Part shown: positions 1-37,517 of the stretch, in pieces
How the letters are laid out: each line of letters opens with the position of its first letter
Numbering within the stretch: the stretch's first letter is position 1
NCBI GenBank assembly: GCA_937125475.1
Contig: CAKZLL010000415.1
Location: forward strand, 1 to 37,517
Origin: an uncultured Saprospiraceae bacterium
GTDB lineage: Bacteria > Bacteroidota > Bacteroidia > Chitinophagales > Saprospiraceae
DNA: 37,517 bases
Reading direction: 5' to 3'
The notes under the pieces: model-generated
Seen by the model: only the letters and a program-made list of their open reading frames with translations
What the model was told of the DNA's origin: nothing
The model's database searches: none
Made by a program: the position numbers and the translations under genes

Positions 1-2
1 AT

Positions 3-572
3 CTTGAAAATACATTGATTGCAGGAATAGAGGTTAGTACTAATTTAGAGGGAAAAATCGGCCCAATTCCTTTTAAAGTTTGGGCAGGTTATACTTATAC
101 TTATCCAGGGAATTTGGATTCTATTCGCATTCGTAACGAGAATTATCTTGAAAATTTTGCGAAAGCTTTTACTTTAAATGATCAATCTGTTTTGCCTTCT
201 ATTTTGACTAATCGAAGCACGCATGTCGCTCGTTTTGATATAGAGTTTTATTTGAAAAAATTGACTCTCGGATTTTCTGCTAATTATGATGGTTATTTAC
301 ACAACATTGATCCTGTTTTGGAAGGAAAAGGTGCATGGGGTGAATTTATTGCTTCTCTCGGAACGGATTTGCTTTTGCCTGGAGTTGTTGATTTTAGAAA
401 TAATAACCCAAAAGATAATGTTATTTTTGATGTGAAATTAGGATATAAGATCAATAAAAATCATCAATTAAATGCGATTGTCAGCAACTTAGGAAATCGA
501 ACTTATGCCACGCGTCCTGGTCGAATGAATGCATTTAGAACCTTTAATTTGAAATATACATTGACACTCTAA
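3..572 (+). CDS. TonB-dependent receptor, C-terminal part (5' truncated)
   Basis: The frame is open to the window's left edge, so only the last 190 or so residues are present. They show alternating hydrophobic/polar strands with aromatic residues, as in an outer-membrane beta-barrel: 'FKVWAGYTYTYPG', 'LTLGFSANYDGYL', 'NVIFDVKLGYKINKNHQLNAIV'. The end, 'NLGNRTYATRPGRMNAFRTF' followed by a last strand closing in Leu, is the usual finish of a TonB-dependent receptor, where 'RPGR' lies just before the last strand. Such receptors import siderophores, vitamins or glycans across the outer membrane using TonB energy. The plug domain and TonB box lie outside the window, so the substrate cannot be judged. 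The first in-frame TTG at 15 is not a start. A terminator follows at 596. Confidence 0.8.
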   Translation, partial: LENTLIAGIEVSTNLEGKIGPIPFKVWAGYTYTYPGNLDSIRIRNENYLENFAKAFTLNDQSVLPSILTNRSTHVARFDIEFYLKKLTLGFSANYDGYLHNIDPVLEGKGAWGEFIASLGTDLLLPGVVDFRNNNPKDNVIFDVKLGYKINKNHQLNAIVSNLGNRTYATRPGRMNAFRTFNLKYTLTL

Positions 573-595
573 TATGATTTTGCTTATGCAAAAAG

Positions 596-637
596 TAGGG
601 ATGCAGATGAGGCTTGCGTCCCTATTTTAATTTTTTA
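596..637 (+). terminator. Intrinsic terminator after the TonB-dependent receptor
   Basis: A 10-bp stem is formed by TAGGGATGCA (596-605) and TGCGTCCCTA (615-624), with one G-U pair and a 9-nt loop, followed by a T-rich tract (625-637). It lies 24 nt after the stop codon and also suits the minus-strand gene ending at 647. The GTAGGG...CCCTA form resembles palindromes dispersed in many Bacteroidota genomes, so it may be a repeat that serves as a terminator. Confidence 0.75.
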
Positions 638-646
638 CTAAACAAC

Positions 647-1561
647 CTATAAGATTAATTTAAGTTGTTGAATTGCTTTTTTATAAAAATAAGGAATAAT
701 GCCTAATAAAAGCGGAGGCAGCCAAATCCCTAAGCTAAAAATAATGCCTTGAGGTACACTGATTTCTTTAGGAAAAGCAGCGTATTTTGCTAAAATTACA
801 GCCGATAAATAGAGGTAGCCAACACATAAAAGTCCAATTACTATCCATATTTTATCAGGGAAAAAAATACCTAAACTTATTAAGATCGGCAAGCACAAAA
901 GGCTGGAGTATCCAATAGCAATTTTAATTTTAGACCATAAAAATTGATGCGGGTTTTGTGCGAAAATCCATACAAAATAGGATTTTTCAGGCTTGGCATA
1001 AAACGACATACACGTACCAAAAATAATCAATAAGGTAAATATTCCGAGATTGAAGTTATTGGCAATAATCCCCATATATAACAAAAAATAAGCAAAAGGA
1101 AATACCAAAAAAGCCTTGCGAAAACCTACCGTAAACTCAAAAGGAAAGCGATAAAAAGGCGTTGGAATAGTATAATTGAATTGATGGTTAGTATTAAAAA
1201 AGACTAGAATATTCGCAATTAATAATAAAACAATTGCAACAAGCCAAGCATTCATTCCAATCAAAAATAAGCAAAATGGCAGAACCATTAATGTATTTTC
1301 TATGGCTCTTATTTTTAAATAAGCTTGATCCGAAAAACAAGATTTTAAAAAATCATTTCGATGTTTTTCGCTTAAAATACTCAAGAAACTAACCGCTATA
1401 AATGCATGTAAATAAATGGCATAGCTCGTTTTTATAAACAAAAAATAAGATAAAACAAGAAATGCAATCATACTAAATAAGTAACCCAAAATAGGAGGCA
1501 GCCCAAAAGCTAAAAGTTTTCGGTTGAGCATTTTATATTGTAACGCAAAATAGTATTTCAT
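647..1561 (-). CDS. Multi-pass membrane protein, possibly an ABC exporter permease
   Basis: I do not recognise a named family with certainty. The 304-residue protein is almost entirely hydrophobic, with about eight to nine predicted membrane segments (roughly residues 18-42, 45-62, 90-121 as two, 150-190 as two, 212-232, 236-260, 270-295). Short basic loops and a Lys-rich C-terminus ('YKKAIQQLKLIL') suggest an inner-membrane protein. No signal peptide or catalytic motif is visible. Its size and spacing of segments recall ABC-2 type exporter permeases of Bacteroidota, but no ATPase gene lies beside it here, so this is weak inference. It lies downstream of galK on the same strand, separated by 105 nt and a terminator, so it is probably a separate transcript. 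Confidence 0.55.
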   Translation of the reverse strand: MKYYFALQYKMLNRKLLAFGLPPILGYLFSMIAFLVLSYFLFIKTSYAIYLHAFIAVSFLSILSEKHRNDFLKSCFSDQAYLKIRAIENTLMVLPFCLFLIGMNAWLVAIVLLLIANILVFFNTNHQFNYTIPTPFYRFPFEFTVGFRKAFLVFPFAYFLLYMGIIANNFNLGIFTLLIIFGTCMSFYAKPEKSYFVWIFAQNPHQFLWSKIKIAIGYSSLLCLPILISLGIFFPDKIWIVIGLLCVGYLYLSAVILAKYAAFPKEISVPQGIIFSLGIWLPPLLLGIIPYFYKKAIQQLKLIL

Positions 1562-1596
1562 TCAAATGATTTTGAAATATCTGTCGTTGTTAGTAT

Positions 1597-1647
1597 TAAA
1601 AAATTACACATTCGATATTTGATTTTTAAGCTCTGTATCTCGAATGT
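1597..1647 (-). terminator. Intrinsic terminator of galK
   Basis: ACATTCGATAT (1608-1618) pairs with ATCTCGAATGT (1637-1647), 10 of 11 positions. Read on the minus strand, the stem is followed by a T-run (complement of 1597-1603). It begins 20 nt after the galK stop codon. Confidence 0.6.
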
Positions 1648-1666
1648 ATCATTTTGTTCTAGTATT

Positions 1667-2776
1667 TTATTCTACCGTAATGCCATCTTCAATAGAAACT
1701 TGATAAGGCGTTAGAGTTCGGTCGAATTTTGTTTGATAAGCTAAAGCTGCTTTTTCAATAAATTCCTCCACAAAATCTTTTTTAATAATATTAATGGTAC
1801 AACCACCAAAACCACCGCCCATCATTCGACTACCTAAAATATTGGCTTCATTTCTGGTTAGATCCACTAAAAAATCCAATTCTTTACAACTCACTTCATA
1901 GTTATATTGCAAGCTATGATGAGATTCATAAATCAATTCGCCTAACTGATCTAATTTGCCCGCTTTGAGTGCCTTTGTTGCTGCCAAAACGCGATTATCT
2001 TCACTTATGACATGTTTACAGCGATTATAAACTACTTCCGAAAGCTTTTTTTTAAACCCCATTAGTTTTACTAACGAAACATCTCTTAAATTGACAATAG
2101 TCGGATACTTTTGTTGAAGCGCTTTTACACCTATTTCACATTGTAATCTTCGTTCATTATAAGCTGAATTGGCTAAAGAATGAGATACATTAGTATCTAG
2201 CAGCAAAAGTTGATAATCGCCCAATTCTAATGGGAAATATTCAAACTCCAACGATCGACAATCCAAAAGCATCACTTGATTTTTGCGCCCCATGACACTC
2301 GCAAACTGATCCATAATACCGCACTTAATACCGACAAAATGATGTTCTGCCATTTGAGATGCTTTAATTAATTGCCAGTTATCAAACCCTAAATCAAATA
2401 ACACATTCAGTGCAACAGCCAAACTACATTCTAATGCAGCGGAAGAACTCATGCCGCTCCCAATCGGAACAGTGCCATCAAACGAACCATCAAAACCACT
2501 TAGATCTGCGCCTAATTTTTGTAACTCAGACACAACGCCCATCACATAATTTTCCCAACCACTTTTGACAGGCTGAAAATCTTTCAAATCAAATTGATGC
2601 GTTATTTGAAAATGTTCAGATAAAATATTACAAGTACTTTCCGTTCCATTTTTCCAAACTTTAAAGGTTGATTTCTTATCAATAGCAGCAGGTAATACAA
2701 AACCATCATTATAGTCTGTATGTTCGCCTATGATGTTAATTCTACCCGAAGCATGCGCGATTATTTGCTTTTTCAT
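1667..2776 (-). CDS. galK: Galactokinase
   Basis: GHMP-family kinase that phosphorylates D-galactose to galactose 1-phosphate with ATP, the first committed Leloir step in the cytoplasm. All three family motifs are present: the N-terminal substrate-binding motif 'GRINIIGEHTDYN' (residues 11-23), the ATP-binding 'PIGSGMSSSAALE', and the C-terminal 'GSRMMGGGFGGCTI'. The catalytic aspartate is in 'CGIMDQFAS'. Oddities: the usual 'APGR' is 'ASGR', and the N-terminus is about 20 residues shorter than in the E. coli enzyme. In-frame starts also exist at 2791 and 2806. I prefer 2776 (370 aa), because 2806 lies within the stem of a terminator-like hairpin and an in-frame stop sits just upstream, so no longer form is possible. 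No other Leloir gene is adjacent. Confidence 0.93.
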   Translation of the reverse strand: MKKQIIAHASGRINIIGEHTDYNDGFVLPAAIDKKSTFKVWKNGTESTCNILSEHFQITHQFDLKDFQPVKSGWENYVMGVVSELQKLGADLSGFDGSFDGTVPIGSGMSSSAALECSLAVALNVLFDLGFDNWQLIKASQMAEHHFVGIKCGIMDQFASVMGRKNQVMLLDCRSLEFEYFPLELGDYQLLLLDTNVSHSLANSAYNERRLQCEIGVKALQQKYPTIVNLRDVSLVKLMGFKKKLSEVVYNRCKHVISEDNRVLAATKALKAGKLDQLGELIYESHHSLQYNYEVSCKELDFLVDLTRNEANILGSRMMGGGFGGCTINIIKKDFVEEFIEKAALAYQTKFDRTLTPYQVSIEDGITVE

Positions 2777-2792
2777 ATTCTTAATAGTCATT

Positions 2793-2833
2793 TTATAAAA
2801 AAACATTTAAGCCAATCTAGACTTAAATGTTTT
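2793..2833 (-). promoter_or_regulatory. Terminator-like hairpin directly upstream of galK
   Basis: A perfect 12-bp inverted repeat, AAAACATTTAAG (2800-2811) and CTTAAATGTTTT (2822-2833), has a 10-nt loop. On the minus strand it is followed by an unbroken T-run of seven, the form of an intrinsic terminator, 10-20 nt before the likely galK start. No gene lies close upstream to be terminated, so it may act as an attenuator in the galK leader. On the minus strand TAACTTTA just upstream is one base from the TAnnTTTG box. Confidence 0.55.
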
Positions 2834-3115
2834 GTAAAGTTATATTGATTATGCGAATTAAGAGTTTGATAAAATCAATAAATTCTGATTGTTAGGTATT
2901 TATAAATTAAAATATTTTTAAATTATATAAGGGGGGTAATAGTTTTATAGCCAGAAAGGCTTAAATGGGCTAATTCATATTAAAAATAGCTTTTTTAATT
3001 ATCATATTTTAAAAATAAAAATTTGTATTTTATTGACAATCATTCTCAACTCTCAATTTTCAACTTTTAATTCACATTGACTTATTAAAAGTATAAAAAA
3101 GAACGAATCTTTTAA
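2834..3115. other. AT-rich intergenic region between galK and the exonuclease gene
   Basis: No open frame of note, RNA gene or strong hairpin is visible. It is mostly A/T runs with a single G-run of six near 2932. It probably holds the galK promoter and the 3' end of the exonuclease transcript. An imperfect inverted repeat (TTAAAAG/CTTTTAA around 3084-3118) could be a weak terminator for the exonuclease gene. Confidence 0.4.
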
Positions 3116-3658
3116 TTATTTAAAGGTCCATTCATTCAAATATCGAACAAAAATCTTAGCAATATTACGAGCATCATCAATGCCTCGGTGATGTGTACCA
3201 TCTAATTTAATATCCTCTAAAGCCAATGCTCCTTTCATTCCAATTGGTCGTTTAGTAGGTTTTATTTTATGGTATTGATGCTTTACACTGATGTGTTTTT
3301 TTAGCCAATCTTTATCCAATCCATGCAATTTGCAATCATGTTTAAATTGGCTTTTATCATAAAAACCCCATGAACAAAGCCAATATTCTTGATCAAAATT
3401 GTGAATCCAATCCAGAAAAGCTTGATGAGCTGCAGGATAAAGTGGTGCATCATCGACCATATCTTGCGTAATTGAGGTCAATTTAGTACAAAAATCGGAT
3501 AATTGTGGAGCTAGGCTCGGTTTGACAAAAGTATTAAATTCGCCCTCCGTCTCACCTGCTTCATTAATGGCGATTGCGCCAATTTCTATAATTTCATTCG
3601 GAGCTAATCGCTTGCCGTTCCAGCAAGTTGCCTCCAAATCTAATACGATATATATCAT
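3116..3658 (-). CDS. DEDDh 3'-5' exonuclease, ERI1/KapD-like
   Basis: A 180-residue, single-domain RNase T/DnaQ-superfamily exonuclease. The acidic metal-binding residues can be placed: D7 and E9 in 'VLDLEATCW' (Exo I), D101 in 'SWGFYDKSQF' (Exo II), and H157 with D162 in 'HHRGIDDARN' (Exo III), giving the DEDDh type. 'ATCW' after Exo I and the 'H-R-G-x-D-D-A' Exo III are typical of the ERI1/KapD branch, whose members trim the 3' ends of RNA or DNA; the substrate here cannot be told. It is cytoplasmic, with no extra domains. It is transcribed divergently from gltB with a 508-nt gap between starts and appears monocistronic. Confidence 0.85.
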   Translation of the reverse strand: MIYIVLDLEATCWNGKRLAPNEIIEIGAIAINEAGETEGEFNTFVKPSLAPQLSDFCTKLTSITQDMVDDAPLYPAAHQAFLDWIHNFDQEYWLCSWGFYDKSQFKHDCKLHGLDKDWLKKHISVKHQYHKIKPTKRPIGMKGALALEDIKLDGTHHRGIDDARNIAKIFVRYLNEWTFK

Positions 3659-4108
3659 TGTTTTTGGTTTTGAGTGTATTAATTTTTGTGTTTCATACAG
3701 ATTTTAAAGTGGGATAGTTCCATGCTTAATAAATAAGAAAATAAAAACATGTGCTTTTTTGTAATGTGATTGCATTGCAAATTTTCGCATGAAAAAGTAG
3801 AATTTTTTTCATTATTGAATAAAACAAAGAAAAACTAAAAGAATATTTGTAAGAAATTTTATATGTTATAAATCCTTTTAGAGCATTAAAATATTTTCAA
3901 AACAAAAATTATAAGAAATTTATTCTTTCAAAATTAAAATGATCCAAATTATAATTTTTCCAAATCATAGCGTAAAACAAAAAAACGACTACTTGAAATT
4001 GCAAAGACTAATTTGTTAATAAAAGTAATTATTGTTTATTTTAATTGTAATGATTGACCTGTTTTAATAAGAAAATGATAATTAATTCCTTCTTTTTTTG
4101 TTAAATTC
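3659..4108. other. Divergent intergenic region between exonuclease and gltB
   Basis: About 450 nt of very AT-rich DNA that must hold the promoters of both flanking genes. I found no clean TTG-N20-TAnnTTTG pair on either strand, no open frame with a credible start and no strong hairpin. Short AT repeats (AATTATAA-type) recur around 3908-3955. The low GC may mark a regulatory or bent region, but nothing specific can be supported. Confidence 0.4.
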
Positions 4109-4137
4109 GATCCCTTTTGAATTTGACAAAAGGGGAT
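4109..4137 (+). promoter_or_regulatory. Hairpin in the gltB leader
   Basis: GATCCCTTTT (4109-4118) pairs with AAAAGGGGAT (4128-4137) with one bulged G, 9-nt loop, 29 nt before the gltB ATG. No T-run follows, so it is more likely a leader structure or DNA site than a terminator. Its GATCCCTT core recurs in the palindrome between gltB and gltD. Confidence 0.45.
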
Positions 4138-4166
4138 TTGTTCAATGTGGGGAAAATTACACACAG

Positions 4167-7100
4167 ATGGAAAATAAAGGAAAAGAACAAGGATTATATG
4201 TCCCTCAATTAGAAAAAGACTCTTGTGGTATTGGTTTAATTGCCAATTTGGATGGAAGAAAAACTCATAAAACAGTTGAAGATGCTTTGTCTATGTTAAC
4301 CAATATGGAACATAGAGGAGCTTGTGGTTGTGAGCCAAACACAGGGGATGGAGCAGGAATTTTAATACAATTACCTCATAATTTTTTTAAGCATAAAGCG
4401 AAAGAACTAGGTTTTGAATTACCAGAATTTGGTAAATATGGTGTTGGTGTTGTCTTTTTTCCAAAGGATAGAAATCTACGTCGTCAGTGCCGAGTACTAT
4501 TCAACGATTATATAGATGATTTAGGTTTTGAAACCTTAGGCTATCGAAAAGTACCAACCGATAATGAAGAAGTAGGTAATTCTGCTTTATCAGTAGAGCC
4601 TAGAATGGAGCATGTTTTTGTGAAATCCAATGAAAATTGGGATGAAAAAACACTCGAACGAAAATTATTTATTCTACGTAAATTCTCTGTTCATAATATT
4701 CATACGACTTTTCCACAAACTAAAGATCAATTTTATATTGCTTCTTTTTCCTATAAAACTATTGTATATAAAGGTCAATTAACGACGTTTCAATTGCGCT
4801 CGTATTTTCCAGATCTTCATGATGAGCGTGTTAAATCTGCAATTGCATTAGTACATTCTCGTTTTTCAACGAATACTGTTCCGCAATGGCGCTTAGCTCA
4901 ACCGTTCAGATATATTGCTCACAATGGAGAAATTAATACGATCACAGGAAATGTCAATTGGTGGAGAGCCAAGGAAAAACAGCTTGTAGCGGAGTTGTTT
5001 ACAGAACAGGAATTAAAATTAATCCTACCTGTTATTGGAGATGGCTTGTCAGATTCGGCTTGTTTTGATAATGTTTTGGAATATATGGTATTGAGCGGAC
5101 GCTCTTTACCTGCTGCTTTAATGATGATGATTCCAGAAGCTTGGCAAGATGATCTGCATATGCCAGATTATAAAAAATCTTTTTATCAATATCATGAAAA
5201 TTTGATGGAGTCTTGGGATGGTCCAGCTTCTATCGTTTTTACAGATGGAATTTTGGTCGGTGCGACTTTAGATAGAAATGGTTTGCGTCCTTCTCGATAT
5301 TTAGTGACTAATGATGATACTTTGATATTAGCTTCTGAAGCTGGCGCATTAGAGGTTGATCCTGCAAAAGTAGTGATGAAAGGACGTTTGCAGCCAGGGA
5401 AAATGTTGATCGTAGATTTGGACGAAAAGCGAATTGTAGGAGATGAGGAGTTAAAAGAAACGATTTGTCAGCGTTTGCCTTATCAAGAATGGCTTCAAGA
5501 AAACGAAATTAGCTTAAAAGACATACCTGCTACGGAAGGAGTAAGAGCGCAAATTCGTATTGACGAAAAGACGCTTTTTAAGAATCAGCAGGCTTTTGGA
5601 TATACCAAAGAAGACCTTAAATATTTGCTAGAGCCAATGATTAAGGCAGGCAAAGACCCGATTGGTGCAATGGGAATAGACACGCCTTTGGCTGTTTTAT
5701 CTCATCAATCTCAGCATTTAGGAAATTATTTCAAACAGTTATTTGCGCAAGTCACTAATCCTCCGATTGATCCGATTAGGGAGCGTTCGGTGATGTCTTT
5801 ACAAATGCTATTGGGTGGAATGGAGGACATTACTCATCCGAGTCCAATCAATTGTAAAGCTATTCGTTTGGATCATCCTGTTTTGTCTAATGAAGATTTG
5901 GCGAAGCTGAAATACATACATCATCCTGATTTTAGATCTGGTGTGATTAATATTGTATTTAATGGAGATGGACAAAAAGGACGTTTAAAAGCGGCATTGG
6001 ATCATATCTGTGCAATTGCAGAAGATTACGCTCGAAATGGCGTAGAAATGTTGGTATTGTCGGATCGAAATATTAATGGCAAATTAGCACCTATTCCGTC
6101 ATTATTGGCAACTGGTGCGGTACATCATCATTTGATTCGTCGTGGTTTACGTGCTAATACCTCTTTAATTATTGAAGCTGGTGATGTTCGTGAAACGCAT
6201 CATTTTGCTACGCTAATTGGTTATGGTGCGAGTGCAGTTAATCCATATATGGCATTTTCTACATTGGCAGGATTGAAAAAGAAAGGGCTATTTCCAGATA
6301 CGGGCTATTTAGAGCTATATAAGATATACGAAAAAGCGATTGGAAAAGGGCTTTTAAAAATTATGTCAAAAATTGGTATTTCAATGTTGCAAGCTTATCA
6401 AGGGGCGCAAATTTTTGAAATATTAGGTTTGAATAGTGAAGTAGTTAATAAATGTTTCAAAGGTTCTGTATCAAGAATTGAAGGATTAAGTTTTAACGGT
6501 ATTGCTCAAGAAGTGTTAGTCCGTCATAAATTGGCTTTTCCAGATAATCCTAAACAAAATCCTAAACTAGAAGTTGGCGGTTTTTATCAATGGAAACATC
6601 GAGGTGAAAAACACATCTTCAATCCTCAAACGGTTCATTACCTACAATATTCTACTAGAACAGGCGATATTGATTTATATAGAAAATACGCTAAACTAGT
6701 CAATGATCAAGTAGAAAAGGCTTGTACATTGCGCGGTTTATTTGAATTTAGAAAAGGAAAATCTATTCCAATCGAACAAGTAGAATCGATTGAAAATATA
6801 TTGAAACGCTTCGTTACTGGTGCAATGTCGTTCGGCTCGCTTTCTCATGAAGCGCATTCGATGATTGCGGTCGCTATGAATAGAATTGGCGGAAAAAGTA
6901 ACAGTGGAGAAGGCGGTGAAGATCCGATTCGTTTCAAAACAAAAGAAAATGGAGACTCTGAACGCTCTGCTACTAAACAGATCGCTTCTGGGCGTTTTGG
7001 TGTAACAAGTTACTATTTGACAAATGCGGATGAGCTCCAAATCAAAATGGCACAAGGCGCGAAACCAGGAGAAGGCGGTCAATTACCAGGGCATAAAGTT

Positions 7101-8708
7101 GATAATTGGATCGCCCGTGTCCGAAACTCCACTCCTGGAGTAGGTTTGATTTCTCCACCTCCACACCACGATATTTATTCAATTGAGGATTTAGCGCAGT
7201 TGATTTTTGATTTGAAGAATGCCAATCGCAAAGCTCGAATTAATGTAAAATTAGTATCAAAAGCTGGTGTCGGGATTATTGCTTCTGGTGTGGCAAAAGC
7301 TCATGCTGATGCGATTTTAATTTCGGGTCATGATGGCGGTACAGGTGCTTCGCCTTGGAGTTCTATTCGCCATACAGGTTTACCTTGGGAATTAGGTTTG
7401 GCGGAAAGCCATCAAACTTTGGTGAAAAATAAGCTTCGTGATCGGGTAACACTTCAAACTGATGGACAAATCAGAACGGGGCGCGACATTGCGATTGCGA
7501 CGCTTTTAGGTGCAGAAGAATGGGGCGTTGCGACGGCTGCTTTGGTGGTTGAAGGTTGTATTATGATGCGTAAATGTCATATGAATACTTGTCCAGTTGG
7601 TATCGCGACGCAAGATCCAGAATTGAGAAAGCGTTTTGCTGGGGAAGTTGATTACTTGATTAATTTCTTCCGTTTCTTGGCACAAGATATGAGAGAACAC
7701 ATGGCGCAATTAGGCTTTAAGACCGTTAATGAAATGGTCGGAAAAGTGGAAATGCTTCGTGTTAATAAGAATTTAGAATATTGGAAATATAAAGAACTGG
7801 ATCTAAGTCCAATTTTATATAAAGAACCAGCCGACGAAGACGAAATTCAGTACAAATCAGTAGAACAAGATCATGGTTTGGATGATATTTTGGATTGGAA
7901 GTTGATTGAAAAAGCACGTCCAGCACTCGACAATCAAACACCTGTAACAGGCGAATTTAGAATTGTAAATGTTGATCGTGCTGTTGGTACAATGCTTTCT
8001 AATGAGATTAGTAAACGCTATGACGGTGAAGGTTTACCAGCAGGTACAATCAAATTTAAATTCAAAGGATCAGCAGGACAAAGCTTTGGTGCATTTAGTG
8101 CAAAAGGACTTTTCTTTGAGTTAGAAGGCGAATCTAATGATTATTTTGGAAAAGGATTATCGGGTTCAACACTAGTCGTTTATCCAGATGCAACGGCAAC
8201 TTTTAACGCAAGTGAAAATATCATTATCGGAAATGTGGCATTGTATGGCGCGACTTCGGGCGAAATCTTTGTAAAAGGAATGGCAGGAGAACGTTTTGCC
8301 GTTCGTAATTCTGGCGCAACAGCCGTTATTGAAGGCATTGGCGATCATGGTTGTGAGTATATGACTGGCGGTTTAGTGGTTTGTTTAGGTAAGACAGGAC
8401 GTAATTTTGCCGCAGGAATGAGTGGAGGTGTAGCTTTTGTTTTTGATGAAAATAGAAACTTCGAGTCACGTTGTAATATGGAAGGAGTTGATTTAGATCC
8501 ATTAGAAGAAAAGGATTTAGATACAATTTACCAATTGTTAGTTAAGCATAAAGAGTATACAAATAGTGATCGTGCAGCGTATATGCTTAGGAATTGGGAG
8601 AAAGTCCAGCAACAATTCATCAAGGTAATGCCAATTGAATACAAACGAGTACTCAAAGAACAGGCAGCAGCTAAAAAAGCAGCCCAAACAGAATTAGTAG
8701 CAGCTTAA
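4167..8708 (+). CDS. gltB: Glutamate synthase (GOGAT), large subunit
   Basis: Large subunit of glutamate synthase, 1513 aa, the usual size. With GltD it makes two glutamates from glutamine and 2-oxoglutarate, the second half of the GS-GOGAT ammonium pathway. Order of domains: class II glutamine amidotransferase with nucleophile Cys20 in 'EKDSCGIG' after a short propeptide; central domain; FMN/2-oxoglutarate barrel ('GAMSFGSLSHEAH', 'SGRFGVTSYYL', 'GHDGGTGASPW'); the 3Fe-4S cysteines 1131, 1137 and 1142 in 'CIMMRKCHMNTC'; and the C-terminal GXGXG beta-helix ('GMAGERFAVRNSGA'). The ATG at 4167 puts the catalytic Cys at position 20, as family members have; an in-frame TTG at 4098 would add an atypical extension running through the leader hairpin. 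It forms a unit with gltD, 90 nt downstream. Confidence 0.97.
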   Translation: MENKGKEQGLYVPQLEKDSCGIGLIANLDGRKTHKTVEDALSMLTNMEHRGACGCEPNTGDGAGILIQLPHNFFKHKAKELGFELPEFGKYGVGVVFFPKDRNLRRQCRVLFNDYIDDLGFETLGYRKVPTDNEEVGNSALSVEPRMEHVFVKSNENWDEKTLERKLFILRKFSVHNIHTTFPQTKDQFYIASFSYKTIVYKGQLTTFQLRSYFPDLHDERVKSAIALVHSRFSTNTVPQWRLAQPFRYIAHNGEINTITGNVNWWRAKEKQLVAELFTEQELKLILPVIGDGLSDSACFDNVLEYMVLSGRSLPAALMMMIPEAWQDDLHMPDYKKSFYQYHENLMESWDGPASIVFTDGILVGATLDRNGLRPSRYLVTNDDTLILASEAGALEVDPAKVVMKGRLQPGKMLIVDLDEKRIVGDEELKETICQRLPYQEWLQENEISLKDIPATEGVRAQIRIDEKTLFKNQQAFGYTKEDLKYLLEPMIKAGKDPIGAMGIDTPLAVLSHQSQHLGNYFKQLFAQVTNPPIDPIRERSVMSLQMLLGGMEDITHPSPINCKAIRLDHPVLSNEDLAKLKYIHHPDFRSGVINIVFNGDGQKGRLKAALDHICAIAEDYARNGVEMLVLSDRNINGKLAPIPSLLATGAVHHHLIRRGLRANTSLIIEAGDVRETHHFATLIGYGASAVNPYMAFSTLAGLKKKGLFPDTGYLELYKIYEKAIGKGLLKIMSKIGISMLQAYQGAQIFEILGLNSEVVNKCFKGSVSRIEGLSFNGIAQEVLVRHKLAFPDNPKQNPKLEVGGFYQWKHRGEKHIFNPQTVHYLQYSTRTGDIDLYRKYAKLVNDQVEKACTLRGLFEFRKGKSIPIEQVESIENILKRFVTGAMSFGSLSHEAHSMIAVAMNRIGGKSNSGEGGEDPIRFKTKENGDSERSATKQIASGRFGVTSYYLTNADELQIKMAQGAKPGEGGQLPGHKVDNWIARVRNSTPGVGLISPPPHHDIYSIEDLAQLIFDLKNANRKARINVKLVSKAGVGIIASGVAKAHADAILISGHDGGTGASPWSSIRHTGLPWELGLAESHQTLVKNKLRDRVTLQTDGQIRTGRDIAIATLLGAEEWGVATAALVVEGCIMMRKCHMNTCPVGIATQDPELRKRFAGEVDYLINFFRFLAQDMREHMAQLGFKTVNEMVGKVEMLRVNKNLEYWKYKELDLSPILYKEPADEDEIQYKSVEQDHGLDDILDWKLIEKARPALDNQTPVTGEFRIVNVDRAVGTMLSNEISKRYDGEGLPAGTIKFKFKGSAGQSFGAFSAKGLFFELEGESNDYFGKGLSGSTLVVYPDATATFNASENIIIGNVALYGATSGEIFVKGMAGERFAVRNSGATAVIEGIGDHGCEYMTGGLVVCLGKTGRNFAAGMSGGVAFVFDENRNFESRCNMEGVDLDPLEEKDLDTIYQLLVKHKEYTNSDRAAYMLRNWEKVQQQFIKVMPIEYKRVLKEQAAAKKAAQTELVAA

Positions 8709-8730
8709 TTAATTGTTTTTTGGGCAAACT

Positions 8731-8763
8731 AGAGATCCGATCCCTTGAAGGGATCAGATCTCT
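8731..8763. repeat. 33-bp near-perfect palindrome between gltB and gltD
   Basis: The centre GATCCCTT-G-AAGGGATC (8739-8755) is perfect. After one C/A mismatch, outer arms AGAGATC (8731-8737) and GATCTCT (8757-8763) pair as well. It sits 22 nt after the gltB stop and 35 nt before the gltD start, without a following T-run. It may form an mRNA hairpin that adjusts the GltB:GltD ratio or protects the gltB 3' end, or be an interspersed palindromic repeat. Confidence 0.75.
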
Positions 8764-8798
8764 AAAACTTGAATTTTCAACAAAAAAAAGTAGAAACC

Positions 8799-10274
8799 AT
8801 GGCAGATCCAAAAGGTTTTTTGAAATATGAAAGAGAACTACCTTCTTCCAGAGATGTGGCGGAAAGAGTAGAAGATTATAAAGAGTTTTATCAAGAATTT
8901 CCACAAGAAAAAACGAAACAGCAAGCTGCTCGTTGTATGGATTGTGGTATTCCATTTTGTCATAATGGTTGTCCATTAGGCAATATTATACCTGAATTTA
9001 ACGACGCGGTTTATCGGGAAGAGTGGCTTGAAGCGTATCAAATTCTGAGCGAAACGAATAATTTTCCAGAATTTACAGGGCGTATTTGTCCTGCTCCTTG
9101 TGAGAAAGCTTGTGTTTTGGGAATTAATAATCCGCCAGTAGCGATTGAACATATTGAAAAGTCGATTGCTGAAATGGCTTTTGAAAAAGGTTATATTCGA
9201 CCGAATCCACCAGCGACAAGAACAGGAAAAAAAGTAGCAATTGTTGGTTCTGGTCCAGCAGGTTTGGCAGCAGCAGCACAATTGAATAAAGCAGGGCATT
9301 TTGTTACTGTTTTTGAGAGAGATGATAGAGCAGGTGGTTTGTTGCGTTATGGTATTCCAGATTTCAAATTGGAAAAATCAGTTATAACTCGTCGTTTGGC
9401 GATCATGGAAGCGGAAGGAATTCGTTTCAAAACCAATTCAGATATTGGTGGAAATGTGCCTGTACAGGAAGTTTTAGATGGTTTTGATGCAGTTGTTTTG
9501 ACAGGTGGTTCGACTGTTCCACGCAATTTGCCGATTGAAGGAAGAGATTTAAATGGCGTTCATTATGCCATGACTTTCTTAAAACAAAACAATCAACGTG
9601 TTGCAGGAGATACTTTTTCAAAGGAAGAAGAACTTTTAGCAACAGGCAAAAACGTGCTTGTGATTGGGGGAGGAGATACAGGATCTGACTGTGTTGGTAC
9701 GTCTAATCGTCACAAAGCGGCTTCTGTTACGCAATTGGAATTATTGGGCAAACCACCAGTAAATCGTGCAGAAAGCACGCCTTGGCCACTTTGGCCATTG
9801 GAATTACGCACTTCTTCTTCGCATGAAGAAGGCTGTGATCGTAACTGGGCGGTATTGACAAAAGCATTCGTAGGTGACGAAAATGGAAACCTAAAAGGAT
9901 TGAAAATTGTCAATATTGAATGGAAAACGCCAGAAGGCGGCGGTCGTCCTACTTTCGTAGAAATAGAAGGATCAGAACGTGAATTGCCTTGTGAGTTAGC
10001 ACTTTTAGCGATTGGTTTTATTCATCCAAAACACAAAGGAATGCTCGAAGAATTGGGTGTTGAGTTGGATCAACGTGGCAATGTACAAGCAACAAATTAT
10101 CAAACGAATAACGAAAAAGTTTTCGTAGCTGGCGATATGCGTCGTGGGCAATCATTGGTAGTTTGGGCGATTTCGGAAGGACGAGAAGCAGCTAGGTCGG
10201 TAGATGAGTTTTTGATGGGCGAGTCGGCATTGGCAGCGAAAGAAGAGTCATATTTGGCGTTAGAAGATTTTTAG
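8799..10274 (+). CDS. gltD: Glutamate synthase, small subunit
   Basis: The 491-aa small subunit takes electrons from NAD(P)H through FAD and two 4Fe-4S clusters and passes them to GltB. The N-terminal cluster domain shows Cys46, 49, 54 and 58 ('ARCMDCGIPFCHNGC') and Cys97, 101 and 105 ('RICPAPCEKAC'). The FAD-binding Rossmann motif is 'VAIVGSGPAGLAAA' (about 146-159) and the NAD(P)H-binding motif is 'VLVIGGGDTGSDC'. The C-terminal 'VFVAGDMRRGQSLVVWAISEGR' is the FAD-contacting end of the family. The ATG at 8799 gives the family start 'MADPKGFLKYERELP'; an in-frame TTG 30 nt earlier is less likely. Probably co-transcribed with gltB despite the palindrome between them; a strong terminator follows. 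Confidence 0.97.
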   Translation: MADPKGFLKYERELPSSRDVAERVEDYKEFYQEFPQEKTKQQAARCMDCGIPFCHNGCPLGNIIPEFNDAVYREEWLEAYQILSETNNFPEFTGRICPAPCEKACVLGINNPPVAIEHIEKSIAEMAFEKGYIRPNPPATRTGKKVAIVGSGPAGLAAAAQLNKAGHFVTVFERDDRAGGLLRYGIPDFKLEKSVITRRLAIMEAEGIRFKTNSDIGGNVPVQEVLDGFDAVVLTGGSTVPRNLPIEGRDLNGVHYAMTFLKQNNQRVAGDTFSKEEELLATGKNVLVIGGGDTGSDCVGTSNRHKAASVTQLELLGKPPVNRAESTPWPLWPLELRTSSSHEEGCDRNWAVLTKAFVGDENGNLKGLKIVNIEWKTPEGGGRPTFVEIEGSERELPCELALLAIGFIHPKHKGMLEELGVELDQRGNVQATNYQTNNEKVFVAGDMRRGQSLVVWAISEGREAARSVDEFLMGESALAAKEESYLALEDF

Positions 10275-10295
10275 AATATGCTGAATATTGGATTG

Positions 10296-10335
10296 AAAGC
10301 CTTGTAAAGTCACTGTACTTTACAAGGCTTTTTGT
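10296..10335 (+). terminator. Intrinsic terminator of gltBD
   Basis: A perfect 15-bp stem, AAAGCCTTGTAAAGT (10296-10310) with ACTTTACAAGGCTTT (10317-10331), 6-nt loop, followed by TTGTTT. It begins 21 nt after the gltD stop. The A-run on its left lets it also work for the convergent gene ending at 10363. Confidence 0.9.
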
Positions 10336-10362
10336 TTAGAAAATGGCTTATAATCATTTAAT

Positions 10363-11364
10363 TTATTGGATGATAATTTTTTTAGTTGCCCTACTTTTAG
10401 CTGTACCTACACTAAGAAAATAAATTCCTTTAGGTAAATCTGAAATATGAATTGGTTTAAATAGTAAGGATTTATCTATATTCTTGACAATCTGACCATT
10501 CGTATTCATTAATTGAATAGATTCAATTTCGCGAATATCTTCCGAAATACTAATATTTAAGTAATCACTTGCGGGATTAGGAAATGTTTTTATTTCAAAA
10601 TCTGGTTGTCGATAGGATTGAATGGCGCTTAATAATGTAGAATCTATTTCAAATACAACGAAGACATTATGATAACTAAATATAGAACCAAACCTCACAT
10701 CCCTAAAACGAAGGAATAATAGATATTTCCCCGTTTGTAATGGTTTATCCCAAACTATTTTCCCATCAAATAACCCCATATATACGGTATCTGATGCACT
10801 CGGGAAAGTGTACCTCCAATCAAATATTGTATCCATTAAATAATTTAAAACATCGCCATCTGGTTCACTAACGGTAGAATCTATTTGAATTCGACCACTA
10901 TCAGAAACTGAAATGTACTCGAAAGGATAATTTAAATAAGGGCTACTATTAGGAAAGTGTAGGATGTTAGAAACATTTATACCTGTTTGTATGAAAAAAT
11001 ACATACTATCACTTCCTTCATAATTAACTATATCGTTTACCCAAAAACTATCAACACAACTTATAACATAGTGACCAGGGCCAGGATAATGATGATAACT
11101 ACTATAAATAGAATGGATAAGGTTTTCTCTTATAGTATCCTTTGAAATAATATTCATAGTAGTATCATAACTACCATCCCCATAAATCATATTGATTATT
11201 GGGCGATCTATATTATTTTCTACAGTAGTATATAAATCGATATAAATCTGATACTCAAGTGGAGTTGATAAGGCTTCAAACCGTATTTGTCCGCCCATAA
11301 TATCTTGGGCATTCACAATGAATACATTGAATAGGCAGGCAATGAGTAAGATGTTTTTTTTCAT
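10363..11364 (-). CDS. Secreted protein with T9SS C-terminal sorting domain
   Basis: A 333-residue exported protein. The signal peptide is clear ('MKKNILLIACLFNVFIVNAQD', cleavage after about residue 19). The C-terminal 70 or so residues are a type A T9SS sorting domain: 'FPNPASDYLNISIS', 'IQLMNTNGQIVKNI', 'DLPKGIYFLSV' and a basic tail 'TKKIIIQ'. Such proteins cross the outer membrane through the type IX apparatus and are anchored or released. The middle begins 'DIMGGQIRFEAL...YQIYIDLYTT', a pattern seen in Bacteroidota surface proteins with PKD-like beta-sandwich folds, rich in Asp/Ser/Tyr. No catalytic motif is visible, so the role (adhesin, matrix protein) is unknown. It is convergent with gltBD and has 237 nt to the divergent guaB. 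Confidence 0.85.
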   Translation of the reverse strand: MKKNILLIACLFNVFIVNAQDIMGGQIRFEALSTPLEYQIYIDLYTTVENNIDRPIINMIYGDGSYDTTMNIISKDTIRENLIHSIYSSYHHYPGPGHYVISCVDSFWVNDIVNYEGSDSMYFFIQTGINVSNILHFPNSSPYLNYPFEYISVSDSGRIQIDSTVSEPDGDVLNYLMDTIFDWRYTFPSASDTVYMGLFDGKIVWDKPLQTGKYLLFLRFRDVRFGSIFSYHNVFVVFEIDSTLLSAIQSYRQPDFEIKTFPNPASDYLNISISEDIREIESIQLMNTNGQIVKNIDKSLLFKPIHISDLPKGIYFLSVGTAKSRATKKIIIQ

Positions 11365-11516
11365 AAAACTGTTTTTCTAGTAAAACGAAGAGTAGAAATT
11401 TTTCTACTTCGGCTTTATTAAATATAGGTTATTTACTTGTCCTTTAAGAATTGAAAAATGAAATAACCTTTTTCTGATAAAAAAATTGGTTTTTTATGGT
11501 TTTAAAGTTTTGTTTT

Positions 11517-13083
<1,567 letters not shown>

Positions 13084-13104
13084 AATTTGAATAAGATTAT
13101 TATT

Positions 13105-13161
13105 AAATTGCTATCATTATTAAATAGAGAATTATTTTCTATTTAATAATGATAGCAATTT
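13105..13161. terminator. 24-bp perfect inverted repeat after guaB
   Basis: Arms 13105-13128 and 13138-13161 are perfectly complementary over 24 bp (core GCTATCATTATTAAATAGA), with a 9-nt loop. It begins 21 nt after the guaB stop and ends 21 nt before the next start codon. Only a mild T-rich tract follows (TCTAATTTTA), so termination may be partial. The structure could equally protect the guaB mRNA 3' end. Confidence 0.7.
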
Positions 13162-13182
13162 CTAATTTTATATTGAAATCAT

Positions 13183-13770
13183 ATGACAAATCAGCCTAAA
13201 ATTCTAGTTATAAAAAAAATATTATTCGGTCTTTGGATCGTTGCTATTCTTTCTTTTTTGGGATATTCCTTATACAATCCGTCATTTCTTGATCATGAGA
13301 AAATGAAACTAACTTTAGAGACTTATTCTAGTCAAATTCTATTTATTTACATTTTTATCTGTTTGATTCGAGGTGTTTTTCTTTTGCCTAGTTCTCCTTT
13401 TGTTGTATTAGGGGCATTGTTGTTTGTTGATCAATTATGGCTGGTTTTTGCCATTTCTTTATTGGGAATTTTTTGTTCAGCTACTGTTTTGTATTATTTT
13501 TCTGGCTTTTTTGGATTTGATAGCTATTTTAAAGAAAAATACCCCGAAAAAATTCAGAAAATTCAAGATAAGGTCAAAAGCCCAAAAGCATTTTGGTTCA
13601 TTGTGGCTTGGTCTGCATTTCCATTTGTACCAACAGATTTGATTTGTTATATCGCAGGAACAATCCGAATGAAGTTTTCAAGAATGATAATCGCAATGAT
13701 TATTGGAGAGATTCCATTGGTTTATTTCTATGTTTTTTATACGCAAGAAACGCTTAATTTATTAGGATAA
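13183..13770 (+). CDS. DedA/TVP38-family (VTT domain) membrane protein
   Basis: A 195-residue inner-membrane protein of the VTT ('SNARE-associated'/DedA-like) superfamily. The sequence shows a first membrane segment at about 12-30, then the re-entrant-helix motif 'RGVFLLPSSPFVVLGALLF' (about 63-81), an adjacent membrane helix, an amphipathic Lys-rich stretch (about 117-135), and the second VTT motif 'PFVPTDLICYIAGTIRM' followed by 'FSRMIIAMIIGEIPLVYFYV'. Members act in lipid homeostasis, some as lipid scramblases or undecaprenyl-phosphate flippases; the role here is not known. The start codon is 21 nt after the guaB inverted repeat and no TAnnTTTG box lies between, so expression may depend on read-through from guaB. 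Confidence 0.8.
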   Translation: MTNQPKILVIKKILFGLWIVAILSFLGYSLYNPSFLDHEKMKLTLETYSSQILFIYIFICLIRGVFLLPSSPFVVLGALLFVDQLWLVFAISLLGIFCSATVLYYFSGFFGFDSYFKEKYPEKIQKIQDKVKSPKAFWFIVAWSAFPFVPTDLICYIAGTIRMKFSRMIIAMIIGEIPLVYFYVFYTQETLNLLG

Positions 13771-13779
13771 AAAAATAAA

Positions 13780-13911
13780 GATTCATTGATAATTTTGCCT
13801 TTTATTTAGCCCAATATGGGTTTGTTTCATTGTTCTGACTGCTTGAAAAACAACAGGGTAAGCCACCACTGGACTAAGAAATATTCATTCTAGCAAAATT
13901 GTCAAAGAACC
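13780..13911 (+). mobile_element. MITE-like element, copy A (132 bp)
   Basis: The element begins GATTCATTGATAATTTTGCC and ends with sequence whose complement reads GGTTCTTTGACAATTTTGC, so its ends are inverted repeats. Inside, CCAATATGGG...ACAACAGGG and GTAAGCCACCACTGG continue the near-complete hairpin. It is flanked on both sides by AAAATAAA (13772-13779 and 13912-13919), a perfect 8-bp direct repeat. A second copy in opposite orientation lies at 29037-29167. No coding capacity. It sits just after the DedA-like gene stop, which falls at 13768-13770, 9 nt before the element. Confidence 0.85.
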
Positions 13912-13951
13912 AAAATAAACTATATTTATTGTCTTGCTTTTTAAAACAAAA

Positions 13952-14063
13952 AATGGGAACACTGATGACGCTGCTTTCAGACGCAGATTAGCACAGATAA
14001 ATACAATCAAATCAGCGTTTATCTGCGAATTGTGAAGTGATCAGTATCATCTGTGTTCCCATT
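13952..14063. repeat. 112-bp imperfect palindromic element (GGGAACACTGATGACG type)
   Basis: AATGGGAACAC (13952-13962) is matched by GTGTTCCCATT (14053-14063), and pairing continues inward (GATGA...TCATC, CTG...CAG). The interior has a second, shifted pairing, ACAGATAAA with TTTATCTGC. The whole forms a long imperfect hairpin. From memory, GGGAACAC-GATGACGCTG palindromes are dispersed in Bacteroidota genomes, but no second copy is in this window and no clear direct repeats flank it. It lies 30 nt beyond the stop of the minus-strand barrel gene and could act as its terminator. Confidence 0.65.
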
Positions 14064-14093
14064 CTACTTACACAAGATAACAAGGTTTTTTAT

Positions 14094-14639
14094 TTAAAAA
14101 TTAACGCCAATTTTAAAAACATTCCAATGTAAATTATTATCCCAAGAGCTTCTATTTAATGTAGGATCCCAATGATATTGGGAAGAACCGACGATTTCTG
14201 TACCTATCGAAATTCGTTTATTAACTTGATAACGAAGCCCTCCGATAGCCTCTAGTCCAACGCCATAAGTTTGATATTCTGAACTTTTATAGTAAGAACC
14301 ATAAGCCTGAGCACCTCCATACAGAGACAATTTGGAAGTAAGTGCTAAATATCGCTCATAACCAACACTTACGCCTAGGTTAAAAACATCTTTAGTTAAT
14401 GTTAATTGCCTTATATCTACCCTTATCGCTGATTTTTCATTGAGAAAATGCCGATAAAAAAGAGACATCGAAGCTTCGGTAGAAAATGTCCAATTAGGCT
14501 TATCACCATTTATGGATTGAACGCCAGGCGTTAATAAAGATATACCTAACTCATTTCGGAGTTGTAAATCTGTGTTTTCTTGGGAAAAACTGATTAAAGT
14601 AGAGAGCATAAAAAACGAAGCAAAAATTATTTTCTTCAT
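14094..14639 (-). CDS. Outer-membrane beta-barrel protein
   Basis: A 181-residue exported protein: 'MKKIIFASFFMLSTLISFSQE' is a signal peptide with cleavage after about residue 19. The mature part has alternating strands rich in Tyr, Gly and Ser ('MSLFYRHFLNEKSAIRVDIRQL', 'NLGVSVGYERYLALTSKLSLYGGAQAYG', 'GGLRYQVNKRISIGTEIVGSS') and ends with aromatic 'VFKIGVNF', the hallmark for outer-membrane insertion. This matches the small eight-strand barrel type (OmpW/PorT-like fold class); the specific function is unknown. The Met at 14639 is preferred over one 33 nt upstream, since it begins the signal peptide directly. Confidence 0.75.
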   Translation of the reverse strand: MKKIIFASFFMLSTLISFSQENTDLQLRNELGISLLTPGVQSINGDKPNWTFSTEASMSLFYRHFLNEKSAIRVDIRQLTLTKDVFNLGVSVGYERYLALTSKLSLYGGAQAYGSYYKSSEYQTYGVGLEAIGGLRYQVNKRISIGTEIVGSSQYHWDPTLNRSSWDNNLHWNVFKIGVNF

Positions 14640-15024
14640 AGTAGTTATTATTATCTTGGTGTTAATAGGCATAGTTTTACTGTCCTAAATAGATTTCTAT
14701 TTAGTAGAATGTAACACCATTAAAAATTAAATGGAAAAATAAACAATTAGATAAGCTGCTTAAATCGTTGTTTTGAAAGTTTCAATACTATTACGAACAA
14801 TTCATGTGTTTCGCTTCTTTGAAATTGACTTTTTTTAAAATAAAAATTAATATTTGTTTCGATGATGAAATATCTAATTGAAAATGGTTTATAGTGATGT
14901 TTTTTAATTGATAAAAAGAAGCAATAGCAGAGATGAAAAATCGAAATACTCAACTTTTTTATTATAAAACTGTAATATTGTAGTACACAAGTAAATTTTT
15001 TTTAAAAAAATAAAAAAGACAAAG
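14640..15024. other. AT-rich divergent intergenic region
   Basis: About 385 nt between the divergent barrel gene and the FMN reductase gene. It contains A/T runs only; an antisense open frame around 14747-14953 has no signal, start context or composition of a real gene. No TAnnTTTG box with proper spacing was found; TAATATTG at about 14971 is the closest match for the rightward gene. Confidence 0.4.
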
Positions 15025-15573
15025 ATGAGTAAGAATATAGTGGCTTTGGGAGCAAGTAGTCACAAAAAATCAATTAATAAAAAATTAGCCAATTTTGCAG
15101 CTCACTTAGTGACTGGTGGAAGCGTCAATTTATTAGATCTAAATGATTTTGAAATGCCTATATATAGTATCGATAAAGAAATAGAGAATGGTATTCCTCA
15201 ATTAGCACATGATTTTAAAGCATATATAAAAGCGGCTGACGGAATTGTTATTTCATTTGCAGAGCATAATGGAGCTTATACTGTAGCATTTAAAAACATC
15301 ATGGATTGGATTTCGAGGATAGAACCTGATACTTGGGCAAGTAAACCTATGCTATTATTAGCGACCTCTCCTGGTGGAAGAGGCGGGCAAACTGTTTTGG
15401 ATATTGCGGTTAATAAGTTCGGACATATGAATAAAAATGCTTCAATTAGTCATTTCTCATTACCTTCTTTTAATGCAAATTTTAATGATGAAAAAGGTAT
15501 TACAAATGAAGAGTTATTGATTGCTTTAAAAGCAAAAATTGCTGTTTTTGAAACTGCATTAGATAATGGATAA
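15025..15573 (+). CDS. NADPH-dependent FMN reductase family protein
   Basis: A 182-residue flavodoxin-fold protein of the NADPH-dependent FMN reductase/azoreductase family, cytoplasmic. The FMN phosphate loop is 'ALGASSHKKSINKKLA' (about residues 7-22); 'SFAEHNGAYTVAFKNIMDWISR' corresponds to the 'P-x-Y-N-(G/H)-(S/G)...LK-N-x-(I/L)-D-W' flavin/dimer motif of the family; 'LATSPGGRGG' is the third flavin-contacting loop. These enzymes reduce free or bound flavin, quinones or azo compounds with NAD(P)H; the substrate is not predictable. Length is typical. No gene partner lies nearby: 451 nt or so separate it from the leftward gene start and 281 nt from the next gene. Confidence 0.9.
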   Translation: MSKNIVALGASSHKKSINKKLANFAAHLVTGGSVNLLDLNDFEMPIYSIDKEIENGIPQLAHDFKAYIKAADGIVISFAEHNGAYTVAFKNIMDWISRIEPDTWASKPMLLLATSPGGRGGQTVLDIAVNKFGHMNKNASISHFSLPSFNANFNDEKGITNEELLIALKAKIAVFETALDNG

Positions 15574-15653
15574 TGAAAATTAGGTGTTTCTAATAGTTTG
15601 GATAAAAAAGCTAGAGTAGAACAGATTTTTTAGTATTTACCCTAGAAAAAATA

Positions 15654-15704
15654 ACATATAAGAAAAAAATAAATTATTTTTAAGATAAATTATTTTTTAT
15701 ATGT
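15654..15704. repeat. AT-only inverted repeat after the FMN reductase gene
   Basis: ACATATAA (15654-15661) pairs with TTATATGT (15697-15704), with further A/T pairing inside. It may end the FMN reductase transcript, but with almost no GC pairs the structure is weak. Confidence 0.3.
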
Positions 15705-15854
15705 ACTTAAAAATCAATTCGTTATGTCCTTATTTTCATAGTGAAACAAAAAAAAATAATAATTATATGAAATAGCATGCAGCCTTTTTAATATAATTCT
15801 CGACTATATATATAGAAAAGGTTAAAACACCTATATCAATTAATTTAGTCGCTC

Positions 15855-16175
15855 ATGAATCAAGATATCGTACAGCTTATTGAAAAAGGACACTATCTAA
15901 TCGCTATCAAGCGATACAGAGAAGTATTTAGTGTTGGCTTCTCCGAGGCAGAAAAAGCTGTTTATGGTATGAAAAAAGATATTTCTTACCTAAATAGAAC
16001 AGGTAAGCATTCAAGTGATGCTTCTTATGATTATCCTACCCTTTGTGCTAGAGTAGCAGATCATTTAAGGGATGGTAATAAATTAAGAGCGATTAGAATT
16101 TATCAAGAAAATACTCAAGTGAATTATAAAGATGCTTTAAAAGCTATTTACTCTATCCAAAGAAAACTAATTTAA
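15855..16175 (+). CDS. Small protein with two L7/L12 C-terminal-domain-like repeats
   Basis: A 106-residue protein made of two copies of a roughly 40-residue unit: residues 3-43 ('IVQLIEKGHYLIAIKRYREVFSVGFSEAEKAVYGM' region) and 64-104 ('VADHLRDGNKLRAIRIYQENTQVNYKDALKAIYSI' region), joined by a polar linker. The pattern 'G-x3-x-AI-x-x-Y-(R/Q)E-x6-(S/K)-x-A-x-x-A-(V/I)' is that of the ribosomal bL12 C-terminal domain ('EAIKLYRE...GLKEAK'), the part that contacts translation factors. I infer a stand-alone helical hairpin protein; a ribosome link is not shown. There is no signal peptide. A strong terminator follows 46 nt downstream, so it is a monocistronic gene. It is not the real rplL, which has an N-terminal dimer domain. 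Confidence 0.65.
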   Translation: MNQDIVQLIEKGHYLIAIKRYREVFSVGFSEAEKAVYGMKKDISYLNRTGKHSSDASYDYPTLCARVADHLRDGNKLRAIRIYQENTQVNYKDALKAIYSIQRKLI

Positions 16176-16221
16176 ACCAAGTTCTCTATCTTTTAGATAA
16201 ATAAACACACTAATTTTATTG

Positions 16222-16250
16222 AAAGACAGTCCGATGCGACTGTCTTTTTG
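16222..16250 (+). terminator. Intrinsic terminator
   Basis: Perfect 10-bp stem AAAGACAGTC (16222-16231) / GACTGTCTTT (16238-16247) with a 6-nt loop and a TTTTT tail, 47 nt after the stop of the L12-like protein gene. Confidence 0.88.
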
Positions 16251-16364
16251 CATATTATCCCTTCTCTATTTTTTTAGTGTCATTCCTTTAATTTTTCTCC
16301 TCTTCGGGTTTGAAGTACATTCGTTATCACACGAAATGATATTACAATACTCAACTATTTAAAC

Positions 16365-16372
16365 TATATTTG
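16365..16372 (+). promoter_or_regulatory. Candidate -7 element for pdxA
   Basis: TATATTTG fits TAnnTTTG. At the -33 position only TTA is seen. A start here would give an untranslated leader of about 115 nt before pdxA, in which I see no convincing structure. Confidence 0.35.
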
Positions 16373-16491
16373 CAATTGATGTTTTTAATAAGTGATTTAA
16401 ATTCACCAAACCATTTACACGCCATATTGTAGGAAAGATTGCCTAGATGGTTTTATTTAATTTTTATCACTAAAAGATTGAAAAATTAAAC

Positions 16492-17595
16492 ATGAATCAA
16501 AGCAAGATAAAAATAGGAATAAGCATAGGAGATATTAATGGAATTGGGTTAGAAGTTATTTTGAAAACACTTTCGGATGATCGTATTTTGAAATATTGCA
16601 CCCCTATTATTTATGCCTCTTCTAAGGTTATTTCTTATCATAAAAATATAGCTCAAGTAGAAAAATTTACCTTTAGCGGTACTCGGAATATTGAGCAACT
16701 CAAAGACAATGCAGTTAATGTATTGAATTGTTGGAATGAAAATGTAAATATTAAAATCGGACAGCTCAGTGAGATAGGTGGTAAATATGCCAAAATTTCA
16801 TTAGAAAGAGCCGTTGAAGATCTTAAAAAAGGAAATATTGATGCTTTAGTAACTGCTCCAATTCACAAAAAGGCGATGCAAATGGCTGGTTTTAAGGATG
16901 TCGGGCATACAGAATATATCACTAAAGCAGTAGAAGTGAAAGACAGTTTGATGTTGATGGTGAACGATACTTTAAGAATAGGTTTAGTCACTAATCATAT
17001 CCCAATTAGTCGAGTAGCTCAGAAAGTCAATATGTCTTTGGTACTAAAGAAAATCAGAATTTTTCATGAAACGCTTCATATTGATTTTGGAATTGATAAA
17101 CCTAAAATTGCAGTGCTTGGACTTAATCCCCATGCAGGAGATGAGGGGTTAATTGGAGATGATGAGTTCAGAGCCATTATGCCAGCAATCGAAGAAGCGA
17201 AAGAATTGAATATTTTAGCAATAGGTCCTTATTCGGCAGATGGATTTTTTGGGTCGGGACAATATAAAAGTTTTGATGGTATTTTAGCAATGTATCACGA
17301 TCAAGGCTTATTGCCTTTTAAAATATTGTCTTTTGGAAGTGGCGTTAATTATACCGCGGGTTTACCTGTTGTACGTACTTCGCCAGATCATGGAACGGCT
17401 TATGATATTGCTGGTCAGAATGTAGCAGATCCTTCTTCTTTTCGTAAAGCATTGTTTCAAGCAATTGATGTAGTAAAAAATAGAAGAAACTATTTAGAAA
17501 TGACTGCATACCCTTTGAGAAAAAAAGGTGCAGTTATTCAAGGCGAAGATGAAGATATTAGTAATTTGCCTGATGATACAGCCCCTGTTGTTTAG
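16492..17595 (+). CDS. pdxA: 4-hydroxythreonine-4-phosphate dehydrogenase
   Basis: PdxA oxidises 4-phosphohydroxy-L-threonine with NAD(P)+; the product decarboxylates and is used by PdxJ to make pyridoxine 5'-phosphate (DXP-dependent vitamin B6 route). The 367-aa protein has the family start 'KIGISIGDINGIGLEVILK', the substrate loop 'VTAPIHKKAMQMAGF-KDVGHTEYI', and the divalent-metal histidines H169 ('VTNHIPIS'), H214 ('LNPHAGDEG') and H269 ('MYHDQGLLPFK'), which match H166, H211 and H266 of the E. coli enzyme. 'RTSPDHGTAYDIAG' near the C-terminus is diagnostic. It ends with a short acidic tail not essential to the fold. No other pdx gene is in the window. A shared terminator separates it from the convergent T9SS gene. 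Confidence 0.96.
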   Translation: MNQSKIKIGISIGDINGIGLEVILKTLSDDRILKYCTPIIYASSKVISYHKNIAQVEKFTFSGTRNIEQLKDNAVNVLNCWNENVNIKIGQLSEIGGKYAKISLERAVEDLKKGNIDALVTAPIHKKAMQMAGFKDVGHTEYITKAVEVKDSLMLMVNDTLRIGLVTNHIPISRVAQKVNMSLVLKKIRIFHETLHIDFGIDKPKIAVLGLNPHAGDEGLIGDDEFRAIMPAIEEAKELNILAIGPYSADGFFGSGQYKSFDGILAMYHDQGLLPFKILSFGSGVNYTAGLPVVRTSPDHGTAYDIAGQNVADPSSFRKALFQAIDVVKNRRNYLEMTAYPLRKKGAVIQGEDEDISNLPDDTAPVV

Positions 17596-17623
17596 TGAGA
17601 AAATAGAAAACAAGGAGATTTAA

Positions 17624-17670
17624 ATAAAAAATGAGCGGATGGTTTATAAAACTATCCGCTCATTTTTTAT
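17624..17670. terminator. Bidirectional terminator between pdxA and the LamG/T9SS gene
   Basis: A 22-bp stem (17624-17645 with 17649-17670, one G-U pair; core ATGAGCGGAT / ATCCGCTCAT) has a 3-nt loop, A-run on the left and T-run on the right. It ends both the rightward pdxA and the leftward gene whose stop is at 17685. Confidence 0.9.
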
Positions 17671-17684
17671 GCTCTTTTGTCTTT

Positions 17685-19676
17685 CTAATGAACTTGTATT
17701 TTTAAAACAGCTCTTTGATTATTAGACGTTATTTTTATAAAATAAATTCCTACTGGCTGAGCCAAATTGAGTTGAAGTAACTGACCTTCTTCGGTATATT
17801 GAGTTTGAAGTACTTGACCAATCATATCTGTGATTTGAATTGAAATATCTTGATAGGTTTGTCCCATATCAATTTGTAATTGCCCTGTTGTTGGATTTGG
17901 AAAAGCTTTTATCTGATGACTTAGAATTTTAGAGGTATTAACTTGTATAATTTGATAACAATCCGAAGTGTCTGAACAACCATCCACTGTAACAATAACG
18001 GCATAATTACCACTTATAGTTGAAGTATAAGCCTGATTAGTAGCACCAGCGATTGGCATATTTCCATTATTACAATCAATCCATTGGTAGTTAGCATCAG
18101 TTTGAGTAGCTGTTAATGTATTCGTATTTTGAGTAACAGCTAAATTAGGCAATGGTGTTAGTGATAAATTAATAGAAATCAAGCTATCACACCCTAAATG
18201 ATTGGTGAGGGTATCGGTATAATTACCCGAAGTTGTCCAAACATGATTGCCACTTGGCGAAGTATAATCACCACAGCTTTGAGCTGAAATGCTAGATTGA
18301 CTGTTATTTATCGTTAAATTGATTGAAACAATACTATCACAGCCTAAATGATTAGTAATTGTATCAGTATAGTTGCCCGAAGTTGTCCAAACATAATTGC
18401 CGCTCGGCGAAGTATAATCATCACAACTTTGAGCAGAAATACTTGATTGACTGCTATTTATCATTAAATTAATAATAATAATGCTATCACAACCTAAAAA
18501 ATTAGTGAGGGTATCGGTATAATTACCCGAAGTTGACCAAATATAATTGCCACTTGGCGACGTATAACTATTACATTCTTGAACCGTGATAGGATTCGCA
18601 TTGCTACTATTAATCGTTAAATTGATAGTAATAATACTATCACAACCTACAAAAGTCATCAATGTATCAGTATAATTTCCTGAAGTTGACCAAGTATGAT
18701 TGCCACTTGGCGATGTATAACTATTACATTCTACAGGATTAATAACTGTATTATTAGAATGACTACCGAGCATCAGATTAATCGTGATAAAAGTATCACA
18801 AGCTGCTCCAATCCCTGGAAGTGTGTCTTGATAAGTTCCAGAAGTAGTCAAAACTGTTCCACTCGGAGTTGTATAATTACCACCATTACACAATCCTGGA
18901 TTTAAGGTTAAAAAAGTATTTTTGGAATAAGCCACAAAATTAGACGCTGTTCCTGTGAGTGCAAGACCATTAAAAACACCGTTTGCATTACCTTTACTAT
19001 CTAACAAAGAAGTAATTGATGTATTATTTCCACCTGCTACACCTTGATCACATTCGTAGGCATACATTAATCCGCTGGCATTTAAATCAATACTACAAGC
19101 ATTATATAATGCTGTGGCTTCTGTACTGGTCAAGCTTTTTGACCAAAGCGCAGCATCATCTAATTGCCCATTCAAATAAAATTGAGTGTTATTGAAAGGT
19201 AAACTTCCTAAATAAAGCGTTTCAGTTGTACTGGTAATATAACCTGTTGCATTATTGTTTGTACCAACAGAAGTACCATTGTGATAAAGTGTTAGAGTTG
19301 AGCCATTATAAGTTAGTACAAAATGATTCCAAGTGTTTGGAACTAAGTTATTATAAAGAATATCATAATTTGTTCCTGTACTATTTCGAAATCTTGCCTC
19401 TACTTGTGTAGCAGATAAGTGAAGGATATAAAAATCAGCGTTAGAGTTATTTCTAAAGCCTGCCATCCCATCAAAGTTAGGAAAACTAGGAGAGGTATTC
19501 GTTGGATAAACCCAAAAAGAAAGGGATAAATCTTTATTCGCAATTGGAGCGGAAGCATTAGGAACAGTAACATAATCGCCGTTTCCGTCAAACTTTAAAG
19601 CATTTTGTGCTGTAAGCGAAGTAGTGGAAAAGGCTATTAAGGTGATTAAAATTGTGAAAAGGTAGTTTTTTCTCAT
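17685..19676 (-). CDS. Large secreted T9SS protein with LamG domain and tandem repeats
   Basis: A 663-residue cell-surface or secreted protein. It has a signal peptide (about 1-24, ending 'TSLTAQN'), then a LamG/concanavalin-A-like lectin domain (about 25-195: 'LKFDGNGDYVTVPNA', 'FSFWVYPTN'-type strands, 'NHFVLTYNGSTLTLYHNG', 'LNGQLDDAALWSKSLTSTEATALYN'). Next come five Cys-containing repeats of about 50 residues (roughly 260-510) with the signature 'YTSPSGN-x-x-W-(S/T)-TSGNYTDT...GCDSI-x-x-INL'. A short Ig-like segment follows and then a type A T9SS sorting domain ('AFPNPTTGQLQIDM', 'DMIGQVLQTQYTEEG', 'PVGIYFIKITS'). Likely role: glycan binding or adhesion; no enzyme motif is visible. The first repeat has diverged ('NYTTPSGTVLTTSGTYQDT'). 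Confidence 0.88.
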   Translation of the reverse strand: MRKNYLFTILITLIAFSTTSLTAQNALKFDGNGDYVTVPNASAPIANKDLSLSFWVYPTNTSPSFPNFDGMAGFRNNSNADFYILHLSATQVEARFRNSTGTNYDILYNNLVPNTWNHFVLTYNGSTLTLYHNGTSVGTNNNATGYITSTTETLYLGSLPFNNTQFYLNGQLDDAALWSKSLTSTEATALYNACSIDLNASGLMYAYECDQGVAGGNNTSITSLLDSKGNANGVFNGLALTGTASNFVAYSKNTFLTLNPGLCNGGNYTTPSGTVLTTSGTYQDTLPGIGAACDTFITINLMLGSHSNNTVINPVECNSYTSPSGNHTWSTSGNYTDTLMTFVGCDSIITINLTINSSNANPITVQECNSYTSPSGNYIWSTSGNYTDTLTNFLGCDSIIIINLMINSSQSSISAQSCDDYTSPSGNYVWTTSGNYTDTITNHLGCDSIVSINLTINNSQSSISAQSCGDYTSPSGNHVWTTSGNYTDTLTNHLGCDSLISINLSLTPLPNLAVTQNTNTLTATQTDANYQWIDCNNGNMPIAGATNQAYTSTISGNYAVIVTVDGCSDTSDCYQIIQVNTSKILSHQIKAFPNPTTGQLQIDMGQTYQDISIQITDMIGQVLQTQYTEEGQLLQLNLAQPVGIYFIKITSNNQRAVLKIQVH
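18150..18900 (-). repeat. Intragenic tandem repeats, about 150 bp each, five units
   Basis: Four similar units and one divergent unit encode the 'YTSPSGN...TSGNYTDT...GCDSI' repeats. The two units nearest the 3' end are the most alike, suggesting recent duplication. Period in protein is 50-51 residues with one Cys before 'YTSPSG' and one in 'GCDSI', a plausible disulfide per unit. Confidence 0.85.
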
Positions 19677-19746
19677 TAGGATTTTTTTAGAATATTTTAG
19701 AATATGATTGCTGATTTTTTTGAAAAGCTATTAACGGGCTATCATT

Positions 19747-20544
19747 TTATTTAATTGGAGAAGCATTAACTTTAAAGTATATCTCCGCGAAGGGTTCTTT
19801 TTTTATACCGTTTGGATCTACTCTTTTAATATCATCCTTATTTTTAAATAATCCAAACCAAAATTCCTCTCCATCATTTAACGATTTTAATTCATGAAAA
19901 AAGCTAACAGTCCAGTTTGTACTATCATTATTTGAAAAAGAAATTTCACCCATATTTTCAGTGTAGTGCCATGTAATCCATTCTTCTGTCCATTGCTCCT
20001 CTGAGTTATTCTTATGAGTGTACCCTGCATAGAAAGGTTGTTGGTTTTTAGAATTTACTTTTCCTGCAATATAAAATTTAAGTTGAGGAGGTTCTTCTTC
20101 TTCATATTTTTTTGTAGAATCTATTAATCTTATGCTTATTTCTTTCTCTATTGTGTCATTAGGTAGAGTATTGCTAAAATAGTAATTGTATTTTATTGGT
20201 TCTTTATTGTTCATATAAATACCAAAAGCAACAATCAGAACAAGTAGTATTACAAAGAAAATTAGTTGATTTTTGTTATTTTCTATATAAGGAGGCTTAA
20301 GAGATTGTCCATCTAAAAGTTTTAAAATAGAATGATTTATACGTGGTAATTCAGTGGGAGGATTTCCTAACCCATTAATTTCGCGATTTTTCCATTCGTG
20401 ATAACTAGATGAAATTAATATACATTGATCATGAAAAGTATCATTTTTTGCCTCTCCGTATTTGGATAAATATTTTATTGCCTCTTCTGTTTCCCCTTTT
20501 CTTATTAATTCCTCTATTTGTTTCTTTGTAATATTCTTTTTCAT
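19747..20544 (-). CDS. Membrane protein with effector-associated domain (EAD11-like) N-terminus
   Basis: A 265-residue protein with one membrane segment (about 93-111, 'LIFFVILLVLIVAFGIYM'). The cytoplasmic N-terminus (about 6-78: 'KQIEELIRKGETEEAIKYLSKY', 'HDQCILISSSYHEWKNREING', 'PRINHSILKLLD') follows the pattern I know for EAD11-type effector-associated domains of Bacteroidota: an opening 'I-x-x-L-I-x-x-G-x-x-x-x-A-I-x-x-L' helix, then 'x-x-L-S-S-x-(F/Y)', then 'R-I-N-x-x-(I/L)-L-x-L-(I/L)'. These adaptors bring together partners of NTP-dependent conflict systems through like-with-like contacts. The outer part (115-265) is acidic, rich in Trp/Asn/Glu, and unrecognised ('EEQWTEEWITWHYTENMGE'). 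No second EAD protein is in the window. The assignment rests on pattern recognition only. Confidence 0.65.
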   Translation of the reverse strand: MKKNITKKQIEELIRKGETEEAIKYLSKYGEAKNDTFHDQCILISSSYHEWKNREINGLGNPPTELPRINHSILKLLDGQSLKPPYIENNKNQLIFFVILLVLIVAFGIYMNNKEPIKYNYYFSNTLPNDTIEKEISIRLIDSTKKYEEEEPPQLKFYIAGKVNSKNQQPFYAGYTHKNNSEEQWTEEWITWHYTENMGEISFSNNDSTNWTVSFFHELKSLNDGEEFWFGLFKNKDDIKRVDPNGIKKEPFAEIYFKVNASPIK

Positions 20545-20804
20545 GATATTTTTTGTTTTAAGTTATTACAATAAGAACAATGTAAAAGTGAATCTACATA
20601 TTTTATTTTAAAAAGTCTCTGTTTTGACAAATTATATTGATAATTTAGTTATGTAATCAATTGACTAGTATGATGTTATTGTGAAAGCAATAATAAAAGT
20701 CAAACCAAGTTATTTATTCAGTAGAGCAAACCATTTAAGAAAAACTAACGTAGAGATAAATAGAACTTTGGGCAGAAAAGTCCTTTGAATAAAAATAAAC
20801 GAAA

Positions 20805-21938
20805 ATGAACAAAACGGTGATGATTTTGGTAGCAGTAATTGGAATTGCTGTGTCTAGTTATTGGATAATTACTTCGCAAAGTAAAAATGAGGACAACTCA
20901 GAAACAATAAAAGAGGTAGTAGGGGAGGTGGATGACAATAACCTCAATGTGGTAGATAGCATTGATTTAGATACATCAACCACAGATGAAGTAGCTAAAA
21001 AAACAACAATAACAGAAGCAGAAGTACCTGAAAAACCTGAGGCGAAAGTTGTTACAGCAAAAGAAAAAACACCACCTACAAAGAAAAAAAAATTAACAAA
21101 AAATACAACAAATCGCCCAAAAGAAGTGACTCCAATAACACCTGTTAAAAAGAAAACACCTCAACCTCCTATCGTAAAAAAGGAAACACCTAGTCCGAAA
21201 GTTACGCCCAAAAAAACAACAACAAAGCCTATCACTGTACCCAAAACAGAATCAAAACCTAAACCAGCAGTGCCTAAAAAAGAAGTACCTGTTATTAAGT
21301 TTAGTCATAATGATTGGGATAAATTGTTGCGCAAATATGTTTCTGCGAATGGGAATGTCAATTATGCTGGTTTTAAAAAGGATAAAACGGCTTTAAAATC
21401 GTATTTGAAATTATTGTCAGATAATCCTCCAAAATCTAGTGATTCTCGGAACAAAAAATTAGCATATTGGATTAATGCTTATAATGCTTTTACAATTGAT
21501 TTAATTGTAGAAAACTATCCTATAAAAAGTATCTTAAAATTGGATGGGGGTAAAACTTGGTATGTCAAAAGAATCACGATCGGAGGAAAAAAATATTCAT
21601 TGAGTGGCATTGAGAAAAATATCTTAATTGGACGATTTAAAGAAGCACGTATTCATTTCGCAATTAACTGTGCTGCAAAGTCTTGTCCACCTATAATGAA
21701 TCGGGCTTGGACGGCTCAAAACTTAAATAATAACTTAGATCAAGCAACACGTAACTTCATTAATAATCAGAAATTTAACCAAATTAAGAAAAAATCCGCT
21801 AAACTTTCTCCTATTTTTGACTGGTATCAAGCTGATTTTGGGAATGTTATTCAATTTATTAATCAATACTCTGCCACAAAAATGTCAACAAAAGCTAAAC
21901 TTCAATACATAGATTATAATTGGGACTTAAATAAATAG
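20805..21938 (+). CDS. Membrane-anchored DUF547 protein with Lys/Thr/Pro-rich linker
   Basis: A 377-residue protein. An N-terminal membrane anchor (about 4-23) is followed by an acidic stretch, then a 100-residue low-complexity linker of Lys, Thr and Pro (about 60-163), which should span the periplasm or cell wall. The C-terminal half (about 168-377) is a DUF547 domain: 'WDKLLRKYVSANGNVNYAGFK', 'KLAYWINAYNAFTIDLIVENYP', 'GGKTWYVKRITIGGKKYSL', 'EARIHFAINCAAKSCPPI', 'SPIFDWYQADFG'. DUF547 has conserved His/Cys/Asp residues suggestive of a hydrolase or transglutaminase-like fold, but its biochemistry is not established. It starts 260 nt from the divergent EAD-like gene; no operon partner. Confidence 0.85.
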   Translation: MNKTVMILVAVIGIAVSSYWIITSQSKNEDNSETIKEVVGEVDDNNLNVVDSIDLDTSTTDEVAKKTTITEAEVPEKPEAKVVTAKEKTPPTKKKKLTKNTTNRPKEVTPITPVKKKTPQPPIVKKETPSPKVTPKKTTTKPITVPKTESKPKPAVPKKEVPVIKFSHNDWDKLLRKYVSANGNVNYAGFKKDKTALKSYLKLLSDNPPKSSDSRNKKLAYWINAYNAFTIDLIVENYPIKSILKLDGGKTWYVKRITIGGKKYSLSGIEKNILIGRFKEARIHFAINCAAKSCPPIMNRAWTAQNLNNNLDQATRNFINNQKFNQIKKKSAKLSPIFDWYQADFGNVIQFINQYSATKMSTKAKLQYIDYNWDLNK

Positions 21939-22121
21939 GCTTAAAATCACTTTATTTAATAGGGAAAATATTAATGATATTAGTCACATCTGTTGTTTTC
22001 ACATCAGAAACATTAGTTTTATTATTTTTCGTGATAATTTTGAACTAATCTGCTCTTCATGCTATTAGGGAGGATTTGTTTTTAATAAAGTGAGTAATCG
22101 CTTTTTATTAAAAAAGAAAAC

Positions 22122-22152
22122 TTGAAATTGATATAGGAAAATATTACTTTTG
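22122..22152 (+). promoter_or_regulatory. ahcY promoter
   Basis: TTG (22122-22124), a 20-nt spacer and TACTTTTG (22145-22152) give the full Bacteroidota promoter pattern. The expected start is near 22156, leaving a 44-nt leader that holds two copies of AAATGATTT. Confidence 0.75.
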
Positions 22153-22199
22153 CACCCGAAATGATTTAAAATGATTTATCACTTTATAAAAAATCAAAC

Positions 22200-23513
22200 A
22201 TGGAAGCGGTTCAAGGAAGACTTAAATATAAAGTTAAAGATATAGCACTTGCTGATTGGGGACGTAAAGAAATCGAATTGGCGGAAGCTGAGATGCCAGG
22301 ACTAATGGCATTACGTGAAAAATATGGCGAAAGCAAGCCTTTGAAAGGAGCTAGAATTGCTGGTTGTTTACACATGACTATTCAAACAGCAGTTTTGATC
22401 GAAACTTTGAAAGACCTTGGAGCGGATGTTACTTGGTCTTCTTGTAATATTTTCTCTACTCAAGATCATGCAGCAGCAGCAATCGCAGCAGCAGGCATTC
22501 CTGTTTATGCTTGGAAAGGTATGAATGAAGAGGAATTCAACTGGGCAATCGAGCAAACTATTTTCTTTGGTGATGATAAGCAACCATTAAACATGATTTT
22601 GGATGATGGTGGTGATTTGACTAATATGGTTTTGGATGAATATCCAGAATTAGTTAAGGGTATCAAAGGATTAAGTGAAGAAACAACTACTGGAGTACAC
22701 CGTTTGTATGAGCGTGTGGCTAAAGGTACTTTGCCAATTCCTGCTATCAATATCAATGACTCAGTAACGAAATCTAAATTTGATAACAAATACGGTTGTA
22801 AAGAAAGTTGTGTTGATGCTATTCGTCGCGCAACTGATGTAATGATTGCTGGTAAAGTAGCAGTTGTTGCAGGTTATGGTGATGTTGGAAAAGGTTCTGC
22901 GGCTTCTTTACGTGGTTCTGGTGCTCGCGTTATTGTAACTGAGATTGATCCTATTTGTGCGCTTCAAGCTGCAATGGACGGATTTGAAGTGAAAAGAATG
23001 GTTGATGCATTGCCAAGAGCACAGATTGTAGTTACAGCTACAGGTTGTAAAGATATTATCGCTGGAGAGCATTTCAAATTAATGACTGATAAAACAATCG
23101 TTTGTAATATCGGACACTTTGACAATGAAATCGATATGGCTTGGTTGAACGCTAATCATGGTGATAGCAAAGTTGAAATCAAACCACAAGTTGATAAATA
23201 TACTGTTGATGGTAAAGATGTTTTGGTTTTAGCAGAAGGACGTTTAGTAAACTTGGGTTGTGCAACAGGACATCCATCTTTCGTAATGTCTAACTCTTTT
23301 ACTAATCAAGTATTAGCACAATTAGAATTGTGGAATAATGCTGATAAGTATGAGAACAAAGTTTATATGTTGCCTAAGCACTTAGATGAAGAAGTTGCTC
23401 GTTTACACTTGGCTAAAATCGGTGTTGAGTTAGAAACTTTATCTACTGATCAAGCTGAATATATCAATATTCCAGTTGCAGGACCTTACAAACCAGAGTA
23501 CTACCGTTATTAA
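22200..23513 (+). CDS. ahcY: Adenosylhomocysteinase (S-adenosylhomocysteine hydrolase)
   Basis: The 437-aa NAD+-dependent enzyme splits S-adenosylhomocysteine into adenosine and homocysteine, which relieves product inhibition of methyltransferases and feeds methionine recycling. Diagnostic stretches: '[23 protein letters not shown]', '[20 protein letters not shown]', the catalytic '[20 protein letters not shown]', the NAD-binding '[22 protein letters not shown]', '[17 protein letters not shown]', and the C-terminal 'KPEYYRY' that reaches the partner subunit's NAD site. It lacks the roughly 40-residue insert found in some bacterial and plant forms. The start at 22200 gives a good leader length from the promoter at 22122. 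Two tandem hairpins follow the stop. Confidence 0.97.
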
Positions 23514-23549
23514 TAGAATAAGAAGTTAATGATACTTCTTCTATTTTAA
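23514..23549 (+). terminator. First hairpin after ahcY (terminator)
   Basis: AATAGAATAAGAAGT pairs with ACTTCTTCTATT (one bulge) across a 7-nt loop, and a T-tract follows (23543-23547). It starts at the ahcY stop codon. Confidence 0.65.
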
Positions 23550-23550
23550 G

Positions 23551-23607
23551 ATAAATAGCTCTCTATCTAGCAATATTCTAAATACTGCTGAATAGAGAGC
23601 TATCTAA
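23551..23607. terminator. Second hairpin after ahcY
   Basis: ATAGCTCTCTAT (23555-23566) and ATAGAGAGCTAT (23592-23603) form a perfect 12-bp stem extended inward by AGCA/TGCT (23569-23572 and 23586-23589). It ends 14 nt before the next start codon at 23618, without a long T-run, so it may attenuate rather than end transcription. Confidence 0.65.
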
Positions 23608-23617
23608 TTATTAACTC

Positions 23618-24889
23618 ATGTATTTTCTTAAATATCTATATCAACCTACAATCAAGTGGAATGTCTATAAATCAATATTGATTAGACAACACCTCCTTTA
23701 TACCAAAACGAATAATAACTTTAAAGTTCGCCTCAAAACTTTTCTTTCTATCCTTTCTTTGATTTATACGGTACCTCGCCGAATTAAAAAAACAACCGCT
23801 CAACATTTAATTATAGATAATTTTATAGCACCTAAACACATTGACCTAAGAAAGGAATTTATCGTCTATTTTAAGGAAGATGTTGAGCTAGATAATATTG
23901 TATTGGGCAATCATCAATATTATTTCTATAGAGAATTATCCTTCCTTGTTTTATTCCAATGTTTCAAGATTTGGTTTAAATTTTTAATTTTTAGTGGTCT
24001 TAATTTATTTATTTCACATAAATATCCGACGAACTTCTATTATTATGTGGCTGCAAATCTAATTAATGCAAAGTTAATGCAGCCTAAGGGGATTTATATA
24101 TTCCAAATGTATGACACAACGACTTATTTGACCGCGCTTTTATTTCAAAAAGAATACAGCAATATTTACTTATCCGTTTCTAATTCTTTTACTTACGCTT
24201 ATAATCGTTATACCGAACTTGAAAAAGTAAAAATTATCTTATGTCATCAATATCAAGAAGAAGAGGTTGCTAATTTTATTAGGTTGGGATGGTTTAATGT
24301 AAAAAGCACGCACCTTTGGGGACCAGAAGAAATTAAACAGCATAATGCCATTCCTTTACAAAGACCTCAATTTGATATAGGCATGTATTCGACAGGATAT
24401 TGGGCTAGAAATGGACGGAATAGAGAAAAGGATGTGGAAGCAGTAAGAAACTATAAACACGTCAATAATAGCTATCATTTAGAGTTCATGGAGTTATTAG
24501 AAAAGGTAATTGTCTTAAAAGATGAACTTGGGTTGACCATCAAGATTTATAGCCATCCATTAGAACGAGATTGGTTTAATAATTATGGAATCAAACCGCC
24601 TTTCTGGGATTTAGCTATAGAAAATAATATAGAAATAGATTTATCTGGGGAGAATTCATTAAATCAACTTCATGAAGTTAAGATCGGAATAGGATCTATG
24701 TCAACAATTTTATTGGATCGTTGGCATCATGACCTAGCTAGTTTAATACTATATGAAAATAAGGAGGAAAATCAAATGTATCAGCCTAAATTTTTTGGTA
24801 ATTATAGTAATAACTTCTTTTATCATTTAGATGAATTAAAACAACTTATTATTCAACATTTAAGAATGATAGAAAAACAAAAAAAATAG
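23618..24889 (+). CDS. Orphan GT-B-like protein, possible glycosyltransferase
   Basis: A 423-residue protein that I cannot assign to a named family. The N-terminal 60 residues are basic and aromatic ('RIKKTTAQHLIIDNF'), followed by a hydrophobic segment near 110-135 ('FKIWFKFLIFSGLNLFI') that may sit in the membrane surface. The C-terminal half has alternating alpha/beta pattern with 'FDIGMYSTGYWARNG', 'LGLTIKIYSHPLERDW', 'IEIDLSGENSLNQLHEVKIGIGSMSTILLDRWHHDLASLIL'. The last stretch resembles the nucleotide-sugar side of GT-B folds in capsule- and sialyl-transferase-like proteins, where a conserved 'S-T-x-x-(F/L)-(D/E)' follows a strand. No sugar-synthesis cluster is near. Its start lies 14 nt after a strong hairpin and no promoter box lies between, so it may be expressed by read-through from ahcY. 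Confidence 0.5.
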   Translation: MYFLKYLYQPTIKWNVYKSILIRQHLLYTKTNNNFKVRLKTFLSILSLIYTVPRRIKKTTAQHLIIDNFIAPKHIDLRKEFIVYFKEDVELDNIVLGNHQYYFYRELSFLVLFQCFKIWFKFLIFSGLNLFISHKYPTNFYYYVAANLINAKLMQPKGIYIFQMYDTTTYLTALLFQKEYSNIYLSVSNSFTYAYNRYTELEKVKIILCHQYQEEEVANFIRLGWFNVKSTHLWGPEEIKQHNAIPLQRPQFDIGMYSTGYWARNGRNREKDVEAVRNYKHVNNSYHLEFMELLEKVIVLKDELGLTIKIYSHPLERDWFNNYGIKPPFWDLAIENNIEIDLSGENSLNQLHEVKIGIGSMSTILLDRWHHDLASLILYENKEENQMYQPKFFGNYSNNFFYHLDELKQLIIQHLRMIEKQKK

Positions 24890-25140
24890 GAAATATCCTA
24901 CTAAAAACTTCTAGCTAATCGTTTATTCAAAAAAAGTTGTTGTATTAAGGGACAAGGAAATAAATAATCATCTTGGGTAGGTTATTTTTTTTGAGCTCCC
25001 TAAAGCAATGATTCTTATTAAGATTAATTGGAATGATTTTTTATCCATAAAGACTTATATATAATTGAAAAAAAAAACGTTATTAATAAAAATAAAAGCA
25101 CTTTGTACTAATTATTGACTAATCACCTATTAAAACAACC

Positions 25141-25746
25141 ATGAAAAAAACAGTCTTTTTATTTATCTTCCTATTCACAGGGTTATCCCTTTTTTCGAGA
25201 GAAGCACAAGGGTATTATATTGATTTGATGAATGATACATTTAATGTTCGTTTTAATATTCCAATTACAGATAAAAATGAACCTTATATTCAGTACTTAC
25301 ATTTTGGTGTAAAGTTTTTAGATAAAAACAATGTACCTAGAGAAATGAAACCTCATCAAGCAAAAGAAATTCGATTTGTATATAATAACAAAACAACTCG
25401 TTTAATTGCTCATGCAGATTATTTGAATTTGGGGCAGAAAATGTTTAAATCTCGAAAAACCTATATATTTTTAAAATTGGAAGTAAAGGGAAAACTCAAA
25501 CTTTTTTCCTATTATCATACACAACATGTGAGTATGGATTTTTCATTTCAATCAAAAATGATGATTTTCCAAAAAGGAAATGATTTACTATTTATTCCTA
25601 GTAATATGAGGTTTCGGCGATCTATGAAGAAATATTTAAAAGATTGCCCAGAAGTCGTTAAACGATTAAAATTAAAACTCTATGGTAAGGGAGATGAAAT
25701 AGAAATAGCGAAAGCATATAATGAAAAATGTGTGAATAGAGCATAA
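25141..25746 (+). CDS. Secreted hypothetical protein
   Basis: A 201-residue protein of unknown function. A signal peptide is evident ('MKKTVFLFIFLFTGLSLFSREAQG', cleavage near 19-24). The mature part is basic and beta-rich ('YYIDLMNDTFNVRFNIPITDK', 'LHFGVKFLDKNN', 'KTRLIAHADYLNLG'-like strands), with a Lys/Arg-rich C-terminal third that includes 'CPEVVKRLKLKLYGKGDEIEIAKAYNEKC', in which two Cys could pair. The layout (short periplasmic beta-sandwich beginning with a description of an inner 'DTFNV' strand) is common among uncharacterised Bacteroidota proteins. About 250 nt of AT-rich DNA precede it with no recognisable promoter box. Confidence 0.6.
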   Translation: MKKTVFLFIFLFTGLSLFSREAQGYYIDLMNDTFNVRFNIPITDKNEPYIQYLHFGVKFLDKNNVPREMKPHQAKEIRFVYNNKTTRLIAHADYLNLGQKMFKSRKTYIFLKLEVKGKLKLFSYYHTQHVSMDFSFQSKMMIFQKGNDLLFIPSNMRFRRSMKKYLKDCPEVVKRLKLKLYGKGDEIEIAKAYNEKCVNRA

Positions 25747-25803
25747 TTTCATGTCAATTGTTATAAAAATAGAGGAAGGCAAATATTTTTTATAATTATT
25801 TAT

Positions 25804-25811
25804 TACCTTTG
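25804..25811 (+). promoter_or_regulatory. Candidate -7 element for the response regulator gene
   Basis: TACCTTTG is a perfect TAnnTTTG box but no TTG lies at the -33 distance. A start near 25815 would give a leader of about 165 nt before the receiver gene at 25979. Confidence 0.4.
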
Positions 25812-25978
25812 GAATGATTGAGTTAAGTAGATTAGTTGAAATGTTTTTTAGTTTTTAAATAAATTTGGAAAACAAAAAATATTTTAATTGAGCCACTTAA
25901 AGAACCAATGGATTAGATTTTTTCTTCACCACCAGTTCAATCAAGTTTGTTAAAGGCATTAGAGAAATAATACATTTT

Positions 25979-26347
25979 ATGAAAATACTAATCTGTGAGG
26001 ATGAGGAAATCATGCTAACGGCATTGGAATTTCGTTTGCGTAAACAGGGTTTCTCCGTAATAAAAGCAGAGGATGGACGGCAAGCGCTGAAAAAATTCAA
26101 AGAAGATGAACCAGATTTAGTGATTGCAGATATTATGATGCCTCACATTTCTGGGTTAGAATTAATCGAAATATTTCGTACAGAACTCAAAAGTTCTGTA
26201 CCTGTTATTGTTATTTCTGCACTAGAGTACGATGACATTGTTTTAGAAGCTTTTAGACTAGGAGCAAATGATTTTATCACCAAGCCTTTTAAGCCACACG
26301 AATTAATATTAAGAATTAAAAAAATCTTCCAAGAAGAAGATATTTAA
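25979..26347 (+). CDS. Single-domain response regulator (CheY-like receiver)
   Basis: A 122-residue receiver domain with nothing attached. All phosphotransfer residues are visible: acidic pair E7/D8 ('LICEDEE'), phospho-acceptor D51 ('VIADIMMP'), switch S80 ('VIVISA') and K102 ('FITKPF'). Such stand-alone receivers work in phosphorelays or by binding a target protein. No histidine kinase or output gene is nearby, so the partner is unknown. The first ATG gives the canonical 'MKILICEDEE' start. It is convergent with the DoxX gene and shares a palindrome at 26360 with it. Confidence 0.92.
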   Translation: MKILICEDEEIMLTALEFRLRKQGFSVIKAEDGRQALKKFKEDEPDLVIADIMMPHISGLELIEIFRTELKSSVPVIVISALEYDDIVLEAFRLGANDFITKPFKPHELILRIKKIFQEEDI

Positions 26348-26359
26348 TATATTATCGTA

Positions 26360-26381
26360 GGGCAAAGGCACGCCTTTGCCC
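26360..26381. terminator. 22-bp perfect palindrome between convergent genes
   Basis: GGGCAAAGGC (26360-26369) and GCCTTTGCCC (26372-26381) pair completely with a 2-nt centre. It lies 12 nt after the receiver stop and 21 nt from the DoxX stop. It is G/C-rich against very AT-rich surroundings and lacks T-runs, like a dispersed palindromic repeat that also terminates. Confidence 0.65.
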
Positions 26382-26402
26382 ACAATATCAAATACAACTA
26401 AT

Positions 26403-26822
26403 CTACGATTTTCCCCAAAAACGATAATCAAGCGAATAACGCCCTCCGCCCATCAGCATCAATACCATAAAAGGAATAGCGTATAAAATAGCTTTCTCAA
26501 GCTTACCAAAAGGATCATTAAAATGTATTATAAAAATGGCAATGAGCATAGTGAAAAGTAATGGAAAGGCAACTGCGCGAGTAAATAGACCTAGCATTAG
26601 CAATACACCACAAAGAAACTCCGCAAAAACGGTCAAAAACAAAGATATTTCCTCTCCTAATCCCATAAAATTCATAAACTGAATCTCTCCTCCAGCAAAA
26701 AGTTGTTGTAATTTTCCCCAGCCATGACCATAAGCCATCGAAAATCCAAAAGTAAGGCGAAGCAGTAATAAACCTAAATCATTCAGTTTATCTTGGCTTT
26801 CAAAGATTGGTATTAATTTCAT
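26403..26822 (-). CDS. DoxX family membrane protein
   Basis: A 139-residue, four-helix membrane protein of the DoxX/SURF4-like group. The first helix carries the family pattern 'LGLLLLRLTFGFSMAYGHGWGKL'; then 'FLTVFAEFLCGVLLMLGLFTRAVAFPLLFTMLIAI' covers helices two and three, and 'AILYAIPFMVLMLMGGGRYSLDYRF' gives the fourth helix with the typical 'GGGRYSLD' end. Members have been linked to quinone, thiosulfate or redox functions, but most are uncharacterised. It appears monocistronic, starting 213 nt from the divergent gene at 27036. Confidence 0.9.
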   Translation of the reverse strand: MKLIPIFESQDKLNDLGLLLLRLTFGFSMAYGHGWGKLQQLFAGGEIQFMNFMGLGEEISLFLTVFAEFLCGVLLMLGLFTRAVAFPLLFTMLIAIFIIHFNDPFGKLEKAILYAIPFMVLMLMGGGRYSLDYRFWGKS

Positions 26823-26983
26823 AAATCAGTAATTTAATTGGTTAGTTATTTCCGACTTCGTATTATATCATATAAAACATCAGCCGATTTTTAATAAATT
26901 GAAATTATAAAATTTGTACTAATTCAAACTAGTTCAGACTATTTTTTATGAAAATAACTTTTAAAATATTTTTTATAGAAAAA

Positions 26984-27015
26984 TTTGCATCAAATAAGAT
27001 AATATCGTAACTTTG
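26984..27015 (+). promoter_or_regulatory. Promoter of the 27036 gene
   Basis: TTTG (26984-26987), a 20-nt spacer and TAACTTTG (27008-27015) fit the Bacteroidota promoter closely. Start expected at about 27019, leaving a leader of some 17 nt. Confidence 0.8.
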
Positions 27016-27031
27016 AAATACAAAGTACTTT
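27010..27031. promoter_or_regulatory. Palindromic operator, copy 1
   Basis: ACTTTG-AAATA-CAAAGT is a 6-bp-arm inverted repeat, followed by overlapping AAAGTACTTT, a perfect 10-bp palindrome. It overlaps the -7 box and the expected transcription start. An almost identical 22-nt site (20 of 22) precedes 28131. Confidence 0.75.
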
Positions 27032-27035
27032 TAAA

Positions 27036-27668
27036 ATGCAAAATCAAAACGATCATTTACATACATTGACTGAAATCCGTGACCTAATGGAACGGTCTTC
27101 TCGGTTTATCTCACTAAGTGGCTTATCTGGTGTTGCGGCAGGAACCGTAGCTTTGATTGGTGCTTGGGCGGCTCATTATTTTGGAGGCGTTTCTTTTACT
27201 GACGAAAGCGTTTATAATGCCGAATTAGGATTTGATGGAGTGATGAATTTTTTATTATTAGATGCTTTAGTTGTTTTACTATTGGCAATTGGAATTGGTG
27301 CATTTTTTACGCGACGCAAAGCGAAAAGAGCAGGTTTGGATTTCTGGGATAAAACAACAGAACGCCTTTTAATGAATTTAATGTTACCTTTGGGAGCAGG
27401 AGGGATTTTTTGTTTACTATTGGTTTTTCATCTTGAATTGTTTTATTTAGTTGCGCCTGCTACACTTATTTTTTATGGTTTAGCATTGATCAATGCAAGC
27501 AAATATACATTTAATGATATTCGATTTTTGGGTATCTCAGAAATTGTTTTAGGGTTGATAGGAATGTATTTTTATGGCTATGGTTTATTGATTTGGTCAA
27601 TCGGTTTTGGTGCATTGCATATTGTTTATGGCTTAGGAATGTATTATAAATATGAACGAAAAGACTAG
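27036..27668 (+). CDS. Conserved multi-pass membrane protein
   Basis: A 210-residue protein that I do not recognise by name. The soluble N-terminus ('LHTLTEIRDLMERSSRFISLSG') is followed by about six membrane segments (about 28-50, 72-90, 112-128, 132-150, 160-176, 180-203) with short loops. 'SGLSGVAAGTVALIGAWAA' in the first and 'YGLALINASKYTFNDIRFLGISEIVLGL' in the fifth are the most family-like parts. The same gene pair (this membrane protein plus a winged-helix regulator of the next gene's type) is common in Bacteroidota, so the two probably act together, perhaps in an envelope or stress response. It is the first gene of the 27036-28493 cluster. Confidence 0.6.
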   Translation: MQNQNDHLHTLTEIRDLMERSSRFISLSGLSGVAAGTVALIGAWAAHYFGGVSFTDESVYNAELGFDGVMNFLLLDALVVLLLAIGIGAFFTRRKAKRAGLDFWDKTTERLLMNLMLPLGAGGIFCLLLVFHLELFYLVAPATLIFYGLALINASKYTFNDIRFLGISEIVLGLIGMYFYGYGLLIWSIGFGALHIVYGLGMYYKYERKD

Positions 27669-27728
27669 TTATAAGTAATATTTTATTTATTATTGTTTTA
27701 TTTATAATGGTTTAATTGGTTTTTTAAT

Positions 27729-28052
27729 ATGAAGGGGATTATACAAAATCTAAATAAAGTATTCGATAATCGGGTACGATTGGGCATTATGGCGATTTTG
27801 GTAGTCAATGATTGGGTAGAGTATAAGCAGTTGAAAAGTACTTTAGGTGTAACAGATGGAAATTTAGCAAGCCATATCTCAGCTTTGGAGAAAAAGGAGT
27901 TTTTGACTGTGCGTAAAATGTTTGTCGGACGAAAGCCTCAAACATCTTATCAAGTGACTATTATTGGAAAAACAGCTTTTCAAAATCATTTGGATGCATT
28001 AGAAAACTTGATTTCTATGAGAAATGCAGGTACGCAAAAAATAAAAAAATAG
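27729..28052 (+). CDS. Winged-helix transcriptional regulator (HTH_34-like)
   Basis: A 107-residue DNA-binding protein. 'VFDNRVRLGIMAILVVNDWVEYKQLKSTLGVTDGNLASHISALEKKEFLTVRKMFVGRKPQTSYQVTIIGKTAFQNHL' follows the HTH_34 winged-helix fold: helix 1, helix-turn-helix with the recognition helix 'TDGNLASHISALEKKEF', and a basic wing 'KMFVGRKPQTSY'. It has no effector domain, so it may sense nothing itself or respond through a partner. Spacing to the upstream gene is 60 nt with no promoter box, so it is probably co-transcribed. It most likely binds the operators at 27010 and 28098 and represses both units (inference from position). Confidence 0.8.
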   Translation: MKGIIQNLNKVFDNRVRLGIMAILVVNDWVEYKQLKSTLGVTDGNLASHISALEKKEFLTVRKMFVGRKPQTSYQVTIIGKTAFQNHLDALENLISMRNAGTQKIKK

Positions 28053-28097
28053 TAATTTAATTGAGCTAAATGATTTTAGCTATTTTTTTGATTAATC

Positions 28098-28119
28098 ACT
28101 TTGAATTTCAAAGTACTTT
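28098..28119. promoter_or_regulatory. Palindromic operator, copy 2
   Basis: ACTTTG-AATTT-CAAAGT followed by the overlapping AAAGTACTTT palindrome; only the central 5 nt differ at two positions from copy 1. It lies 11 nt before the ATG at 28131. TCACTTTG overlapping its left end differs from TAnnTTTG in one base, so a weaker promoter of its own is possible. Confidence 0.75.
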
Positions 28120-28130
28120 CAATAAAAATA

Positions 28131-28493
28131 ATGGAAGATAAATTCATACAGCATACATTGTTATTAGGAGGATTAATCACTTTTCAAATCCTTTTATGGC
28201 AAGAGGGCAATAGTTGGAATATTGCTCTATTAGGAGTTCTAATTATTATAGGTTGGTTTTGTATAGTGCATAAAAACATATCGAATTTGAATAAAAGACT
28301 GGTTTTATTCCCTATACTTTCAATCGTATTTATTTTAATTTTTGAAACAGCATGGAGCAGAATTGCTGCTAGTCTTACTTTATCAATTATGATAGGTTAT
28401 TCGCAGCGACGCATCTGGCGATTTTTATGGATTGTTTTATTATTGTTTGGTAGAAATATTATTGAAACATTAAAGTTCAATCTGAAAATTTGA
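28131..28493 (+). CDS. Small membrane protein, likely remnant of a DUF4153/DUF4173-type protein
   Basis: A 120-residue protein with about four membrane segments ('HTLLLGGLITFQILLW', 'IALLGVLIIIGWFCIV', 'LVLFPILSIVFILIF', 'FLWIVLLLFG'). Its pattern recalls the N-terminal third of the long DUF4153/DUF4173 membrane proteins that often follow HTH_34 regulators in Bacteroidota ('LFWQE...N', 'H'...'SRIAASLTLSIMIGYSQ'). If so, it is truncated: it ends at a stop at 28491-28493 and the next 740 nt have no matching frame. The ATG at 28131 is preferred to a TTG at 28101, which lies inside the operator. It may be a broken gene. Confidence 0.5.
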   Translation: MEDKFIQHTLLLGGLITFQILLWQEGNSWNIALLGVLIIIGWFCIVHKNISNLNKRLVLFPILSIVFILIFETAWSRIAASLTLSIMIGYSQRRIWRFLWIVLLLFGRNIIETLKFNLKI

Positions 28494-28546
28494 GCTACTC
28501 CCTGTTATATTCCAAAGAACAGCATTTAGCAGATTAACTCTTTCGT

Positions 28547-28576
28547 ACAGCTTCCTTTTTGGAGGCTGTTCTTTTT
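28547..28576 (+). terminator. Intrinsic terminator after 28493
   Basis: ACAGCTTCC (28547-28555) pairs with GGAGGCTGT (28561-28569, one G-U) with a 5-nt T loop and a TTCTTTTTC tail. A competing outer pairing, GAACAGC (28517-28523) with GCTGTTC (28565-28571), also exists. Confidence 0.8.
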
Positions 28577-29028
28577 CTAGAGCCTAAGAAATATAATTTT
28601 ACTTGACATAGTAAAACAGCTTTTTTCAAATAGTTAAATGTTGTTTTTTATAACAAAAAACTCAAATAGAAACGAGTGATTTATTATAAAGTAATAATAA
28701 TCAGTAATTTATATATTTAAATTATTTTTTTCGTTTGCCTGTCTTTTAATTCTTTTTTTATAAAGTATATTTTTGAATAAAATAAAATAATATTATTAAA
28801 ATTTTACTTTGATTTTTTTGAATAAAAAAATCATTTTATTCAAAAAATATCGTTAAACTTATCATTATAAAGATCCTATCTATTTGATAATCAATCAAAA
28901 TGAAGTTGTTAGGATTTTATAAAACAATATCCACTTCTATATTTTAGTAATAAAAAATTCTCCATAAAACCAACCAATTATCTATTAAATGACGTTTAAT
29001 AAAAAATGTTATCATCGCTTGTATAAAA
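28577..29028. other. AT-rich intergenic stretch
   Basis: About 450 nt of very AT-rich sequence with no credible open frame or RNA gene. It holds one 14-bp perfect inverted repeat (TTTTTTGAATAAAA, 28814-28827, with 28834-28847, 6-nt loop), made almost only of A and T, which could be a transcription stop or simply composition. The mobile element copy B follows. Confidence 0.45.
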
Positions 29029-29036
29029 AAAATATT

Positions 29037-29167
29037 GGTTCATTAACAATTTTTGCCAGAGTGAATATTTTCTTAATCCAGCGGTGGCTTGCCCCGTTGT
29101 TTTTCAAAGAGTTAGAACAATGGGGCAAGCCCACGTTGGACTAAAAGGCAAAAATTGTCAATGACCC
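29037..29167 (-). mobile_element. MITE-like element, copy B (131 bp)
   Basis: Reverse complement of copy A's family. Ends: GGTTCATTAACAATTTTTGCC on the left and, as complement of the right end, GGGTCATTGACAATTTTTGCC (19 of 21 equal). The interior pairs too (GTGGCTTGCCCCGTTGTT with AACAATGGGGCAAGCCCAC), so the whole element can fold into one long hairpin. AAAATATT flanks it on both sides (29029-29036 and 29168-29175), a perfect 8-bp direct repeat that differs from copy A's. It has no open frame and ends 68 nt before the subtilase gene. Confidence 0.88.
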
Positions 29168-29235
29168 AAAATATTCTCTCTCATTATTTAATTACTATAT
29201 TTTTTACCTAATTTTTTTTTAAAATCCACGAACAA

Positions 29236-31194
29236 ATGAAGGCATTTAAATACGGATTCAATCAATTGCAACTGACCACTAATCATCAATTAGGAGCTGC
29301 CATTCTTAATGAAGCAGCAATAAAAAAAGCTAAAAATGCTATTGTAAAGCATATTGGTCATTATCAAGTACTCGAAAAAAATGAATTAGCAAAATTTGCT
29401 ACGGCTACACAACCTGTTTATCATATTCAAGGCGAACAAACTATCGTTATTCCGACAGGCAATTTCTATGTAGAATTTTCTACTAAAACGACTAGTAAGC
29501 ATATTCAAAAAACATTCAAAAAATATAATCTTTCTATTATTGAAAAGGTAGATGATAAAGCTTTCTTGGTGGAAGGGCAAGCTGAAAACGTTATTGAATT
29601 GACGCATCAATTACAAGCTGATTCCGTTTTTAAAGTAGCTGAACCTGATTTAATGGCAGATACTGCTCAATATTCTTTCCAAGTTCCTACCGATGAATTA
29701 TTGAGTAAACAATGGTACATTCACAACGATGGAATAGATCCTTATGGAAGAAAACAACACTGGAAATATAGAAAAGGAGCTGATGCGAAAGTAATAGAAG
29801 CTTGGGAAATCCTTTGGGAAAATAAAGGCTTTCTTAGCTCGCCCGATGTGACGATTGCGGTTTTGGATAAAGGGTTTGACTTAGATCATCCAGATCTTAA
29901 AGATAAATTAGTTGCACCGCGTGATTTTTATTTTGAAAGTAGCTCATTTATTCCGAAGCCTTTCGCTGTTCAAAAATCCGAAAGTGATAGCCAAGGAAGA
30001 ATTTCGACTGAGGCAGATCATGGTACAAGTTGCGCAGGTATTGCTTGCGCGGATGCGAATGGAAGAGGCATTGTCGGTATTGCACCAAATTCTAAATTTA
30101 TGCCGATTCGCTATTATGTTGCTAATGGTACATACATGCGTGCTATGTTTAGGCACATGATGGCAAATGGCGCAGATGTAGCGAGTTGTAGTTTTGGAAA
30201 TATCGGTTTGCCAATGGATAGATTGACTATTCAAACGCTTCATAAAGCTTCAACTGAAGGTCGAAATGGTAAAGGAATGGTCATTGTTTTCGCTACTGGA
30301 AACGCCTTTGATTTCTTGAAAGACAACGAGTTAGCAACGCATCCAGATGTGATTGCCGTAGGAGCGACAACAAGTGAAGATACTTTTGCGCCTTATACTA
30401 ATCGTACAACTAGTATGTCTGTTGTTGCGCCAGGAGGTTATGGACATTCTGGGACAATGACGACTGCTGATGTTGGTTATTTGGACAAGTTAGACGCTAG
30501 TGGTAATCGAGTTCAGGCAGGAAAAGGAAAATCTGATAATCCATATTATAGAACGAATGCCGAAGGTACTTCTTTTGCTTGCCCTGTTGTGGCTGGTGTT
30601 GCGGCATTGGTGCTTTCAGCTAATCCAAATTTAACTGGAGCTGAGGTCAAAAGCATACTCGAAACAACTGCCGATCAAGTCGGGGATGCTGGTGATTATG
30701 ATGCAACTGGACGATCTAGCAAGTTTGGTTTTGGTCGTGTTAATGCTGCGAATGCTGTTCGAAAAGCATTGGGTTTACCATTGAAAGACTATTTAACTTC
30801 GCCAGCAGTTGCCGAAGGAGTTAAGCCATTTATTTTCGAATATGGTCAAACGATCAAAGCAACACATAGCTCTAGTGATAAAGAAACAACGATTAAATAT
30901 ACTGTTGCGCCACAAAATGCAGGCAAAACTCTTTTATTAGAATTGGATGTGAGCTTAGATCACGATATTGACAATGAATTTGAATTATATATTCAAAAAG
31001 GCAAAAAACCTATTTTCTTTCCAGAAGATTTCATTGAAAAAAGATTAGGATTAACGCCTAAATTAACAATACCTAATATTCAGTCTGGAGATTATTATCT
31101 AATGGTGAGGTGCATCAACAAAAAAACTTGGGACTACGTTGCAGGAGGAGGTGATTTTGAAATCAATCTTACTTTTAGCAATCCTACAGCATAA
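29236..31194 (+). CDS. Subtilisin-like serine protease (S8) without a signal peptide
   Basis: A 652-residue peptidase of family S8. Catalytic triad: D211 ('VTIAVLDKGFDLDHPDL'), H262 ('EADHGTSCAGI') and S446 ('NAEGTSFACPVVAGVAAL'), with oxyanion N356 ('FATGNAFDF'). Residues 25-145 form an N-terminal propeptide-like region. The C-terminal 130 or so residues ('PFIFEYGQTIKATHSSS...FEINLTFSNP') look like a pre-peptidase C-terminal beta-sandwich. It lacks a signal peptide: the N-terminus 'MKAFKYGFNQLQLTTNHQLG' has no hydrophobic core, so export by the Sec pathway is unlikely. Two motif oddities are 'DKG' for 'DTG' and 'HGTSCAG' for 'HGTHVAG'. Ends with a strong terminator. Confidence 0.93.
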   Translation: MKAFKYGFNQLQLTTNHQLGAAILNEAAIKKAKNAIVKHIGHYQVLEKNELAKFATATQPVYHIQGEQTIVIPTGNFYVEFSTKTTSKHIQKTFKKYNLSIIEKVDDKAFLVEGQAENVIELTHQLQADSVFKVAEPDLMADTAQYSFQVPTDELLSKQWYIHNDGIDPYGRKQHWKYRKGADAKVIEAWEILWENKGFLSSPDVTIAVLDKGFDLDHPDLKDKLVAPRDFYFESSSFIPKPFAVQKSESDSQGRISTEADHGTSCAGIACADANGRGIVGIAPNSKFMPIRYYVANGTYMRAMFRHMMANGADVASCSFGNIGLPMDRLTIQTLHKASTEGRNGKGMVIVFATGNAFDFLKDNELATHPDVIAVGATTSEDTFAPYTNRTTSMSVVAPGGYGHSGTMTTADVGYLDKLDASGNRVQAGKGKSDNPYYRTNAEGTSFACPVVAGVAALVLSANPNLTGAEVKSILETTADQVGDAGDYDATGRSSKFGFGRVNAANAVRKALGLPLKDYLTSPAVAEGVKPFIFEYGQTIKATHSSSDKETTIKYTVAPQNAGKTLLLELDVSLDHDIDNEFELYIQKGKKPIFFPEDFIEKRLGLTPKLTIPNIQSGDYYLMVRCINKKTWDYVAGGGDFEINLTFSNPTA

Positions 31195-31217
31195 AATTAA
31201 CTTTTAGTTTATTATAG

Positions 31218-31252
31218 AAAGGTTCAAAACGAATAAGTTTTGAACCTTTTTA
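31218..31252 (+). terminator. Terminator of the subtilase gene
   Basis: Perfect 13-bp stem AAAGGTTCAAAAC (31218-31230) / GTTTTGAACCTTT (31237-31249), 6-nt loop, T-tail. Placed between convergent genes, so it can serve the minus-strand gene ending at 31298 as well. Confidence 0.88.
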
Positions 31253-31297
31253 ATTTTATATCAATTTTGATCTATTTTAACAATGAAAGTATTTTTG

Positions 31298-32050
31298 TTA
31301 TTTCTTCAAAAGTTGATGAAGATAATTCTCCATTTTTGCTGCAAACGGAGCAAAACTCAATGAACAATTTTGTTTTAAATTATCTAAATTATTATTGAGA
31401 ATAATTAGCTGATAAGTTTCTGTGTTATTTTCAAAACCACCATTTTCTAGAATTCGCTTTAAATAATTCTTAGGATAATTGCCATTAGGATCATTTTGAT
31501 CTCCCCAAACTAATTCTGGTTTGGATGGCAATAAAGGATTTTGTGGACTGCATCCAATATTTTCAAAACCTTCATAATCGCCTAAAAGCCAACATTCTAA
31601 AATTCGAATAGGAATCATCGGTATTAATGTAAGGTTGGGCATTTCATCGTCTAACAAGCGTTTTGCCTCGTTAATATCATTCAAAATTGCTTGATATTTA
31701 CGTTTTGCCTCTGTTTTAGAAGCTCTTTCGCCTTGTGTTTTATCTGTATCAGAGAAAAATATAAGTAAATTAAAATCGCTTCTATTCTTATACAAGGATA
31801 CAAAACGGAATAATTTTTTGGCAATACCTTTGATTTTATATTTTCGATAACGACCACCTTTTAAGCCTCTAATGTTTTTAGTTTCCGTTTTAGAAACGGC
31901 TAAAGGAGTAAATTCTAAATCAAAATCATTAGCTAAAAAACACCTTAAATACTCTTGAATAGTTCCTTCTTGCCATTCAGAATTTCCCATGATGCCTACA
32001 TCATTCTTTCCTTCGCCTATGATTGCAATATGTAATTTTGGTTTGGACAT
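31298..32050 (-). CDS. TOPRIM-like protein (DUF4276/RloB type)
   Basis: A 250-residue cytoplasmic protein. 'HIAIIGEGKNDVG' (7-19) gives the opening strand with an acidic residue (E13), 'LLIFFSDTDKTQG' (95-107) the D-x-D strand (D101, D103), and 'IRILECWLLGD' (148-158) the 'E-x-W-L-L-x-D' element. This order is the one of TOPRIM-fold nucleases of the DUF4276/RloB kind, which are nearly always paired with an ABC-type ATPase. It follows the ATPase gene by 14 nt on the same strand. I infer that it is the effector (nuclease) of the pair; family details, metal use and target are not proven. It has no membrane segment or signal. Confidence 0.6.
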   Translation of the reverse strand: MSKPKLHIAIIGEGKNDVGIMGNSEWQEGTIQEYLRCFLANDFDLEFTPLAVSKTETKNIRGLKGGRYRKYKIKGIAKKLFRFVSLYKNRSDFNLLIFFSDTDKTQGERASKTEAKRKYQAILNDINEAKRLLDDEMPNLTLIPMIPIRILECWLLGDYEGFENIGCSPQNPLLPSKPELVWGDQNDPNGNYPKNYLKRILENGGFENNTETYQLIILNNNLDNLKQNCSLSFAPFAAKMENYLHQLLKK

Positions 32051-32064
32051 CGTTTGTTTTAAGG

Positions 32065-33204
32065 TTATTCTGCTATTAATTCTTCTTTTGTGAAGTTAAT
32101 CCAAATCTCGCCAGGGTTCATATAATCTAAGTTTTGCATGACTATTGGACTATTTATAAACTTCTTTTGCTGAACTTGTCCTTCTGATGTTCGGTATAAA
32201 AAATGAATGTTTTCAACAGGAACCCAATCTAGAATTAACGGATTATGTGTTGTTAGAATGAATTGTTGCTGCGTGTTTTCAGTGACCTGTAATAATGTTT
32301 TAATGACTTCTCCAGCCAAATTTGGATTAATTCCATCTTCAATTTCTTCAATTAAAATAGTCTGATTTCCACTTTCTGTCAAAGCCAAAGTTAAAATCGC
32401 TAATAGTCGCATCATTCCATCACTCAAATGAGCTGCGTCAATGTAGCTATTGCTAAATGTTTCTTTTATATTTATTTCAACTTCGCCTTTCCGTTTCTTA
32501 GTAATCCTTACCTGTTCAAAAAATGGTGCATAAGTTTGTAATGCCTCAGTTAATTTTTTTAAATCCTCTTTAGATAATTTGTATAAATAAGCCGCTAAAT
32601 TTTCTCCATTTCGTCCAATCTCATTTCTTATTTTTAACTGATTGGCAGATTTTAAATTGGAAGTTGAAGAAAAATCAAACATAGCAAGACCGTTTAGGAC
32701 TTTTTTGATGGTTTGAAGTTCAATATTAAGAGTGTCAATAAACATTAAACTTGAAGTTGTCATAGAAAAATTAAACCCTAGTTGCGGAAGTACTTGTGGA
32801 TCTTTACTATTAAATTCAATAAGGTCATTATCTTTAAATAAGAAAATAAAACCAGTTTCGTCTCTTATTTCTTCTTTAACAACTTCAAGTAAACGATGTT
32901 TTACATTGAAAATAACAGTCCAAGTATATTCAACTTTTTTTATCTCAATTTTTAACTTGAAAGTAATATGTCGTTTTTTACTTAAAGTAGATTTTAAATC
33001 CTTTGCAGACCAGCCTTTTTCTATTAAGTAATTATTTAATTCGCCATATTCTTTTCCTTTTGTAAAATACGCTAATAATTCTAAAGCCTGTAAAACAGTT
33101 GATTTTCCAACACTATTTGCTCCAATCAGTAGCGTAAGCGGCTGAAAATCTATTTCAAACTGATTTAATGCTTTGAAATTATCTATGTAAAGCGATTTTA
33201 TCAT
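32065..33204 (-). CDS. OLD/AbiL-like ABC-type ATPase (AAA_21 family)
   Basis: A 379-residue ATPase. 'MIKSLYIDNFKALNQFEIDFQPLTLLIGANSVGKSTVLQAL' gives the N-terminal beta sheet and Walker A (GANSVGKST, 28-36). After a middle arm of about 200 residues come the signature 'HLSDGMMRLLAIL' (259-271), Walker B 'ILIEEIEDGINP' (about 283-294) and the H-loop 'QFILTTHNP' with H320. This is the SMC/Rad50-like ATPase type used by OLD nucleases, PARIS, AbiL and Septu. Here the nuclease part is not fused but encoded by the next gene, 14 nt downstream. No promoter box is clean; TACCTTCG (minus strand, 33243-33250) differs in one base from TAnnTTTG. It follows the amidohydrolase by 57 nt. Confidence 0.8.
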   Translation of the reverse strand: MIKSLYIDNFKALNQFEIDFQPLTLLIGANSVGKSTVLQALELLAYFTKGKEYGELNNYLIEKGWSAKDLKSTLSKKRHITFKLKIEIKKVEYTWTVIFNVKHRLLEVVKEEIRDETGFIFLFKDNDLIEFNSKDPQVLPQLGFNFSMTTSSLMFIDTLNIELQTIKKVLNGLAMFDFSSTSNLKSANQLKIRNEIGRNGENLAAYLYKLSKEDLKKLTEALQTYAPFFEQVRITKKRKGEVEINIKETFSNSYIDAAHLSDGMMRLLAILTLALTESGNQTILIEEIEDGINPNLAGEVIKTLLQVTENTQQQFILTTHNPLILDWVPVENIHFLYRTSEGQVQQKKFINSPIVMQNLDYMNPGEIWINFTKEELIAE

Positions 33205-33261
33205 TAGTTTTTTAATTCAGAAATTTTGAATATTAGTTATACCGAAGGTAAATAAAAAAAA

Positions 33262-34443
33262 CTAGACTAGCTTTTTCACAACTGTACTAGCATTAATTTT
33301 TAAATCTTCGCCTAAATTTAACAAACTCAATCCTGGCGTTTTTCCAACTTCAATACTCCCCAAATCTGCCTCAAAACCTAAAGCTTTTGCACCGTTCAAC
33401 GTTGCCCAACGAAGCATGGTTTCAAACGAAACATAAGATTGAAAACGCGCGATTGTTTTCATTTCTTCCAAAATGGATAATTGCCAATTAGAAGTCAAAC
33501 TATCCGTTCCAATAGTCATTTTAACATCGGCATCTATAAAAATCTTATAATTTGGCAAACGATTTTCTATATATAAATTGGCATTCGGGCAAGTTGCCCA
33601 ATACACATTTTTACTCCAAGCATTTGCCGCTGCAATATCTTCCGTAGAAGTCAATGTATTGTGAACAAATAGCGTTTTTTGAGCTGGGTTCATATGTTCA
33701 ATCGCATAATGAATCGAGGTTTTTCCTGTTGGTTTAAATTTATCAAGTTGAATACCAAAACCGCCATAAAAATCCACAAAACCACCTGTTCCTGATAAGA
33801 AAAGCTCATTTTCTGGTGGTGTTTCTTCATTGTGAATACTAATTGTCGCGCCTTTTTGTATAGGATTAGCAGCATTAACTAACTCAAATAACGTTTCAGA
33901 AACACTATAAGGCGCGTGCGGTACACAAGTTTTTTGACTGCCGTTCACCAATTTTAACTCATCAAAAACTGCTTTATATTTATCAAATTCTGCTTGTGCA
34001 TCTTGATCTTGCAAGAAATCAAAAAATTCCACGAAAGTATAATACCTTAAATTACCTTTATTTTTTTGTGGAAAAGTGTCGGTTACGTTAGAAATATCAC
34101 CAACTGCAACAATTCCACCGTCAATCATTTCTTGTTCTGCTTCGGCAATTGCTGCATGAATAACGTCCATTGTCGCGCCTCTTTGCGTCACAACGCCCGT
34201 AATAAAAGGAATTAAACTAGTTCCAGTATCGACTTTTCCCTTCATATGAGACAATTCCAAATGACAATGCGTATTGATAAAACCAGGGATAATCACGCCC
34301 TCATGGATTTCCAATTCTGCCGCGTCATAATCTGCTCTTGCACCAATTTTTACGATTTGCCCAGTCTCATTCACTTCAATCACGCCATTTTTAATTGGCG
34401 CACTACTCACTGGAAATATATAATTTGCTGATATTTTTCTCAT
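33262..34443 (-). CDS. Amidohydrolase-superfamily protein (SsnA/chlorohydrolase-like)
   Basis: A 393-residue metal-dependent hydrolase. The two-metal motif is '[16 protein letters not shown]' (H59, H61), then a further metal or catalytic His in '[10 protein letters not shown]' and 'FVHNTLTS', and 'IGTDSLTSN' with the conserved Asp near the C-terminus. It resembles the ATZ/TRZ branch that deaminates or dehalogenates heterocycles; 'HCHLELSH' is also seen in aminodeoxyfutalosine-type deaminases, so a role in menaquinone synthesis is possible but not shown. Start at 34443 is preferred, since it lies 10 nt after the TMTC-like gene's stop (34454); an upstream Met at 34500 would overlap that gene. 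Probably co-transcribed with it. Confidence 0.75.
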
Positions 34444-34453
34444 AATTTTTTTA

Positions 34454-36451
34454 TTACTGTTGCTCCAATTGAGCTGCTGTATCAATATATTGTTGCCCAA
34501 TAGTTCTCAAACTTGGATCACTCGCTGAAAGATTCATATAAGCATATCCGATAAATCGGTGAGCTTTGACATTTTTCGGATCAAGTTCAATCACTTTCTT
34601 AAAATTATCAATCGCTTTTTGATGTTGTTGCGTTTGCCCGTAAGCTGCACCCAAATTACCGTAAATCTCTATATTATTGGCTAAATAACTTTTTGCCTCT
34701 TCCAAAATAGGAATAGCTTTCTTATAATCCTTCTTTTCCACTAGTTTTTTGCCCGCTTCAAAAAGGTTGTTTTTTCCATTCGGATTATCAAATTGTTGGA
34801 TAGTATATTGGTAAAATTCAACTGCCTTACCATAATTTTCTTGATGGAAAAAAGCATTTCCCATTAATAAATAGGCATTTCCATAACTCGGATGAACCTT
34901 TGTCGCAGTCGTAAGATAACCAATCGCTTCATTGAGTAGAATGACTTTTTTATTACTATTTTCAGGCTTGACGGCTTCTTCGATTGTTACTCCGCCCATT
35001 GCATTATTGAGTTTCGCACTATTAGTCGAAGTCTTAATATCCGTTGAAAAAAGCGTATAGTTATCTTGCCAAGCAGGATTTCGAATAATCGTTTTTGCCG
35101 AAAAAAGCAAAGTAATCACACCTATCGCTATTAAGCCTGTCTTGATTTTAGTATTTTCTTTTAATAAACGGCTAAGTAAAACGGCAATAATCAACACGAA
35201 ACCAACCGATGGCATGAACACCAAACGCTCTGACATATTAGTACCAACCGAAAAAAGCAAGTTAGAAACAATAGACAATGACGCTAAATAAAAGATAATT
35301 CCGAAAGCAATCGGATCTTTTTTAGGCAATTTTAGTAAGGCATAAATCCCCATTCCGACATAAAGCAAAACCGATAAAATCACTTGCCAATCGCCAAAAG
35401 TCATAGTCGGAATTTGGCGCGGATAATAGTCATGCGTCAAAGGATGTGGCACAACTAGAAGTTGAATATATTTGCCTAAAGTATAAAAAATTGTTCCATA
35501 ACGTTCGTTCGCATTTAGATTGAGAAAAGGATTATTCATTAATTCTGAGGCCTCTTCGCCGATGCTGGCAGATGCACCCAAAACGCTTGAACGAATGACT
35601 AAAAACAAAATTGCCATAGCCAAGTAAGGCAAAGTATTGATACTTATTTGAGCGATTTTATTTTCTTGTGTAAAAAAGTACAATGCCAAAGGAGCGATTG
35701 CTAAAAAGGTAATTGAGTTTTCTTTCGACATTAACGCTAAGAAAAAAACGATTGTCGTACCGATAAGATATTTAATTTTTCCAGAATAAAAATATTGAAA
35801 AGACCAATATAAAGCCGTCAAACTACCAAGTAAAGCCATGATTTCATCACGTCCTTTAATATTGGCAACAGCCTCAGTATGAATAGGATGTGCAATAAAA
35901 AGAACCGCCGAAGCCAAAGCAATAAAATAAGCAATCAACTGCTTTCTATCCTGATGAGGATTAAACATTTTGAGCAAAAGCAAATACAAAACCATACCAG
36001 CTAATCCATATAACAGGATATTAATAAAATGGCTAATCGCTGGACTTTTACCAAAAAACTGCCATTCGACCGCAAACGTAACCAATGATAACGGACGATA
36101 TCGACCACCAGCCACAAGATTTTTATCCTTTCCGAAAAAGCCTCTAAACGTATCGTATTTTAAAATATCTCCGATGCCCTCGAAGCCTTTTTTCGTAAAT
36201 TCATTATCAATAATGACAATAGAATCATCAAGCGCATAATCGTGTGAAATCGTATTGATATACAATACAAAACTCAGTGCGAAAATGAGAATTAAATGCA
36301 ATCGACTATTATTAAAAAAAGATAGAGGTTCGTTTATTTCAGTCGTACGAACTTTTGGAGCAGTCTTTTTTTCAATATTAATCGGCTCTTTTTTATTTGA
36401 CTTATTAGCGCGTTTATCTCGTCGTTGATTTGGTTTTCTTTGTTTTGCCAT
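34454..36451 (-). CDS. TMTC-like membrane protein: GT-C transmembrane domain plus TPR repeats
   Basis: A 665-residue membrane protein. The first 40 residues are very basic ('[20 protein letters not shown]'), then about ten membrane helices to residue 460. The loop after the first helix has '[11 protein letters not shown]' (D75/D76) and later '[23 protein letters not shown]' and '[20 protein letters not shown]', which are the marks of the TMTC/DUF1736 family of O-mannosyltransferase-like GT-C proteins. The C-terminal 190 residues contain three TPR-type repeats ('[19 protein letters not shown]', '[20 protein letters not shown]', '[15 protein letters not shown]'). Likely a lipid-linked sugar transferase acting on exported proteins; the acceptor is unknown. 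It overlaps nothing and is 70 nt from the Lrp gene. Confidence 0.8.
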
Positions 36452-36521
36452 GACCTTAGAGTATTATTTTGTAAAATTAGGCATTTTCAAAAATAACATT
36501 TCATTTTTATAAAAAATGTTT

Positions 36522-36995
36522 TTAAAGCTCCTCTTTTGAAAAAGGTACATTTCTGACAAATGCAGTTTCAAAAGAAAATGTTGAATTTGTGCTTTCCACA
36601 CCTTCGATCGGATGAATTTTTTCATAAATAATATCTCTCAAATGTCGATTATTTCGAGCAAATATTTTAACTAATAAAGCAAATCGCCCCGAAATATTGA
36701 CACATTCTACAATTTCTGGAATACCTTTTAGTGCTTCTTCTACCTGTCGATGATATTTTGCATTAGAAAGCATAATCGTCGTATAAGTCGCGGTCTGAAA
36801 ACCTAGTTTTTCTGGATCAATCAAATAAATCGCTCGTTTCAAAATACCTAAAGCTTTCATTTTTTTAACTCGTTGATGAATTAAAGTATTAGAAACTTTG
36901 AGTTTTTTCGCCAATTGAACGAATGAAACCCGAGCGTCCGTTGTCAATTCTTCTAAAATTCTTATATCTATCGCGTCAAGTTGATTTTCTTGCAT
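36522..36995 (-). CDS. Lrp/AsnC-family transcriptional regulator
   Basis: A 157-residue regulator: N-terminal HTH ('LDAIDIRILEELTTDARVSFVQLAKKLKVSNTLIHQRVKKMKALGILK', the recognition helix being 'SNTLIHQRVKKMKALG') and a C-terminal RAM effector domain ('YTTIMLSNAKYHRQVEEALKGIPEIVECVNISGRFALLVKIFARNNRHLRDII'). RAM domains usually bind amino acids and build octamers. The 'EFV-x-x-V' style 'PEIVECVNISGRFALLVKIFA' is conserved. It is divergent from marC (168-nt gap between starts), a common arrangement for autoregulated Lrp members. Target genes are not shown. Confidence 0.92.
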   Translation of the reverse strand: MQENQLDAIDIRILEELTTDARVSFVQLAKKLKVSNTLIHQRVKKMKALGILKRAIYLIDPEKLGFQTATYTTIMLSNAKYHRQVEEALKGIPEIVECVNISGRFALLVKIFARNNRHLRDIIYEKIHPIEGVESTNSTFSFETAFVRNVPFSKEEL

Positions 36996-37016
36996 TTTTA
37001 TTCATTTATATTGAAA

Positions 37017-37024
37017 CAAACATA
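37017..37024 (-). promoter_or_regulatory. -7 element of the Lrp gene
   Basis: TATGTTTG read on the minus strand fits TAnnTTTG; the -33 site is T-rich but lacks TTG. Expected start is near 37013, leader about 18 nt. Confidence 0.5.
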
Positions 37025-37164
37025 ACCATTAAATAGTAATTAAAAAATCATACTGACCTAAAATGATTTGAAGTGTTTCATTATTGAATTATTCAGCGCA
37101 TATTTGCGTCATAATAAAACATTGAATTAACTATATTTAAACACATTAAAAACAAGTATTTCTT

Positions 37165-37517
37165 ATGACTTTATCAGCAATTTTTTCAGTGACACTCATC
37201 CTTTTCTCAGTAATTGATATACTAGGCAACTTGCCAGTGATTATTGATATGAAAAGAAATGGCATTGAAATTCAAGCTTCCGTAGCAACGTTTTCGGCAG
37301 CTTTGATCATGGTGGTATTTTTATTATTTGGCAGTTCTATTTTGGGCGTTTTTGGTATAGAAGTCGCTTCATTTGCCTTAGCTGGCTCGTTGATTATCCT
37401 ATTTATTGGCTTAGAAATGATTTTAGGCATTCGTATTTTTAGAAGTCATCATGAAGAAGGCGGCTCGGGTAGTATTGTGCCGATTGCATTTCCACTCTTG
37501 GCACGCGCAGGACCCTT
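37165..37517 (+). CDS. MarC-family integral membrane protein (3' truncated)
   Basis: Only the first 117 residues are in the window; the frame runs off the right edge. It begins 'MTLSAIFSVTLILFSVIDILGN', then 'SFALAGSLIILFIGLEMILGI' and 'IVPIAFPLLA', which are MarC (UPF0056) signatures: early helix with 'D-x-x-G-N-x-P', third helix with 'A-G-G/S-x-x-L-x-x-I-x-x-E-M', and 'P-(L/I)-A-x-P-x-(I/L)-A'. The usual 'A-G-x-G' after that is 'ARAGP' here, either a real variant or an edge effect. MarC proteins are inner-membrane with six helices; their substrate is not settled. Not related to antibiotic resistance despite the historical name. Start is the first ATG, divergent from the Lrp gene. Confidence 0.85.
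   Translation, partial: MTLSAIFSVTLILFSVIDILGNLPVIIDMKRNGIEIQASVATFSAALIMVVFLLFGSSILGVFGIEVASFALAGSLIILFIGLEMILGIRIFRSHHEEGGSGSIVPIAFPLLARAGP

Follow-up and report, generated by a model that had tools for sequence, protein, structure and literature searches.

The window (the whole stretch analysed, 37,517 nt from an uncultured Saprospiraceae bacterium) carries two copies of a MITE, A and B, each between 8-bp target-site duplications (Table 1). Copy A lies 9 bp behind the stop codon of a gene for a VTT-domain (DedA-like) protein, between convergent genes, and none of the open reading frames of at least 80 aa overlaps it; copy B is 68 bp upstream of a subtilase gene. The limits that the first-pass annotation had drawn for copy A were exact: 132 bp, bracketed by AAAATAAA repeats that are perfect duplicates of each other. 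The proposal that A and B inserted separately is supported, since their duplications differ and the copies share only ~80% identity. The same annotation had described the ends as beginning with GG. This is correct for the right end of copy A (GGTTCTTTGACAATTTTGC), whose first 17 bases are those of the ends of a full-length ISL3 element (L092, see below), and for the family consensus, but not for the left end of copy A, which begins with GA (GATTCATTGATAATTTTGCC) and has decayed from the family end GGTTCATTGACAATTTTTGCC.

Table 1. Coordinates of the two MITE copies in the window and of the two full-length ISL3 elements with matching ends
Feature	Position	Strand	Details
Left 8-bp target-site duplication, copy A	13772..13779	no strand	AAAATAAA
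MITE copy A	13780..13911	+	132 bp; ~16% diverged from family consensus
Left terminal inverted repeat, copy A	13780..13799	+	GATTCATTGATAATTTTGCC, decayed from GGTTCATTGACAATTTTTGCC
Right terminal inverted repeat, copy A	13893..13911	-	GGTTCTTTGACAATTTTGC, read inwards
Right 8-bp duplication, copy A	13912..13919	no strand	AAAATAAA
Left 8-bp duplication, copy B	29029..29036	no strand	AAAATATT
MITE copy B	29037..29167	-	131 bp; 3.8% diverged from consensus; strong hairpin, -65.2 kcal/mol
Right 8-bp duplication, copy B	29168..29175	no strand	AAAATATT
ISL3 element, Saprospiraceae MAG OFTM40	L092:4485-5763		1279 bp; both ends GGTTCTTTGACAATTTTTGCAAA; flanks 7/8 equal
ISL3 element, Persicitalea MAG	L158:149-1407		1259 bp; ends GGTACTCTGACAATTTTTGTGGT and GGTTCTTTGACAATTTTTGTGGT; perfect GAACATTT duplication

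To describe the family, we aligned 40 copies. The consensus is 131 bp long and forms a near-perfect hairpin, with 21-bp terminal inverted repeats (GGTTCATTGACAATTTTTGCC) that are conserved among the copies (94% of cells paired in helix 1) and an inner palindrome centred on GGGCTTGCCCCATTGTT / AACAACGGGGCAAGCC. Folded as RNA it reaches -66.3 to -70.7 kcal/mol, depending on the strand, with 43 pairs counted. The earlier description of the element as a near-complete inverted repeat thus suits the consensus and copy B, which has retained its hairpin (z -10.3; Table 1), but no longer suits copy A, which is eroded and has lost most of the structure (-29.7 kcal/mol, z -2.1). Among the 40 aligned copies, copy A had diverged furthest; others lay within 2-4% of the consensus, and some pairs were 99% identical. 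Copy A is old and copy B is young, and the range from near-consensus to 16% divergence indicates that the family was active over a span of time. The same genome also holds shorter siblings, of 57 and 92-95 bp, which have the same ends and 8-bp duplications as the 131-bp MITE.

The abundance of the family was assessed in the assembly of its own genome (5.76 Mb in 559 contigs, 92% complete). With the 132-bp sequence as query there were at least 41 matches (40 of the 221 candidates were scored). A 32-bp interior core had 82 matches with up to three mismatches, against none for a backward control; copy A itself escapes this count because of its divergence. The end motif GGTTCWTTGAYAATTTT occurred 282 times with at most one mismatch (control, 0) and 357 times with at most two (control, 19). 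Many further copies are therefore present, about 80 to 180 by our estimate, in which the core count misses old copies and the end-motif count takes in sibling elements and half copies. Where an end had no partner in this genome, it belonged to a truncated copy or to a copy cut off at the edge of a contig, or was an isolated end-like sequence; such ends were ruled out as those of long elements.

For 71 copies in ~343 kb of sampled DNA from the same genome, the flanking octamers were identical in 29 and matched at seven of eight positions in 18 more; i.e. 47 of the 71 had at least 7/8 equal flanking bases, where shuffled flanks gave an expectation of 1.7. The duplicated octamers had a G+C content of 6.6%, compared with 33% in the sampled genome. 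Such a pattern is what transposition with an 8-bp staggered cut leaves behind. Together with the copy number, the conserved terminal inverted repeats and the lack of coding capacity, these copy-specific duplications bear out the identification of the element as a MITE.

Although ~79% of the sampled DNA lies in open reading frames, 65 of the 71 copies were found between them. Twenty-nine copies had a stop codon no more than 37 bp away, against 18.6 expected under random intergenic placement (P 5e-5, with the 37-bp limit set after the distances were seen and with crude open reading frames as gene calls); the same comparison gave no excess near start codons. A preference for AT-rich 3' targets, selection against harm or use as a terminator would each explain the excess at stops. 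We also counted pair-keeping changes on both arms of the hairpin and found 8 pairs, against 3.8 in shuffles (4 of 500 shuffles); as the shuffles leave the relatedness among copies in place, the support for selection on structure is weak. It is conceivable, though we think it rather unlikely, that the MITE was co-opted after insertion as a bidirectional transcription terminator or a 3'-end stabiliser, which would be compatible with its origin as a MITE. Such a role would suit a strong hairpin that carries a T-rich duplication with it and settles behind stop codons, and the great stability of the consensus hairpin, the excess at stops but not at starts, and the paired changes all point in this direction. 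Conversely, the excess may reflect the AT-rich 3' target preference combined with selection against insertion elsewhere, and the near loss of the hairpin in copy A argues that the structure is not strongly maintained there.

Whatever the later use of the copies, their origin as a MITE leads to the question of which transposase moved them. We searched the loci collected by then for pairs of the ends 400-6000 bp apart with at least 6/8 equal flanking bases. Only two long elements resulted, both full-length ISL3 elements with intact transposases (Table 1). The OFTM40 transposase has 395 aa and matches DDE_Tnp_ISL3 (PF01610) at 1.8e-54, with an ISL3 zinc ribbon in addition; that of Persicitalea has 406 aa and is likewise an ISL3 transposase (PF01610 at 7e-51), its element having GGTTCTTTGACAATTTTTG at one end and GGTACTCTGACAATTTTTG at the other. 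As the two proteins are only 35% identical, the end sequence has been retained across a deep divergence. Besides its full ISL3 element, OFTM40 holds MITEs with the same ends (L080 and L104), and a further genome, G019, holds ISL3 fragments with the end GGCTCTGTGACAATTTT.

Both elements share with the window MITE the ends GGTTCTTTGACAATTTTTG, beginning with GG, and an 8-bp target duplication (equal at 8/8 positions in one and 7/8 in the other), but they are ~1.3 kb long and carry a transposase gene, whereas the MITE is 131-132 bp and non-coding, and the interiors are unrelated. The interior of the MITE, a long imperfect palindrome, has no coding capacity and shows no recognisable descent from any known ISL3 element, so that the ends are the sole link. 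The ISL3 affiliation, which the first-pass annotation had offered as a guess, now appears well supported by these comparisons. That annotation had also named three findings that would speak against its reading, namely no other copies in the genome, no flanking direct repeats, and no transposase-bearing element with matching ends; we looked for all three and encountered none.

Copy A thus very probably represents an old insertion of a 131-bp MITE that has the terminal inverted repeats of an ISL3-family insertion sequence. In the mechanism that we propose, an ISL3 DDE transposase supplied in trans would recognise the GGTTCWTTGACAATTTTTGC ends and cut out or copy the MITE, which would then insert at an AT-rich 8-bp target that is duplicated on repair. 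We infer that a transposase of this type probably moved the copies in the present genome.

Duplications of 8 bp are common to several DDE families. The MITE could accordingly belong to another such family (e.g. IS1595, ISAs1, IS66 or IS6) and resemble ISL3 at its ends by chance, a reading that would also sit well with the lack of an intact ISL3 partner in its own assembly. However, both full-length elements found between such ends carry ISL3 transposases, at least 17 end bases match, and between these ends we encountered no transposase of any other family. We regard this alternative as already largely refuted, and as very improbable.

The partner of the ISL3-type MITE was sought in its own assembly with PF01610 and with the OFTM40 transposase. 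Neither search found an intact ISL3 element in this assembly, which is 92% complete and fragmented at the MITE repeats. The single ISL3 (PF01610) gene, at C101, is interrupted by a stop and fragmented, and lacks ends like those of the MITE. In many cases a contig of this genome breaks off within a MITE copy, so that a partner present in several copies could have dropped out during assembly. Presumably either the genome no longer encodes the donor transposase or the assembly lacks it. Contigs that end inside a copy or within ~100 bp of one of its ends include L191, L193, L208-L212, L216, L218 and L225. When the OFTM40 transposase was searched across the class at E 1e-40, none of 395 genomes gave a match, which shows little as the search had no positive control; a family-wide search with PF01610 returned few ISL3 genes, and in none of them did the ends match closely.

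To explore the distribution of the family, we considered the interior and the ends separately. The interior was not found in any of the 60 relatives searched and is confined to its own genome among the 61 genomes sampled; the plasmid and phage collections likewise held no relative of the MITE consensus. By contrast, the end motif was present in 13 of the 40 relatives scanned, and GGTTCTTTGACAATTTTTG occurred in at least 108 stretches of public genomes, mostly from Saprospiraceae, Aureispira and other Bacteroidota. When all loci were pooled with those of the own genome, at least 7/8 equal flanks were seen in 84 of the 160 candidate pairs of ends, against ~3 expected. Outside the own genome such pairs give MITEs of varied length with unrelated interiors. 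These siblings (111, 122, 131, 142, 153, 163, 195 and 222 bp, from Saprospiraceae and other Bacteroidota) have the same ends and 8-bp duplications as the window MITE but differ from it in the sequence and length of the interior, and the end GGTTCWTTGACAATTTTTGC thus recurs on many unrelated MITEs across Saprospiraceae and other Bacteroidota.

Two of these cases can be described individually. A genome of another genus, G015, has a 111-bp MITE family with ends GGTTCTCTGACAATTTTTG and 8-bp duplications (loci L045, L046 and L047), one copy of which is 156 bp long with an extra inverted repeat inside. The sister species G001 (L062, L060 and L061) has its own, different interior (GCCACGAATGCACGAATAAGG..., 122 bp in L062) between the same ends as in the window MITE. 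Behind its orthologue of the gene upstream of copy A there was no MITE, and the intergenic sequence was too different to be aligned and revealed no clean empty site.

A repeated functional RNA or binding site of the REP, ERIC or BOX kind, with incidental flanking repeats, would also be non-coding, intergenic, hairpin-forming and high in copy number, but this reading is refuted by the copy-specific 8-bp duplications (7 or 8 of 8 in two thirds of the copies), is further opposed by the recurrence of the same ends on unrelated interiors in other genomes and by the absence of any Rfam family at gathering score, and has a negligible probability.

An ISL3-type MITE is not without precedent. Microcystis aeruginosa has a 187-nt MITE with ISL3 ends and 8-nt direct repeats (PMC11448079), which resembles the window MITE in being non-autonomous, in its ISL3-like ends, 8-nt repeats and stem-loop, and in its dozens of mostly intergenic copies. 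Its ends are GGCTCTTCG (9 nt) rather than GGTTCWTTGACAATTTTTGC, and the copies counted there were identical and tied to resident ISL3 genes (PMC11448079), whereas those described here differ in age, from young to old, and no intact partner came to light. We found no report of such a MITE for Saprospiraceae in the open literature, which is not proof of absence. ISL3-type MITEs were therefore already known, and it is well supported that the high-copy Saprospiraceae family is an addition.

With this assignment, the end motif shared by many unrelated Bacteroidota MITEs is tied to one transposase family, ISL3, and the copies themselves are seen to break metagenome assemblies. A more speculative proposal, which we consider unlikely, is that one conserved ISL3 end serves a radiation of unrelated Saprospiraceae MITEs and that the amplified family in this genome acts under selection as a portable 3'-end hairpin or bidirectional terminator, having settled behind stop codons and outlived its transposase. 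If the hairpins did end transcription, a transposon would be rewiring 3' ends genome-wide.

Three other repeats were observed in the window. A second imperfect inverted repeat, unrelated to the MITE, lies 40 bp from copy A at 13952-14063 (22-nt arms, 86% complementary); five further sites in the genome match it in part, the sister species has weak matches, and it is another small dispersed repeat. Directly behind the stop codon of an IMP dehydrogenase gene there is a 28-nt AT-rich, near-perfect palindrome (13105-13161; 96%, 1-nt loop), perhaps a terminator. Finally, four copies of a 150-nt repeat (18158-18760) lie inside a gene for a secreted-type protein (17685-19676, minus strand).
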